NCBI RefSeq assembly: GCF_013425525.1
Contig: NZ_JACCKA010000009.1
Span: forward strand, 1 to 64,000
From: Luteimonas salinisoli
GTDB lineage: Bacteria; Pseudomonadota; Gammaproteobacteria; Xanthomonadales; Xanthomonadaceae
Reading direction: 5' to 3'
Length of the DNA: 64,000 nt
Made by a program: the position numbers and the translations under genes. A model generated the notes under the pieces. That model made no database searches. It had not been told where the DNA came from and was given only the letters and a program-made list of their open reading frames with translations. Shown here in pieces: positions 1 to 64,000 of the stretch. The first letter of the stretch is position 1. Every line of letters begins with the position of its first letter.

Positions 1-1
1 A

Positions 2-1594
2 CGCCGGGCCACCGCGCGGCGGATCGCGGCCGGCGGCGCCGCCCATGCCGGCGCGTCGGACGTCCGGCGCACGCCCGCGCTGTCGGAAGAAAAGCGCATC
101 GCCGCGCAGCGCATCGCCCACGAGCTGGTCGCGCGCATCGGCACCCTGCAGGCGCTGGGGCTGGGCTATCTGTCGATGGACCGCGCCACCCCGACGCTGT
201 CGCCGGGCGAGCTGCAGCGGCTGCGTCTGGCGACCCAGATCCGCTCCAATCTGTTCGGCGTGGTGTACGTGCTCGACGAGCCCACCGCCGGCCTGCATCC
301 GGCCGATGGCGAGGCGCTGCAGCACGCCCTGGACGAGCTCAAGCGCGCCGGCAACAGCGTGTTCGTGGTCGAGCACGATCTGGAGATGATGCGCCGCGCC
401 GACTGGCTGGTGGACATCGGCCCCGACGCCGGCCAGCACGGCGGTCGGGTGCTCTACAGCGGCCCACCGGCGGGGCTGGCGCAGGTGCGGGAGTCGCGCA
501 CCGCGGCCTATCTGTTCGCGCAGGATGGCGCGCCAGGACGCGCGCCGCGCGTGCCGCTGGGCTGGCTGGAGCTGCGCGGCGTCCACCGCAACAATCTGCA
601 CGGCCTCGACGCGCGCATTCCGCTGGGCGTGTTCGGCGCGGTCACCGGCGTCTCCGGCTCGGGCAAGTCCAGTCTGGTGAGCCAGGCCCTGGTGGACCTG
701 GTATGCCGCCATCTGGGCCACGAACCCGAGTCGGAAGCGGCCGACGGAGACGCCCCTCGGCCGGATGCGGTGGAACCGACCGCCGGCAGGATCGCCGCCG
801 GCGCCGACGCGGTGCGCCGCCTGGTCGTCGTCGACCAGAAACCGATCGGCCGCACGCCGCGCTCCAACCTCGCCACCTACACCGGGCTGTTCGACCATGT
901 GCGGCGGCTGTTCGCCGGCACCCGGCAGGCCAAGGCGCGCCGCTACGATGCCGGGCGGTTCTCGTTCAACGTCGCCAAGGGCCGCTGCGACACCTGCGAG
1001 GGCGAAGGCTTCGTCAGCGTCGAGCTGCTGTTCATGCCCAGCGTGTATGCGCCCTGCCCGACCTGCCATGGCGACCGCTACAACGCCAAGACGCTCGAGG
1101 TGCGCTGGCAGGGCCGCAACATCGCCGAGGTGCTGGCGATGACCGTGGAGCAGGCGCTGGCGTTCTTCGAGGCCGAGCCGGCGGTGGAGCGCCCGCTGGC
1201 GCTGCTCCAGGCGATCGGCCTGGGCTACCTGCGCCTGGGCCAGCCCGCGACCGAACTGTCCGGCGGCGAGGCGCAGCGGATCAAGCTGGCCACCGAGCTG
1301 CAGCGCGGCCGGCGCGGAGGCACCCTGTACGTGCTCGACGAGCCCACCACCGGCCTCCACCCGCTGGACGTGGACCGGCTGATGGCGCAGCTGCATGGCC
1401 TGGTCGACGCCGGCAATACCGTGCTGGTGGTGGAGCACGAGATGCGCGTGGTGGCCGATGCCGACTGGGTGATCGACATCGGCCCAGGCGCCGGCGAGGA
1501 CGGCGGCCGCGTCGTCGCCGAAGGGCCGCCGCGCATCGTGGCCGCCGCCGCGGGGAGCCGCACCGCGCCGTACCTGCGGCAGGCGCTTCGATAG
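2..1594 (+). CDS. UvrA-like excinuclease ATPase, 5' end outside window
   Basis: This is the C-terminal part (about 530 residues) of a UvrA-family ABC ATPase, which binds damaged DNA in nucleotide excision repair or, in UvrA2-type paralogs, aids resistance to DNA-binding drugs. The first ATPase half ends with an ABC signature read as LSPGELQRLRLAT (the usual LSGGE has become LSPGE) and Walker B YVLDEPTAGLHP. The second half has Walker A GVSGSGKSS, a zinc module (CDTC...CPTC, about positions 987-1068), signature LSGGEAQRIKLAT and Walker B YVLDEPTTGLHP. The frame is open from base 2, so the start lies upstream of the window. The altered first signature favours a UvrA2-like paralog over the housekeeping uvrA, but the domains that would decide this are missing. 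Confidence 0.9.
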   Translation, partial: RRATARRIAAGGAAHAGASDVRRTPALSEEKRIAAQRIAHELVARIGTLQALGLGYLSMDRATPTLSPGELQRLRLATQIRSNLFGVVYVLDEPTAGLHPADGEALQHALDELKRAGNSVFVVEHDLEMMRRADWLVDIGPDAGQHGGRVLYSGPPAGLAQVRESRTAAYLFAQDGAPGRAPRVPLGWLELRGVHRNNLHGLDARIPLGVFGAVTGVSGSGKSSLVSQALVDLVCRHLGHEPESEAADGDAPRPDAVEPTAGRIAAGADAVRRLVVVDQKPIGRTPRSNLATYTGLFDHVRRLFAGTRQAKARRYDAGRFSFNVAKGRCDTCEGEGFVSVELLFMPSVYAPCPTCHGDRYNAKTLEVRWQGRNIAEVLAMTVEQALAFFEAEPAVERPLALLQAIGLGYLRLGQPATELSGGEAQRIKLATELQRGRRGGTLYVLDEPTTGLHPLDVDRLMAQLHGLVDAGNTVLVVEHEMRVVADADWVIDIGPGAGEDGGRVVAEGPPRIVAAAAGSRTAPYLRQALR

Positions 1595-1696
1595 CGGCGC
1601 GGCACGCGCGAGGCCAATGCGCCCGCCCGGCCTCACGCTGCCGGCACCCGCCGAAGCCTTCAATGGCGTCCGACGGTCGACGAACCGGAGAACCGC

Positions 1697-2641
1697 GTGC
1701 CCCAGTCCCCAGCAGCACCCGCCCTGCTCGATGCGATCGTGGTGGGCGCCGGCCCGGCCGGCCTGACCGCCGCCACCTACCTGCGCCGGTTTCACCGCGA
1801 CTGCCTGGTGCTCGATGCCGGCGACAGCCGCGCGCGCTGGATTCCCGAGAGCAACAACTGTCCCGGCTTTCCGCAGGGGGTCGCCGGCGACGAGCTGTTG
1901 CGGCTCATGCGCGAACAGGCGCAGAAGTTCGGTGCGCGCTTCGAGCACGCCGAGATCGACGCGATCGGGCGCGAGAAAGGCGGCCTCGTGCTCTCCGCCG
2001 GTCCGCGGCAGTGGCGCGCGCGCTGCGTGATCCTGGCGACCGGGGTGGCCGACACCCTCCCGGAAGCGTCCTGGACCGGCGACGCGGTGGCCTGCGGGGC
2101 GCTGCGCCTGTGCGCGGTCTGCGACGCCTGGGAGGCCACCGACAGCCGCATCGGCGTCTACGGCCCGCTGGCCGGCATCGCCGCGCACGGCCTGTTCCTG
2201 CGCAGCTACTCCGAACACGTGACCTTGCTGCCCACCGACGCGGACAGCGGTACCGACGAGGGCGCTGCCGAGGCCCTGCAGCAGGCGCGGGACGCCGGCA
2301 TCGCGATGCTGCCTGCCGGCGGCAGCCTCGAATTCGACGGCGAGCGCTGCAGCTACCGCAGCCCCGACGGCACCGCGACGGGGTTCGACAGCGTCTACCC
2401 CTACCTCGGCGCGCGCACCAGCGCCGGCATCGCCGCGGCGGCCGGAGCCGAGCTGACCGACGATGGCACCCTGGTGGTGGATGCGGGGCAGATGACTTCG
2501 GTGCCCGGGCTGTACGCGATCGGCGATGTGGTCAGCGGGCTCAACCAGGTGTCGGTGGCGGTGGGGCAGGCGGCGATCGCCGCGACCCGGATGCACGAGC
2601 GCCTGCCGTTCGCGCCGCGCGTGGCCGGAGACGCGAAGTGA
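1697..2641 (+). CDS. thioredoxin-reductase-like FAD/NAD(P) oxidoreductase
   Basis: This 314-residue flavoprotein resembles low-molecular-weight thioredoxin reductases. An FAD-binding VVGAGPAGLTAA motif lies near residues 15-26, a redox CAVCD sequence in the position of the TrxR CATCD active site lies near residue 138, and the C-terminal FAD motif reads GLYAIGDV. The typical NADPH-binding GGGNSA motif is not clear; the corresponding stretch reads VYGPLAGIAAHG. It may therefore be a TrxR-like protein with altered pyridine-nucleotide binding, similar to ferredoxin-dependent or DTR-type enzymes. The GTG at 1697 follows a GGAG-containing leader (CCGGAGAACC) and gives a standard N-terminus. Its electron partner is not evident from the neighbours. 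Confidence 0.85.
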   Translation: MPQSPAAPALLDAIVVGAGPAGLTAATYLRRFHRDCLVLDAGDSRARWIPESNNCPGFPQGVAGDELLRLMREQAQKFGARFEHAEIDAIGREKGGLVLSAGPRQWRARCVILATGVADTLPEASWTGDAVACGALRLCAVCDAWEATDSRIGVYGPLAGIAAHGLFLRSYSEHVTLLPTDADSGTDEGAAEALQQARDAGIAMLPAGGSLEFDGERCSYRSPDGTATGFDSVYPYLGARTSAGIAAAAGAELTDDGTLVVDAGQMTSVPGLYAIGDVVSGLNQVSVAVGQAAIAATRMHERLPFAPRVAGDAK

Positions 2642-2768
2642 ACCCGGCCGCCGGCAAAGCGGCCACGCGCTCCTGGACCGGACCCGGCCGCGCGCAGGAT
2701 CGCGACCGCCCGCCCCACCCGGCCGCGGGGCCACGCGGCCACGGGTGCGCCGCAACGAAGGACCGCCG

Positions 2769-3224
2769 ATGCGCATCGGCCTGATCTCGGATACCCACGG
2801 GTTGCTCCGACCCGAAGCGCTCGCGTTCCTGCGCGGCAGCGACCACATCGTGCACGCGGGCGACATCGGCGCGCCGGAGGTCCTGGACGCGCTGGCGGAC
2901 GTCGCGCCGCTCAGCGCCATCCGCGGCAACGTCGACTCGGGCGCATGGGCCGCCGCGATCCCGGAGACGCTGCGGCTGGAACTCGGCGGCACCCGCCTGC
3001 TGGTGCTCCACGACCTCAAGCAGCTCGAGTGCGATCCGGCCGCCGAGGGCATCGAGGTGGTGGTGTCCGGGCATTCGCACCGGCCGCGGATCGAGGAACG
3101 CGGCGGCGTGCTGTACGTCAATCCCGGCAGCGCCGGCCGGCGCCGCTTCAGCCTGCCGGTCAGCGCCGCCGAGCTGGTGGTGGCGAACGGAAAGCCCACA
3201 CCCCGCATCGTCGAGCTTCTGTAG
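2769..3224 (+). CDS. YfcE/MJ0936-type metallophosphoesterase
   Basis: This is a 151-residue calcineurin-like phosphoesterase of the YfcE/Vps29 family, expected to hydrolyse phosphodiesters with two metal ions in the cytoplasm. Metal-ligand motifs are in order: DTHG (residues 8-11), GDIG (about 37-40), GNVD (about 56-59) and GHSHRP (about 104-109). The ATG at 2769 gives the canonical MRIGLISDTHG start; the frame is open farther upstream, but that extension is arginine/proline-rich and has no family similarity. The last codon runs into a GTAG repeat element: the TAG stop is bases 2-4 of that element. The substrate cannot be told from sequence. Confidence 0.88.
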   Translation: MRIGLISDTHGLLRPEALAFLRGSDHIVHAGDIGAPEVLDALADVAPLSAIRGNVDSGAWAAAIPETLRLELGGTRLLVLHDLKQLECDPAAEGIEVVVSGHSHRPRIEERGGVLYVNPGSAGRRRFSLPVSAAELVVANGKPTPRIVELL

Positions 3225-3279
3225 GAGCGCGCCATGCGCGCGAAAGCCGGCGCGGTCGGCCAGGTCCGGGATCACCGCC
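3221..3279. repeat. GTAG-type REP element (single copy)
   Basis: The element starts GTAGGAGCGCGCCATGCGCG and contains the palindrome GCGCGCCATGCGCGC. It continues for about 58 bases that are nearly identical, in reverse complement, to 34441-34500. GTAG-headed palindromes are typical REP elements of Xanthomonadaceae (SMAG in Stenotrophomonas). The insertion supplies the TAG stop of the preceding phosphoesterase. Confidence 0.75.
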
Positions 3280-3313
3280 GATCCGGCCGGAGCCGATCAC
3301 GCACGCCCAGCCT

Positions 3314-3676
3314 CTATCGCGTCGATCCTCCGGCCGCACCGGAGCCGGCGCCGTCGCCCGCGCCGGCGGGCGCCTCCGGCACGTACACCATGCGGCCGTC
3401 GGCCAGACGGTAGGCGACGCCGGCCTTGGTGCCCTCGCCCTCGCCGATCTCGCCGCTGGACTGGTACTCGCGCAACTCCTCGCCGTCCTTGACCAGCATC
3501 CGCATGTCGGCCTGGCCCGGGTTCTCGATCACCATCACCGACTTGTCGGAAAACGGATTCAGTGGATTGCTGACGATGACGATCATCAGCACCGCGATCA
3601 CCACCAGGAACAGGTCGACGAGGTTGACCACCGACAGGATCGGATCGTCGTGTTCGTCGGTCTCGAGGAATCGCAT
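3314..3676 (-). CDS. DUF2149 family membrane protein
   Basis: This 120-residue protein has one strong transmembrane helix (about residues 17-36) followed by an SNPLNPF segment, and matches DUF2149 as I know the family. It occupies the ExbD-like position after an ExbB/TolQ-type protein. DUF2149 proteins usually accompany CobN-type chelatases and TonB receptors. The ATG at 3676 overlaps the stop of the upstream channel gene by one base (TGATG), so the two are translationally coupled. The C-terminus is Gly/Ala-rich. It is probably the peptidoglycan- or periplasm-facing partner in a proton-driven complex, as ExbD and MotB are, though no ExbD fold is obvious. It is the last gene of the operon. Confidence 0.85.
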   Translation of the reverse strand: MRFLETDEHDDPILSVVNLVDLFLVVIAVLMIVIVSNPLNPFSDKSVMVIENPGQADMRMLVKDGEELREYQSSGEIGEGEGTKAGVAYRLADGRMVYVPEAPAGAGDGAGSGAAGGSTR

Positions 3677-4167
3677 CAGGCGACAGCCCCGTCCTGCACC
3701 GACTGCGCGCGCTCGATCGCCACCAGCTCCTGCAGCAGCCAGCGCCGGCGCACGGTCAGGACCAGGAACGCGATCGAGGCGCTGACCAGGGCGAGGATCA
3801 CCGAGGAGAACGCGACCACCAGATGCTCGCCGACGCTCGCCGCCTCGTTGCGGGTCAGCGCCATCAACGCCGGGCCCATCGGGATCATGGTGGCGACCAG
3901 GCCCAGCATCGGCGCGCTGCGCGCGGTGATCCGCAGCCATTCGAGCTGGCGCATCACCCACAGCTCCATTTCCGCCGAACTGGCGCCGGTGGCGGCGTGG
4001 TGCGCGGCCAGCGCGGAGCGGTAGCCATGGCCGCGGCGCTGCCACGCCTCGACCGCGAACGCCCCCAGAGCGATGAAGCTGTAGACCAGCGCCAGCACGA
4101 CGAGCACCAGCACCGGGACCAGGAAGACGTGCGCGAGGTGGTAGAGGGCGGATTCGAAACCGTTCAT
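3676..4167 (-). CDS. MotA/TolQ/ExbB-type proton channel protein
   Basis: This 163-residue inner-membrane protein has three predicted helices (about residues 13-37, 83-103 and 118-138). The segment APMLGLVATMIPMGPALM is the ExbB/TolQ pore-helix signature (LGLxGTVxG..), and the third helix also fits the family. It is shorter than housekeeping ExbB (about 240 residues). The start overlaps the chelatase stop (ATGA) and the end overlaps the DUF2149 start, so the three are one translational unit. It is inferred to energise import or the periplasmic chelatase using the proton gradient. The small size and the DUF2149 partner set it apart from general TonB-ExbBD. Confidence 0.88.
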   Translation of the reverse strand: MNGFESALYHLAHVFLVPVLVLVVLALVYSFIALGAFAVEAWQRRGHGYRSALAAHHAATGASSAEMELWVMRQLEWLRITARSAPMLGLVATMIPMGPALMALTRNEAASVGEHLVVAFSSVILALVSASIAFLVLTVRRRWLLQELVAIERAQSVQDGAVA

Positions 4168-7100
4168 GGGGAGCTCCGGGAAAGACGGGGAAGACGGGCC
4201 TGGCGCCAGCCGCCGAGGCCGGCGCAGGCGAGCAGCAGCAGGCCACCGAGCCAGGGCTGCCAGGGCGGTTCGGCCGACGCGGCGCGCACGACCTCCTGCA
4301 TGACGCGGCCGCGCACGGTGGCCGGCTCGGCGGGATCCGCGGGGTCTGCGGTGGGGGGCTCCGGATTGGCGTCGGGCGCCAAGGCCTCCGCCCGCGTGGG
4401 CGGCTGGGCCGCCGCCGGCCGCGGCATGCCCGGGTCCAGCCCGAAACCGCCCGCGACCTGCTCGATGAATTCGCGGGTGATGCGCGCGCCGGCATCGGCG
4501 CCGAGTTCGGCGGTCAGCGCCTGCCAGCGCTGCGCCAGCTCGCGGCGGGTGCGCTCGTCGGCCTGCCAGTAGCCCTTGCGCACCGCCTCCATCATCCGCT
4601 CGATCAGCTGCGCCTGCGCGGTCGGATTGTGCTGTTCGAACCAGGCGTCGATGCCGAGTTCGCGTTCGTCGCGCACGTAGGTCTCGTGCAGCGCCTGCCA
4701 CTGGTCGGCGCGCACGGTGCCGGGCGCGGTGGCCTGCCAGCCGAACAGGTTGTTGGCGACGTCGAGCACCTGCAGCGTGCCGGCGTAGCCCTCCTGCTGC
4801 ATGGCGCCGATCCACTGCGGGTTGAGGTAGCGGCTGCGCAGCTCGGCGGACAGGAACTCGGCGGCGGTGGTGGTGCGCGCCGTCGCGGTGCGCAGGTCGC
4901 TGACGTACAGCGCCGGCGTGCTGCCGTCGACCTCGCGCATCGCCATCGACAGCCCGCCCATGTACTCGAACACGTGGTCGGTGTTGAGCACGCCGTACAC
5001 GTTCGAGGAGCGCGGCAATACCACGCCATCGGTGCCGGCGAGATGATCGGCCAGCAGGTTGGCGTCCCCGCCGCCGGACGCGCCCCAGTCGCCGCCGCCG
5101 TAGCCGTACTGCATCCGCGCCAGGAACTGCGCGGCCAGCGGCGCCTCGTCGTCCCAGCCGGTCGAGTCCATCACTTGGTCGGCCAGGTCGGTGCCGTAGT
5201 CGCCCGGGGCGTTGCCGAACATCCGCAGGCGGGAGAATTCGGACGCGCGCGCGGCATCGACGCCGCGCGCCACCAGCGCCGCCGCGATCCTGCGGCTGTT
5301 GGCGGCGATCGCGTTGCCGGGCTCTTCCAGGCGCGCCAGCTGCTGCAGGGCCGCGTCGAGCTTGTGCATGAATCCGTCGAACTGGTCGCGATAGCTGCCG
5401 GTCACCTGCACCACCACGTCCACGCGCGGGCGCCCCAGCTCGGCCTGCGGCACGATCTCGATCCGCTCGACGTCGCCGCCCGCGCTCCATACCGGGCGCA
5501 GGCCGGCCGCGTGCAGCACCTGCGCTTCGACCACGCCGAGGTGGCGCACGGTCTCGACCGACCACATCACGAAGGCCAGCTTGTCCGGCGCGGCGCCATC
5601 GTGGGTCTGGCGATGGGCCGCGAGCAGCTGCTCGAAGGCCTCGCCGCCGGCCTGCCAGGCCGCGCGGGTCGGGATCCGGTCCGGATCGAACGGATACAGG
5701 TTGCGACCGCTGGGCACCTCGGGATTGCGGACCGGATCGCCGCCCTCGCCGGGCCGCACGAAGCCGCCGCGCAGGCCTGCCAGCAGCGCCTTGATCTCGC
5801 CGGTCTGGGCCAGGCGGCGGTCGCTGGCGATCGCGCGTTCGACCTGTTCGCGCAGCGCCGGATCGCCGATCCGCTGCGGCGGCTCGCCGTCGCGCAGATA
5901 GCGCCGCAGGAACCGGTACGGCTCGCTCTCCTGCAATCGGGCGAAGTCCTCGGCGAAGACTTCCTGGGGATCGAGGCCGAGCGCGGCGTAGTAGTCGTCG
6001 CCCAGCTGCTGCATCACCGTCGAGAGGCGGTGCTCCGGCGCCGCCGGGGTCCCGAACACGTGGAGGCCGAGCGGGATGGCGCTGCGCGCGAGCTGGTGCA
6101 GGTGGTCGTGCAGCGCGACGAAGAACTGCTCGAAGTCGGCATCGATGGCGGCCTCCTGCCAGCCGATGTCGGCGTGCAGGTTGCGGGCGATGGCGGCGTC
6201 GCGCAGGCGGCGCATCGCGGCCTCGCGCACCGGACCCGGCTCGGTCATCTGGTATTCGTGCACCAGGTGGTGCAGATCGCGCAGTTCGTCGTAGAGGCCG
6301 GCCGGCGCGAACGCCGGGGTCTGGTGGCTGACCAGCACCGCGCGGCCGCGGCGCTTGGCCTGCACCGCCTCGCCGATGTTGTCCTGGATGTACGGGTAGA
6401 ACACCGGCAGGTCGCCTACCACCAGGTTCGGCCAGTCGAAGGCCCACAGGCCGCGGTCCTTGCCCGGCAGCCATTCCTGGGTGCCGTGGGTGCCGAAGTG
6501 GATCAGCGCGTGCGGGTCGTGCTGCTGGCGCAGCCACAGGTAGGTGGCCAGGTAGGCATGCGCCGGCGGCACCGCGCCGTCGTGGGTGGCGGTTCCGTAC
6601 TCGCCGGCGCGCGGCGGCTGCGGCAGCACCGCCAGCCCGCCGAGCCGCCAGCGCGGGATCGCGAACGCGCGTACGCCGTCGACCGTGATCACCGCACGGC
6701 TGTCATCCGGATCGCCCCAAGTTTCCAGCAATGCCTCGCGCTGCCGGGCCGGCAGCGTCCGCAGCCAGCGCTCGTAGGCGGCCAGCGGCAGGGTGGCGGC
6801 GAGATCGCGCTCGACCAGGCCGGGCAGGGTCTCGGGCCGGTACCAGCCGGCGAGCATCGCCTGGCCGGCTTCGATCACCTGCGCCTCCGTGGACGCGTCG
6901 ACCGGATATTCGGCAGCGGCGAGCGCTGCGGTCACGTCGGCCACGCTGCGCGGCAGGTTGAGCTGCGAGGCCGACAGGTTGCGCTCGCCGTGCGGGTAGT
7001 TCCAGAACATCAGCGCCAGGCGCTTGTCGGCGGCGGCCGTCGCGCGCAGCCGCGCCAGCGACGCGAGTTTGTCGGCCAGCAGTTCGACCTGCTCGGGGAT

Positions 7101-8096
7101 CGGCACCGGCTCGCCGTCCTCCACCGCGGCCAGCACCACCGGATCGCTCATGCCCCAGCTCTCCGGCACCGCCAGCAGGGTGGCCATCGCCGCCGCGCTC
7201 ATGCCGCTGGCCTCGCCGCGCCAGGATTCCACGGTACTGCCACGCGCGGTGGACGCGATGAGTGCCGGTACGTCGAGGGCGGTGAAATCGCGCAGGCGCC
7301 GCTCGCCGTTGCCCAGGTGGGTGAGGTTGACCAGGGCGGCGATGTCGGTGTCGCGCAGGCCGTCGATCAGTCCGTCCGGATCGTTGCGCTCGAACCAGAG
7401 CGTCACCGGCACCAGTCCGCGCGCCTCGCTCGCGGCGATCAGCGCGTCGACGTCCCTGAGCTGCATCGACGAGAGCGCGTGGCTGGAGATCACCAGGGCG
7501 ACGCGCGCGCCATCGGCGTGGCCGCGTTGACGCTGCCAGCCAAGATAGTCGTCCAGGCTCGAGAACGGCTCGGCGGCCTCGGGGTGATAGTAGCCGGTGG
7601 CCGGCATCGGCACCGGCGGCGGCACCGACGCGAGCGCCTCGTCGCGGTGCCAGCGGCCGAGCCAGTCGAGCATGCGGCGGAAATTGGTTTCGCCGCCCTG
7701 CTGGTAGTAGCCGGCCACCTGCCGCGCCTGCGCGGGTTCGATTCCGTCGAAGCCGAGCGGGCCGCCGCCGATCGCGATCCACGGCGTGCCGAGCTCGTCG
7801 AGCGCCGGCGCGATCAGCGCGCGCACGCGCTCGGCATGGCTGGCCACCGGCGTGTCGACGATCACCAGCCCGCTCGCGGCCAGCCAGTCGCGCGGCTCGC
7901 CGGGCGGCGGCCGGTCGACCGACAGGTACTCGAACCGCACGCCTTGCGTGCGTCCCCACCGATCGATCTTCAGCGTCTTGCCGGGTAGGGTGAAGTCGGT
8001 GGTGACCACGGTGACCCGCAGCGGTTCGGCCGCCCGCGCCGGCCCGGAACACGCCAGCACGACCACCAACAGCAGCCAGCGCAATGCATCGGCCAC
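4164..8096 (-). CDS. exported CobN/HmuS/BchH-type chelatase subunit
   Basis: This 1310-residue protein belongs to the CobN/magnesium-chelatase-H superfamily, whose members insert metal into tetrapyrroles or, in HmuS, remove it. The hallmark HFGTHGTQEWLPGK lies at residues 533-546, followed by conserved blocks near YPYIQDNIGEA and the C-terminal GRPRVDVVVQVTGSYRDQF and FEYMGGL regions. Unlike cytoplasmic CobN, it begins with a signal peptide (about 1-23, ending ARA) and ends with a proline-rich linker, one transmembrane helix (about 1282-1298) and a basic tail. It should therefore face the periplasm while tethered to the inner membrane. No CobS/CobT AAA partner lies nearby. GTG at 8096 starts one base after the receptor stop. 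The substrate (heme, cobalamin or another metallophore) is unknown. Confidence 0.88.
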   Translation of the reverse strand: MADALRWLLLVVVLACSGPARAAEPLRVTVVTTDFTLPGKTLKIDRWGRTQGVRFEYLSVDRPPPGEPRDWLAASGLVIVDTPVASHAERVRALIAPALDELGTPWIAIGGGPLGFDGIEPAQARQVAGYYQQGGETNFRRMLDWLGRWHRDEALASVPPPVPMPATGYYHPEAAEPFSSLDDYLGWQRQRGHADGARVALVISSHALSSMQLRDVDALIAASEARGLVPVTLWFERNDPDGLIDGLRDTDIAALVNLTHLGNGERRLRDFTALDVPALIASTARGSTVESWRGEASGMSAAAMATLLAVPESWGMSDPVVLAAVEDGEPVPIPEQVELLADKLASLARLRATAAADKRLALMFWNYPHGERNLSASQLNLPRSVADVTAALAAAEYPVDASTEAQVIEAGQAMLAGWYRPETLPGLVERDLAATLPLAAYERWLRTLPARQREALLETWGDPDDSRAVITVDGVRAFAIPRWRLGGLAVLPQPPRAGEYGTATHDGAVPPAHAYLATYLWLRQQHDPHALIHFGTHGTQEWLPGKDRGLWAFDWPNLVVGDLPVFYPYIQDNIGEAVQAKRRGRAVLVSHQTPAFAPAGLYDELRDLHHLVHEYQMTEPGPVREAAMRRLRDAAIARNLHADIGWQEAAIDADFEQFFVALHDHLHQLARSAIPLGLHVFGTPAAPEHRLSTVMQQLGDDYYAALGLDPQEVFAEDFARLQESEPYRFLRRYLRDGEPPQRIGDPALREQVERAIASDRRLAQTGEIKALLAGLRGGFVRPGEGGDPVRNPEVPSGRNLYPFDPDRIPTRAAWQAGGEAFEQLLAAHRQTHDGAAPDKLAFVMWSVETVRHLGVVEAQVLHAAGLRPVWSAGGDVERIEIVPQAELGRPRVDVVVQVTGSYRDQFDGFMHKLDAALQQLARLEEPGNAIAANSRRIAAALVARGVDAARASEFSRLRMFGNAPGDYGTDLADQVMDSTGWDDEAPLAAQFLARMQYGYGGGDWGASGGGDANLLADHLAGTDGVVLPRSSNVYGVLNTDHVFEYMGGLSMAMREVDGSTPALYVSDLRTATARTTTAAEFLSAELRSRYLNPQWIGAMQQEGYAGTLQVLDVANNLFGWQATAPGTVRADQWQALHETYVRDERELGIDAWFEQHNPTAQAQLIERMMEAVRKGYWQADERTRRELAQRWQALTAELGADAGARITREFIEQVAGGFGLDPGMPRPAAAQPPTRAEALAPDANPEPPTADPADPAEPATVRGRVMQEVVRAASAEPPWQPWLGGLLLLACAGLGGWRQARLPRLSRSSP

Positions 8097-8097
8097 G

Positions 8098-10077
8098 TCA
8101 GAAGTCCAGGTCGAAGCCGAGGTAGTAGCTGCGCCCCCGCTGCGGGTAGGGATACTGCAGGTCGATGCTGTCCTGGCGCGCGTCGCCGATGTTCTCGACG
8201 CCGCCGCGCAGGGTGAGCGCGCTGCCGATGCGGTAGCTCAGGTCCAGCGCGTACAGCGTATCGGCAGGCACCTCGATCGCCGGGCCGCGGCTGGGGTACT
8301 CGAGCTGGCTGCCGATGTATTCGGCGCGCAGCCGCGCGGTGAACGCGTCCACCGGGGTCCACGCCAGGGTCGCGGCGCCGCTGTGGTGGGAGCGCATCTC
8401 CAGCTTGCGGTCGGCGTCCTCGTCGCGGGCGTCGAGGTAGGTGTAGTTGCCTTCCAGCGCCAGCGTGGCGGTCAGATCGACCGCGCCGGCCAGCTCGATG
8501 CCGGCCAGGTGCGCGCGGTCGACGTTGCGGTAGGTGCGGATTTCCATCACCCCCGGCTGCCCGCAGCGCTCCACGCAGACGATCTCGATCAGGTCGCGCA
8601 GGCGATTCTCGAACGCGGTGGCCTGGGCGTGCCAGCGTTCGCCGCGGTACTGCGCGCTCAGCTCGTAAGTGGTGCTCACTTCCGGGCGCAGTTCGGGGTT
8701 GCCGAACAGTTCGAGCAGGCCGGCGATGCTGGCGTAGTACTCGGGCGACAGCTGCTTCAGCGTCGGCGCCTTGAAACCGCGGCCGGCGCCGCCCTTGAAC
8801 ACCCAGCCATCGCGCTCGTGCACCAGATAGGCGCGCGGGCTGTGCTGCCCGCCGAAACGCTGGTGACGGTCGTAGCGGTCACCGAGCACCAGCTCCCAGC
8901 CGTCGGCCAGTGCGATCTCGTCCTGCAGGAACACCGCGCGGTGGATGGTCTGGTCGCTGCCGGCGGTGTTGACCAGCACGTCCTCGAGGGACTCGCGGCG
9001 CCATTCGCCGCCGACGGTGACCCGGTGGCGCTCGCCGAACGTGCGCGCCAGGTGCCCGTCGGCGATCTCGTCGCGCAGGTGCTGCGGTCCGGTCGGATTG
9101 CCGGGGGCGCGGTGGTTGATCTTGTCGAGGCTGGCGCGGCTGAGCCGCAGCCCGCTTTCGCCCCAGCCCCAGCGTCCGCGGTGCGACAGCGCCCACTGTT
9201 CGCGATCGACCTCGTCGCGCGATTCGTAGATGTAGGGATTGCTGCCGCTCTGCAGGCCGTGGCGCACCCGCTCCTCGCGGCCGCCCAGCCAGCGCAGGTC
9301 GACGCGGTGGAACTCGCCCGGGGTCCAGCTCAGGGTGGCGCTGCCGCTGTCGGCGTCGCGCGCCTCGCGGCGGCTGGTGCCCGGGACCAGCGGATCGGGC
9401 GTCTCGTCGATCCGGCTGCGATCGGCCACCATGCTCAGGCCGAGCGTGTCCGCCACCAGCGGACCGCCGGCGTAGACCGCGAACTGCCGGCGGGAGCCGC
9501 CGTCGGCGGCCGGCTCACCGGCGTTGGCGCGCAGGCTGCCGCGCCAGGCGTCGGTGGCGCTGCGGCTGATCACGTTGACCACGCCGCCCAGCGCGTCCGA
9601 GCCGTACAGCGAGGACATCGGCCCGCGCACGATCTCGACCCGCTCGATCGCCGCGGCCGGCATCCAGCCCAGGTCGTAGTCGCTGTGGGCGATCGCGCCG
9701 ATCGAGCTGTTGACCCGCATGCCGTCGAGCAGGGTCACGGTATAGCTGGGGTCCATGCCGCGCACGCTGACGCCGCGCCGGTCCAGGCCGATGCCGCTCA
9801 GGCCGATGCCGGGCTCGCCGCGCAGCGCTTCGGCCAGGTCGTAGACCGGCCGCGCCGCCAGCTCCTCGCGGGTGATCACCGACATCGAGGCCGGCGCGGT
9901 GTCCAGAGTGCGCTCGCTGGCTGTGGCGGTGACCACCACTGCATCGAGGTCGGTGGCGCCCGGGGCCGCCGAAGTCTCGGCGGAGGCATGGCCAGCCAGG
10001 GCGGCGGCCAGCACGAGGATAGAGAGGGGGAAACGACGAATGGTGCTGGAGCGAGCTGCGACGTGGGCGAAGGGCAT
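8098..10077 (-). CDS. TonB-dependent outer-membrane receptor, CirA/BtuB type
   Basis: This is a 659-residue outer-membrane receptor with a signal peptide (about 1-33, ending GHASA). A TonB-box-like VVVTATASER is followed by a plug domain with GVSVRGMDPSYTVTLLDGMRV and IVRGPMSSLYGSDALGGVVNVI, then a beta-barrel ending in a terminal phenylalanine (YLGFDLDF). Such receptors import metal chelates, heme, cobalamin or siderophores. It is the first gene of a minus-strand operon with the CobN-like chelatase one base downstream. The start is uncertain: TTG at 10092 is in frame and would add five residues, but ATG at 10077 gives a cleaner signal peptide. A Zur-like palindrome lies 22 bases upstream. 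Confidence 0.9.
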   Translation of the reverse strand: MPFAHVAARSSTIRRFPLSILVLAAALAGHASAETSAAPGATDLDAVVVTATASERTLDTAPASMSVITREELAARPVYDLAEALRGEPGIGLSGIGLDRRGVSVRGMDPSYTVTLLDGMRVNSSIGAIAHSDYDLGWMPAAAIERVEIVRGPMSSLYGSDALGGVVNVISRSATDAWRGSLRANAGEPAADGGSRRQFAVYAGGPLVADTLGLSMVADRSRIDETPDPLVPGTSRREARDADSGSATLSWTPGEFHRVDLRWLGGREERVRHGLQSGSNPYIYESRDEVDREQWALSHRGRWGWGESGLRLSRASLDKINHRAPGNPTGPQHLRDEIADGHLARTFGERHRVTVGGEWRRESLEDVLVNTAGSDQTIHRAVFLQDEIALADGWELVLGDRYDRHQRFGGQHSPRAYLVHERDGWVFKGGAGRGFKAPTLKQLSPEYYASIAGLLELFGNPELRPEVSTTYELSAQYRGERWHAQATAFENRLRDLIEIVCVERCGQPGVMEIRTYRNVDRAHLAGIELAGAVDLTATLALEGNYTYLDARDEDADRKLEMRSHHSGAATLAWTPVDAFTARLRAEYIGSQLEYPSRGPAIEVPADTLYALDLSYRIGSALTLRGGVENIGDARQDSIDLQYPYPQRGRSYYLGFDLDF

Positions 10078-10098
10078 CAAAGGGCCGGGCAATCATGA

Positions 10099-10116
10099 GT
10101 GATGTTATAATATATC
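10099..10116 (-). promoter_or_regulatory. Zur-like palindrome at the receptor/chelatase promoter
   Basis: On the minus strand this reads GATATATTATAACATCAC, an AT-rich imperfect palindrome in very GC-rich DNA. One half matches the TGTTATA half-site known in Zur operators and the other half (TATATC) is degraded. TATATT within it could serve as a -10 for the operon, so a bound repressor would block transcription. The regulator assignment comes from memory of the motif, not from a matrix scan. Confidence 0.5.
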
Positions 10117-10464
10117 GCTAATCTGCCCCGAAGGGGATGCGGGCGAAGGGCGAACGTCATACCCCCGAAAAGGCATGCCCCAATCCGGACATGGCGCTCG
10201 AACGGAGTAACCAGACGCCCGCCCTGGACTCAGGCCTTCCAACGCCTCGGGGGGCGGCCGTACTCGGCGAACTCCTCCACCTCGAACGACGCGCGAGCCA
10301 TTCGGCCGGCTGGCCGATCTCCAGCGCTTCGGTCGCGGGCGTCGGCGGCGGGACTGGCACCCGTCGCAACCGTGGCGAGACATGGCGACCGCGTTCCGGC
10401 CGGTGCCGGCCGGCGCGGCCGGCGGATGCACGACGGAGGCGGGCTTCCTGCTACACCTGCGTGC
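10117..10464. other. intergenic region, no convincing gene
   Basis: About 350 bases lie between the divergent receptor operon and the GIY-YIG gene. A short CCCC-GAA-GGGG hairpin (10126-10136) adjoins the Zur-like site. A minus-strand frame reads from 10466 to 10230 but has only shadow-like Arg/Pro composition. No tRNA, terminator or repeat was recognised. Confidence 0.5.
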
Positions 10465-11028
10465 ATGACCAGCCTCGGCCGCTGCTACGTCTACGTGCTG
10501 CCCTGCACCTGGGAGGACCACTGCAAGGTCGGTTTCTCGCGCGACCCGCTCGGCCGCATGCAGGGCCTGCACCGGCGCTGGTTCGAGTTCTTCGACCTGG
10601 CCGGTGCCGCGCTGGTGGAAACCGAGACCGTGCGCGACGCCCGCGACCTGGAGCTGGAACTGCGGCGGCCGCTGGCCGCGCACCGGGCGCCGGCACCGCT
10701 GACGGTGCGCAAGCAGGCCGCCGGCCACACCGAATGGCTGCGCGGCGCCGCGCAGCCGCTGCAGCGCGCGGTCGCCGATCTGGCGCGGCGCGGCCACGTA
10801 GTGCACGCACCGCCGAACGAGTGGCTGCGCACCGCCCTGCACGCGCGCAGCGACCAGCTCTACGCCTGGACCCTGGCCCAGCTCTCGCCGGACGAACTGC
10901 AGCGCCTGGCCGGCCCCACGCCCACCCAGCAGCTGGTGCGCGACACCCTGGACGCGTATGCGGCCCTGGAGATCGAGGTGGAACCGCTGCTGCCGACGGA
11001 AGTGCTCGGCTGGTACCGCGGGAGCTGA
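10465..11028 (+). CDS. GIY-YIG superfamily protein (T5orf172-like)
   Basis: This 187-residue protein begins with CYVYVLPCTWEDHCKVGFSRD, the GIY-YIG nuclease entry strand (YVYVL) and the K(V/I)G segment of the T5orf172/DUF123 subset. LGRMQGLHRRW and a conserved E in the following strand also fit. The fold normally cuts DNA with one metal ion, but a small standalone protein like this has no assignable role. The C-terminal half (about residues 95-187) is helical and not recognised. ATG 10465 is chosen because it starts just before the motif. It points away from the receptor operon and stands alone. Confidence 0.6.
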   Translation: MTSLGRCYVYVLPCTWEDHCKVGFSRDPLGRMQGLHRRWFEFFDLAGAALVETETVRDARDLELELRRPLAAHRAPAPLTVRKQAAGHTEWLRGAAQPLQRAVADLARRGHVVHAPPNEWLRTALHARSDQLYAWTLAQLSPDELQRLAGPTPTQQLVRDTLDAYAALEIEVEPLLPTEVLGWYRGS

Positions 11029-11124
11029 GGCCTTGCCCCCGATCGCGCGGTGCTGGGATCCCGCTCCGGGATCGGGTTCGGCCGCCGGTGCTACCGGCGA
11101 GGTCGCCGGCAGGCGCGGGTGCCG

Positions 11125-12660
11125 CTATTCGGCGCCACGGCGGTAGTAGGCGCGCGAATCGCCCTGTTCGACGCTGAGCGCCCGCACCTTGCCGTGCGCG
11201 TCGCGGTGGAATTCGTACTGGAGGGTGGCCGCGGCGAAGCGGGTGGGGGACAGCGGCTGCAGGGTCCGCGGTTCGTCCTCGTCCGGCAGCCGGATACGCA
11301 TCGCGCCGTCGGCGATCGCGACTTGGACCGTGTCGGTGTCGAAGGAGTCGGCCAGGTTTCCGCGATGATCCATCGGCGCCGCGGCGTCCAGCCGATAAAT
11401 CCCGACGTAGTCGGCATAAATGGGCGCATGCAGATCCAGGTCGACGGTACGGACCAGCGGATTCACGCCCAGCCCGATCGCATCGGAGAGCGCGTTGCGG
11501 ATCTCGCGGTGCAGCGCGTAGCCATTGGCGCCGTTGGTCAGGATCGCGAAGCCGTCGCCCGTTTCGAGATATCCCTCGATCCACGCGTGATAGCTGTCGT
11601 TGGCGCCGCCGTGGTGAAAGATCCGGGTGGCGCCGGCGCCCTCCAGCCGCGGGCCCAGGCCGTGCGGGCTGGGCGCGACTTCGGTCATCATCTGCCGGGC
11701 GAGCGGTTGCGGCAGCAGCCCGTCCGCGCCGCGGTAACTCCGGATCAGCGCGCCGACGAAGGCGCCAAGCTCGTTGGCACTGGTCCACAGGCCGGAGGCG
11801 GCCTGCTCGGGGAATGCTTCCCAGCCGCGCGGCAGGGCGGTCGGCGCGCCGTCGCGGTCGTGCGCCCGGGCGATGTTGCCGCGCTCCGCCGGCAACGGGC
11901 TGAGGAAGGTGCTGCGATGCATGCCCAGCGGATCGAAGACCTGCGCACGCGCGACCGTCTCCAACGGCTGGCCGGTGACGTCCTCGATCACCCGTTGCTG
12001 GACCATCGTGCCGCCGCCCGAGTAGTCCACCTTCAGGCCCGGCGCGTGCTGCAGGCGAATGGGCGCGTTCTTCGCCGGCGACGTACCGTCCAGGATCTCC
12101 GGCAGGCTCGGCAAGGGCTCGCCGGGCAGGAAGTCCTTGAAGCCATGCACCGTCAACCCGGCGGTGTGCGACATCAGCATGCGCAGCGTGACCGGCGCGT
12201 TCGCGACGCCCGGCAACGGCGCGACCCGCCACCCGCGCAGGTCGTCGTTGACGTCGCGGTCGAGGTCGAGCCTGCCGTCGGCGACCAGCCGCAGCGAGGT
12301 GGCCGCAGTGGCGATCTTGCTGATCGAGCCGACCGAGAACAGGGTGTCGGCATCGACGGCCTCCTGCGTGCCGGCCCGGCGCACGCCGAAGCCCATCGCC
12401 TGCATCACCTGGCCGTCTTTCAGCACCGCGATGGCCACGCCCGGCACGCGGTGGTGCGCCATGCGCGCCTGCAGCGACCAGCGCGGCAGGGGCTCGCCGA
12501 CCTTCATCAGGTTCGAGCGCAGGCCGTGGGTCAGTACGGCTTGCAGCCCGACCGGTGCAGGCTCGCGTTCGCGGTCCTGCGCCTGCACGCCGGCCGCGGC
12601 CACCAAGGCGCAGGCCGCCATCAGCGCCGGGAGGATCCCGGCGTGCATGCTCGTTTTCAT
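11125..12660 (-). CDS. class C beta-lactamase-fold serine hydrolase
   Basis: This 511-residue exported serine hydrolase has a signal peptide ending near AGVQA (about residue 26). The catalytic triad of motifs is visible: SxxK in FSVGSISKIATA, YSG in KVDYSGGGTM (the YxN position) and HxG in FHHGGANDSYH. A C-terminal domain of about 130 residues follows the beta-lactamase fold, as in many esterases and D-aminopeptidases of this superfamily. The gene lies 58 bases downstream of an M56/BlaI pair, so it is the likely target of that regulatory pair. Real beta-lactam hydrolysis is possible but not shown by sequence; peptidase or esterase activity is equally likely. Confidence 0.88.
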   Translation of the reverse strand: MKTSMHAGILPALMAACALVAAAGVQAQDREREPAPVGLQAVLTHGLRSNLMKVGEPLPRWSLQARMAHHRVPGVAIAVLKDGQVMQAMGFGVRRAGTQEAVDADTLFSVGSISKIATAATSLRLVADGRLDLDRDVNDDLRGWRVAPLPGVANAPVTLRMLMSHTAGLTVHGFKDFLPGEPLPSLPEILDGTSPAKNAPIRLQHAPGLKVDYSGGGTMVQQRVIEDVTGQPLETVARAQVFDPLGMHRSTFLSPLPAERGNIARAHDRDGAPTALPRGWEAFPEQAASGLWTSANELGAFVGALIRSYRGADGLLPQPLARQMMTEVAPSPHGLGPRLEGAGATRIFHHGGANDSYHAWIEGYLETGDGFAILTNGANGYALHREIRNALSDAIGLGVNPLVRTVDLDLHAPIYADYVGIYRLDAAAPMDHRGNLADSFDTDTVQVAIADGAMRIRLPDEDEPRTLQPLSPTRFAAATLQYEFHRDAHGKVRALSVEQGDSRAYYRRGAE

Positions 12661-12718
12661 TGCGGGATCCCTCTGGTGGACGCTGCGGACCTGCGGACCA
12701 CTGCGGCCGGGCGGCCGG

Positions 12719-14248
12719 TCAGCCGTTGCCCGGCACCGCGCCCCGGCCGATCAGGTACTCGCGCACCTCGCGGCCGCGCGCTTGGTTCAGGGGCGAGCGC
12801 CACTGGCCGAAGTCGGCGCGCACACCGAGGTTGACGTCGGCGCCGTGCGCGACCAGGCGCTCCACCACCGGCAGATGCCCGTGGCGCGCTGCATTGATCA
12901 GCGCGGTCTCGTCGCCCGGGACGATGGCATCGACGCTTGCGCCCGAGTCCAGCAGCAGCGCCACGGCTTCGCGGTGCCCGCCCATCGCCGCCATGATCAG
13001 CGGATTGCCATCGCCACGCGCCGGGCGGTTCACGTCGGCGCCCATGCGCAGCAGCGCGGTGATCATCGGCAGGTCGCCGGCCCTGGCGGCGGCGATCAGC
13101 GCGGTGCCGTCGCCGGGCACCACGGCATCGATGTCCGCGCCGCGCCGCAGCAGCGCCCGTACCTCGTCGAGGCGGCCACCGCCGGCCGCTTCCACCAGCA
13201 ACCGGGCGTCGGCCATGCGCAGCGACGCGGGGACTTCGTCGTCCGGCGCGCCCATTCGCGGCGTGGCCGCCAACGTCAGCGTCACGCTCGACGCCAGCAT
13301 CAGGCCGAACAGGAGCAGTGCGGGCTTGCCCCGCGGCGAAACAGCATGCTTGTCCATTTCCAGGAGTCCTTCTATGCGTTGGTGCAGGCCCGCGCGGCCG
13401 GCAAAGATGCCACTGGCCAGCACGAGGGGATCGGGAAGCAGTAGCGCCTGCTCGGCGCTGCGCAGCAGCGAGTTCGCGTAGTGCCGGCCCACGCCGGTGC
13501 GCGCGGCGGCGAACGCGTCGCAGGCCATCTCGCGCGCCAGGTCGAGCCGCGAAGCGATCAACCGCAGGAACGGGTTCCACCAGTAGACGGCGACGAGTAC
13601 GTGCTGGACGAGCGACCACGCCATGTCGCCGCGCCGCACGTGCGCGATCTCGTGGCGCAGCACGTCGCGAAGCGCGGCCTCGGACAGTTCGGCCACCAAC
13701 GCCCGCGGTACCAGGATGCAGGGGTGCGCCAGGCCGACCACCATCGGGCTACGGATGCCGGTGGACACCCGGACGGTGGCGTTGGCGGGCAGTTCGCTGC
13801 GGACCAGGCGCTCCAGGTGGGGCGAGCTGCGCGACGTATCGCGCAGGCGCCGCGCCCGATACCAACCTGCCCACAGGCGCCCTAGGCTCCAGAGCGTTCC
13901 CAACACCCACGCCAGCAGCACGATCGGCTGCAACCCTGCCAGCATTGCGCGCGTGGGCAGTGCATCGCCCGCCACGACGGATGCAACGGTGGTTGCGCGT
14001 GCTGCCGGCGCAATGGTTGCCAGCGGCGCGTTCGCCGTCGGGCCGGCTGTCGACGCGTCGCCCGGCAGCAGCACCGCCAGCGGCGAGACCGCCGCCAGCA
14101 GGAGAACGCAGAGCCACATCCACGAACGCGCCCGTGCGCTTGGCCGCCGCAGCCGGAAGACCAGCAGCGCCAGCAGCAGGAGCACCGCGCTCTGCCAAAG
14201 GTGCTGCACGCCGATGGCGACGACGACCTCCGGCCAACGATCGCTCAT
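12719..14248 (-). CDS. M56 (BlaR1/MecR1-like) peptidase with C-terminal ankyrin repeats
   Basis: This 509-residue membrane protein has helices near 15-33, 43-61, 104-122 and 308-328. The zinc-peptidase motif HEIAH lies at 199-203, with E240 in LAREMACDAF as the third ligand candidate, as in BlaR1. In BlaR1 the external C-terminus is a penicillin-binding sensor; here it is replaced after the last helix by about four ankyrin repeats (about 345-505; e.g. GDGTALIAAARAGDLPMITA). The peptidase would cleave or inactivate the BlaI-type repressor encoded upstream. The ATG at 14248 overlaps the blaI stop (ATGA). The ankyrin part should lie in the periplasm and may sense a protein ligand instead of a drug. 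Confidence 0.87.
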   Translation of the reverse strand: MSDRWPEVVVAIGVQHLWQSAVLLLLALLVFRLRRPSARARSWMWLCVLLLAAVSPLAVLLPGDASTAGPTANAPLATIAPAARATTVASVVAGDALPTRAMLAGLQPIVLLAWVLGTLWSLGRLWAGWYRARRLRDTSRSSPHLERLVRSELPANATVRVSTGIRSPMVVGLAHPCILVPRALVAELSEAALRDVLRHEIAHVRRGDMAWSLVQHVLVAVYWWNPFLRLIASRLDLAREMACDAFAAARTGVGRHYANSLLRSAEQALLLPDPLVLASGIFAGRAGLHQRIEGLLEMDKHAVSPRGKPALLLFGLMLASSVTLTLAATPRMGAPDDEVPASLRMADARLLVEAAGGGRLDEVRALLRRGADIDAVVPGDGTALIAAARAGDLPMITALLRMGADVNRPARGDGNPLIMAAMGGHREAVALLLDSGASVDAIVPGDETALINAARHGHLPVVERLVAHGADVNLGVRADFGQWRSPLNQARGREVREYLIGRGAVPGNG

Positions 14249-14640
14249 TTTCGCTTCCTCGGTCTGGGGGCGGCGTCCACCCGGTCCTGCAGGGCCTGCA
14301 GCTCGGCCAGATCGAGATCGTGTTCCTCGATCAGGTGCTGGGCCAGCACGTCGGGCGAGCCGCCGAAGAACTGCCGGAGCACATTGTTCAGCGCCTGCCG
14401 GCGCGCCTCGACGCGACTGATCGCGGCGCGGTAGACGAAGGCGCGGCCCTCGGTGCGATACGCCACCAGCCCCTTGCGCTCGAGCACCTTGAACATCGTC
14501 AGCACGGTGGTGTACGCCACCGGCTTCGTCTTCGACAGCTCCTCGGCCACCTCGCGCACCGAAGCCTCCTTGCGGGTCCAGAGCACCTCCAGGATCGCGC
14601 GCTCGGAGTTGGTCGGCGTGGGCGAGGTGGGGCGGGCCAT
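14245..14640 (-). CDS. BlaI/MecI/CopY-family repressor
   Basis: This 131-residue winged-helix repressor carries the family signature ERAILEVLWTRKEASVREVAEELS and AYTTVLTMFKVLERKGLV in the DNA-binding half (about residues 12-75), followed by a helical dimerisation half. BlaI proteins bind palindromic operators and are released when a cognate M56 peptidase acts on them. The peptidase gene overlaps it by four bases. Two palindromes of the form ACTA-N6-TAGT lie just upstream, so the operon is almost certainly autoregulated. It is likely to control itself, the M56-ankyrin gene and the downstream hydrolase. Confidence 0.92.
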   Translation of the reverse strand: MARPTSPTPTNSERAILEVLWTRKEASVREVAEELSKTKPVAYTTVLTMFKVLERKGLVAYRTEGRAFVYRAAISRVEARRQALNNVLRQFFGGSPDVLAQHLIEEHDLDLAELQALQDRVDAAPRPRKRK

Positions 14641-14651
14641 CGGAGGGTCCT

Positions 14652-14717
14652 ACTAATTCGTTAGTTGGTGGGCGGACGGTAGCGGAGCCGTGCGACGCTG
14701 TCAACTAAAGAACTAGT
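14652..14717 (-). promoter_or_regulatory. paired BlaI-type operators and promoter
   Basis: Two palindromes share the form ACTA-N6-TAGT: ACTAATTCGTTAGT (14652-14665) and ACTAAAGAACTAGT (14704-14717). Their centres are 52 bases apart, about five helical turns. On the minus strand a TTGACA (14704-14699) partly within the second site and a weak TACCGT 17 bases on (14681-14676) could form the promoter, placing one operator at -35 and one near the leader. Confidence 0.7.
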
Positions 14718-14802
14718 AGTCGCCCATCCGACATCGTCAGCCCTGGCGGACCCTCGGGCGCGACGCTCCGGGATCGCGCGGCCGCGCGGGCCGGGCGCGG
14801 GG

Positions 14803-15974
14803 TCAGGACACCGCGGCGCCGGGCGCCTGCTGCGGCTCCGGCGCGTCCGGATCGTTACCGCAGCTGACCAGAACCGGTTCCTCGATGGCGCCGGCGGCCT
14901 GCAGGTTGCGCAGCGCCAGGATCGCGGTGGCGCTGAGTTCGCTGCCCTGGCGGAGCAGCATGGTGCCGCGGGTGCTGGCGATGTCGCGCTCCACCCGCCA
15001 GCCCGGCATCAGCTCGCGGATACGCGCCAGCCGCGGGCCCTCGTGGATCCGCAGGCGCAGGCTGCCCAACGCCTTGACGATGTCGGCCGGGATTTCCGGT
15101 TCGAGCATGCGCACGCCCTCGATGGCGCTGGCCGCCGACTCCTTGCGCGACAGGCCGCGCACCAGATGCAGCGCGGCGCGCAGCAGTTGCGCGCCGCGCA
15201 CGACTTCGTCGGGCTCGGTGTAGGGCGGCGGTGCGGCCTGGTAGCGGACGATCCGGGCCACGGCGCCCAGGCGCGGGATCTCGGCCAGCAGCCGATGCCC
15301 GACCTCCGGGTGCGATTCCACCAGCCGGCGCTCCTCTTCGGTCAGCTCGCCCCCGGCCAGGTCGCGCTGGAGCAGGTCCACGGGCACGCCCACGCAGCCG
15401 ACATGGCTGAGCGAGGCGGCCACCCGCACCGCCCAGCTGTCGGTCCAGGCCAGCCTGTCGGCGACATGGGCGACGCAGGTCTGCAGCAGTTCGGAGCGGT
15501 GGAACGCGCCCGGCGCCACCATCGACAGCACCTCGGTGAGCATGCGGATGGTGCCGGCCAGCGTGGTCTCCAGCAACTCGCGCTCGACCAGGATGCGCCG
15601 GTGCAATCGCACCGCCTCGTGCAGGGTGGCGGTGAGCTCGTCGGTGGGGCAGGGCTTGCGCAGAAAGCGGAAGATGGCGCCTTGATTGATCGCGGCGATC
15701 GCCGACTCGGTGTCGGCCTGACCGGTCAGCAGCACCCGCACCGTGTCCGGGGCACGCTCGCGCGCCAGCCCGAGGAACGTCGCGCCGTCCATCGCCGGCA
15801 TGCGCATGTCGGACATGACGACGTCGAACGGCGGTGCGCCCGCCATCGCCGCCAGGCCGGCCTCGCCTCCGCCGGCGGTCACCACCTCGAACTGGCCGAA
15901 CAGGTTGCGCTGCAGCGCGGCGAGCAGGTTGGGCTCGTCGTCCACGCACAGGATCCGCGGCAGGGCCGTCTCGC

Positions 15975-15978
<4 letters not shown>
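14803..15978 (-). CDS. response regulator with degenerate HD-GYP output domain
   Basis: This 391-residue protein has an N-terminal receiver (about 5-125; DDE near 13-15, phospho-acceptor D57 in VVMSDMRMP, K108 in FLRKPCP). An HD-GYP-like region (about 150-270) follows. Its HD/K block, normally HDIGKIGIP, reads SHVGCVGVP (191-199), so the metal-binding aspartate and the lysine are lost, and GYP is replaced by proline-rich sequence near 249-253. It should not hydrolyse cyclic-di-GMP and may act by protein contacts instead. The C-terminal 120 residues are not recognised. GTG at 15978 overlaps the kinase stop (GTGA), so it is the likely phosphorylation target of that kinase. Confidence 0.88.
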
Positions 15979-20710
<4,732 letters not shown>

Positions 20711-20731
20711 GCGCGGCAGCGAGAGACGACG

Positions 20732-20757
20732 GAAGGCCCGGGCTTGCCCGGGCCTTC
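20732..20757 (+). terminator. terminator of isocitrate dehydrogenase
   Basis: A perfect GC-rich stem GAAGGCCCGGGC / GCCCGGGCCTTC closes on a very short loop and is followed by TTC. It sits 21 bases after the stop codon. Confidence 0.8.
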
Positions 20758-20952
20758 TTCATGGCGGCATGTCCATGACGTACCGGCGCGCACGGAGGTG
20801 GCGAATCCGCGCCTGCAGCGCTCGCGATGATCGAAGCGACGATTGCCGCGCCAACCGGTACGCCAGTCGAGACCATCCGACCGGTGCGCACGCCGGCCTT
20901 TCCCGACGCCATCACGGGCCCGGCTGCGCCGGGCGCTGTGCCGTCCGTCTGC

Positions 20953-22194
20953 TCAGCCCTTCACGCAGACCAGCTGGCGCAGGGTGTGCACCACTTCGAC
21001 CAGGTCCGACTGCGCGGCCAATACCGCATCGATCGACTTGTAGGCGGCGGGCGACTCGTCGATGACCGCCTTGTCCTTGCGGCATTCGACGTGCGCGGTG
21101 GCCTCGCGGTGCTGCGCCAGGGTGATGTTCTGGCGGGCCGCGGTGCGGCTCATGACGCGACCGGCGCCGTGGCTGCAGCTGTGGAAGCTCTCGGCGTTGC
21201 CGCGCCCGCGCACGATGTAGCTGCGCGTGCCCATGCTGCCGGGAATGATCCCGAGCTCGCCGGCACGCGCGCTCACCGCGCCCTTGCGGGTGACCAGCAG
21301 CGCCTCGCCGCCATGGGTCTCCTTCTGCACGTAGTTGTGGTGACAGTTGACGGCCATCTTCTCCAGCTGGAACTTCGGCAGGCACTGGCGCAGCGCGTGC
21401 AGCACCCGCGCCATCATCGCTTCGCGGTTCTCGCGGGCGTAGTCCTGGGCCCACGACACCGCCTCGACGTAGTCGTCGAACAGCGGCTCGCCCTCCATGA
21501 AGAACGCCAGGTCCTTGTCGGGCAGGTGGAAGCCGAGGACGCGCTGCGCCAGCTGCTCGCGGGCGCGCTCGATGAAGTAGGTGCCGATGAGGTTGCCGGT
21601 GCCGCGCGACCCGGAATGCAGCATCACCCACACCGCGTCGGTCTCGTCCAGGCAGATCTCGATGAAGTGGTTGCCGCCGCCCAGGGTGCCGATCTGGCGG
21701 TCGAGCTTGTCGGTGCGGATGCGCCGGTGCTTCGCCTTGATCCCGTCCAGCCGCGTCGCCAGCCCCGACTGCGCGATGCGGGTCTCGATGCTGTCGGGCA
21801 GGCGGCGATGCTCGCCGCCGGGGCCGTTGCCGACCGGAACGCTGCGCTCGATCCCGGCGCGCAGCTGCGCCAGGCTGTCGGGCAGGTCGGAGGCGCGCAG
21901 GGTGGTGCGCACCGCGGCCATGCCGCAGCCGATGTCGACGCCGACCGCGGCCGGGATGATCGCGCCGCGGGTCGGGATCACCGATCCCACGGTGGCGCCC
22001 TTGCCCAGGTGCACGTCGGGCATCACCGCCACCCAGGGCCCGACGAACGGGATCGCGGCGATGTTCTGCAGCTGGCGGTGGGCCTGCGCCTCGAGCGGCA
22101 CGCCGCGCACCCAGCCCTTGATCGGGGTGGCGCTGCCTTCGGCGTGCAGGAGCTCGTAGCCGGCCGGGGATGGGTTGTCGTTCGGGGTATTCAT
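20953..22194 (-). CDS. rtcB: RNA-splicing ligase RtcB
   Basis: This 413-residue RtcB joins RNA ends carrying 2',3'-cyclic or 3'-phosphate to 5'-OH ends, using GTP and manganese. Motifs are intact: MPDVHLGKGATVG, GVDIGCGM (metal cysteine), GGNHF, HSGSRGTGN, NCHHN, GSMGTRSYIV and SHGAGR carrying the guanylated histidine. The length matches bacterial RtcB (about 408). ATG 22194 is chosen because the open frame upstream has no family similarity. A slipin gene lies upstream on the same strand (136-base gap with a hairpin). RtcR-type RNA-repair loci often pair RtcB with slipin; no rtcA, rtcR or archease gene is in the window. Confidence 0.95.
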   Translation of the reverse strand: MNTPNDNPSPAGYELLHAEGSATPIKGWVRGVPLEAQAHRQLQNIAAIPFVGPWVAVMPDVHLGKGATVGSVIPTRGAIIPAAVGVDIGCGMAAVRTTLRASDLPDSLAQLRAGIERSVPVGNGPGGEHRRLPDSIETRIAQSGLATRLDGIKAKHRRIRTDKLDRQIGTLGGGNHFIEICLDETDAVWVMLHSGSRGTGNLIGTYFIERAREQLAQRVLGFHLPDKDLAFFMEGEPLFDDYVEAVSWAQDYARENREAMMARVLHALRQCLPKFQLEKMAVNCHHNYVQKETHGGEALLVTRKGAVSARAGELGIIPGSMGTRSYIVRGRGNAESFHSCSHGAGRVMSRTAARQNITLAQHREATAHVECRKDKAVIDESPAAYKSIDAVLAAQSDLVEVVHTLRQLVCVKG

Positions 22195-22299
22195 GGGGTT
22201 TGCCTTGATTCTAGGGAACGGGCGTGGAGGCCCGGTGTACCGGCCTGCGGGCGTCACCCTCGCCCTGCGCTCGTGCCGCAAATGGAGACGGCGAAAGGG

Positions 22300-22327
22300 C
22301 TGCGCGGCGGATCCTTCCGCCGCGCAG
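22300..22327 (-). terminator. hairpin between slipin and rtcB
   Basis: A perfect 12-base stem CTGCGCGGCGGA / TCCGCCGCGCAG with a 4-base loop lies four bases past the slipin stop. On the minus strand it is followed by CCCTTT, a weak T run, so it may attenuate rather than stop transcription into rtcB. Confidence 0.5.
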
Positions 22328-22330
22328 GGT

Positions 22331-23452
22331 CTACTTCAGGGTCACCAGCTGGTTCAGCACGCCGTCCAGGCCGCCGAACACGGTGAAGCGGTCGATCTTC
22401 TCGGTCACCTTCTCCAGCGCTTCGAGCTCCTTGAGGCGCATGAGGGTCGGGTTCTCCTCGATCAGCCTGGCGGTATTGAGCAGGGAACGGGTTGCGTTCG
22501 CCTCCTCGCGCCTGCGGATCACGTTGGCCTGGGCCGCCTTCTCCGCCTGCACCACGCTGTTGAGGATCTCCTTCATCTCGCCCGGCAGGATCACGTCCTT
22601 GACCCCGACGCCGAGCACCTCGATGCCGAAGCCGGTCACCTTGCCGCGCACGTAGCCGAAGATGTCGGCATCCAGCGAGGCCTTGTCGCCGAGCAGCTCG
22701 TCCAGGGTCCGCGCCGAAACCACCTTGCGCAGCCCGTATTGCAGCTCGCGGTAGAGCTGGTCGCCGAACTTCGCCACCTTCGTGCGTGCGGCGACCGGGT
22801 CGGTCACGCGCATCGTGGCGGCGAGGTTCACGCGCAGGCTCACCCGGTCGCGGGTCAGCAACTCCTGGCCGGACACCTCGACCGACTGCACGCGCAGCTC
22901 GATCACCTCGGCCGCCACGTTCTTCCGGAAGTTCCAGAAGGCCCAGGCGCCCGGCGCCAGCGTGCGCACCAGCCGGCCGTCGACGAACAGCAGACCCGCC
23001 GACTCCGCCGGCACGTCCACCGCCACCGCGACCTTCGCCAGGGCGCCAAGCTGGCGCAGCCGCGCCAGCACCTCGCGCGGCAGCTCCAGCGTCTCGGCCA
23101 GCGACACCCGCCGCACCTCGACCTCGACCAGGCCACGCCAGTACAGCCGGCGCGAACCCGGCGCGAGCACGTCCTCGAGCTTGCCGTTCTTCAGCACCAG
23201 GCCGACCTCGTCGACGCCGATGTCGGCGAGCACGAAGGTCTCGCCCAGCCGCCCGCCGAGACGCGCGACCAGCGCATCGACGTCGTGCCCGGCGTACTCG
23301 GGCGCGGCGATGGCGAAGGTCCGCACCTCGATGCGGTCGAGCGGATCGAACCAGCGGTAGACGCCCGCGGCCAGCACCCGCTGGAATTGACGGTTGCGAT
23401 ACACCAAGCCGCGCTCGCCGTCGCCGATCACGACCCTCTTGGTCCAGAACAT
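22331..23452 (-). CDS. slipin (SPFH/stomatin family) protein
   Basis: This 373-residue protein has an SPFH/stomatin domain in its second half: VQSVEVSGQELLTRDRVSLRVNL, then a long helix ending AEKAAQANVIRRREEANATRSLLNTARLIEENPTLMRLKELEALEKV. The N-terminal 170 residues carry a second beta-rich repeat, as in the long slipins found with RNA-repair genes. No hydrophobic N-terminal hairpin is evident, unlike classical slipins, so membrane attachment is uncertain. ATG at 23452 has a good AGGAG ribosome site nine bases upstream. It precedes rtcB on the same strand, and two tRNA-like elements lie about 490 bases upstream in the same direction. Confidence 0.88.
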   Translation of the reverse strand: MFWTKRVVIGDGERGLVYRNRQFQRVLAAGVYRWFDPLDRIEVRTFAIAAPEYAGHDVDALVARLGGRLGETFVLADIGVDEVGLVLKNGKLEDVLAPGSRRLYWRGLVEVEVRRVSLAETLELPREVLARLRQLGALAKVAVAVDVPAESAGLLFVDGRLVRTLAPGAWAFWNFRKNVAAEVIELRVQSVEVSGQELLTRDRVSLRVNLAATMRVTDPVAARTKVAKFGDQLYRELQYGLRKVVSARTLDELLGDKASLDADIFGYVRGKVTGFGIEVLGVGVKDVILPGEMKEILNSVVQAEKAAQANVIRRREEANATRSLLNTARLIEENPTLMRLKELEALEKVTEKIDRFTVFGGLDGVLNQLVTLK

Positions 23453-23938
23453 GGCATTGCTCCTGGTTGGCTCTGGTGGTCCGGCCCACGTGTTGTTCCG
23501 CCGCGCGCGCGGGGCCGGTTTGCGCGCACGGGCACTCGCGTGCGTTTGGTGTGGGCGCGATGCGGCGGCGACACCTGTCGTCCTGATGCGCGTCGTCGCG
23601 ACTGCCGTCGCTCCCACAGGGGACCGGCACTGGTCCGGCTCCCCGGAGTGCGGGGCACCTGCCCCGCAACCCCGTGGTTCGGTGATGGAAGCGCCCCTGA
23701 CGCCGCTACCGCGGTTCCGTCGCGCCCTTCGCGCGGGGACCGGGCGTTCGCTCGCGATCGCGATGAACTGCGATCGCAGGTTCCTGCCCGGCCCGCGCGC
23801 GTCGGGGGCGGCGGCCCGGCGACAGCACCGCTGCGACGTTCCGTTGCGCGTCACGCCGGAGCGTGCCGCCTGGCGAAACGCCGCACGGGGCGCTTCCTGG
23901 TGTGGACTTGCGTCCGGTTGTCATGACTAAACAGGTCA
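23453..23938. other. leader region between slipin and the tRNA-like genes
   Basis: About 490 bases without a credible gene. It holds an inverted-repeat element (23550-23618), other GC-rich palindromic pieces (e.g. GCGATCGCGATGAACTGCGA near 23753-23772), and a hairpin CATGAC-TAAACAG-GTCATG at 23922-23940 that touches the 3' end of the first tRNA-like element. No sigma-54 -24/-12 promoter of TGGC-N8-TGC type was found by eye on the minus strand. Confidence 0.5.
23550..23618. repeat. TGTGGG...CCCACA inverted-repeat element
   Basis: The plus strand begins TGTGGGCGCGATGCGGCGGC and ends CGACTGCCGTCGCTCCCACA, an interrupted inverted repeat of about 69 bases. TGTGGGAGCGAC repeats are common intergenic elements in Xanthomonadaceae. 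It lies in the leader of the slipin gene. Confidence 0.55.
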
Positions 23939-24010
23939 TGGTTGGAGCGGGACTCGAACCCGCGACTCCCGGTTTCATGGACCGGTGCTCTACCCGACTG
24001 AGCTATCCAG
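23939..24010 (-). tRNA. tRNA-like element B, aberrant acceptor and U33
   Basis: On the minus strand this 72-base element has an intact D arm (GCTC...GAGC), an intact T arm (GCGGG-TTCGAGT-CCCGC) and a 3' CCA. The anticodon stem CCGGT/ACCGG encloses a 7-base loop CCATGAA, which lacks the universal U33 and would give anticodon AUG, or CAU if shifted by one. The acceptor pairs over only four bases (TGGA/TCCA). It abuts element A without spacing. It may be a pseudo-tRNA or a structural tRNA mimic; a scanner might call it tRNA-Met. Confidence 0.5.
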
Positions 24011-24082
24011 TGGCTGACGTGCCGGACTCGAACCGGCAACCTGCGGGTCGCCCCGCTGCTCTACCAATTGAGCCAACGTCAT
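24011..24082 (-). tRNA. tRNA-like element A, shortened anticodon loop
   Basis: On the minus strand this 72-base element has an intact D arm (GCTCAATTGGTAGAGC), an intact T arm (GCCGG-TTCGAGT-CCGGC), a six-base acceptor pairing (TGACGT/ACGTCA) and a CCA end. The anticodon arm is a 5-base stem GCGGG/CCCGC closed by only four bases (GCGA), so no normal anticodon exists. Position 1 mismatches and the base before CCA is irregular. Its CCA is immediately followed by element B. It is unlikely to decode; a decoy, processing or ligase-substrate role is possible. Confidence 0.5.
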
Positions 24083-24389
24083 CGCGAAGCATCGCCTCCC
24101 GGTCCCCGGCATACGCCACGGCAGCGCCGCGCGCACCGGACGGGCATGCGAGCCCGTACCGCTGGGGACCGTTGCAACCATGCTTCGCATTGGCGCCTCG
24201 TCGAAGGCGCCAATCCGCTGCGCGACCGCTCCGCCCGCCGCCCGCGCCCGGCATTCGGGCGCAGCACGCGATGTGCCTGGTTGCGGCGTCTTCCTGTCTC
24301 GGGCGTGGCCGGCCCGGATGCCTGGAAGTCGGATCGCTCGCGCGAATACTGCCGTGTACTGCCGCTGCTCCTGGTGCGGACGCGCAACG

Positions 24390-24422
24390 AAAAACGCCCC
24401 CGGTGCAAGCATCCGAGGGCGT
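24390..24422 (-). terminator. intrinsic terminator on minus strand
   Basis: Read on the minus strand, ACGCCCTCGG and CCGGGGGCGT form a stem around ATGCTTGCA and are followed by TTTT. It would end a transcript coming from about 24.7 kb before the tRNA-like genes. Confidence 0.7.
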
Positions 24423-24468
24423 CTGCGTTCCTCGGAGATCGGGGCGACCGATCTCCCTGGCGAGGAGG

Positions 24469-24735
24469 TCAGTCGATGAAGGTGCCGGCCACTGGCCGCA
24501 CGCATTCCGCACGCAGCGCGCGCGGATGCGCTGCGCGCTGAGTGCGCGACAGGCGGCGTGACATGGCGATATGGGCGTGGAGTTTCATCGGGATTCGCAG
24601 TCGATGTTCGATCGCGGGATGGCGAAGGCCGCGCACTCTATCCATGCCGCGGGCAATGCGCAAGTGTTTTCTTCGCACGTCGACGAACGGCCGGCGCACG
24701 GGATCGAACGGCGGCCTTGCGGATGTCGCGTCCAT
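24469..24735 (-). CDS. small hypothetical ORF (88 aa), doubtful
   Basis: An 88-residue Arg/His-rich frame (MDATSARPPFDPVRRPF...) begins with ATG at 24735 and ends 46 bases before the minus-strand terminator at 24390-24422. Having a terminator behind it and no overlapping better gene is its only support. There is no clear ribosome site (the leader reads GAGCGCCCC), no domain and no membrane segment. The same transcript could instead be a non-coding RNA. Confidence 0.3.
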   Translation of the reverse strand: MDATSARPPFDPVRRPFVDVRRKHLRIARGMDRVRGLRHPAIEHRLRIPMKLHAHIAMSRRLSRTQRAAHPRALRAECVRPVAGTFID

Positions 24736-24787
24736 GGGGCGCTCTTACAGCCAGTGCACAATACTTTCGGGAGCGGCGCGTACGACT

Positions 24788-25807
24788 TCAGGCGATCCGC
24801 ACCAGGCGCTTGCCGAAGTTCTCGCCGCGCAGCAGGCCGATCAGGCCCTGCGGCGCGTTCTCCAGGCCTTCGACGATGTCCTCGCTGTAGCGGATCCTGC
24901 CTTCGCGCAGCCATGCGCCCATCTCGCGCAGGAACTCGGGATAGAGCTTGTTGAAGTCGAAGACGATGAAGCCGCGGATGGTCAGCCGCCGGGCCAGCGC
25001 CAGCGCCATCAGCTGCGGTAGCCGATCCGGGCCCGGGGGCGGCGCGCTGTCGTTGTAGTGCGCGATCAACCCGCATACCGGCACCCGCGCGAACTCGTTG
25101 AGCAGCGGCATCACCGCGTCGAGCACGTGGCCGCCGACGTTCTCGAAGTACACGTCGATGCCGTCGGGTACCGCCGCCTTCAGCTGCGCGGCGAAATCGT
25201 CGGCGCGATGGTCGAGGGCGACGTCGAACCCGAGGTCGTCGCGCAGGTGCGCGACCTTGCGCGAACCGCCGGCGATGCCGACCACGCGCGCGCCGTGCAG
25301 CTTCGCGATCTGGCCGACGCTGGCCCCGACCGGGCCCGATGCGGCGGCAACCACCACGGTTTCGCCGGCGGCGGGCCTGCCGATCTCGCGCAGCCCCGCA
25401 TAGGCCGTGAAGCCCGGCATGCCGTACACGCCGAGCGCGGTGGTGAGCGGCAGGTCGTCGGGGTCGAGCTTGCGGCGCAGGCCGTCGCCGTCCGCGACGG
25501 CATGGGTCTGCCAGCCGCCCTCGGCCAGCACCAGGTCGCCGGGAACGAGGGCCGGATGCAGCGACTCGACCACCTCGGACACGGTGCCGCCCTCCATCAC
25601 CGCGCCCACCTCGATCGGCGCCACGTAGGAACGTCCGGCGTTCATGCGCCCGCGCATGTACGGGTCGAGCGACAGCCAGCGGTTGCGCAGCAGCACCTGG
25701 CCCTTCCCGGGCGCGGGAAGCGGAGCACGCTCGATGCGGAAGTCTTCCGCGACGGGTTCGCCCTTCGGGCGCGCGGCGAGCAGGATGCGGGTGTTCTCGA
25801 TGGTCAT
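24788..25807 (-). CDS. NADP-dependent oxidoreductase, CurA/prostaglandin-reductase type
   Basis: This 339-residue medium-chain dehydrogenase/reductase is of the leukotriene B4 12-hydroxydehydrogenase/CurA family, which reduces alkenals and enones with NADPH and has no zinc. The N-terminus has LLRNRWLSLDPYMRGRM, a family hallmark. The nucleotide site reads AASGPVGASVGQIAKLHGARVVGIAGG, followed by FENVGG and IRGFIVFDF near the C-terminus. ATG 25807 fits the usual length. It stands alone; its probable role is detoxifying reactive carbonyls in the cytoplasm. Confidence 0.92.
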   Translation of the reverse strand: MTIENTRILLAARPKGEPVAEDFRIERAPLPAPGKGQVLLRNRWLSLDPYMRGRMNAGRSYVAPIEVGAVMEGGTVSEVVESLHPALVPGDLVLAEGGWQTHAVADGDGLRRKLDPDDLPLTTALGVYGMPGFTAYAGLREIGRPAAGETVVVAAASGPVGASVGQIAKLHGARVVGIAGGSRKVAHLRDDLGFDVALDHRADDFAAQLKAAVPDGIDVYFENVGGHVLDAVMPLLNEFARVPVCGLIAHYNDSAPPPGPDRLPQLMALALARRLTIRGFIVFDFNKLYPEFLREMGAWLREGRIRYSEDIVEGLENAPQGLIGLLRGENFGKRLVRIA

Positions 25808-26034
25808 GGCGATCGTGTCCGGCAGGGAGAGGTGCACCATAGCGCCGCCCGCGCCGCGTGCGCCCCGTTCCCCGGCAATGCTGCGTTTCGATCGCGCAAC
25901 GCCGGACGCGTGCCGGACTGGGCGCGTTGCACGGTCGGCTGCAAATCGAGTTGCACGGTCCGTGCGCTGCGGCGCACTAACGGCCGCGGCCCGATTGGCG
26001 CTAGGCTGGCCGCCCCTAGGATCGGAGTCCGCCG

Positions 26035-26922
26035 ATGAAGCGCACCCTGCTCGCCGCCCTGCTTCCCGCCCTGCTCGTCGCCTGCGCCGCCGAGAACGAG
26101 GCGCCCGCAACCGCAGCCCCGGCCGCCACGGCCGAAACCCCGACGCCGGCACCCGATGCCGCGATGGACAGCGCCGCCGAACTGGACCGCGTGCTGGCCG
26201 GCGACTGGCGCACGCCGGAGTTCGCAGCCCGAGACCGCTACCGCCACCCGAAGGAAACGCTGTCCTTCTTCGGCATCACCCCCGACATGACCGTGGTGGA
26301 GATCACCCCGGGCGGCGGCTGGTACACCGAGATCCTGGCGCCCTATCTGCGCGGCGCCGGCACCTACGTCGCCGCGGTGGTCGATCCCGCCAGCCAGGAA
26401 GAGGAGCGCTCGCGCGACTACTACGCTCGCGCGCGCGACGGCCTGCGCGAGCGTCTCGGCGGCGAGCCCACCGAGGTCTATGGCGGCGCCACCCTGGTCG
26501 AGTACGATCCGGCGGCGCCGCGCTTCGGGGAGGACGGTTCCGCGGACGCCGTGCTGACCTTCCGCAATGTCCACAACTGGATGGGCAACGGCACCGCGGA
26601 AGGGATGTTCCGGGGCTTCTTCGAGGTGCTCAAGCCGGGCGGCGTGCTCGGCGTGGTCGAGCACCGCGCGGACCGGGAGCTGCCCGCCGACGATGGCTCC
26701 GGCTACGTGGCCGAACAGACCGTGATCGCCCTGGCCGAAGGCGCCGGCTTCCGCCTGGTGGACCGCAGCGACGTCAACGCCAACCGCGACGACACCAAGG
26801 ACCATCCCAACGGCGTATGGACGCTGCCGCCGTCCAACAACCACGATGAGGCGGACGCCGACAAGTACGCCGCGATCGGCGAGAGCGACCGCATGACCCT
26901 GCGTTTCGTCAAGCCCGAGTGA
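26035..26922 (+). CDS. predicted methyltransferase lipoprotein (COG4798-like)
   Basis: This 295-residue protein starts with a lipoprotein signal (MKRTLLAALLPALLVAC; lipobox cysteine at residue 17) and an Ala/Pro/Thr-rich linker. A class I SAM-methyltransferase-like domain follows, with MTVVEITPGGGWYTEILAPYL as motif I, ADAVLTFRNVHNWM as motif IV and FFEVLKPGGVLGVVEHR as motif V/VI. Homologs are annotated as predicted methyltransferases with a signal sequence. Export is odd, because SAM is cytoplasmic, so the domain may bind another ligand. A long perfect hairpin separates it from the next gene. Confidence 0.85.
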   Translation: MKRTLLAALLPALLVACAAENEAPATAAPAATAETPTPAPDAAMDSAAELDRVLAGDWRTPEFAARDRYRHPKETLSFFGITPDMTVVEITPGGGWYTEILAPYLRGAGTYVAAVVDPASQEEERSRDYYARARDGLRERLGGEPTEVYGGATLVEYDPAAPRFGEDGSADAVLTFRNVHNWMGNGTAEGMFRGFFEVLKPGGVLGVVEHRADRELPADDGSGYVAEQTVIALAEGAGFRLVDRSDVNANRDDTKDHPNGVWTLPPSNNHDEADADKYAAIGESDRMTLRFVKPE

Positions 26923-26930
26923 GCCGCACC

Positions 26931-26970
26931 GCGTCCGGCTACCCGCCGCTGGCGGCGGGTAGCCGGACGC
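26931..26970. repeat. 40-base near-perfect palindrome
   Basis: The left arm GCGTCCGGCTACCCGCCGC pairs with its exact complement in the right arm; only the centre (TG) mismatches, giving a stem of about 18 with a tetraloop-sized turn. It lies 8 bases after a stop codon and could act as a transcription terminator or mRNA 3' stabiliser, although no T run follows. Confidence 0.75.
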
Positions 26971-27032
26971 AAAGCGGTGTACGCTTCGCCCCGCGCGGAT
27001 ACCCGCGCCCATCCATCCATAAAGGGGGCTCC

Positions 27033-27446
27033 ATGCGTATCGCTCGTTCACTGATCCCGTTCGCCATCGCGGCAATGGCCGCGGTCCCGGCCGCCGCCGC
27101 CGAGCCGCTGCCCCCGGGGCGTACCGTGGAGGGCACGCTGCGCGCGGAGGACCGGCCGGCCGACAACGGCGGGCGCAGCCACGACTACACCCTGCAGCTG
27201 ACCGAAGGCCAGTTGGTGGCGATCAGCGTCAAGTCGACCGACTTCGATCCGGTAGTGATCCTGTTCGGGCCCGACAACGAGCGCGTCGGCGAGAACGACG
27301 ACAAGGAGGGCGGCGGCACCGACTCGCTGCTGGTGACCTCGGCGCCGTCCACCGGCAAGCACACGGTGCGGGTCAACTCGTTGCCGATGGGCGACGGCCA
27401 CCTCGGCAAGTACGCCGTGCGCGCGGTGGTGATCAGCGACGACTGA
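27033..27446 (+). CDS. exported PPC-domain protein
   Basis: This 137-residue secreted protein has a signal peptide ending near VPAAAA and one bacterial pre-peptidase C-terminal (PPC) beta-sandwich: HDYTLQLTEGQLVAISVKSTDFDPVVILFGP, then GTDSLLVTSAPSTGKHTVRVNS and GKYAVRAVV. PPC domains normally sit behind secreted proteases; here the domain is alone. ATG 27033 is preceded by AAAGGGGG, a good ribosome site. Its function is unknown; periplasmic or extracellular binding is plausible. Confidence 0.82.
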   Translation: MRIARSLIPFAIAAMAAVPAAAAEPLPPGRTVEGTLRAEDRPADNGGRSHDYTLQLTEGQLVAISVKSTDFDPVVILFGPDNERVGENDDKEGGGTDSLLVTSAPSTGKHTVRVNSLPMGDGHLGKYAVRAVVISDD

Positions 27447-27464
27447 GCCGGCGCCACGGCCGCG

Positions 27465-28025
27465 GTGCTGATCGCGTTCAACAAGCCGTACGGGGTGCTG
27501 TGCCAGTTCACCGACCGCAGCGTCCCGGTGCGCCCGACCCTGGCAGGCTTCGGCCTGCCGCCCGGCGTCTATCCCGCCGGGCGCCTGGACCACGACAGCG
27601 AGGGCCTGCTGCTGCTCACCGACGACGGCGCGCAGGCGCACCGCATCACCGACCCGCGCCACAAGCTGGCCAAGACGTATTGGGCGCAGGTGGAAGGCTC
27701 GCCGCAGCCGGAACAGCTGGCGGCGCTGCGCGGCGGCGTGGCACTGCGCGACGGCCGTACCCGGCCGGCGGATGCCGCGGCGATTCCCGCACCGGTCCTA
27801 TGGCCGCGCGATCCGCCGGTCCGGTTCCGCAAGACCGTGCCGGATGCCTGGTTGGAGCTGGTGCTGCGCGAGGGCCGCAACCGCCAGGTGCGGCGCATGA
27901 CCGCGGCGGTGGGCCTGCCGACCCTGCGCCTGGTGCGGGTCGCGATCGGCCCCTGGCGGCTGTCCGGGCTCGCGCCCGGTCAATGGCGAACGCTGTCTGC
28001 TAAGCCGCTGACGATGAACGATTAA
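27465..28025 (+). CDS. rluE: 23S rRNA pseudouridine synthase RluE-like
   Basis: This 186-residue RsuA/RluB/RluE-type pseudouridine synthase lacks the S4 domain, as RluE does. The catalytic segment is VYPAGRLDHDSEGLLLLTDDG with the aspartate in RLD; AFNKPYGVLCQF at the start and LREGRNRQVRRMTAAVGLPTLRLVRVAIGPW near the end are family blocks. RluE modifies U2457 of E. coli 23S rRNA. GTG at 27465 begins right at the conserved start. It lies 18 bases after the PPC-domain gene. Confidence 0.9.
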   Translation: MLIAFNKPYGVLCQFTDRSVPVRPTLAGFGLPPGVYPAGRLDHDSEGLLLLTDDGAQAHRITDPRHKLAKTYWAQVEGSPQPEQLAALRGGVALRDGRTRPADAAAIPAPVLWPRDPPVRFRKTVPDAWLELVLREGRNRQVRRMTAAVGLPTLRLVRVAIGPWRLSGLAPGQWRTLSAKPLTMND

Positions 28026-28125
28026 GTTTCTTGAAGACCGGATCGGCAAAGCTGCACGCGCAAGTCGTCCGGGCGCGGTCGATTCTGCTAACTTGGCAGC
28101 GATTCGCGTTCATGAAAGTGATGCC

Positions 28126-29232
28126 ATGGGCAAGGGCGCTACCGCTTCGGGTCGGATCCTCGTCGTCGACGACCAGCCTGCAAACCTGCGGGTGGTGGGC
28201 GCGCTGCTGTCGCGCAACGGCTACGAGGTGCTGGATGCCGGCGATGGCGAGCAGGCCCTGCGCATCGCCTCCGAGCAGCTGCCCGACCTGATCCTGCTCG
28301 ACGTGCTGATGCCGGGCATGGACGGGTTCCAGGTGCTCGGCGAGATCAAGCAGCGCGAGACGCTGATGCGGTTGCCGGTGGTCTGCCTGACCGCGGCGCG
28401 CGACCGCGAACAGCTGCTGCGCGCGTTCGATGCCGGTGCGGTGGACTACGTGACCAAGCCGTTCCTTCCGGAGGAGCTGCTGGCGCGGGTCAGCGCGCAC
28501 ATCGGCCTCAAGCTCACCCGCGACCGCCTGGAACGGGTGGCGCGCGAGCGCCAGGAGCTGGTGAACCTGGTGGCGCACGATCTCAAGAACCCGCTGAGCA
28601 GCGTGCTGTTCGCGATCGACATGCTGCGCGGCGGCGAGGTGCGCGAGGATCGCGTGCCGCGCTACCTGGAGACGATCCAGGACAGCGCCAACGATGCGCT
28701 CGGCTATATCCGCCGTTATCTGGAGGCGCAGCGTGCCGCGCGCGAGGGCGCGCCGGTGGCGGCGGCGGCGGCGCTGCCTGCGGTGGCGGGGTGGCTGGAG
28801 CGGCGTTACGCGCTGCAGTTCGAGGCACGCGAGTGCCGACTGGCGGTGGTGCCCCCGCAGGAGGACATGGCGGTGGCGATCGACCCGCTGGTACTGCGGC
28901 AGGTGGCAGAGAACCTGGTCACCAACGCGATGAAGTACGCGCCGCGCAGCGACCTGGAGATCGCCTGCCGCCGTGGCGCCGACGGTTTCCTGCAGATGGT
29001 GTTCGAGGACCGGGGCCCCGGCATCCCGGCGGCCAAGCAGCGGCAGCTGTTCCGGCCCTTCGTGCGCCTGCACGACGGGCAGGCGATGCCCGGCGACACG
29101 TCGAGCGGCCTGGGACTGTCGCTGGCCAAGCAGATCGTCGACGACGCCGGCGGCCAGCTCTGGTACGAGGACCGCGAGGGCGGCGGCGCGCGCTTCGTGA
29201 TCGAGCTGCCCGAGGCGCGCGTCCCGGCCTAG
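28126..29232 (+). CDS. hybrid receiver-histidine kinase
   Basis: This 368-residue soluble signalling protein has an N-terminal receiver (about 10-125; DD at 15-16, acceptor aspartate in LILLDVLMPGMDG, K in YVTKPF), a short linker, a HisKA domain with phospho-histidine in NLVAHDLKNPLSS, and an ATPase domain with NLVTNAMKYAPRS, EDRGPGIP and SSGLGLSLAKQIV. The receiver-first order resembles kinases that take phosphate or signals from another kinase. It has no transmembrane helix. ATG 28126 is used; an in-frame TTG at 28093 would add 11 residues. It stands alone. Confidence 0.92.
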   Translation: MGKGATASGRILVVDDQPANLRVVGALLSRNGYEVLDAGDGEQALRIASEQLPDLILLDVLMPGMDGFQVLGEIKQRETLMRLPVVCLTAARDREQLLRAFDAGAVDYVTKPFLPEELLARVSAHIGLKLTRDRLERVARERQELVNLVAHDLKNPLSSVLFAIDMLRGGEVREDRVPRYLETIQDSANDALGYIRRYLEAQRAAREGAPVAAAAALPAVAGWLERRYALQFEARECRLAVVPPQEDMAVAIDPLVLRQVAENLVTNAMKYAPRSDLEIACRRGADGFLQMVFEDRGPGIPAAKQRQLFRPFVRLHDGQAMPGDTSSGLGLSLAKQIVDDAGGQLWYEDREGGGARFVIELPEARVPA

Positions 29233-29297
29233 GCGCGCTGGTCCGTTCCGCCGTCCGGCCAGACGGCCGCTGCCGTTCCCGTTCCCGATCGTCGCGC

Positions 29298-29693
29298 TCA
29301 GCCTTCGCTGCCGTCCTCGCTCGTGCCGCGCCGACGCGCGCCGGCACGCCGGGTGGTGGTCTTGCGCGGCCGCGACGGACTGGCGCGCCGGGCCTCCACG
29401 CGCTTGGACTTGCCCTCGAGGGTGTTGCCCTGGGCGTTGCCGTTCTGCCTGCGATGGCGCATCGCATAGAGCAGCAGCCCCGCGCCCGCGGCGGCGACCG
29501 CGGCGGCCACGGTGACGGCGGGGTTGCGGCGCACCAGCTTGCCGGCGGTCCTGGCGCTGGCGCGCGCTGCGCCCAGCGCCATGCCCGCGCGCAGCCAGGT
29601 GCCGGCGCCGGGCGGGATGGAACGGCGGACGCCGTCGCCGACCTGGCCGGCGAGCTCCAAGGCCTTGCCCTGCAGGATATCGAGCTTGCTCAT
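29298..29693 (-). CDS. small membrane protein with basic tail (DUF883-like)
   Basis: This 131-residue protein has one membrane helix (about 58-77, VTVAAAVAAAGAGLLLYAM) after an amphipathic N-terminus with LVRRNPAVTV, resembling the C-terminal helix of YqjD/ElaB-type ribosome-associated membrane proteins. The last 50 residues are very basic (RPRKTTTRRAGARRRG) and could bind nucleic acid or ribosomes. The similarity is weak, so no function is assigned. ATG 29693 has GGGAA upstream. Confidence 0.7.
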   Translation of the reverse strand: MSKLDILQGKALELAGQVGDGVRRSIPPGAGTWLRAGMALGAARASARTAGKLVRRNPAVTVAAAVAAAGAGLLLYAMRHRRQNGNAQGNTLEGKSKRVEARRASPSRPRKTTTRRAGARRRGTSEDGSEG

Positions 29694-29806
29694 CGGGAAC
29701 CCCTTTCTCTGCACGGATGCGATAGTCGCGACCGCCGCAGTATCGAAGCGCGGGCGTGGCGGCTGCGTGAGCGGCGCGGCGCGGCGCTGAACGCGGACCG
29801 TCCGGC

Positions 29807-32455
29807 TCAGCCGCGCGGTCGTGCGCGATGGGTGGGGACGGCGCTCCACGGGTCCTCCGGCCATGGGTGCTTCGGGTAGCGACCCTTCATCTCGCGGCGC
29901 ACTTCCGGCCAGGTGCGCTCCCAGAAGCCGCGCAGGTCGCGGGTGACCTGCAGCGGCCGGCCGGCCGGCGACAGCAGGTGCAGGGTCAGCGGCACGCGGC
30001 CGTCGGCGATGCGCGGGGTGTCGGCCAGGCCGAACAGTTCCTGCAGCTTGACCGCCAGCACCGGCGCCGCGTCGTGCGCGTAGGCGATGCGCCGCTGCAT
30101 GCCCGAGGGCACCGCGATCCGCTCAGGCGCCAACGCGTCGATGCGCTCGCGCAGCGACCAGTCGACCGATGCGCGCAGCGCCGCCGACAGCGCCGCCGCA
30201 TCCAGGCCGTCGAGGCGGGCGAGACCGGCGAAGGCCGGGCGCAGCCAGTCGTCGAGGCCGGCGAGCAGGGCCGCATCCGAGAGGTCGGGCAGGCCCAGTT
30301 CCGGCATCCATTCGCGCAGGCAGCGCACGCGTTCGCGCCATTGGCCCAGGCCCTCGCTCCACGGCAGCGCCTGCAGGCCGAGATCGCGCACCGCGGCGGT
30401 CAGCGCCGCGGCGGCCTGCTGCGGGTCGACGTGGCCGCCGGGGCGGACATCGAGCACGATCCCGTCGAAGCGCCGGATCCGCTCGGCCACCAGCGCGCGC
30501 CGCACCGGATCCCAGCGGGTCTCGTCGGCCTCGCGGAAGTGCGCGGCGAACCCGGCGCGCAGCACCGCCTCGTCGGCCGGTGCGGCGCGCAGCAGCAGCG
30601 CATCCTTCGTCTCGAAGCGCAGGTCGGTGGCGACCAGCCACGGCTCGCCGTACAGCGCGCTGTCGTCGAACAGCCGCGCCATGCGGCCGTTGGCGAGCTG
30701 GTAGCGGCGCGGGTCGCCGGGATGTTGGCGGGCGATGCGGTCGGGAAACGCATGCGCGAGCAGGTCGCCGAGCGCATGGGGCGGGACGTGCTGCGGCGGC
30801 GCGGAAGGCGCGCCCAGCCGCCGACGCCATTGCCTGGCGGCAGCGTCGATCGCCGCCAGCGCGCCGCGATGGGCGTCGGTCGGCGCACGGCCGGCGCGAA
30901 ACGCGGCCAGGGCCTGCCAGCGCGCGGACAGGGCGTCCGACCGCGCGCGCAGCGGGTCGCGCGCCTCCAGCAGCGCCACCAGGTCGCAGGCCAGCGCGCC
31001 GCGCGCGCCGTCCTGTGCAGCCAGCAGCATCGCCGCCAGCCGCGGATGGGTGCCGAGCGCGAGCATGCGGCGCCCGGCGGCCGTGACGCGACCGTCGTCG
31101 CCGAGCGCATCCAGGCGGTGCAGCAGATCGCGCGCCGCGGCCAGCGCACCGGCTGGCGGCGGGTCGGGGAAGCGCAACGCAGCACTGCCCCAGGCCGCCA
31201 GCTCCAGCGCCAGCGCCGCCAGCTCCACCTGGGCGATCTCCGGCCGCCGCTGCGGCTCCAGCCGTTGCGACTGCGGCCACAGCCGGTAGGCGAATCCTTC
31301 GGCGACGCGGCCGGCACGGCCGGCGCGCTGGTCGGCCGAGGACTGGGCGATGGCGACCACGTCCAGACGCGAGAAGCCGCTGCCGGGGTCGTGGCGCGGC
31401 TCGCGCGCCAGTCCGGTGTCGACGACCAAGCGCACGCCGGGCAGGGTGAGGCTGGATTCGGCGACGTTGGTGGCGAGCACCACGCGGCGGCGGCCGTCGG
31501 GTGCGGGCTGCAGCACCCGCGACTGCTGTTCGACCGGGAGCTCGCCGTGGAGGGCGAGGACTTCGACGGCACCGGTCGCGGGCTGCGTCCGACTCCCGGC
31601 CCGGGGGCCGGGGGGCGCTTTTCCCTCGGTCGGCGGATCCTGCCCCGACCCGGGCGCCGGCCATCCATGGCCGGCTTGCCGCGACACCCCCCGGTCCCCG
31701 GTCCCTCGGGCCGGCATCGAGTCTGCGGGACCCGAGACCAGGGAAGTCTGCAGCTGCGCCTCCAGCCGGTCGATCTCGCGGCGCCCGGGCAGGAACACCA
31801 GCACGTCGCCGGGATGTGCGTGCAACGCGTGCTCGACGGCACGGCGGGCCTGATGCTCGATCGCCTCGTCGCGGCGCGCGGGGAAATGCGCCACCTCGAC
31901 CGGGAAGCTGCGACCGGCGCTGGCGAGCCGCGGCGCGTCGAGCCACTGCGCGAGCCGCTCGCCGTCCAGGGTCGCCGACATCACCACGATGCGCAGGTCC
32001 TCGCGCAGGCCGGCCTGCACGTCCAGCGCCAGCGCCAGGCCCAGGTCGCCGGCCAGGTGGCGCTCGTGGAACTCGTCGAACAGCAGCGCGCCGATGCCCT
32101 CCAGCATCGGATCGTCCTGCAGCATGCGGGTGAGGATGCCTTCGGTGACGACCTCGATGCGGGTCCGGGGGCCGATCTTGCGCTCGAAGCGGATGCGGTA
32201 GCCGACGGTCTCGCCGACCGCTTCGCCGAGCTGCTGCGCCATGAAGCCGGCGGCGGCGCGCGCGGCGACGCGGCGCGGCTCGAGCATCACGATGCGGCGC
32301 CCGGCCAGCCAGCCGGCGTCGAGCAGGGCCAGCGGCACCTGGGTGGTCTTGCCGGCGCCGGGCGGGGCCTCGAGCACCAGCCGCGGATGCGCGGCAAGGC
32401 TGCCCGCGATCCGCGGCAGCAGTGCGGCGATCGGAAATTCCACGGCGGCGCTCAC
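29807..32455 (-). CDS. hrpB: ATP-dependent helicase HrpB
   Basis: This 882-residue DEAH-box helicase matches HrpB. Motif I is EAPPGAGKTTQVP, motif II DEFH, motif III MSATLDG, and later motifs ATNVAESSLTLPGV and QRAGRAGR, followed by the HrpB C-terminal domain ending WPEVRREMKGRYPKHPWPEDP. HrpB contributes to RNA metabolism and in xanthomonads to stress and adherence. Between REIDRLEAQLQ and VEVLALHGELP there is a roughly 50-residue Pro/Gly-rich insertion (about 31565-31740) absent from E. coli HrpB. GTG at 32455 is the best start, just before FPIAALLPRI; it is divergent from the endonuclease gene. Confidence 0.93.
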   Translation of the reverse strand: MSAAVEFPIAALLPRIAGSLAAHPRLVLEAPPGAGKTTQVPLALLDAGWLAGRRIVMLEPRRVAARAAAGFMAQQLGEAVGETVGYRIRFERKIGPRTRIEVVTEGILTRMLQDDPMLEGIGALLFDEFHERHLAGDLGLALALDVQAGLREDLRIVVMSATLDGERLAQWLDAPRLASAGRSFPVEVAHFPARRDEAIEHQARRAVEHALHAHPGDVLVFLPGRREIDRLEAQLQTSLVSGPADSMPARGTGDRGVSRQAGHGWPAPGSGQDPPTEGKAPPGPRAGSRTQPATGAVEVLALHGELPVEQQSRVLQPAPDGRRRVVLATNVAESSLTLPGVRLVVDTGLAREPRHDPGSGFSRLDVVAIAQSSADQRAGRAGRVAEGFAYRLWPQSQRLEPQRRPEIAQVELAALALELAAWGSAALRFPDPPPAGALAAARDLLHRLDALGDDGRVTAAGRRMLALGTHPRLAAMLLAAQDGARGALACDLVALLEARDPLRARSDALSARWQALAAFRAGRAPTDAHRGALAAIDAAARQWRRRLGAPSAPPQHVPPHALGDLLAHAFPDRIARQHPGDPRRYQLANGRMARLFDDSALYGEPWLVATDLRFETKDALLLRAAPADEAVLRAGFAAHFREADETRWDPVRRALVAERIRRFDGIVLDVRPGGHVDPQQAAAALTAAVRDLGLQALPWSEGLGQWRERVRCLREWMPELGLPDLSDAALLAGLDDWLRPAFAGLARLDGLDAAALSAALRASVDWSLRERIDALAPERIAVPSGMQRRIAYAHDAAPVLAVKLQELFGLADTPRIADGRVPLTLHLLSPAGRPLQVTRDLRGFWERTWPEVRREMKGRYPKHPWPEDPWSAVPTHRARPRG

Positions 32456-32570
32456 CTCGAAAAGGCCGGCGCCGCGACGGGAAGCGCCGGCGCAAGGGTT
32501 TCCCCCGGTGTCGGCGGTCGCGGGCGGCCGATAGATTCGGAAGCCGCCATCACACCACAGGACGCCACCG

Positions 32571-34370
<1,800 letters not shown>

Positions 34371-34392
34371 GCGGCGTCGCGGCGACAATCCC

Positions 34393-34500
34393 GTAGGAAC
34401 GGCCCATGGCCGCGAAAGCCGCGGGAATCTCCGGCGGGATTTGCGGTGATTCCCGGCATGGCCAGCCGCGCCGGCTTTCGCGCGCATGGCGCGCTCCTAC
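34393..34500. repeat. GTAG-type REP doublet (inverted pair)
   Basis: Two GTAG-headed palindromes face each other: GTAGGAACGGCCCATGGCCG at the left and, at the right, the reverse complement of GTAGGAGCGCGCCATGCGCG. The right 60 bases are nearly identical in inverted orientation to 3221-3279. This paired form is the usual mobile REP (BIME-like) arrangement. It lies between the endonuclease and tatD; no RAYT transposase gene is in the window. Confidence 0.8.
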
Positions 34501-34532
34501 AATGGGCGCCCCTGGAATCCGCGACCGCCCCC

Positions 34533-35336
34533 ATGCAGCTGATCGACATCGGCGCCAACCTCACCCACGACAGCTTCGATCGCGACCGCGACGCCGTGCT
34601 GGCGCGCGCGCGCGCCGCCGGGGTCGCGCGGATGGTGGTGACCGGCGCCAGCCGCGAGCATTCGCCGAAGGCATTGGCGCTGGCCCGGGCGCATCCGGGC
34701 GTGCTGTACAGCACCGCCGGCGTGCATCCGCACCACGCCGCCGAGTACACGGACGAATGCGACGCCGAACTGCGCGCCCTGCACGCCCATCCCGAGGTCG
34801 TCGCCGTCGGCGAATGCGGCCTGGACTATTTCCGCGACTTCTCGCCGCGGCCGGCGCAGCGCCGCGCGTTCGAGCGCCAGCTGCAGATCGCCGCGGACAC
34901 CGGCAAGCCGCTGTTCCTGCACCAGCGCGACGCCCACGCCGACTTCGTGGCGATCATGCGCGGGTTCGAGGGCCGCATCGGTCCAGCGGTGGTGCACTGC
35001 TTCACCGGCGGCCGCGCCGAGCTGTTCGAGTGCCTGGACCGCGACTGGTACATCGGCATCACCGGCTGGCTGTGCGACGAGCGCCGCGGCGCGCACCTGC
35101 GCGAACTCGTGCCGAACATCCCCGCGCATCGACTGATGGTGGAAACCGACGCCCCCTATCTGCTGCCGCGCACGCTCCGGCCGATGCCGAAGGACCGCCG
35201 CAACGAACCCGCGTTCCTGCCGCACATCGTCGCCGAGCTGGCGCGCGATCGCGGCGAGGCCCCCGCCGCGATCGCGGCAGTCACGACCGCTGCGGCCGAG
35301 ACGTTCTTCCGCTTGCCCCGGGCAGCCGCCAGCTGA
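34533..35336 (+). CDS. tatD: TatD 3'-5' exonuclease/DNase
   Basis: This 267-residue TatD-family metal-dependent nuclease is of true TatD type rather than YcfH or YjjV. The start IDIGANLTHDSF parallels E. coli TatD, and AGVHPH, GECGLDYFRDFS, FLHQRDAH, VHCFTGG, GITGWLCDERRG and ETDAPYLLPR are all conserved, covering the metal ligands. TatD degrades single-stranded DNA and RNA and aids oxidative-damage repair. ATG 34533 gives the standard N-terminus. The gene starts just after a REP doublet. Confidence 0.95.
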   Translation: MQLIDIGANLTHDSFDRDRDAVLARARAAGVARMVVTGASREHSPKALALARAHPGVLYSTAGVHPHHAAEYTDECDAELRALHAHPEVVAVGECGLDYFRDFSPRPAQRRAFERQLQIAADTGKPLFLHQRDAHADFVAIMRGFEGRIGPAVVHCFTGGRAELFECLDRDWYIGITGWLCDERRGAHLRELVPNIPAHRLMVETDAPYLLPRTLRPMPKDRRNEPAFLPHIVAELARDRGEAPAAIAAVTTAAAETFFRLPRAAAS

Positions 35337-35347
35337 GGCCGCCAGGT

Positions 35348-35881
35348 TCAGCCGGACTGCGGGGTCGCCATGGCCTCCAGCTCCCGCAGCTCCTTGCAGG
35401 ACTCCTCGAGCTGCGCGGCGGACGCGCCGTCGAGCTGGCGGCCTGCCTGGGCGTGGGCCCAGTCGAGCACCGCCATGAAGTCGTCCGGGTCGACCCCCAG
35501 CGTCTCGCTGGCGCGGCGCTGTTCGGCGCGCGCCGTCACGGGGTCGTCGACCGAGGGATGGTCGCAGGCTTCCGCCAGCGCGAACATGCTGCCGCCGATC
35601 TGCGCGGCCGAGGCCCAGGTGTGGGGGTGCCCGTCGGCGGTCAACCCGACCGCGGGCATCTGCTCGTTGGCCGGTGCCGGCGCGGGGTAGGCGTCCGGCT
35701 GCATGGGTTCCGCTTCGGCCTGGGCCTGCGCCGGGTCGGCGCTGGCATCGGCCGGGGCATCGAGCGTCGCGGACCCGGCCTGTTCCTCCACCGGCTGCTC
35801 GCCGCTGCAGGCGGCTGTGCCGATGACGAGGGTGGCGAGGAAGGCGAGGCGGAACAGGGCTACCGGCTTGGCTGCGGGCAC
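35348..35881 (-). CDS. hypothetical lipoprotein
   Basis: This 177-residue protein has a hydrophobic start (FRLAFLATLVIGTAAC) and a lipobox cysteine near residue 23, followed by an acidic Ala/Pro-rich linker. A helical domain with two further cysteines (EACDHP, ESCKEL) could form a disulfide in the periplasm. GTG at 35881 is chosen because AAGGAG lies nine bases upstream; the longer open frame to 36022 has no ribosome site. It is convergent with tatD. No family is recognised. Confidence 0.72.
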   Translation of the reverse strand: MPAAKPVALFRLAFLATLVIGTAACSGEQPVEEQAGSATLDAPADASADPAQAQAEAEPMQPDAYPAPAPANEQMPAVGLTADGHPHTWASAAQIGGSMFALAEACDHPSVDDPVTARAEQRRASETLGVDPDDFMAVLDWAHAQAGRQLDGASAAQLEESCKELRELEAMATPQSG

Positions 35882-36031
35882 GAAGAACTCCTTGGATGAT
35901 CCCGGCGGTCTCGAAGGACGCCAGGTGCGAACTGGCGACGCGCGGGCGTGGAAGGCAGGCCATTGTAGCCGCGCCCCCCGCACCCGCCATCCGCGATCGC
36001 CGGATCCGCGATCCGGCGCCACCGCCCGGCC

Positions 36032-37822
36032 TCAGAGATCGACCCCGAAGCCGATGCCGCCCGACCGCTCGCCGCCGCTGAAGGCGCCGCCCAGCGAGAA
36101 CGAGGCGCGCTGGCCGATGCGCTTGCCGTAGCCGATCGACAGCGCCTGTTCGCCGCCATGGAAGCCCGCACCCACCGCAATGCGGCCGCGCGGGCTGCTG
36201 CTGCCGGCGGCGTTCATCGCCATGTTGAGCATCGCCGCGCCCATCGCCCCCTGACGGTCGATGCGGCGATTCTGCCGATGCAGGCGGCCGTCGACCTCGA
36301 GGAAGCGATCCTCCAACGCCTCCATTCGCCCGTTGATGGAGGCCGGGTCGAAGCCCGTCAACCCGGCGATCTGCGTGTCGGTATAGGCATTGGCCGCCGT
36401 CAGCGTCGCCGCATCGCCGGCGTCGGCATGGGTTTGCGCGGCGCTCAACGTGGCGGCATCGCCGGCGTCCACGTCGGTGCGGATCGCCGCCTCGCGGTTG
36501 TCGGTGTAGGCGTTGGCGGCGGTACCGCCGGTGGCGACCGCGGTGTCGGTGTAGGCGTTCGCCGTGGCGAGCGTCGACTGCAGCTGCTCGAGGTTGACCG
36601 CGTCGGTCGCCTGGGTGCCGGCCGCCACATTGACGATCTGGCGCCCGCTGACCGCGGTTCCGACCGAAACGGTGCCGTCGCGCTCGGCGACCGAGCCGTA
36701 GCCCAGCGCCACGCTGCCGACCGCCGTGGCCTGGCTGCTGTTGCCGAGCGCGGTGCTGCCGAAGCCGCTCGCTTGGCTGGTGTGGCCGAGTGCGGTGGCG
36801 GCATCCGCGCTGGCGCTGGAGACCGCGCCGAGCGCCGTGCTCTGGGCGCCGCCAGCCGAGCTGATCGCACCGAACGCCGCCCCCTGGCTGCCGGCGGCGC
36901 TGCTGAAGTACCCGACCGCGGTGGCGTTGGCGCCGGCAGCGGTGCCGGACACGCCCAGCGCCGTTGCCCCCGCACCGCTGGCCAGGCTGTTGGCGCCGAA
37001 CGCCGCCGTCTCGCGATCGGTCGCGCGGCTGTTGTAGCCGGCGGCCGCGGCGTACTCGCCCTGTGCCAGCGCCGAGCGGCCGGTGGCGACGCTGAAGTCG
37101 CCCTCGGCGGCGCTCGAGTCGCCCAGCGCGAGGCTGCTGATCCCGAGCGCATGGCTGTCGACGCCGATCGCGGTGGTACGCGTGCCCTCGGCGTGGGCCC
37201 GCAGGCCGCCGGCGACGCTGCCGGTGCCTTCGGCGCGGCTGAGCGTGCCGGCGGCGATACTGCTGTTTCCCGTGGCGAGCGCCGTCGCGCCCAGCGAAAT
37301 GCTGTTCTCGCCCGATGCACGGGCGCTGTTGCCGATCGCCACCGCGTTGAGGCCTGAGGCGACGGTACGCTCCTCGATGTCGACGGCGTCATCGCCATCG
37401 GTATCCACCCACCCGCCCATCGCGACCGCACCGACGCCGGCGGCAATCGCATAGCCGCCCGTGGCGACGCTTCCGGCCAGGTTGGCGACCGTGCCCGCAC
37501 CTAGTGCGGTACTCAGGCGCCCGCTGGCCTCGGCGCTGGCTCCGATCGCGGTGGCCGCCTGTGCAGTGGCTCCGCTGGCCATCCCGAGCGACGTGCCGGC
37601 AAAGCCGCTGGCGATGCTGCCGGTACCAACCGCCGTGGCATTCGCGGCAGCCTGCGAACCTTGACCGCAAGCCAGCGTATCGGCATCGGCATCGACGACG
37701 GCGCCGCCGGCACCACCACTGCTCAGTTCGCAGGTTTCGCCGGCCCAGGCCGTGCCGGCCAGCAGGCCGAGGCCCAGGACCAGCGCCGCGGACAGCGGAT
37801 GACGATTGCAGGACGTTTTCAT
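36032..37822 (-). CDS. YadA-like trimeric autotransporter adhesin
   Basis: This 596-residue surface protein has a signal peptide (about 1-27, ending AWA). A long YadA-head beta-roll of degenerate 14-residue repeats (S/T-x-A-x-G pattern, e.g. NSISLGATALATGNSSIAAG; about 60-395) follows, then a neck (RQIVNVAAGTQATDAVNLEQL), a coiled-coil stalk with heptads including ANAYTDT repeats, and the C-terminal anchor MLNMAMNAAGSSSPRGRIAVGAGFHGG...IGYGKRI that trimerises in the outer membrane. The head contains an acidic DTDGDDAVDIEE insert that could bind calcium. It probably mediates adhesion. Its gene stands alone. Confidence 0.93.
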   Translation of the reverse strand: MKTSCNRHPLSAALVLGLGLLAGTAWAGETCELSSGGAGGAVVDADADTLACGQGSQAAANATAVGTGSIASGFAGTSLGMASGATAQAATAIGASAEASGRLSTALGAGTVANLAGSVATGGYAIAAGVGAVAMGGWVDTDGDDAVDIEERTVASGLNAVAIGNSARASGENSISLGATALATGNSSIAAGTLSRAEGTGSVAGGLRAHAEGTRTTAIGVDSHALGISSLALGDSSAAEGDFSVATGRSALAQGEYAAAAGYNSRATDRETAAFGANSLASGAGATALGVSGTAAGANATAVGYFSSAAGSQGAAFGAISSAGGAQSTALGAVSSASADAATALGHTSQASGFGSTALGNSSQATAVGSVALGYGSVAERDGTVSVGTAVSGRQIVNVAAGTQATDAVNLEQLQSTLATANAYTDTAVATGGTAANAYTDNREAAIRTDVDAGDAATLSAAQTHADAGDAATLTAANAYTDTQIAGLTGFDPASINGRMEALEDRFLEVDGRLHRQNRRIDRQGAMGAAMLNMAMNAAGSSSPRGRIAVGAGFHGGEQALSIGYGKRIGQRASFSLGGAFSGGERSGGIGFGVDL

Positions 37823-38013
37823 GATCTTCTTCCCGTGTGCATGAGGCCGGAAGCGGCCGGCCGAACCCCTGTCGCGGTCGCGTGGCGTCTGCCCGCGATC
37901 CGTTCCTGGCCATGCATCCGTATTTCGGGGGCGCCGATGGCCAAGCCCTGTTCAAACCTGCGGCGGGCCGACAGGGCCCGGAAGGCCTTCCGGGGTCGGT
38001 GCCGCGGTTCGGG

Positions 38014-40716
38014 TCAGCGCATTGCGCGATGCAGCTGCGCATTCACCGGATGCGCCAGCAGGTCGGCCGATCGCAGCAGTTGCCGCGCCTGAGCCCAGGT
38101 CGTCCGCGCCCGCTCCGTGTCACCCAGTGCTGCCAGCGCTTGGCCGCGCCACAGCAGATGCTCGGCGACCTCGGCGGCATCGCCCGGCGGAAGTGCGGCA
38201 TCCAGCTCCGCCGCGCGTTGCAGATGCAGCAGCGCCTGGCGCGGATCGCCTTCGCGCAGGGCGCAGTACCCGACCACGGCATGGGCTTCGGCGGCGTGCA
38301 CCAGGCCGTGGCCGTTCATCTCGCGCGCCAGCGCCAGCGCCTGTTCGCGGGTCTCGGGCGGCATCGTCGGCAGCGCCCGATCGCAGGCGAGGCGCAGGGC
38401 GCTCGAGGCCGCCATCAGCCGGTTGCGGGCGCCCGGCCCACCGTCGGCCTGCAGCACCGGCATCGCGGCGCGCAGCAGCACTTCGGCCTCCGCGGCGCGG
38501 CCCAGGCGCAGCAGGTCGCGCGCGCGCCACAACCGGCTCTTGGCCTGCTCCTCGCGGTTGTCCGGTTCGGCCTCCTGCAACAGGCGGTCCCACTGGTCGC
38601 GCGCCTGCAGCGCCTGCTGGTAGCGCCCCTGCCGGTAGTACAACAGTTCCAGTTCGCGCCAGGCCGCGAGCATGGAGCCGCGCGGCTTGTCGAAGATCCG
38701 TTCGTAGTCGGCGAGGCTGGCGACCAGACCGGCTTCGGCCTCGGCGAAACGCCCGAGGTGCGACAGTGCGCCGGAACGGTTGAGGGTGAGCGTCGCGGGA
38801 TGGACGTGCGCCTCGCCGAACACGCGATGGCCGAGATCGATGGCCTGGTCGTAGTAGCCCAGCGCCTTCTCGTACCCGCCCGCCTGGTGGTGGCCGGCGG
38901 CCACGGCGGCGACCACGAAGAAGCGCTCGCGCTCGCTGACGTCGTCGCGGCCGCCCAGGATGGCCCAGGCCCGCTCGCTGTCGCGCAGCCGCGCTGCGCC
39001 GTCCCCGCGATGCATCTGCAAGGTGGCACGCTGGCGATAGGCGTAGGCCAGTTCCGTCGAGTCCGGCGCCGAGCGCTCCAGCTGCGCGATGGCTTCGTCG
39101 AACAGCCTGTGCGATTCGTCCTGGTCGACGGCGGCGAGGCTTTGCGCCAGGTCGGCCTGTGCCGCGGCGTAGACCGCTGGCCGCCGCAGCCGCTGCGGGG
39201 CGCGCAGCTGCAGCAGGCGGCGGCGCAACTCGACGTGCTCGGGCAGGTCGCGCTGGTAGTAGACCTCGGCGATGGCATCGAGGAACTCGGCCTCGGTTTC
39301 GGGATCGTCCCTGAAGCGCTCCGGCAGCTGCTCGACCGCCGCGGCCAGCAGTTCCGCCGTCGTCGGCAACTGCTCGCGCGGCTGGCCCGGCGCAGTGGTG
39401 CGGAACAGCTCGAACAGGAAATCCCTGATCGCGTTGGAACGCGCCAGCGCCTGGGCGGTGCGCTGTTGCGCTGCCTGCGCCAGGGCCGCCTGTTGCCGCG
39501 CCTGCTGCGCCTGCCACAGCGTGCCGGCGATGCCGGCGGCCAGCGTCAAGGCAAGCAACGCCGCGGCGGTCACGCCCAGCCGGTGCCGGGCCGCGAAGCG
39601 CCCCGCGCGGTAGCGCAGGCTCTGCGGACGCGCGCGGATCGGATGGCGGCCGCGCCAGCGCCGCAGGTCTTCGGCCATCGCCTCGACGCTGGCGTAGCGC
39701 TGCTCGGGCAGCCTGGCCAGCGCCTTCATCACGACCGTGTCGAGATCGCCGCGCAGGCGCCTCACCCACAGCCGCCGCGTGGGCGAAGGCCAGTCCGCAT
39801 CGCGCTGCACCGCCCGCGACGGCGGCAGTGTCTGCGTGTCGACGCCCTGCGCGCCCTGCGGCCGCGGCGACTGGCCGGTGAGGATCCGGTACAGCAGCGC
39901 GCCCAGGCCGTAGACGTCCATCGCGGTGCTCGGCGGTGCGCCGAGGAACTGTTCCGGTGCGGCGTACTCGGGGGTGAGTGCGCGCAGGGCGGTCGCGGTC
40001 CGCTCCGCTTGCCGGTCGTCGTCGAGGCGGGCGATGCCGAAATCCAGCAGCTGCGCATGGCCGTCGTCGTCGACCAGCACGTTCGACGGCTTGATGTCGC
40101 GGTGAATCACCAGGCTCCGGTGCGCGTGGGCCAGCGCGTCGGCGACGCGCAATACCAGGTCGATACGCTGCTCGACCTCGAGCCGGCGCTGTTCGCACCA
40201 GGCGTCGATGCGCACGCCATCGATCAGCGCCATCGCCAGCCAGGGGGTGCCGTCCTCGGCGATGCCGGCATCGTAGAGCGGGACGATGCCCGGGTGGCGC
40301 AGGCGCGAGAGCAGCTGCTGTTCGCGCAGGAAGCGCTCGCGGCCGCCGCCGGCAAGCGCGCCCAGGGTGAGCACCTTGACCGCCGCCTGTTGCCCGACGG
40401 GCGGCTCCGTGGAAACGGCGCGATAGACGACGGCCATGCCGCCGCAGCCGATCTGCTCGAGCAGGCGCCAGCGCCCGAGGCGGCGGTCCTTCAGCGCATC
40501 GGCGGCATCGGCGGCGGCCAGCCCGAGTGCCGGCGCGCTCTCGAGCGGACCGCTTTGACAGTCGTGCGCCGCCAGCAGACGCTGCACCAGCGCCCGCACG
40601 CCCTCGTCGAGCGTCGCCGCTGCCAGCGCCGCCGCGCGCCGTTCCGGTGGCAGGTCCAGCAGGCGGTCGAGAATCCGGTCCGCCTCGCGCCAGGCCGCCT
40701 GCTGTCGTGCATCCAC
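38014..40716 (-). CDS. membrane Ser/Thr protein kinase with TPR domain
   Basis: This 900-residue Hanks-type kinase has a kinase domain at about 80-370: glycine loop EQIGCGGMAVVYRA, VK lysine near 114, catalytic HRDIKPSNVL (205-214), DFG in LLDFGIAR and APE in YAAPEQF. A membrane helix (about 383-402, LGVTAAALLALTLAAGIAGTLW) precedes a roughly 480-residue tetratricopeptide-like region predicted to lie outside the cytoplasm. GTG 40716 shares one base with the stop of an ECF sigma factor gene. Such sigma/kinase pairs form signalling units in proteobacteria; the target is unknown. Lysine, HRD and DFG residues are intact, so it should be active. Confidence 0.92.
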   Translation of the reverse strand: MDARQQAAWREADRILDRLLDLPPERRAAALAAATLDEGVRALVQRLLAAHDCQSGPLESAPALGLAAADAADALKDRRLGRWRLLEQIGCGGMAVVYRAVSTEPPVGQQAAVKVLTLGALAGGGRERFLREQQLLSRLRHPGIVPLYDAGIAEDGTPWLAMALIDGVRIDAWCEQRRLEVEQRIDLVLRVADALAHAHRSLVIHRDIKPSNVLVDDDGHAQLLDFGIARLDDDRQAERTATALRALTPEYAAPEQFLGAPPSTAMDVYGLGALLYRILTGQSPRPQGAQGVDTQTLPPSRAVQRDADWPSPTRRLWVRRLRGDLDTVVMKALARLPEQRYASVEAMAEDLRRWRGRHPIRARPQSLRYRAGRFAARHRLGVTAAALLALTLAAGIAGTLWQAQQARQQAALAQAAQQRTAQALARSNAIRDFLFELFRTTAPGQPREQLPTTAELLAAAVEQLPERFRDDPETEAEFLDAIAEVYYQRDLPEHVELRRRLLQLRAPQRLRRPAVYAAAQADLAQSLAAVDQDESHRLFDEAIAQLERSAPDSTELAYAYRQRATLQMHRGDGAARLRDSERAWAILGGRDDVSERERFFVVAAVAAGHHQAGGYEKALGYYDQAIDLGHRVFGEAHVHPATLTLNRSGALSHLGRFAEAEAGLVASLADYERIFDKPRGSMLAAWRELELLYYRQGRYQQALQARDQWDRLLQEAEPDNREEQAKSRLWRARDLLRLGRAAEAEVLLRAAMPVLQADGGPGARNRLMAASSALRLACDRALPTMPPETREQALALAREMNGHGLVHAAEAHAVVGYCALREGDPRQALLHLQRAAELDAALPPGDAAEVAEHLLWRGQALAALGDTERARTTWAQARQLLRSADLLAHPVNAQLHRAMR

Positions 40717-41267
40717 TAGGGCGTGTCGAGCAGGGCGTACAGGAAGGCGCGGGCGCGCTCCCACTCGCGGCGCGCGGTGCGCGTGGAGATGCCCAGCAGT
40801 TCGGCGATCTCGGCGAACTCCAGGCCGGCGAAGTAGTGCAGTTCCACGACCTCGCGCTGGCGCTGCTGCAGCTCGCCGAGCGCCTCCAGGCCCTCGTGCA
40901 GGGCCAGCACCTGGTCGGACGCGGCGTCCATCGGCAGGCCCTCGGTGAGCGTCACCGCCACCTGGCCGCCGCCGCGCTTTTCGCTCTGGCGGCGGCGGGC
41001 ATGGTCGACCAGGATCCAGCGCATGGCCTTGGCCGCAGCGGCGAAGAAGTGATGTCTGTCGGTGACCGACAGCGGTTCGCCGGTGGTCGCGCGCAGGTAC
41101 AGCTCGTGCACCAGCACTGTGGGCGTCACCGTGTGCTCGCCGCCGGCCAGCCGCGAGGCGGCCAGCCGCCGCAGTTCCGGGTAGAGCTGCTCGAACACTG
41201 CGGACAGCCGCTCCGGATCGCCGGCCCGCGCCTGCACCAGCAGTTGGGTGATCGCCTCCCCGCGCAC
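40716..41267 (-). CDS. ECF-type sigma factor
   Basis: This 183-residue sigma-70 family protein belongs to the subgroup often linked to Ser/Thr kinases. Region 2 is visible as LYPELRRLAASRLAGGEHTVTPT...HHFFAAAAKAMRWILVDHARRR, and region 4 as LQQRQREVVELHYFAGLEFAEIAELLGISTRTARREWERARAFL. No anti-sigma factor gene lies nearby; the overlapping kinase gene is probably the regulator. The start is GTG 41267. Its own promoter was not identified. Confidence 0.93.
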   Translation of the reverse strand: MRGEAITQLLVQARAGDPERLSAVFEQLYPELRRLAASRLAGGEHTVTPTVLVHELYLRATTGEPLSVTDRHHFFAAAAKAMRWILVDHARRRQSEKRGGGQVAVTLTEGLPMDAASDQVLALHEGLEALGELQQRQREVVELHYFAGLEFAEIAELLGISTRTARREWERARAFLYALLDTP

Positions 41268-41420
41268 GCTGCCACCCCGGTTCCTGCCTCGGGCGCCATA
41301 CTACCCCCGGCACGGCCTGCAGGGCGCGGTCGACCTCGATGGGAGGGAAGCGGGGGGCGGTCGCGACGCGCCACCGGTCGTCGCGCGCGTCCGGCCGAGC
41401 CAGACGCTGCGACGAGTCTG

Positions 41421-41452
41421 AAAAAAAAGGCCCCGCGATCAGCGGGGCCTTG
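41421..41452 (-). terminator. rho-independent terminator of the large TonB receptor
   Basis: On the minus strand, AAGGCCCCGC and GCGGGGCCTT form a perfect stem around TGATC, followed by a run of eight T (plus-strand A run at 41421-41428). It lies 24 bases beyond the receptor stop. Confidence 0.95.
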
Positions 41453-41475
41453 TCGGGGCGTTCAAGCAGGGACGC

Positions 41476-44400
41476 TCAGTAGAACTTCCACTCGAAGGCC
41501 AGATGGTAGCGGCGGCCGAGGATGTCGTAGTTGCCGATTCCGGCACCGAAGCCCGGGAACGGCGGATCCTCGTCGAGCAGGTTGCTGATCGCCAGGCGCA
41601 GCTGGCCATTCTCATTGAAGCGGTAGCTGGCTCCGCCGTTGAGCAGCCAGTAACTGTCCACCCGCAGGATGTCCCGGGTTTCATCCGTGTCGAGAATGTT
41701 GAACGCCGCTCCGCTCTGGTAGTTGGCGGACAGATTCAGGCCGACGTTGCCACGTTGCCAGTTTCCCAGCAGCTGGTATTGCCGTTTCGAGGTGCCGATT
41801 TCGTCCACCGCCGGGTTCGGGCTGGTTCCAGTGTTGTCGACGGTGAGCTCCTGCGGAAAATAACCAAGCAGCCCGACGCCGAACTGACCGAAGCGTTCGG
41901 TATCGAATCGGTAGCGGATCTCGGCCGAGTAGGCCTCCATATCGAAATAGCGGCCGTTGACGAAGCCGCTGACGAAGGTGGTCGCCTGGCCCGGATCCGA
42001 ACTTCCCGGGGCGTTGCGGGTGATCTGGCTGCAGAACGAATTGGCGTTCGGGACATCGGCCACGTTGAAGTCTTCGTTGTCGAGGCAGGCCGAGGCCAGT
42101 TGCGTGGCCGTCAGGTTGGAGATCACGGACTCGATCTCGATCTTGTAGTAGTCCGCGGCGACGGTCAGCCCTTCGAGAAACGACGGTGCCCAGGTGAAGC
42201 CGTAGGTGATCGAATCCGCGCGCTCGTTGTCGAGATCTGGATTTCCGCCGGAGATGCCCTGGATCGAGGCGCCCGCCGCGGTCGAGGTGAAGGAGCTCAA
42301 CCCGTAGTAGTCGAGGAATGCCTGGCAATTGCGCTGGCGCGCGTCCGGGTTCGGTCCGCCGTTGATGAAGCGGGAATCGCAAGGGTCGCCGGTAACGAAC
42401 TGGAACGATGTGGCCTGCGGCAGGAACAGCTCGGTGATGGCAGGTGCACGGATGGAGCGGGTGAAGTTGCCGCGCAGCTCCAGGTCGTTGGCCGGCTTCC
42501 ACTGCAGACCATAGGTGTAGGTGTTGGCGCGGTCGTTGATCGTGTTGTCTACCGTCCGATACTTGCCGACGAGCTCGAGCTTCTTCAAGCCCGGCAGTTC
42601 GCTGTCCGGATTCACCAGCGGGAGCACGATCTCACCGAAGAACTCGTCGGTGGTGAACTCGCCGTTCAGCGGCGTGATCGGGACCGAACGCCCCAGTCCC
42701 TGTTCGAGGAACGCACCCGGATCGAAGAGGCCGCTTTCCTTGCGGCGCTCGTAGCCGATGTTGTAGAGCAACGGTCCGCTCCAGAGTTCGAGCAGGGTGC
42801 TGGATATGTTGAGGTTGAAGACTTCCTGTTCCAGCAGTGCCTGCGACTCGGTGAGTTCGGTCACATATCTGCGTGCCGCCTCGCTGGGGCGCCCGTCGCC
42901 GAACATGTCGAGCGGTACGCAATCGGGATCGGCCACCGGTGTCCCTCCGCCCGGGATCACCAGGCCCGGGATGGCCGTCGGCGAACACACCGGCTGGCCC
43001 TGCGCGTTCGTGGTCACGTTCAGGGCATTGATGAATTTCTGCTGGTCGAGCGAGGTGCCGAAGAACCGCGAGTCGCTGCGGCCATAGTTGTAGGAGCCTT
43101 CCCAGTAGAAGATCCGCTCGCCGAGTTCGAAGCTGCCCTCCAGGCCCGCGACCACGCGACCCAGGTCGGTGGTGCTGCTGGCGTTGTTCGTGACCAGGTC
43201 GCGCGAGGCCTTGGAGAGGTTGAATTCCGAAACCCCCAGTTCCGCGAGGGTCGCCTGCGCCTGTGGCGTCAGCATCGGATGATCGCTCGGAAACCGGATC
43301 ATCTGGCTCAGGCCGCCGAACAGCGGGGCGTTGTACATCCACTGATCGGTCAGTTCGGTGCCCTTGGCGGAATAGAAGGTCCCCTCGAGGAAGACGTCGA
43401 CGTAGTCGGTCAGCCCCCAACGCATGGTGGTGTTGAAGGTGTTGCGCTCGACGTCCGATGTCAGCTGCCCCGCTTCGACCAGATTCAACCCGTCGCCGCC
43501 GCTCGCGTCGACTGCCGAGAAGGCGCTGCCTGGATCGTAGGGCACCAGGCTTCCGCCACTGTCGAACGCGAGGACCGTCTCTCCGTCCGGTCCGAATCCA
43601 CCCGGGATCAGGTTGGCCGATCCGGGCCGGAACGGACCGGTGTCCACCGGAGAGATGAGCCCCCCGAACGGCGTGGTCCAGATGCGGCGGTTGCGGATCA
43701 GCACGCCGTTGGGGATTCCGTCGCCGCTGCCGGTGTTGTATGGGATGTCGGGATTGTAGCGGCCGTCGGTGGCGGCCGAACGCCCCGGAAACACCGCGCC
43801 GATCACGTCGGCCAGCGGGTTGGTGGTGTTGAAATAACCCGCCGCGAAGAAGTCGCGCTCCTTCTGGAGGACGCCCTGCACCTTGTCGTAGGACATCGAG
43901 AAGGTGACGTTGCCGCGCCCGTCTCCGAAGTTGTGCCCGAACAGCGCATAGCCGTTGTAGCGCTCGTTGTCGCCCCGCTCCGTCACGCCGTAGCTGAGGC
44001 CTGATTCGACGCCTTCGTAGTCCTTGCGCAGGATGACGTTGACGACGCCGGCGATGGCATCCGAGCCGTAGGTCGGGGCGCCGCCAATCGCGAGGTTCTC
44101 GATGCGCTCGACCATTGCGGTCGGGACCACGTTCAGGTCGACCTGGATACCCGGCGCGGCCGGCCCGAACAGGGTGGGCGGATTGCTGGAGACGAAGCGG
44201 CGTCCGTTGACCAGGGCCAGAGTCCGGTTGCTGCCCAGACCGAAGCGATCCACGAAATTGACGCCGACACCGAAAGTGGCCTGCCCGCCTTCGGGAGTGA
44301 TGCCGACGCCGAAGCCCGGGATTTCGTTGAGCGCGTCGGCGATATTGGTCAGGCCGCGTTCGTCGATGTATTCGCGTGACACGACGGTGGCCGGCTCCAG

Positions 44401-44598
44401 CGTGTCGAAGCCGGCCCGGCGAATGCGCGAACCGGTGACGATGATGGCATCGAGCTGGGTCGCTTCGGCGGTTTCGTCGGTGCCTGGCGACGGCTCTGGT
44501 TGCTGGGCGTAGGCCGGCGAGGACAGTGCAAGGGCGACTCCGAGAGCAAGCACACTGCGGATCCGGGAACGGCCCCCGATATTTTGGATGACGATCAT
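41476..44598 (-). CDS. large TonB-dependent receptor
   Basis: This 1040-residue receptor has a signal peptide ending SPAYA and a TonB-box/plug start AIIVTGSRIRRAGFDTLEPATVVSREYI. The plug contains GLGSNRTLALVNGRRF and NLAIGGAPTYGSDAIAGVVNVIL, and the barrel ends in the aromatic YHLAFEWKFY. This long, polar-rich class is common in xanthomonads and sphingomonads and often imports oligosaccharides or peptides. No linked hydrolase or transporter hints at the substrate. ATG 44598 is chosen because GGGAGGGG lies directly upstream; longer frames reach 44631. Confidence 0.93.
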   Translation of the reverse strand: MIVIQNIGGRSRIRSVLALGVALALSSPAYAQQPEPSPGTDETAEATQLDAIIVTGSRIRRAGFDTLEPATVVSREYIDERGLTNIADALNEIPGFGVGITPEGGQATFGVGVNFVDRFGLGSNRTLALVNGRRFVSSNPPTLFGPAAPGIQVDLNVVPTAMVERIENLAIGGAPTYGSDAIAGVVNVILRKDYEGVESGLSYGVTERGDNERYNGYALFGHNFGDGRGNVTFSMSYDKVQGVLQKERDFFAAGYFNTTNPLADVIGAVFPGRSAATDGRYNPDIPYNTGSGDGIPNGVLIRNRRIWTTPFGGLISPVDTGPFRPGSANLIPGGFGPDGETVLAFDSGGSLVPYDPGSAFSAVDASGGDGLNLVEAGQLTSDVERNTFNTTMRWGLTDYVDVFLEGTFYSAKGTELTDQWMYNAPLFGGLSQMIRFPSDHPMLTPQAQATLAELGVSEFNLSKASRDLVTNNASSTTDLGRVVAGLEGSFELGERIFYWEGSYNYGRSDSRFFGTSLDQQKFINALNVTTNAQGQPVCSPTAIPGLVIPGGGTPVADPDCVPLDMFGDGRPSEAARRYVTELTESQALLEQEVFNLNISSTLLELWSGPLLYNIGYERRKESGLFDPGAFLEQGLGRSVPITPLNGEFTTDEFFGEIVLPLVNPDSELPGLKKLELVGKYRTVDNTINDRANTYTYGLQWKPANDLELRGNFTRSIRAPAITELFLPQATSFQFVTGDPCDSRFINGGPNPDARQRNCQAFLDYYGLSSFTSTAAGASIQGISGGNPDLDNERADSITYGFTWAPSFLEGLTVAADYYKIEIESVISNLTATQLASACLDNEDFNVADVPNANSFCSQITRNAPGSSDPGQATTFVSGFVNGRYFDMEAYSAEIRYRFDTERFGQFGVGLLGYFPQELTVDNTGTSPNPAVDEIGTSKRQYQLLGNWQRGNVGLNLSANYQSGAAFNILDTDETRDILRVDSYWLLNGGASYRFNENGQLRLAISNLLDEDPPFPGFGAGIGNYDILGRRYHLAFEWKFY

Positions 44599-44670
44599 GT
44601 TTCCCCTCCCTGAATTGGCACCCCGCATCACGGAAGTTTCGGATCCGGGATTCCTATTCTTTACTCCTTA

Positions 44671-44686
44671 AACGAAGCGCTAACAA
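44671..44686 (-). promoter_or_regulatory. possible LacI-family operator
   Basis: AACGAAGCGCTAACAA contains the central AGCGCT typical of LacI-family sites, with one half resembling GCTAACAA. A second AGCGCT follows at about 44687-44692. It overlaps the -35 candidate of the receptor gene. No LacI-type gene is in the window. Confidence 0.3.
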
Positions 44687-44800
44687 GCGCTGGCGCTCCT
44701 TCCTGCAGCGAATGTGCACATCTCGACTTTTGGATACCCGACTCAAGCCGGCAGTGAGAACCGCGGCGCTGCGGCGGAAGTTTTCCTTGTCCACCGCTTA

Positions 44801-44829
44801 ACCGCCTGCCGGCGTCGCCGACAGGCGGT
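44801..44829 (-). terminator. terminator-like hairpin behind the YadGH-like exporter
   Basis: ACCGCCTG and CAGGCGGT form the outer stem with a further GC-rich inner stem, about 90 bases beyond the permease stop. Only TTAAG follows on the minus strand, so it is a weak candidate. Confidence 0.4.
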
Positions 44830-44919
44830 CGTGCAGCCCAGTGGCGCGCGAATCGCAGTGGTCGGGGACGCCGGTCGACGACGTATGAAAGGTGCCCGCC
44901 GGCGATCGGCGGTCTATCG

Positions 44920-45720
44920 TCAGCTGCGCAGGCCGACGCCGCGCTTGAGCAGCCACAGCCCGAGCGCCGCCAGCGCCGCCACGAACAGCAGCATCAACGT
45001 GTAGGCGGTCCACAGCGGCACGTCGCTCTGGCCGAGCAGGCCGTAGCGGAACGCGTTGACCATGTAGAAGATCGGGTTGGCATGGGTGGCCGCCTCGGCC
45101 CAGCCGGGCAGCAGCTGCACCGAATAGAACACGCCGCCCAGGTAGGTCAGCGGGGTGAGGATGAAGATCGGCACGATCGCCACGTCGTCGAACTTCTTCG
45201 CGTAGACCGCGTTCACGAACCCGGCCAGGGCGAAGATGGTCGCGCCGAGCAACACGGTGGTGAAGGTCACCAGCGGATGCGGAATACGCACGGTGGTGAA
45301 CAGCATGGCGATGCACAGCACGATCGCGCCCACCGCCAGCCCGCGGGCGACCGCACCGGCGACGTAGCCGGACAGCACCACCCAGGCCGGCATCGGGCTG
45401 ACCAGCAGTTCCTCGACGTGGCGGCCGAACTTGGCGCCGAAGAAGCTCGAGGAGATGTTGCCGTAGCTGTTCTGGATCACGCTCATCATCACCAGGCCGG
45501 GGACGATGAAGGCCATGTAGCTGACCCCGCCCATTTCGCCGATCCGCGCACCGATCAGGCCGCCGAAGATCAGGAAGTACAGGGTCATGGTGATCGCCGG
45601 CGGCACCAGGGTCTGCGCCCAGATCCGCAGGATCCGCGAGATCTCGCGGCGCACGATGGTGCCGAGCGCGACCAGGTTGCGCTGCAGGGTGGTGGGCCCG
45701 CGGGCCGCCGCGCCGCTCAT
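44920..45720 (-). CDS. ABC-2 type permease, YadH-like
   Basis: This 266-residue membrane protein has about six helices and the ABC-2 signature region PLTYLGGVFYSVQLLPGWAEAATHANPIFYMVNAFRYGLLG. It pairs with the ATPase upstream, whose stop it overlaps by four bases (ATGA). Together they resemble E. coli YadG/YadH, an exporter of unknown substrate. The 44920 stop leaves the standard family length. Polysaccharide, drug or lipid export are all possible. Confidence 0.92.
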   Translation of the reverse strand: MSGAAARGPTTLQRNLVALGTIVRREISRILRIWAQTLVPPAITMTLYFLIFGGLIGARIGEMGGVSYMAFIVPGLVMMSVIQNSYGNISSSFFGAKFGRHVEELLVSPMPAWVVLSGYVAGAVARGLAVGAIVLCIAMLFTTVRIPHPLVTFTTVLLGATIFALAGFVNAVYAKKFDDVAIVPIFILTPLTYLGGVFYSVQLLPGWAEAATHANPIFYMVNAFRYGLLGQSDVPLWTAYTLMLLFVAALAALGLWLLKRGVGLRS

Positions 45721-46700
45721 GCGCCGCGCTCCGCCACGGTCGGCGCCTGCGCCGGCGGCGCGCCGGCCTCGCCGGTCAGACGCACGAACAGCTCCTCGAG
45801 GCGGTTGGAGCGGGTGCGCATCGAGCGCACCCGCACGCCGGCGGCGTCGAGCGCGGCGAACACGCGGTTGAGGTCCATCGCCCGCGGCAGTTCCACGTCG
45901 AGGGTGTGCTCGTCGGTGGCCTGCAGCCCGACCCCGGGGATCGCCGGTAGCGGCGCCGGCGGCGGACCCTCGATGTCGAGCACGAAACCCTCCACGTCGA
46001 GCCCCGCCAGCAGGGTGCGCATCGGCCCCTGCTCGATGATCCGGCCATGGTCGATGATCGCCAGGTTGCGGCACAGGCTCTCCGCTTCCTCGAGGTAATG
46101 GGTGGTGAGGATGATGGTGGTGCCGGCAGCGTTGATCTCGCGCAGGGTGCGCCACATGCCGCGGCGGATCTCGATGTCGACACCGGCGGTGGGCTCGTCG
46201 AGGATCAGCAGCCGCGGCCGGGTCATCATCGCCCGGGCGATCATCAGTCTGCGCTTCATGCCGCCCGACAGGGTGCGGCTCATCACCTGGGCCTTGTCCC
46301 ACAGCTGCGCGGCGCGCAGCTCCTGCTCGGCGCGCACCAGTGCCTCGCGGCGCGGGATGCCGTAGAAGCCGGCGTAGTTGACCAGGATGTCGAAGGGCTT
46401 CTCGAACAGGTTGAAGTTGATCTCCTGCGGCACCAGGCCGAGCAGGCGCATCGCCGCGTCGCGGTCGCGCGCGAGATCCACGCCGAACACCGACACCTCG
46501 CCGCTGGTCTTGTTGACCAGCGAGGAGACGATGCCGATCAGGGTGCTCTTGCCGGCACCGTTGGGGCCGAGCAGGGCATAGAAGTCGCCGGGGTCGACGT
46601 CCAGCGACACGCCCTTGAGCGCCTCGACGCCGCCGGCGTAGGTCTTGCGCAGCTCGCGCACCGACAGCGCCGGCGCGGTTTCCGCTGGAATCCGGGACAT
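45717..46700 (-). CDS. ABC transporter ATPase, YadG-like
   Basis: This 327-residue ATPase has Walker A LGPNGAGKST, Q-loop LVPQEINFN, signature LSGGMKRRL, Walker B LLILDEPTAGVD and switch H in LTTHYLEEAE. A C-terminal extension of about 90 residues ends AGAPPAQAPTVAERGA. The QEINFNLFEKP stretch matches YadG-type exporters. It is the first gene of a two-gene operon. A TATAAT lies upstream on the minus strand (46747-46742) but without a good -35. Confidence 0.93.
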   Translation of the reverse strand: MSRIPAETAPALSVRELRKTYAGGVEALKGVSLDVDPGDFYALLGPNGAGKSTLIGIVSSLVNKTSGEVSVFGVDLARDRDAAMRLLGLVPQEINFNLFEKPFDILVNYAGFYGIPRREALVRAEQELRAAQLWDKAQVMSRTLSGGMKRRLMIARAMMTRPRLLILDEPTAGVDIEIRRGMWRTLREINAAGTTIILTTHYLEEAESLCRNLAIIDHGRIIEQGPMRTLLAGLDVEGFVLDIEGPPPAPLPAIPGVGLQATDEHTLDVELPRAMDLNRVFAALDAAGVRVRSMRTRSNRLEELFVRLTGEAGAPPAQAPTVAERGA

Positions 46701-46885
46701 TCGTGATTGCCTGTGCCGCGAGCCGCGCGGCGAATCCCGGTATTATAGGCGGCCGCGCGGCGACGCCTGCGCGACGTTGCGTTGCGCGGCCGCTCCCGCC
46801 GGCCGCTGCGACGTTCCGCCCGCGATCGCCGCCGCGTCGCGCATCTCATTCCTTCGCGGCCTCCGGCCGCACGAGCCGGTACCCC

Positions 46886-47650
46886 GTGGCCATCCAGCAC
46901 TTTCCCCTCAAGCTCGTCGACCGGCGCATGCTCGCGCCCGGCATCGCGCACCTGAGCTTCGTGCGCAGCGACGGACAGCCGCTGGACTTCATTCCGGGCC
47001 AGTTCGTGCAGGTGCATTTCCAGTACGCCGACGGCAGGCCGACCAAGCGCAGCTACTCGCTGGCGACGGTGCACGACCATGCGCTCGGCCCCGGCGAGGC
47101 GGTCGAGATCGCGGTGAGCTACGTGCCCGGCGGCGCCGCCACGGCGCTGTTCGAGGGCCTGCCCGAGGGCGGCGAAATCGACGCGAGCGGTCCGTTCGGG
47201 CGGTTCTGCCTGATGCCGGCCGACGCCAACCGGCGCTACCTGCTCATCGCCACCGGCACCGGGGTGACGCCGTACCGGGCGATGCTGCCGCTGCTGGAGC
47301 GGGCGATGGCCGAGCGCGGCGTCGAAGTGGTGCTGCTGTTCGGCGCGCGCAGCCCGGCCGAGCTGCTGTACGGCGAGGAGTTCCGCGCCTTCGCGGCGAA
47401 CCATCCCGGCTTCCGCTTCGTCCCGTGCTTTTCCCGCGAGCTGCCGGCGCCGGGTTCGGCGCAGACGCACGCCGACGTGCGTCACGGCTACGTACAGCAG
47501 TTCCTCGACGAGTTCGCACCCGATGCCGAGGGCGACATCGCCTACCTGTGCGGCAACCCGAACATGGTCGACGCCTGTTTCGAGGCGCTGAAGGGCCACG
47601 GACTGCCGGTGGCGCGGATCCGCCGGGAAAAGTACGTCAGTAGCAAGTAG
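46886..47650 (+). CDS. fpr: ferredoxin-NADP reductase
   Basis: This 254-residue FAD flavoprotein transfers electrons between NADPH and ferredoxin or flavodoxin. The FAD site is RSYSLA (about residues 53-58), the nucleotide site GTGVTPYRAML, and LFGARSPAELLY and YLCGNPNMVDACFEAL are also conserved. Length and the C-terminal EKYVSSK fit bacterial subclass Fpr. The GTG at 46886 precedes the conserved FPLKLVDRRMLAPGI. It is divergent from the YadGH-like operon. Confidence 0.9.
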   Translation: MAIQHFPLKLVDRRMLAPGIAHLSFVRSDGQPLDFIPGQFVQVHFQYADGRPTKRSYSLATVHDHALGPGEAVEIAVSYVPGGAATALFEGLPEGGEIDASGPFGRFCLMPADANRRYLLIATGTGVTPYRAMLPLLERAMAERGVEVVLLFGARSPAELLYGEEFRAFAANHPGFRFVPCFSRELPAPGSAQTHADVRHGYVQQFLDEFAPDAEGDIAYLCGNPNMVDACFEALKGHGLPVARIRREKYVSSK

Positions 47651-47846
47651 CGCGTGGCGGCGGGCCTTCCGGCATGCGCAGCGCGCACGGGTCCCTCTCT
47701 TCGGAACCGCTTGCAACCGGGACGGCCGGAGCGGCGCGTGCGCGCTCTTCATGGGAAGCGACTTGCGGCTGGAGGTGAGCGGGCCCGCCCGCAACGCCAT
47801 GCATGCGATGTCGCGGCAGAGCCGATCCGGGCCGGTTCCGGCGACG

Positions 47847-47908
47847 TGTCAAGTCAGCTTGACATCCGCCCCGCCCTGCGCCAGTCTGCCTGTCAAGCAT
47901 CCTTGACA
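47847..47908 (+). promoter_or_regulatory. twin TGTCAAG-N4-CTTGACA operators
   Basis: Two 18-base palindromes share exact arms: TGTCAAGTCAGCTTGACA (47847-47864) and TGTCAAGCATCCTTGACA (47891-47908). Their centres are 44 bases apart, about four helical turns. The TTGACA in the first can be a -35 element. They precede an operon encoding an XRE-type repressor, which is the likely ligand. Confidence 0.75.
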
Positions 47909-47916
47909 TCACGGCC

Positions 47917-48312
47917 ATGCAGACTGTCGCCCGCAAACATCTCAAGCAGGAATTCCTCCCGGCCATGGCGGCCTATGCCCTGGTGCTGATCGCGAGCGTG
48001 TCCGCACTCCGCCATGTCGACGCGATCGCGCTGCGCTCGGCGCTCGCGCTGCTGCCGCTGGTTCCGATCGGGTTCGCGGCCCGTGCCATGCTGCGCTACG
48101 TCCGCGCCTGCGACGAGCTGCAGCGGCGGATCGAACTGGAAGGCATGGGGATGGGGGCGCTGCTGCTGTGCCTGTGCACGTTCGCCCTGGGCCTGCTGGG
48201 TTCTGCCGGAGTGCTGCGCCTGGACGGCACGGTGGCGCTGATCTGGATCATGCCGGCGTACGTGCTGCTGTACGCCGTCTGCAAGTGCGTGGCTGCGCGG
48301 CGCTACCGGTGA
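47917..48312 (+). CDS. small four-helix membrane protein
   Basis: This 131-residue inner-membrane protein has four predicted helices (about 16-35, 42-60, 83-103 and 107-125) and a charged cytoplasmic segment ACDELQRRIELEGMGM between the second and third. That pattern is found in small membrane proteins paired with XRE/YvaO-type regulators. The ATG at 47917 is only eight bases after the second operator. Its stop overlaps the regulator start (GTGA). The function is not known; sensing or anti-repression is a guess. Confidence 0.75.
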   Translation: MQTVARKHLKQEFLPAMAAYALVLIASVSALRHVDAIALRSALALLPLVPIGFAARAMLRYVRACDELQRRIELEGMGMGALLLCLCTFALGLLGSAGVLRLDGTVALIWIMPAYVLLYAVCKCVAARRYR

Positions 48313-48509
48313 AAAGCAGGGTCCGTGCGCTGCGCGAGGCGCAAGGCTGGTCACAGGCGCAGCTCGGCGAGCGTCTAGGCGTTTCAAGGCAGACGGTCAA
48401 TGCCATCGAGACCGGCAAGTACGACCCCAGCCTGCCGCTGGCGTTCCGCATCGCCCGCGCGTTCGGCGGGTCGATCGAATCCATTTTCCTGTTCGAGGAC
48501 GAGGCATGA
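48309..48509 (+). CDS. XRE-family transcriptional regulator
   Basis: This 66-residue protein is almost entirely one helix-turn-helix: RVRALREAQGWSQAQLGERLGVSRQTVNAIETGKYDPSLPLAFRIARAFGGSIESIF. It is close to the short regulators found with small membrane proteins in many bacteria. GTG 48309 overlaps the membrane-protein stop, and its end overlaps the lipoprotein peptidase start (ATGA). The twin palindromes upstream of the operon are its probable operators, giving autoregulation. Confidence 0.88.
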   Translation: MKSRVRALREAQGWSQAQLGERLGVSRQTVNAIETGKYDPSLPLAFRIARAFGGSIESIFLFEDEA

Positions 48510-50023
48510 AAACGAGGTTGATCCTACCGATGCTGCTGGCCGCGGCGCTGCTCGCCGGCTGCGAGGCCGGAGCTCCGGCCGGCGCCGCAGGAGAGGCCGC
48601 CGGTGCGCGCCGGTTCGGAACCCTGAGCCTGCGGCCCTGCACGACCGGCAGCGACGCCGCCAGGGTCGAGGCGTTTTGCGGCGCCCTCGAAGTGCCGGAG
48701 AATCGCTCCGCTCCGGAGGGCCGGCGGATCGACCTCGACATCGCGGTGCTGACGGCGAGCGGCCGCGGCGGCGCGGCGGAGGATCCGGTGTTCTTCCTGG
48801 CCGGCGGCCCGGGGCAGGCCGCCACCGAGGTAGCCCCGCAGATCGGCCATGCCCTGCGCGAGGTCCGCAGGCAGCGCGACATCGTGCTGGTGGACCAGCG
48901 CGGCACCGGCGGCTCCAACCCGCTCGACTGTCGCGACGCCGATGGCGCCACGATCGAGCTGGACGGTACCGAGCTGCCCGACGTGGAGTCGCTGGTGGCC
49001 TTCGCGCGGCGTTGCGCGGCTTCGTTGGAGGGTCGCGCCGATCCGCGGTTCTATACCACCGCCGAGGCGGTCGCGGATCTCGAGGCGGTGCGCGAGGCGC
49101 TGGGGGCCGAGCGCATCAATCTGGTGGGCGGCTCCTACGGGACCCGCGTGGCGCAGCAATACGCCGCTCGCCACCCCGAGCGCGTGCGCAGCATCGTGAT
49201 CGACGGCGTCGCGCCGAACGACCTGGTCATCGGTGGCGAGTTCGCCCACACCTTCGAGGACGCGCTGCGCCTGCAGTCGCAGCAGTGCGAGCGGTTGCCG
49301 GCCTGCCGCGAGCGTTTCGTCGCCGACATGCGCGCGCAGCTGCGCACGGTGATGGCGCAGCTGGAAGCGGCGCCGGTCGAGGTCGAGTACCGCGATGCGG
49401 CCACCGGCGAGAGCCGCCGCGACACGCTGACCGCGGACACCGTCACCGGTCTCGCCTTCATGTTCTCGTACGCCCCCCAGACCGCTTCGCTGCTGCCGCT
49501 GGTGATGGACGAGGCCGACCAGGGACGGTACGCGCCGTTGATGGCGCTCACCCGGATGATGGGCGAGCAGGTCGGCGGCCAGATCAACCGCGGCATGCAG
49601 TGGTCGGTGCTGTGCGCGGAGGATGCCGACCGCTACCGCGCGGCCGACGCCGAGGCCGAAGACACCCTGCTCGGGCCGGAGGTGGCAGAGCTGTTCTTCG
49701 CGCCCTGCGCGGTGTGGCCGCACGGCGGCCGGGGCGAGGCGTTCAGCGCCCCGCTGCGGGGCGAGCTGCCTGTGCTGCTGCTGTCCGGCGAGCTCGATCC
49801 GGTCACGCCGCCGGCGTATGCCGAACGCGTACTGCAGGCGCTGCCCAACGGCCGCCACCTGGTGCTGCGTGGCCAGGGCCACGGCACCCTCGGTCTGGGC
49901 TGCGTGCCCAAGCTGCTGGCGCAGTTCATCGAGTCGACCGATGCCGGCGCGCTCGATGCCGAGTGCCTGGACAGCATGACCTACGTGCCGCCGTTCACCA
50001 GCTTCAACGGCTGGGACCCATAG
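48506..50023 (+). CDS. alpha/beta-hydrolase lipoprotein peptidase (S33-like)
   Basis: This 505-residue lipoprotein has a lipobox LLAGC (cysteine near residue 19). The alpha/beta-hydrolase catalytic serine is in NLVGGSYGT, with the aspartate in LSGELDPVTPP and the histidine in GQGHGTLG near the C-terminus. VDQRGTGGS and FLAGGPG are family features of tripeptidyl/proline aminopeptidases (S33). Cysteines suggest disulfides in the envelope. The start overlaps the XRE regulator, so it is part of that operon. The substrate is probably a short peptide or an ester. Confidence 0.88.
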   Translation: MKTRLILPMLLAAALLAGCEAGAPAGAAGEAAGARRFGTLSLRPCTTGSDAARVEAFCGALEVPENRSAPEGRRIDLDIAVLTASGRGGAAEDPVFFLAGGPGQAATEVAPQIGHALREVRRQRDIVLVDQRGTGGSNPLDCRDADGATIELDGTELPDVESLVAFARRCAASLEGRADPRFYTTAEAVADLEAVREALGAERINLVGGSYGTRVAQQYAARHPERVRSIVIDGVAPNDLVIGGEFAHTFEDALRLQSQQCERLPACRERFVADMRAQLRTVMAQLEAAPVEVEYRDAATGESRRDTLTADTVTGLAFMFSYAPQTASLLPLVMDEADQGRYAPLMALTRMMGEQVGGQINRGMQWSVLCAEDADRYRAADAEAEDTLLGPEVAELFFAPCAVWPHGGRGEAFSAPLRGELPVLLLSGELDPVTPPAYAERVLQALPNGRHLVLRGQGHGTLGLGCVPKLLAQFIESTDAGALDAECLDSMTYVPPFTSFNGWDP

Positions 50024-50093
50024 CGCGCGAGTGGCGGCGGGCACGCCTGCCGCCGCGACCACCGGCCAGCCGCGCTCGCCGTTGCGATTCCCA

Positions 50094-50103
50094 CCCCCCC
50101 CCC
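50094..50103 (+). repeat. C10 homopolymer upstream of natA
   Basis: A run of ten C lies 23 bases before the natA ATG in the 103-base gap behind the peptidase gene. Tracts of this length are slippage-prone and could vary the leader of the exporter. Confidence 0.7.
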
Positions 50104-50126
50104 AATTCCCGACCACGGCCCATCCC

Positions 50127-50873
50127 ATGATCACAGCCCAGCAACTGCACAAGGCGTTCAAGACCAAGACCGGCACGGTCAAGGCGGTGGACGGCGTCGA
50201 TTTCAGCGCCGCGGACGGGCGCATCACCGGGCTGCTCGGCCCCAACGGCGCCGGCAAGACGACCACGCTGCGCATGCTCTACACGTTGATGCGCCCCGAC
50301 AGCGGCGAAGTCCGCGTCGACGGCATCGATGCCGCCGCCGATCCGGCGGCGGTGCGCCGGATCCTCGGCGTGCTGCCGGACGCGCGCGGCATCTACAAGC
50401 GGCTGACCGCGCGCGAGAACATCGCCTACTTCGGCGAACTGCACGGGCTGTCCAAAGCCACCATCGCCGAACGTACCCGCGCGCTCTCGGCCAAGCTCGA
50501 CATGGACGACATCCTCGACCGCCGGACCGAGGGCTTCAGCCAGGGCCAGCGCACCAAGACCGCGATCGCGCGGGCACTGGTGCACGACCCCAAGAACGTC
50601 ATCCTCGACGAGCCCACCAATGGCCTGGACGTGATGACCACCCGGGCGATGCGCGAGTTCCTGCTGCGGCTGCGCGACGAAGGCCGCTGCGTGATCTTCT
50701 CCAGCCACATCATGCAGGAGGTCGCCGCGCTCTGCGATCGCATCGTCATCATCGCCAAGGGCCGCGTGGTCGCGGCCGGCAGCGCCGACGAGCTGCGCGC
50801 GCGCTTCGGCGAGGACAACCTGGAGGACGCCTTCGTCCGCGCCATCGGTTCCGAGGAGGGCCTGCAGGCATGA
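50127..50873 (+). CDS. natA: ABC exporter ATPase, NatA-like
   Basis: This 248-residue ATPase has Walker A LGPNGAGKTTT, an ABC signature read as FSQGQRTK (the usual LSGGQ altered), Walker B NVILDEPTNGLD and switch H in SSHIMQEV. YGEL..GLSKATIAERT in the helical domain resembles NatA of Na+ or drug exporters. The permease overlaps it by four bases. The gene is 104 bases after the lipoprotein peptidase and may be co-transcribed with it. Confidence 0.88.
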   Translation: MITAQQLHKAFKTKTGTVKAVDGVDFSAADGRITGLLGPNGAGKTTTLRMLYTLMRPDSGEVRVDGIDAAADPAAVRRILGVLPDARGIYKRLTARENIAYFGELHGLSKATIAERTRALSAKLDMDDILDRRTEGFSQGQRTKTAIARALVHDPKNVILDEPTNGLDVMTTRAMREFLLRLRDEGRCVIFSSHIMQEVAALCDRIVIIAKGRVVAAGSADELRARFGEDNLEDAFVRAIGSEEGLQA

Positions 50874-52054
50874 GCACGTACAACGTTTCCGCGATGCTGG
50901 CGGTGATGCGCAAGGAGCTGCGCGACATCGGCCGCGACCGACGCACCCTGGCGCTGATCCTGCTGATGGGCCCGCTGCTGTATCCGCTGCTGATGCTGGG
51001 CATGGGCGCGCTGGCCGAGAACCGCGCCAAGACCCAGCAGGACAAGCTGCTGGAGGTGCCGGTGATCGGCGCGGAGCATGCCCCGAACCTGATCGCCCAC
51101 CTGGGCACGCTGGGCATTCGCGCGGTCGCGGCGCCCGACGACCTGGACGCGGCGATCGCGCGCCAGGACGTCGATGTCGCGATCGAGATCGGCGAGGACT
51201 TCGCCGCGGACTGGCATGCCGGACGCCCGGCGCGAGTGGAGATCATCAGCGACAGCACCCGCCGCAACGCCGAGGTCCCGGTCGCGCGCGTGCGCGGCGC
51301 GCTGGCCGCCTACGGCGACCAGGTCGGGGTGCTGCGGCTGATGGCGCGGGGGATCAGCCCGGCGGTGGCGCGGCCGCTGGCGCTGGGCAGCCGCGACCTG
51401 GCCAGCGACGAAGCGCGGCGCGGCATGCTGCTGTCGGTCCTGCTGCCCTACCTGCTGATCCTGTCGAGCTTTCTCGGCGGCGCCTACCTGATTCTCGACG
51501 CCACCGCCGGCGAGCGCGAACGCCAGTCGCTGGAACCGCTTCTGGCCACCCCGGCGGCGCGCGGCGCGCTGGTCTCCGGCAAGATCGCCGCGGCCTGCGC
51601 GCTCGGGCTGCTGTCGCTGCTGCTCACGCTGCTGGCGTTCAAGGCCAGCGCGCAGGTCGCCGAAACCGCGCGCATGCTCGACGTCAGCTTCCACGCCATC
51701 GCGCGCATGCTGCTGGTGCTCGTGCCGATGCTGTTGATCGGCACCTCGCTGCTCACCCTGCTGGCGGCCTCGGCCAAGAGCATGAAGGAGGCGCAGAGCC
51801 ACATGACCTGGCTGATGCTGCTGCCGATGGTGCCCACGTTCGTGCTGATGGTGAACCCGGTGAAGACGCAGCTGTGGCAGTTCGCGGTGCCGTTCCTGGC
51901 GCAGAACCAGCTGCTGCTCAAGATCATCCGCGCCGAGGCGATCGCCCCGCAGGTCTGGGCGATCTACCTTGCTGCCAGCCTGGCGCTGGCGGGGCTGCTG
52001 TGGCTCGGCGCCGTGCGCCGCTACGGCCAGGAGAAGCTGGCGGTTTCGGGCTGA
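50870..52054 (+). CDS. natB: ABC-2 permease, NatB-like
   Basis: This 394-residue permease has one N-terminal helix (about 27-48), a large external domain (about 50-180, with LEVPVIGAEHAP and VDVAIEIGEDF), and five or six C-terminal helices. SLEPLLATPAARGALVSGKIAA is typical of NatB/YhaP. It forms an exporter with NatA; sodium efflux and peptide or drug export are both known for this group. The substrate cannot be told here. Confidence 0.88.
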   Translation: MSTYNVSAMLAVMRKELRDIGRDRRTLALILLMGPLLYPLLMLGMGALAENRAKTQQDKLLEVPVIGAEHAPNLIAHLGTLGIRAVAAPDDLDAAIARQDVDVAIEIGEDFAADWHAGRPARVEIISDSTRRNAEVPVARVRGALAAYGDQVGVLRLMARGISPAVARPLALGSRDLASDEARRGMLLSVLLPYLLILSSFLGGAYLILDATAGERERQSLEPLLATPAARGALVSGKIAAACALGLLSLLLTLLAFKASAQVAETARMLDVSFHAIARMLLVLVPMLLIGTSLLTLLAASAKSMKEAQSHMTWLMLLPMVPTFVLMVNPVKTQLWQFAVPFLAQNQLLLKIIRAEAIAPQVWAIYLAASLALAGLLWLGAVRRYGQEKLAVSG

Positions 52055-52105
52055 ACGGGTCGCCGCGCCGGCGGTCCCGGGAAGCTTCCAGGCGCGGATA
52101 CGAAC

Positions 52106-52127
52106 ACGCCCGGCCGGAGCCGGGCGT
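52106..52127. terminator. bidirectional terminator-like hairpin
   Basis: ACGCCCGGC and GCCGGGCGT form a stem with a CGGA loop, between the convergent natB and TonB-domain lipoprotein genes. On the plus strand it is followed by TTCC only. Confidence 0.55.
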
Positions 52128-52163
52128 TCCTGGTGCGGATCGGCGGGCGCGGCCCGCGCGCCC

Positions 52164-53192
52164 TCAGCCGCCGGGCGAGAAGGCGATCGACCGGCGCGTG
52201 GTGATCGACTCGCCCACCGGCTCGAAACGCCAGCGGCGCACCGCCGAGACCGCTTCGCGATCGAAGACCCTCGGCGGATCGGCGCGCACCACGCGCGCGC
52301 TGCTCACCGAGCCGTCGGGCGCCACCGTGAACTCCACCAGCACCTCGCCCGACTGGCCGCTGCGCAGCGCCTCGACCGGATAGCGCGGCGCCGGGGTGCT
52401 GATCGCGCGCAGATCGGCGGCCGTCGGAGCCGCCGCCTGCTGGGCGGCGCGCTGCTGGGCGGCGCGCTGCTCCGCGGCACGCTGTTCGGCCGCACGCTGT
52501 TCGGCCGCGCGCTGCGCCTCGGCTTCCTGCGCCGCCGCCGCCGTGGCCGCGGCCTGGCGCTCGGCATCCTGCTGGGCGGCCAGGTCGCGGGCGGCCTGCT
52601 CCTGCTGCTGCTGTTGCTGGCGCTGGCGCTCCTGCTCCAGCTGCTGCTGGCGCTGTGCCTCCTGCTCGGCGGTCAACTGCTGCTGCGCGGTGCGCTGGGC
52701 CGCGGTTTCCTCGGCCGTGTCGATGCTGGCGGTGAGGCGCTGCAGCGCGGGGTGGGACTTGTCGGCGCGCTGGATCAGCGCCAGCAGGCGCCGGGCCTCC
52801 TCGAAGTCCTCCCGGTCGCGGCTCTGCTCGGTGGCGATGACGGTCATCGGCAGCAGGTCGGTCAGCGCGCTGGAGGCGCCGGCGTCGCCGGGCTGCCGCT
52901 CGCGCAGGCCGAGGTAGTACTCCATGGCATTGTCGCCGGCCGGCGCGTACAGGCGGCTCTCCTGGTAGGCGGTGGATGCCGCTTCGCGCAGGTCCTCCGC
53001 GCTCATCGTCGCGGTCTGGTCGACCTCCGGCCCCGGTTCCGCCTGGGCTGCCGGCGCGGTGGGCCCCGCGGCGGGCGACGCCGGCGGTTCCGCCTCGTCC
53101 CGGGAACAGGCCAGCAGCGCGCAGGCGAGCCCCGCGCCCACGGCCAAGCGATACCAATGCGGGCGCGAGCGCCCCTCGTGTCTGGAAACCAT
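52164..53192 (-). CDS. TonB C-terminal-domain lipoprotein
   Basis: This 342-residue protein has a hydrophobic start ending LLAC with a likely lipidated cysteine (about residue 29), rather than TonB's usual uncleaved helix. A helical region about 60-160 precedes a Gln/Ala/Arg-rich rod (about 160-255) with tandem AAEQR units, and then a TonB-type C-terminal domain: RYPVEALRSGQSGEVLVEFTVAPDGSVSSARVVRADPPRVFDREAVSAVRRWRF. Lacking a clear ExbB-contacting helix, it may act in the outer membrane or periplasm. ATG 53192 follows GGGGGAG. It is convergent with natB. Confidence 0.82.
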   Translation of the reverse strand: MVSRHEGRSRPHWYRLAVGAGLACALLACSRDEAEPPASPAAGPTAPAAQAEPGPEVDQTATMSAEDLREAASTAYQESRLYAPAGDNAMEYYLGLRERQPGDAGASSALTDLLPMTVIATEQSRDREDFEEARRLLALIQRADKSHPALQRLTASIDTAEETAAQRTAQQQLTAEQEAQRQQQLEQERQRQQQQQQEQAARDLAAQQDAERQAAATAAAAQEAEAQRAAEQRAAEQRAAEQRAAQQRAAQQAAAPTAADLRAISTPAPRYPVEALRSGQSGEVLVEFTVAPDGSVSSARVVRADPPRVFDREAVSAVRRWRFEPVGESITTRRSIAFSPGG

Positions 53193-53293
53193 TGCCGAAA
53201 CTCCCCCTGAGTGCGAAGACGCACGTATGCCTAGGACGCGACAGTGCAGGCCGTTTGTCAACACCCCATCTGCTGCGTTAGCGGCCGCGACCG

Positions 53294-54637
53294 TCATTTC
53301 CCGATGCAGAAGGTCGAAAAAATGTGACCGAGTAGATCGTCCGGCGCCACGCGTCCGGTGATCGCGCCGAGTTCGTCGTGGGCCGCGCGCAGCGCCTCCG
53401 CGGCCAGGTCGAGGGTCTCGTCGCGCAGCGCGACACGCGCCGCCGCGAGCTCCCGGGCGGCACGCCGCAAGGCCTCGACGTGGCGCGCGCGCGCGCTGAA
53501 TGCGCCCTCCGCCGGCGCCCCGCCCAGGGCGGCCTGCCGCAACCGCTCGCCCAGCGCGTCGAGACCCGCACCGGTACGCGCCGAAACCCGCAGCACGTCC
53601 GGCGCCGGTGCCGACGCGCGAGTCCCGGGGTTGGGTCCGAGCAGGTCGGCCTTGTTGTGCAGCCACAGCCGCTGCGGCACCGCGGCGACCGCCGCCACCA
53701 CGGCTGCCCGCCCGGCGTCCGGATCGCGCGCATCCAGCACCACCAGGGCCAGGTCGGCCTGGGCCAGTTCGGCGGCGGCGCGGCGCATGCCCTCGCGCTC
53801 GATCGCGTCGCCGCCTTCGCGCAGCCCGGCGCTGTCGACCAGGGTCAGCTCCACCCCGCCCACCCGCACCGTCTCGCGCAGCAGGTCGCGGGTGGTGCCG
53901 GCGGCCTCCGCGACGATGGCGCGGTCGCTGCCGGCCAGGGCATTGAGCAGCGAACTCTTGCCGGCGTTCGGGGGGCCGACGATCACCGCGTGCAGGCCGT
54001 CGCGCAGGCGGCGCCCGCGCTCGGCCGCCGCTCCCAGGTCCGCAAGCGCGGCGACCGCGGCGTCCACCGCCGCATGCAGCGCGGCGCCGCCCAGGGTGTC
54101 GAGCGGCTCGTCGGCGAAATCGATGCAGGCCTCCACCTGCACGCGCAGCGCGAGCAGCTGCGTCGCCAGCGCCTCGACGCGACGGGAGAACTCGCCGTCC
54201 AGCGAGCGCCGCGCCGCGCGGGCGGCATGGACGTCGGCGGCGGCGATCAGGTCTGCGACGGCCTCGGCCTGGGCCAGGTCGAGGCGGCCGTTGAGGAAGG
54301 CGCGCTCGCTGAACTCGCCCGGCCGCGCCGGCCGGGCGCCGAGTGCGCAGCAGCGCGCCAGCAGCTGCTGCAGCACCGGCTGGCTGCCGTGCGCCTGCAG
54401 CTCCACCGCGTCCTCGCCGGTATAGCTGGCGGGCGCGCGGAACAGCAGCGCGATGCCGTCGTCGATCGGCTCGCCGGCGGCATCGCCGAAGCGCACGTGG
54501 TGGGCATGGCGCGGGCGCAGGCTGCGGCCGCAGATCGCGGCGGCGATGGCGGGCGCGGCGGGGCCGGAAAGCCGGACCACGCCGATCCCCCCGGCTCCGG
54601 GAGCGGTGGCGACAGCGACGATCGTCTCGGTGCTCAC
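53294..54637 (-). CDS. mnmE: tRNA-modification GTPase MnmE
   Basis: This 447-residue GTPase acts with MnmG to place cmnm5U at the tRNA wobble position. An N-terminal THF-binding domain ([20 protein letters not shown]) is followed by a G domain with GPPNAGKSS (221-229), DSAG (268-271) and NKAD (328-331), and the C-terminal CIGK. Its place beside yidC-rnpA-rpmH is the classic origin arrangement. ATG 54637 gives the standard start. Length is normal. Confidence 0.97.
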
Positions 54638-54763
54638 GGTGCGTTGGCGGTCTGCGCTATCGGGGAGCCGGGACTGCGGCCGGACGACGGACGTGCCCCC
54701 GGCCGCAGCCGCAGAGGCGGCCGCTACCGGCGTTCCCGTCCGCCGCTGCCGCGGCGGCCGGGC

Positions 54764-56476
54764 TCACGCCTTCGCCGGCCGGTCGCTGTACTTGCGGATG
54801 AACCACCACTGCTGGGCGAGGCCGAGCAGGCCGTTGGTGACCCAGTACAGCACCAGGCCGGCCGGGAAGAAAATCATGATCGCGCCGAACACCACCGGCA
54901 TCAGCTGCATCATCCGCTGCTGCATCGGGTCCATGCCGGTCATCGGCGTGAGCTTCTGCGTGGCCCACATCACCGCGATGTTGATCACCGGCAGGATGAA
55001 GTACGGGTCGCGCGCGGTCAGGTCCTGGATCCACAACATCCATGGCGCGTGGCGCAGTTCCACCGATTCGAGCAGCACCCAGTACAGGGCGAAGAAGATC
55101 GGCATCTGCAGCAGGATCGGCAGGCAGCCGCCGACCGGATTGATCTTTTCCTTCTTGTACAGCTCCATCATCGCCATCTGGAACTTCTGGCGGTCGTCGC
55201 CGTAGCGCTCCTTGAGCTGGGCGATGCGCGGCTGGAACTTGCGCATGCGCGCCATCGACTTGTACTGCGCCGCCGACAGCGGGTACAGCGCCGCCTTTAC
55301 CACCAGCACCAGGCCGACGATCGCCCAGCCCCAGTTGTTGAGCAGGCCGTGCACCTTGTCGAGCAGCCAGAACAGCCACTCGCCGAGGAAGGCGAATATC
55401 GCGAAGCGCGAGTAGTCCACCGCGCGGTCGAGGCCGCGCACGCCCTGGGCGTTGATCTGCTGCACCAGCTTGGGCCCGACCCACAGGCGGGCGCTGGTGG
55501 CGGCCTGCTGGCCGGGAGCGACACTGACGCCCGGACCGACCTCGCGCACCAGGTGGCGCGGACCGTCGACGTGCAGAGAGATCGTGCTTTCGGCGTCGCC
55601 CTCGGGAATCCAGGCGCTGAAGAAGTGGTGCTGCAGGATCGCGATCCAGCTCTCGCTGGCCTGCAGGTTGAGCGGACCGTCGTCGGCGAAGTCGCCGAAC
55701 GTTCGGCGGTCGTAGCCGTCGACGCCGCTGTACCAGGTGGCGCCGCTGAAGCTGAAGGACTCCGGATTGGTCATGCCGCGCTTGACCGAGGGCGGCACCC
55801 GCGTCAGCTGCCGGTAGACGAAGCCCTGCCAGGGCTGGCTGCCGGCGTTGACCACCGTATCGCGCACGTCGATCGCGTAGGAACCGCGGCGCACGGTGAA
55901 GGTGCGGCGGATGGTCACGCCGTCGGGGCCCTGCCACAGGAATGGGACGTCGACCTCGTCGGCGCCGGCGGCCACGCGGTGGACGCGCTCGCCGCCTTCC
56001 GGGACGAAACCGTTCTCGTGGGTGGGCGCGGCGCTGGCCTGGCTGACCCAGCCGCTCTGCGCCGCGTAGTAGCGCGCCGGGTCGCTGTCGAACAGCTTGA
56101 CCGGCGGGCTGCCCTCGTCGCGGGTCTGGGGAAAGCCGAGCAGTTCGGCGTCGACCACGTTGCCGGCGCGCAGGGTCAGCTGCAGGACGTCGCTGATCAC
56201 CGTCACCGCATCGCCGGCGGCGGCCGGCGCCGTGGCCTGCATGCCCGGCTCGGGCGTGGCGACCGACGACGGGGCTGCAGGCATTTCCGGCGCCGCGGGA
56301 ATCGCGGCGGTGCCGCTGCCCCCCTCGGGGGCCGACGGCGTCGCGCCGGTCGCGGTTGCGGCGGACGGCGATGGCGGGGCCTCCGGCGCCGCGGCCTTGT
56401 CCCGGTTCCACTCCATCCACAGCAGCGTCGCCACCATCAGCCAGGCGAGGATCAGGAAGGTGCGGGTCTGGTTCAT
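54764..56476 (-). CDS. yidC: membrane protein insertase YidC
   Basis: This 570-residue insertase places proteins in the inner membrane. An N-terminal helix ([20 protein letters not shown]) is followed by a large periplasmic beta domain, and then five helices with [24 protein letters not shown] and [23 protein letters not shown], ending [14 protein letters not shown]. It lies 13 bases after rnpA, so there is no room for a yidD gene. The arrangement rpmH-rnpA-yidC-mnmE is typical, although many species have yidD between. Confidence 0.98.
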
Positions 56477-56489
56477 CAGGCGGGCAGGC

Positions 56490-56918
56490 TCATGCGCCGG
56501 AGCGGTCCGGCGTGGGGACGGTGGTCGGGTCGAATGCGGAGGAAGCGCGGGGCATTGTGCCGTCCGGGGGCGGCGGCGGCAACGCGCCCGCCCGCGTCAG
56601 CACCGCCACGAAGCCGGTGCGCAGCAGCGCCGACGCCGTCTTCGCGGCGGCCGGCCGCGCCACGACCACGTACGCGCCGGGCCGCAACTGCGGGCGCAAA
56701 GCGCGGAACTGTTCGCGCAACGCGCGCTTGATGCGGTTGCGCCCGACCGCGGTGGCGTCGACCTTGCGCGAGACCGCCAGGCCCAGCCGCGGCGGCGTGC
56801 CGTCGTCGAGCCAGTGCAGCGCCAGCAGCGGCGCGGCGGTGCGCCGGCCCTGCTTGAACACGCGGTCGAAATCGGCGCGCGCGCGCACCCGGGCCTGCTT
56901 GGGGAAGCCGGCGGTCAT
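56490..56918 (-). CDS. rnpA: ribonuclease P protein component
   Basis: This 142-residue protein subunit of RNase P has the signature [29 protein letters not shown] (the RNR motif is GRNRIKR), and [10 protein letters not shown] at the N-terminus. A Pro/Ala-rich extension of about 30 residues follows the core ([16 protein letters not shown]), which is longer than E. coli RnpA. ATG 56918 is standard. It lies 56 bases after rpmH. Confidence 0.97.
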
Positions 56919-56974
56919 CGGAGGATGGAACCTGGGAACCGGGCCGCCGGCGGGGCGGCCACGCGGGCGACGGG

Positions 56975-57115
56975 TCAGGCCGTCAGGCGCTTGCGCCCCT
57001 TGGCGCGGCGGCGGGCCAGGATCTTGCGGCCGTCGGCGGTCTTCATGCGGGCACGAAAACCGTGGTCGCGCTTGCGCTTGAGGTTGCTGGGCTGATAGGT
57101 GCGCTTGGTGGCCAT
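56975..57115 (-). CDS. rpmH: 50S ribosomal protein L34
   Basis: This 46-residue basic protein matches L34: [20 protein letters not shown], then [24 protein letters not shown]. It begins the leftward rpmH-rnpA-yidC-mnmE operon next to dnaA. A good promoter lies upstream (TTGACC-N18-TAGAAT). Confidence 0.99.
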
Positions 57116-57156
57116 GGTGACGCTCTCGTGCAGGGACGCGACGGAAAGAACCGGCG

Positions 57157-57186
57157 ATTCTAGCCGGCGGCCCGCATGACGGTCAA
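57157..57186 (-). promoter_or_regulatory. rpmH operon promoter
   Basis: On the minus strand TTGACC (57186-57181) and TAGAAT (57162-57157), 18 bases apart, lie 42 bases upstream of the rpmH start. It is the best sigma-70 promoter by eye in this intergenic region. Confidence 0.65.
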
Positions 57187-57336
57187 CCAAGGCGGGACCG
57201 ACCGACCGACGGGAAGGACCCGCGGCAATGGTGCCCCCGGGGGGGCAGTGGTAGTCTGCCCGATCACACCTTGCCCGCCCGCGCCGCGACGCCTGCCGTT
57301 GTCCGGCGCCTTTGCCGACGCTGGACGCAACACTCG

Positions 57337-58656
57337 ATGGATGCATGGCCTCGCTGTCTCGAACGCCTCGAAGCCGAACTGCCGGCCGAGGACGTCCATA
57401 CCTGGCTCAGGCCACTGCAGGCCGCGCGCCGCGACCACACCACCGTGCTCTATGCCCCCAACGCCTTCGTCCGCGACGAAGTCCGTGCACGCTATCTGGT
57501 CCGCATCCGCGAGCTGCTCGGTCACTTCGGCGACAGCGACGAAGTAGCGCTGGAGATCGGCTCGCTGCCGCGGGCCGCGGCGCTGGACACCCTGCCGGTG
57601 ATGGCGCCGGCCGCACCGGCGGCCGAAGCCTTCCACGGCAATCTCGACACCCACTACACCTTCGACAATTTCGTCGAGGGGCGCAGCAACCAGCTGGGCC
57701 GCGCCGCTGCCTGGCAGGCGGCGCAGAAGCCGGGCGACCGCACCCACAATCCGCTGCTGCTCTACGGCAGCACCGGCCTGGGCAAGACCCATCTGATGTT
57801 CGCGGCCGGCAACGAGATGCGCCGGCAGAACCCGGCGGTGCGGGTCCTGTACCTGCGCTCGGAACAGTTCTTCAGCGCGATGATGCGGGCGCTGCAGGAC
57901 AAGGCGATGGACGGATTCAAGCGCCATTTCCAGCAGGTCGACGCGCTGCTGATCGACGACATCCAGTTCTTCGCCGGCAAGGAGCGCACCCAGGAGGAGT
58001 TCTTCCACACCTTCAACGCGCTGTTCGACGGCCGCCAGCAGATCATCATGACCTGCGACCGCTTCCCGCGCGAGGTCGAGGGCCTGGAGCCGCGGCTGAA
58101 GTCGCGGCTCGCCTGGGGCCTGTCGGTGGCGATCGACCCGCCGGATTTCGAGACCCGGGCGCAGATCGTGCTGTCCAAGGCTCGCGAGCGCGGTGCCCGG
58201 ATCCCGGAGGACGTGGCCTTCCTGATCGCCAAGAAGATGCGCTCGAACGTGCGCGACCTGGAGGGGGCGCTCAACACGTTGACAGCGCGCGCCAACTTCA
58301 CCGGGCGCAGCATCACCCCCGAGTTCGCCCAGGAGACCCTGCGCGACCTGCTGCGCGCGCAGATGCACAGTGTCGGCATCGCCAACATCCAGAAGACCGT
58401 GGCAGACTACTACGGCCTGCAGATCAAGGACCTGCTGTCCAAGCGTCGCACCCGTTCGCTGGCCCGTCCCCGGCAAATGGCGATGGCGCTGGCCAAGGAG
58501 CTGACCGAACACAGCCTGCCCGAGATCGGCGATGCGTTCGCGGGGCGCGACCACACCACCGTGCTGCACGCCTGCAGGCAGATCAAGACCCTGCAGGAGA
58601 CCGATGGCAAGCTGCGCGAGGACTGGGAGAAGTTGATCCGCAAGCTCAGCGAGTAG
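57337..58656 (+). CDS. dnaA: chromosomal replication initiator DnaA
   Basis: This 439-residue initiator has domain I (about 1-75, [11 protein letters not shown]), a short linker, an AAA+ domain with Walker [10 protein letters not shown] (143-151), Walker [11 protein letters not shown] and sensor [17 protein letters not shown], and the DNA-binding signature [14 protein letters not shown] at the C-terminus. ATG 57337 is chosen since the open frame upstream lacks family residues. It is divergent from rpmH. DnaA-box-like sites follow its stop, marking a nearby oriC. Confidence 0.98.
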
Positions 58657-58910
58657 GCGGGCGGGCCGGCAAAGGCTGGGGGCAAGTGCCCGCGTAGCTG
58701 TGGACAAGCTGGGGAGCAAAATCGGCTCCGCAATCTGTCCACAGGTTGTCGGCTCCGGCCGGGCCGGTTATCCACCCGGTTGTCGTTTCTAAATTCTCTT
58801 GATTATCAATACGTTGCATGAGTTATCTCCCGGTTTTCCGGGCACCATCACCACCAGATTTTGATTTATCCAATTCTTCTAGAACCAGGGCAACGGGAGA
58901 CAGGACCGGC
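58657..58910. other. candidate oriC between dnaA and dnaN
   Basis: This 254-base spacer has DnaA-box-like sites: TGTGGACAA (58699-58707), CTGTCCACA (58735-58743), TTATCCACC (58768-58776) and TTATCCAAT (58866-58874). Each differs from TTATCCACA by one or two bases. An AT-rich stretch at about 58782-58825 (TTTCTAAATTCTCTTGATTA) stands out in this GC-rich DNA and could be the unwinding element. Flanking genes reverse direction near here. Confidence 0.8.
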
Positions 58911-60011
58911 ATGCGCTTCAGTCTGCAACGCGAAGTGTTTCTGAAACCGTTGGCGCAGGTGGTCAACGTCGTCGAGCGCCGGCAGACCCTGCCGGTGCTG
59001 GCCAATCTGCTCGCCCAGGTGAGCGACGGACGGCTCTCGTTGACCGGCACCGATCTCGAGGTCGAGATGGTGGCGCGCACGCAGGTGGACGACGCCGAGG
59101 ACGGCGAGACCACGATTCCGGCGCGCAAGCTGTTCGAGATCGTGCGCGCCCTCCCCGATGGCAGCAAGGTCACCGTGTCGCAGTCCGGCGACAAGGTCAC
59201 GGTGCAGGCCGGCCGCAGCCGCTTCACCCTGGCCAGCCTGCCCGCCAACGACTTCCCGGCGATCGACGACGTCGAAACCACCGAGCGCGTCCAGGTGCCG
59301 GAGGCGGCGCTCAAGGAGCTGATCGAGCGCACCGCGTTCGCGATGGCGCAGCAGGACGTGCGCTACTACCTCAACGGCCTGCTGTTCGACCTCGGCGACC
59401 GGCGCTTGCGCTGCGTGGCGACCGACGGTCACCGCCTGGCGCTGTGCGAGGCCGAGCTGGAGGCAACGGTGGCGACCAAGCGGCAGATCATCGTGCCGCG
59501 CAAGGGCGTGCAGGAGCTGCAGCGCCTGCTCGAGGGGAGCGATCGCGAACTCGAGCTGGAGATGGACCGCAGCCACCTGCGGGTGAAGCGCGACGACGTC
59601 ACCTTTACCAGCAAGCTGATCGATGGCCGCTTTCCCGACTACGAGGCGGTGATCCCGATCGGCGCCGACCGCGAGGTCAGGATCGACCGCGAGGTGCTGC
59701 GCGCGTCGCTGCAGCGTGCCGCGATCCTGTCCAACGAGAAGTACCGCGGCGTGCGCATCGAGGTCTCGCCAGGCCTGTTGAAGATCAGCGCCCACAATCC
59801 CGAGCAGGAGGAGGCGCAGGAAGAAGTCGAGGCGGAGACCAGCGTCGACGACCTGGCGGTGGGCTTCAACGTCAATTACCTGCTCGATGCCCTCTCGGCG
59901 TTGCGCGAGGAGCATGTGATTCTGCAGCTGCGCGATGCCAACTCTTCGGCGCTGGTGCGCGAGGCCGGCAATGAGCGCTGTCGTCACGTGGTGATGCCGC
60001 TGCGCCTGTGA
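58911..60011 (+). CDS. dnaN: DNA polymerase III beta sliding clamp
   Basis: This 366-residue clamp encircles DNA and tethers polymerase III. Domain features include MRFSLQREVFLKPLAQVVNVVERRQTLPVLANLL at the start and DGHRLAL (residues in the region near 175). The final CRHVVMPLRL is the usual C-terminus. ATG 58911 begins the conserved sequence; the frame upstream crosses the oriC spacer and is not coding. Confidence 0.98.
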   Translation: MRFSLQREVFLKPLAQVVNVVERRQTLPVLANLLAQVSDGRLSLTGTDLEVEMVARTQVDDAEDGETTIPARKLFEIVRALPDGSKVTVSQSGDKVTVQAGRSRFTLASLPANDFPAIDDVETTERVQVPEAALKELIERTAFAMAQQDVRYYLNGLLFDLGDRRLRCVATDGHRLALCEAELEATVATKRQIIVPRKGVQELQRLLEGSDRELELEMDRSHLRVKRDDVTFTSKLIDGRFPDYEAVIPIGADREVRIDREVLRASLQRAAILSNEKYRGVRIEVSPGLLKISAHNPEQEEAQEEVEAETSVDDLAVGFNVNYLLDALSALREEHVILQLRDANSSALVREAGNERCRHVVMPLRL

Positions 60012-60021
60012 CCATGTCGTT

Positions 60022-60037
60022 GTTCCACGTGAAACGC
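60022..60037. promoter_or_regulatory. parS-like site 1 (between dnaN and recF)
   Basis: TGTTCCACGTGAAACG matches the ParB-binding consensus TGTTTCACGTGAAACA at 14 of 16 bases. It lies just after the dnaN stop and before the dnaN terminator. Confidence 0.8.
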
Positions 60038-60040
60038 GAA

Positions 60041-60065
60041 CGCCCGGCCTGGTCCGGGCGTTTTG
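60041..60065 (+). terminator. intrinsic terminator after dnaN
   Basis: ACGCCCGG and CCGGGCGT form a stem with a CCTGGT loop, followed by TTTT. It lies 29 bases beyond the dnaN stop and 25 before recF, so recF may depend on read-through or its own promoter. Confidence 0.85.
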
Positions 60066-60090
60066 CCATCCAGCGCCCGGGGATCGGTCG

Positions 60091-61176
60091 ATGCGGGTGA
60101 TCCGGCTGAACGTGCGCAATGTGCGGCGCCTGGAGGATGTGGAGCTGGCCCCTGGGCCGGGACTGAATCTGTTGGTGGGCGACAACGGCGCCGGCAAGAC
60201 CAGCGTGCTGGAGGCGCTGCACCTGATGGCCTATGGGCGCAGCTTTCGCGGACGGGTCCGCGATGGGCTGGTACGTAGCGGCTGCCCCGCCCTGGAAGTC
60301 TTCGTGGAATGGTCGGAGCGGGAAAGCGGGCGCACGCGCCGCGCCGGGCTGCGCCACGGCGGCGGCGACTGGAGCGGGCGGCTGGACGGAGAGCCAGTGG
60401 CGCAACTCGGCGACCTGTGCGCGGCGCTGGCGGTGGTGAGCTTCGAGCCCGGGAGCCACGCCCTCATCTCGGGAGGCGGGGAACCCCGCCGCCGTTTCGT
60501 CGATTGGGGCCTGTTCCACGTGGAACAGGGATTCCTGGCCCTGTGGCGCCGCTACGCGCGGGCCCTGCGCCAGCGCAATGCCCTGTTGAAGTCGCTGGCG
60601 CCTCCGGAGCAGCTGGATGCCTGGGATCGCGAGTTGGCCCTGGCCGGAGAGCCGCTGACGGCCGCCCGCCAACGCTACCTCGAGCGCCTGGAGCCCTTGC
60701 TGCAGGAAGCTGCGACCGAACTGGCGCCGATGCTGGGCGCCGCGACGCTGCAGCTGCAGCCCGGCTGGCGCCGTGCGGAACTCCCGCTGGAGGACGCGCT
60801 GCTGCTGGCGCGCGAACGCGATCGCGCGCTCGGCCACACCAGCGCCGGTCCGCATCGTGCGGACTGGCGGCTCGATTTCAGCGCTGCTCCCAACCGCGAG
60901 CCCCTGTCGCGGGGCCAGACCAAGCTGGCGGCCCTGGCCTGTCTGCTGGCGCAGGCCAGGGACTATGCTGCCTGCCGTGGCGAGTGGCCGGTGGTGGTGC
61001 TCGACGATCTCGCCTCGGAGCTGGACTCGGCACATCGCCAGCGGGTCCTGGCGGCGCTGCAGCGCGGCGACGCCCAGGTCTTCGTCAGCGGCACCGACTG
61101 GCCCGAGACGCCGGCGCACGCCGGTGCTCCGGCCGTCCTGTTCCACGTGGAACAAGGCCGGGTCGCGCGCGTCTGA
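60091..61176 (+). CDS. recF: recombination mediator RecF
   Basis: This 361-residue SMC-like ATPase helps load RecA at gaps. Walker A is GDNGAGKTS (30-38), the signature is LSRGQTKLAALACLLAQ, and Walker B is VVVLDDLASELD. Two parS palindromes are embedded in its coding sequence, each read as LFHVEQ (near residues 142-147 and 350-355). ATG 60091 follows GGATCGG. Length is normal. Confidence 0.97.
   Translation: MRVIRLNVRNVRRLEDVELAPGPGLNLLVGDNGAGKTSVLEALHLMAYGRSFRGRVRDGLVRSGCPALEVFVEWSERESGRTRRAGLRHGGGDWSGRLDGEPVAQLGDLCAALAVVSFEPGSHALISGGGEPRRRFVDWGLFHVEQGFLALWRRYARALRQRNALLKSLAPPEQLDAWDRELALAGEPLTAARQRYLERLEPLLQEAATELAPMLGAATLQLQPGWRRAELPLEDALLLARERDRALGHTSAGPHRADWRLDFSAAPNREPLSRGQTKLAALACLLAQARDYAACRGEWPVVVLDDLASELDSAHRQRVLAALQRGDAQVFVSGTDWPETPAHAGAPAVLFHVEQGRVARV
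60512..60527. promoter_or_regulatory. parS-like site 2 (inside recF)
   Basis: TGTTCCACGTGGAACA is a perfect 16-base palindrome identical in form to known gammaproteobacterial parS sites. It lies within recF, read as the residues LFHVEQ. Confidence 0.9.
61139..61154. promoter_or_regulatory. parS-like site 3 (3' end of recF)
   Basis: A second exact TGTTCCACGTGGAACA palindrome lies just before the recF stop, again read as FHVEQ. With the two others it forms a cluster of about 1.1 kb near oriC. Confidence 0.9.
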
Positions 61177-61210
61177 GCCCGCCCACGCGCGGCTTGCTCA
61201 TCTGGCCGAA

Positions 61211-61219
61211 TGCTATAAT
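61211..61219 (+). promoter_or_regulatory. extended -10 promoter of gyrB
   Basis: TGCTATAAT contains a perfect TATAAT (61214-61219) with a TG two bases upstream, 84 bases before the gyrB ATG. The -35 is weak (GGCTTG, 17 bases away). It may be supercoiling-sensitive, as gyr promoters are. Confidence 0.65.
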
Positions 61220-61240
61220 CGGCAGGTTGCGCCCCTATAG

Positions 61241-63763
<2,523 letters not shown>

Positions 63764-63901
63764 GCACGGCGGTCATCCCGGCGTCATCGCCTCGCGCACA
63801 GGATGGCCTCTTGCTGCGCGCACGCCACGTCGCCCCGGCGGCTTGACGAATTTTTAATCTGGGCCGGTCTACAACGGCCCCTTGCCTACCAGAAGCCCGC
63901 C

Positions 63902-64000
63902 ATGAAACCGTCTTTGCTCGCGCTCGGCGCCGTCTTCGTGCTGGCCGCCTGTGCCACCACGATCTCGCCCACTGGACGGACGCAGTACGTCGGCGCGGTG
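63902..64000 (+). CDS. lipoprotein, probably M48-family peptidase, 3' end outside window
   Basis: The visible 33 residues are a lipoprotein signal MKPSLLALGAVFVLAAC followed by ATTISPTGRTQYVGAV. A cysteine at residue 17 is the lipobox, and SPTGRTQ(Y)VG is how periplasmic M48 (BepA/LoiP-like) zinc peptidases often begin. The HExxH motif lies beyond the window, so the assignment rests on this short start. A TTGACG about 54 bases upstream may be part of its promoter. Confidence 0.5.
   Translation, partial: MKPSLLALGAVFVLAACATTISPTGRTQYVGAV

Follow-up and report, generated by a model that had tools for sequence, protein, structure and literature searches.

A candidate Zur-controlled operon of Luteimonas salinisoli encoding an exported-looking, HmuS-like CobN homologue and a putative proton channel

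A four-gene operon and its zinc context

The locus lies in the window analysed here, a stretch of 64,000 nt of Luteimonas salinisoli DNA, and consists of four minus-strand genes (3314-10077) that encode, in order, a TonB-dependent receptor, a CobN-like protein, a MotA/ExbB-type protein and a DUF2149 protein (Table 1). A single nucleotide separates the receptor stop from the CobN-like start, and the following junctions are overlaps of 4 nt (CobN-like/MotA) and 1 nt (MotA/DUF2149). Since the same complete order recurs in nine of the eleven relatives examined, the operon is not a chance arrangement. The original prediction had proposed four coupled genes, which is what this layout bears out, and had likened them to HmuR-HmuS-HmuU-HmuV and to PA1921-PA1925, which proves right in gene content as far as the published gene tables go. 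The known counterpart is Pseudomonas aeruginosa PA1922-PA1925: the published gene table gives the same set in the same order (TBDR CirA, CobN-like, 'ExbD' and DUF2149; PMC9431628), and the published PA1925 primers encode LIDLFL and VVVEN, in keeping with this gene set.

Table 1. Genes, predicted segments, aligned residues and candidate regulatory site of the operon
Feature	Position	Strand	Basis
DUF2149 protein, 120 aa, one TM helix	3314..3676	-	PF09919, 96.5 bits
MotA/TolQ/ExbB-like proton-channel protein, 163 aa	3676..4167	-	PF01618
CobN/HmuS-like protein of class I chelatase fold, 1310 aa	4164..8096 (GTG start)	-	PF02514, residues, tree, model
C-terminal hydrophobic anchor, ~residues 1281-1297	4206..4256	-	follows proline-rich linker and GRVMQEV-type motif
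His1041 and Glu1044, aligned with HmuS His1209 and Glu1212 (TDHVFEYMGG)	4965..4976	-	76/78 each
His537, aligned with catalytic HmuS His538 (HFGTHG motif)	6486..6488	-	78/78 cassette proteins and all 18 references
His260, aligned with HmuS His254	7317..7319	-	H in 75/78 cassette proteins, 0/17 CobN/BchH/other references
Predicted signal peptide of CobN-like protein, residues 1-23	8028..8096	-	hydrophobic core, then ARA/AEP cleavage-type site (hydropathy)
TonB-dependent receptor	8098..10077 (in-frame ATG before clear signal peptide)	-	PF00593, PF07715; nearest structure CirA
Zur-box-like palindrome, CGATATATTATAACA on minus strand	10103..10117	.	2 mismatches to TGTTATANTATAACA

The receptor, for which a TTG at 10092 is an alternative start, matches PF00593 at 164.8 bits and PF07715 at 93.6 bits. 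Its nearest solved structure is CirA, the colicin I receptor (2hdf, E 2.9e-92), and its best NCBIfam model is also CirA (361 bits, under that model's cut-off of 745), with the B12 and heme receptor models at 192 and 190 bits. In the region from the FKAP to the NPDL box, where heme receptors carry a conserved His, no conserved His was found in this receptor.

Ahead of the receptor lies a Zur-box-like palindrome that the original prediction had missed; it ends 25 bp before the receptor ATG and is conserved in the sister species. Because the box pattern occurs at seven sites in this genome against four for its reversed control, the single site would carry little weight alone. Three of the seven sites stand at receptor promoters (contigs C92, C75 and C17), and a brief check of unannotated gene calls showed nothing zinc-related beside the other four, which may be chance. 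Counts were also made over related loci, which as relatives are not independent draws. A box with at most two mismatches immediately precedes the receptor in 26 of the 70 relatives, against 0.0 by shuffling and none with the reversed pattern, and one with at most three mismatches in 43 (0.5 and 7, respectively); this test took 70 of the 80 loci, six others being taken at the CobN-like gene for their different receptor type and four being too short. Over the 3.8 kb ahead of the CobN-like gene, the corresponding counts are 36 of 72 loci (shuffles 0.2, reversed pattern 1, downstream control 3/68) and 55 of 72 (1.5, 10 and 7/68), eight loci with less than 3 kb upstream having been left out. The 17 of 72 loci with no box within three mismatches, and the 10 of 72 scored by the reversed pattern, count against Zur control.

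The neighbours that recur around the operon are zinc-sparing and zinc-chaperone genes (rpmE2, zigA and zur). For example, the type B, zinc-free ribosomal protein L31 heads the operon in seven of eight Stutzerimonas loci, with a box before all seven, and in the eighth (L056), which has no L31, the box stands directly before the receptor; in Bosea, zur, a box, zigA, the receptor and the CobN-like gene follow in a row. In the present genome, a second box, with three mismatches, separates a MerC-domain gene from a ZnuD-like receptor that neighbours zur. PA1922-PA1925 is likewise headed by a Zur site and is reported as 45- to 147-fold induced in a znuA mutant (PMC4542158). According to one review, Zur control of PA1922-PA1925 seems unique to P. 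aeruginosa within Pseudomonas, whereas candidate boxes were found here at the start of the operon in Stutzerimonas and across alpha-, beta- and gammaproteobacteria. Given the Zur-type promoter and the zinc genes nearby, the metal is more probably zinc, or cobalt in its place, than heme iron, and we regard a role of the operon in zinc starvation as very probable.

ZnuA was considered as a further argument for a zinc role and set aside: it is missing from this genome and from 175 of 198 family genomes, so its absence proves nothing, and it occurs in none of the 13 genomes with a CobN-like match versus 23 of 198 overall, where about 1.5 would be expected among 13. As a side observation, raw neighbour counts among the 80 loci, taken without a background rate, are 11 for COG0523, four for zur, two for merC and one for a ZnuD-like gene.

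The CobN-like protein beside CobN, BchH and HmuS

The 1310-residue protein matches PF02514 over residues 129-1183 (E 5.9e-293) and is the only PF02514 protein in the genome. It looks exported. The N-terminus resembles a signal peptide (..LLLVVVLACSGPARA followed by AEP), and in a hydropathy-only survey of 77 of the 80 loci, with starts picked by script, 68 of 77 relatives show a strong hydrophobic run near the N-terminus (threshold 1.8), and near the C-terminus a run is present in all 77 at a threshold of 1.2 and in 75 at 1.5, versus none of eight true CobN/BchH proteins at either end. The GRVMQEV-type motif is found near the C-terminus in 67 of 78 loci.

Is this protein, then, a cobalamin enzyme? 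CobT (PF06213) was found in none of 12 genomes (that of the operon and 11 relatives), with a positive Caulobacter control; CbiC/CobH (PF02570), the sole corrin marker searched, is likewise absent from the 12 and present in seven of 14 control genomes; and at the gathering threshold the window shows no B12 riboswitch. In a tree of 15 of the 78 cassette proteins and 18 references, the cassette proteins form a clade (100/100) that is distinct from a separate CobN clade (100/100) and from BchH/ChlH. We reject a cobalamin CobN identity on the marker searches and the tree, together with the hydrophobic termini and the sole PF02514 copy. CobN of CobNST does share PF02514 and the overall fold with the operon protein; unlike it, CobN is without signal peptide and anchor, has an AAA/VWA motor as its partner, is encoded among corrin genes and carries Asp or Gly where HmuS has His1209. 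Several elements of the original prediction hold up here: a signal peptide with a C-terminal anchor, as judged by hydropathy; no CobT partner; and, on the phylogenetic check against CobN and BchH that it had suggested, a place outside the true CobN clade.

The closer comparison is with HmuS of Bacteroides thetaiotaomicron, with which the operon protein appears, by sequence, to share a membrane-anchored periplasmic class I chelatase fold, a bis-histidine cleft with a Glu, and His254, a ligand of the head/neck heme in HmuS. The alignment covers 78 proteins (76 of the 80 loci, the operon protein and L133) and 18 references, and it upholds the predicted HmuS likeness at the active site, where the equivalents of the facing His538 and His1209 and of Glu1212 are kept in 78, 76 and 76 of 78. 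Of the last two positions, the CobN references carry D or G at the first and usually Q at the second, and BchH/ChlH have H and D. The second histidine is replaced by Asp in two of the 78 cassette proteins and also in L044, which is 42% identical and has all four genes of the cassette, and in L131 from Pseudoalteromonas, which has MotA and DUF2149; neither L044 nor L131 has the His254 equivalent.

Other features of HmuS are missing. The methionine-rich domain IV insertion, about 210 residues in HmuS, is reduced to 43 residues (724-766) with no Met; no Met precedes residue 142, although the compared HmuS alignment did not span the Met79 region; and the predicted propionate contacts are changed (Q1198 to S/T, W1202 to H/N/Y, S1067 mostly to T). 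Because HmuS-defining features are missing and the propionate contacts differ, the ligand may be something other than a heme-like porphyrin. Judged by its residues, the CobN-like protein is HmuS-like at the active site, yet it is not an HmuS. The tree gives no firm sister-group relation to HmuS: the cassette proteins, together with HmuS and five others, part from CobN and BchH with support of 89/86, below the star threshold, and HmuS is a long branch assembled from two segments. The fold is similarly uninformative between HmuS and CobN. The model (pLDDT 87.2, pTM 0.85) has HmuS as its best Foldseek match, as it is the best sequence match, with CobN and ChlH as further fold matches, whereas VIA-align places Mycobacterium tuberculosis CobN first (Z 50.6, 3.6 Å over 1092) and HmuS below it (Z 42.3, 3.3 Å over 1011).

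The channel protein and DUF2149

The channel protein matches PF01618 weakly but above the cut-off (26.7 bits vs 22.9), and PMLGLxATxIPxGPxL is invariant in all 12 aligned channel proteins. The DUF2149 protein has in its TM helix an Asp21 (VNLVDLFLV) that is invariant in 35 of 35 members, and DUF2149 was also matched in Methanosarcina acetivorans (one of 14 control genomes). By eye it resembles the true ExbD found in another locus (L068). Its likeness to ExbD is tentative: the ExbD profile hit one of 35 members, at E 0.056, and the structure model is of low confidence (pLDDT 60). For ordinary TonB work, the genome has five other ExbD genes.

Whose channel is it? The CobN-like, MotA and DUF2149 genes are directly consecutive in all 78 testable loci, irrespective of the type of receptor before them, and another receptor type replaces the usual one in six loci; that the trio is kept while the receptor is swapped gives indirect support to the original prediction that the channel pair is a partner of the CobN-like protein and not of the receptor. 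We discount as independent evidence the trio on Azospirillum brasilense plasmid p4 (L133), which has no annotated receptor before it: since an 80-aa receptor remnant stands there, it is probably a decayed cassette. At annotated true cobN loci, AAA-ATPase and VWA genes occupy the place of MotA and DUF2149 in two of five (Azotobacter and Comamonas); in the other three, corrin genes rather than a motor follow cobN, which counts against a motor swap.

A possible mechanism and its competitors

We lean towards reading the operon as a Zur-controlled envelope machine that would strip zinc, or a metal that substitutes for it, from a chelate after its import, the role of CobST being taken by a proton motor. 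In low zinc, Zur would leave the box at 10103-10117 and the operon would be expressed, a step well supported by sequence. The CirA-like receptor, powered by ordinary TonB-ExbBD, would then move a metal chelate into the periplasm, where the membrane-tethered CobN-like protein may hold it in the cleft between the facing His537 and His1041; protonation of the ligand would release the metal, the chelatase reaction in reverse, as in HmuS with heme. The MotA/ExbB-like channel and DUF2149 could draw on the proton gradient to power the cycle, where cytoplasmic chelatases have the ATP-driven CobS/CobT or ChlI/ChlD, and the freed zinc, or cobalt as its substitute, would pass the inner membrane by another route. 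The parts differ in likelihood. That the protein works on a metal chelate in the periplasm seems reasonably likely; that it removes rather than inserts metal is an even call, and the chances that the channel pair drives it are similarly balanced; that the chelate is a tetrapyrrole is a tentative suggestion, somewhat short of even. Still more speculative, and on balance unlikely, is zinc piracy from zinc-tetrapyrroles such as the zinc coproporphyrin III of other organisms, by Zur-controlled import and a proton-driven periplasmic reverse chelatase, a CobN relative with a MotA/DUF2149 motor instead of its ATP motor. If the preferred reading is true, it would give a mechanism to a P. aeruginosa Zur-regulon operon that has none in the published accounts consulted, where PA1922-25 is called a cobaltochelatase or a free-zinc importer; periplasmic de-chelation would extend from heme iron to zinc or cobalt; and a chelatase would be powered by the proton gradient instead of ATP. 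That published work on PA1922-25 favours free-zinc or cobalt uptake counts against the preferred reading.

Cobalt might be freed from an imported corrinoid or cobalt chelate and replace zinc in zinc enzymes, a route that we consider improbable. Published work reports uptake of Co-pyochelin in P. aeruginosa by way of PA2911-2914, which is under Zur control, and relief of zinc starvation by cobalt (PMC11481552, PMC13083405). The superfamily member CobN handles cobalt, in Pseudoxanthomonas wuyuanensis a siderophore/B12-type ABC importer immediately precedes the cassette and shares its strand, and an exported-looking homologue in Cupriavidus adjoins a CobW-type gene and CobN. Against cobalt stand a receptor that scores as CirA rather than BtuB, the absence of CbiC from the 12 genomes and of a B12 riboswitch at the gathering threshold from the window, and the recurrent zinc-sparing and zinc-chaperone neighbours. 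The usual published reading of PA1922-25, as given in reviews (PMC10393844, PMC8456098), has the receptor pass free zinc ions, with the CobN-like protein as a periplasmic zinc chaperone or gate rather than an enzyme. We think this quite improbable: a full class I chelatase fold with a histidine pair kept in 76-78 of 78 proteins fits poorly with a simple zinc buffer, and the genome already has a ZnuD-like receptor (best model NF038289, below cut-off).

A proteobacterial HmuS that supplies heme iron is very unlikely, although the four HmuS residues (His254, His538, His1209 and Glu1212) have equivalents, HmuS tops the sequence and Foldseek matches, and the HmuR-S-U-V gene set includes the receptor, a MotA/TolQ/ExbB protein (HmuU) and DUF2149 (HmuV). 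Control appears to be of Zur rather than Fur type, in a scan that used the Zur-box pattern only; the receptor is without the heme-receptor His; and the protein is without the methionine insert and Met79. The published gene table of the Porphyromonas gingivalis hmuYRSTUV operon includes CobN, MotA/TolQ/ExbB and DUF2149 (PMC10434189). From the six-gene hmuYRSTUV operon of HmuS, as in B. thetaiotaomicron, the present operon differs in its four genes with no HmuY or HmuT among them, its Zur-type control and a host in Pseudomonadota rather than Bacteroidota. The BtuS proteins of Bacteroides fragilis, described as a third, CobN-like class that is predicted to be periplasmic and to serve metalloporphyrin salvage (PMC6460266), with BtuS2 being the B. 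fragilis HmuS (PMC13227078), differ in handling heme iron in anaerobes. Hardly credible is a forward chelatase that would produce a zinc carrier by loading zinc into a ring, whether exported or captured: insertion is what CobN and ChlH catalyse, and zinc coproporphyrin III is reportedly a bacterial product that binds zinc (PMC6104308), but none of the four genes is for export, and an importing receptor under zinc-starvation control suits uptake better. Although all 12 carrier genomes lack the CbiC marker, proteins of this kind are annotated as CobN and so counted as vitamin B12 genes.

The operon and its CobN-like protein, predicted to be exported

The finding is real, and it is more specific than a reading of the sequence alone could give: across alpha-, beta- and gammaproteobacteria, an exported HmuS-like protein with its channel pair is repeatedly accompanied by a Zur-type promoter and by zinc-gene partners. 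The coupled four-gene set of the original prediction stands, both in its domain matches and in its stop/start junctions, which are 1 nt apart or overlapping. The receptor has two in-frame start candidates, the listed TTG at 10092 and an ATG at 10077 directly ahead of the signal peptide, and on this placement the ATG is the likely start. The genome is 4.52 Mb in size, and the G+C of the window is mostly 70-75%. There is no TonB gene within the operon, and its neighbours (a metallophosphoesterase and a T5orf172/MUG113-type protein on the opposite strand, and a beta-lactamase-family protein) do not look related to it. Among the named relatives scanned, the nearest is Luteimonas endophytica, whose CobN-like protein is 88% identical.

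Coordinates of features in the window
Feature	Position	Strand	Remarks
Four-gene operon	3314-10077	minus	Order: TonB-dependent receptor, CobN-family protein (1310 residues), MotA/ExbB-family protein (MotA), DUF2149 protein
Receptor gene	8098-10077	minus	
Zur-box-like palindrome CGATATATTATAACA	10103-10117	minus	AT-rich in G+C-rich DNA; 25 bp before receptor ATG
Proline-rich linker and GQVM-like motif	4206-4310		Ahead of the C-terminal anchor of the CobN-like protein
tRNA-His gene and abutting second tRNA-like gene	23939-24082		ARAGORN gives the anticodon as only two bases (cg)

The evidence is against the CobN-like protein being a vitamin B12 enzyme. No other PF02514 match occurs in its genome, and, as had been proposed from the operon, a CobT partner is missing: profile searches found CobT in neither this genome nor 11 relatives with a homologue, and CbiC/CobH, the sole corrin-synthesis marker searched, was likewise not found in this set. 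The signal peptide and C-terminal membrane anchor, also proposed earlier, are upheld by simple hydropathy; an N-terminal hydrophobic run occurs in 68 of 77 relatives at a threshold of 1.8 and a C-terminal run in 75 of 77 at 1.5 and 77 of 77 at 1.2, and both runs are missing from the eight CobN and BchH sequences compared, whose starts are annotated. Maximum-likelihood analysis separates three clades, the cassette proteins, CobN and BchH/ChlH (100/100 each), placing the cassette outside true CobN; a branch joining the cassette with HmuS and five other proteins against CobN and BchH has support of 89/86, the position of HmuS itself being unsure. The NCBI model NF004644, "cobaltochelatase subunit CobN", matches the protein at 1729 bits (cut-off 1248), and as a function this name is contradicted by the missing CobT and CbiC, the termini and the tree.

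Variant loci were also seen. A Cupriavidus campinensis plasmid (L132, 5443-14507) carries three consecutive genes, for a CobN-like protein that looks exported, a CobW-type GTPase and a true CobN; MotA and DUF2149 gave no match at the locus. In two family relatives (L045 and L046, in genomes G116 and G062), the CobN-like protein is divergent and accompanied by a MotA-like gene, and neither our receptor nor DUF2149 has a match in the vicinity; a separate subtype is possible.

Likeness to HmuS

HmuS of Bacteroides thetaiotaomicron is, in the accessible text of PMC12583661, a demonstrated heme de-chelatase, and the proposed likeness to it holds for the functional residues. Of these (HmuS numbering), His538 is kept in 78 of 78 cassette proteins, His1209 and Glu1212 in 76 each, His254 in 75 and Ser1014 in 71. 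Among 17 CobN, BchH and other references, His254 and Glu1212 never occur, His1209 occurs only in the four BchH/ChlH and Ser1014 in one; the predicted active-site layout is thus HmuS-like rather than CobN-like. The likeness fails elsewhere: the methionine-rich insert of HmuS is absent, the Met79 ligand is absent because the CobN-like protein has no methionine before residue 142, and predicted propionate contacts are changed (Q1198 to S/T, W1202 to H/N/Y and S1067 mostly to T). Since the available portion of PMC12583661 defines HmuS by the insert, Met79 and His254, the CobN-like protein is not an HmuS.

The second histidine (the His1209 position) is Asp in two of the 78 proteins and also in L044 and in L131 (Pseudoalteromonas), and is therefore not universal in such gene sets. 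L044, from family relative G172, is a complete four-gene cassette whose CobN-like protein is 42% identical and has Asp, Ser and Ile in place of His1041, Glu1044 and His260 (our numbering); no Zur-like box at up to 4 mismatches lies in the 15 kb of sequence examined there.

An AlphaFold model of residues 24-1221 is confident (pLDDT 87.2, pTM 0.85), and this modelled fold confirms the putative class I chelatase architecture. Foldseek ranks HmuS 9d26 first (E 1.1e-70) with CobN 7c6o a close second (1.0e-69), whereas VIA-align ranks CobN first (Z 50.6 vs 42.3 for HmuS), so the fold does not decide between the two.

The Zur-type promoter and zinc-gene partners

The palindrome ahead of the receptor has 2 mismatches in 14 positions to TGTTATANTATAACA, which we take to be the gammaproteobacterial Zur box. 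By our count, a P. aeruginosa site found by gel shift, given as GCGTTATAGTATATCAT in the text available for PMC8456098, also has 2 mismatches to this pattern. By itself the single site is weak, because the genome holds seven sites at up to 3 mismatches vs four for the reversed control. Three of the seven lie at TonB-receptor promoters: the operon's own; a second, beside zur, flanked by a MerC-domain gene and a ZnuD-like receptor; and a third with a siderophore-type receptor on one side and a periplasmic binding protein on the other.

The relatives, surveyed as the best 80 of 355, strengthen the case, with the limit that common ancestry makes their counts non-independent trials. Just upstream of the receptor, where 70 are testable, a box occurs in 26 at up to 2 mismatches (0.0 expected from dinucleotide shuffles; reversed pattern 0) and in 43 at up to 3 (shuffles 0.5; reversed 7). 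Within 3.8 kb before the CobN-like gene, the counts are 36 of 72 (shuffles 0.2; reversed 1; downstream control 3 of 68) and 55 of 72 (shuffles 1.5; reversed 10; downstream 7 of 68), leaving 17 of 72 without a box at up to 3 mismatches.

The neighbouring genes point the same way. In seven of eight Stutzerimonas loci, a gene for type B ribosomal protein L31, the zinc-free version of L31, heads the operon, with a box ahead in all seven; the one tested (L054) scores 124 bits against NF002462 (cut-off 86), and the others are 85-97% identical. In the eighth (L056), the box stands directly before the receptor. In Bosea, zur comes first, followed by the box, zigA (a zinc chaperone GTPase, its profile score above cut-off), a receptor of another type, CobN-like, MotA and DUF2149. 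Near the cassette in 80 loci, counted without a background control, we found COG0523 in 11 (two below 31% identity), zur in four, merC in two and a ZnuD-like gene in one. On sequence grounds, a probable zinc role for the operon is well supported.

The closest known system is P. aeruginosa PA1922-1925, whose product list (CirA-type receptor, CobN-like, "ExbD", DUF2149; excerpted from PMC9431628) bears out the proposed analogy in gene content, as do the published PA1925 primers, which in one frame read LIDLFL and VVVEN, both DUF2149 motifs; the comparison covers primers and gene products. This operon carries a Zur site and is induced 45- to 147-fold in a znuA mutant (PMC4542158, in part). In the literature sampled it appears variously as a cobaltochelatase operon, an importer of free zinc and a former importer of cobalt; we found no link to de-chelation there, subscription papers and preprints lying largely outside this coverage. 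Among the papers listed for CobN with Zur, zinc, TonB, ExbB, DUF2149 or HmuS, no title or abstract opening makes this link either, though this does not prove that none exists. A third CobN class, BtuS, for the salvage of metalloporphyrins was put forward by Rodionov (2003), according to the accessible part of PMC6460266. Within its genus, P. aeruginosa seems to be alone in having PA1922 under Zur control, according to the sections available of PMC10393844, whose survey covered only 150 bp before the ATG and so would miss L31-headed operons. Cobalt is a serious rival to zinc as the metal of the system, because P. aeruginosa is reported, in sources available in part, to survive zinc starvation by Zur-controlled cobalt uptake.

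Channel pair, receptor and substrate

MotA and DUF2149 follow the CobN-like gene directly, on the same strand, in all 78 loci with sequence beyond it (two further loci end at that gene). A receptor of our type is present in 72 of 80 and another TonB receptor in six (L062, L066, L068, L070, L086 and L113), L098 and L099 having no sequence upstream. Pseudoalteromonas has a different arrangement: MotA, DUF2149, CobN-like. In seven family relatives (L037-L043), MotA is 66-70% and DUF2149 71-78% identical, and identity is lower for CobN-like (52-58%) and receptor (49-53%). In two of five annotated true cobN loci (Azotobacter, Comamonas), the genes immediately after cobN encode an AAA ATPase and VWA protein; corrin genes follow in the other three. 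From this arrangement we infer that the channel pair would be the motor of the CobN-like protein, replacing an ATP-driven one. Bacteroidetes hmu operons also pair a CobN-type HmuS with MotA/TolQ/ExbB and DUF2149 (PMC10434189, accessible text); the available part of PMC12583661 assigns that pair to energising the receptor. Five ordinary ExbD genes lie elsewhere in our genome, and three ExbD genes stand in a row just past the window (G000:C92:67764-69179).

DUF2149 has an invariant aspartate in its sole TM helix (35 of 35), as does, by eye, the ExbD of L068; the ExbD profile gave no convincing match to DUF2149, and structure prediction no usable DUF2149 fold. The GQVM-like motif, found in 67 of 78 loci, and the linker are a candidate contact for DUF2149.

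The chemistry and substrate of the operon we infer. The nearest solved relative of the receptor is CirA. Between the FKAP and NPDL boxes, where heme receptors carry a conserved histidine, the sequence alignment shows no such residue. The cysteines of a C-x3-C pair (Cys506 and Cys510, counted from the TTG start) are conserved in 59 and 69 of 69 sequences; the pair, absent from the CirA alignment, is possibly a disulfide or a soft-metal site. A zinc-porphyrin substrate is possible, since bacteria naturally make zinc coproporphyrin III (PMC6104308, in part).

Two relatives show additional genes. In Pseudoxanthomonas wuyuanensis (L058, 1-11638), genes for a periplasmic binding protein and an ABC importer like BtuC/BtuD precede the cassette in the same direction, apparently a metallophore-type importer joined to it; transcribed away from them is a receptor that shares 75% identity (495 aa) with that at the third receptor box of our genome (contig C17). 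In Xanthomonas massiliensis (L112, 14776-15120), a second, partial DUF2149 (57 aligned aa, 89%) lies past a second TonB receptor, as if the cassette had been partially duplicated.
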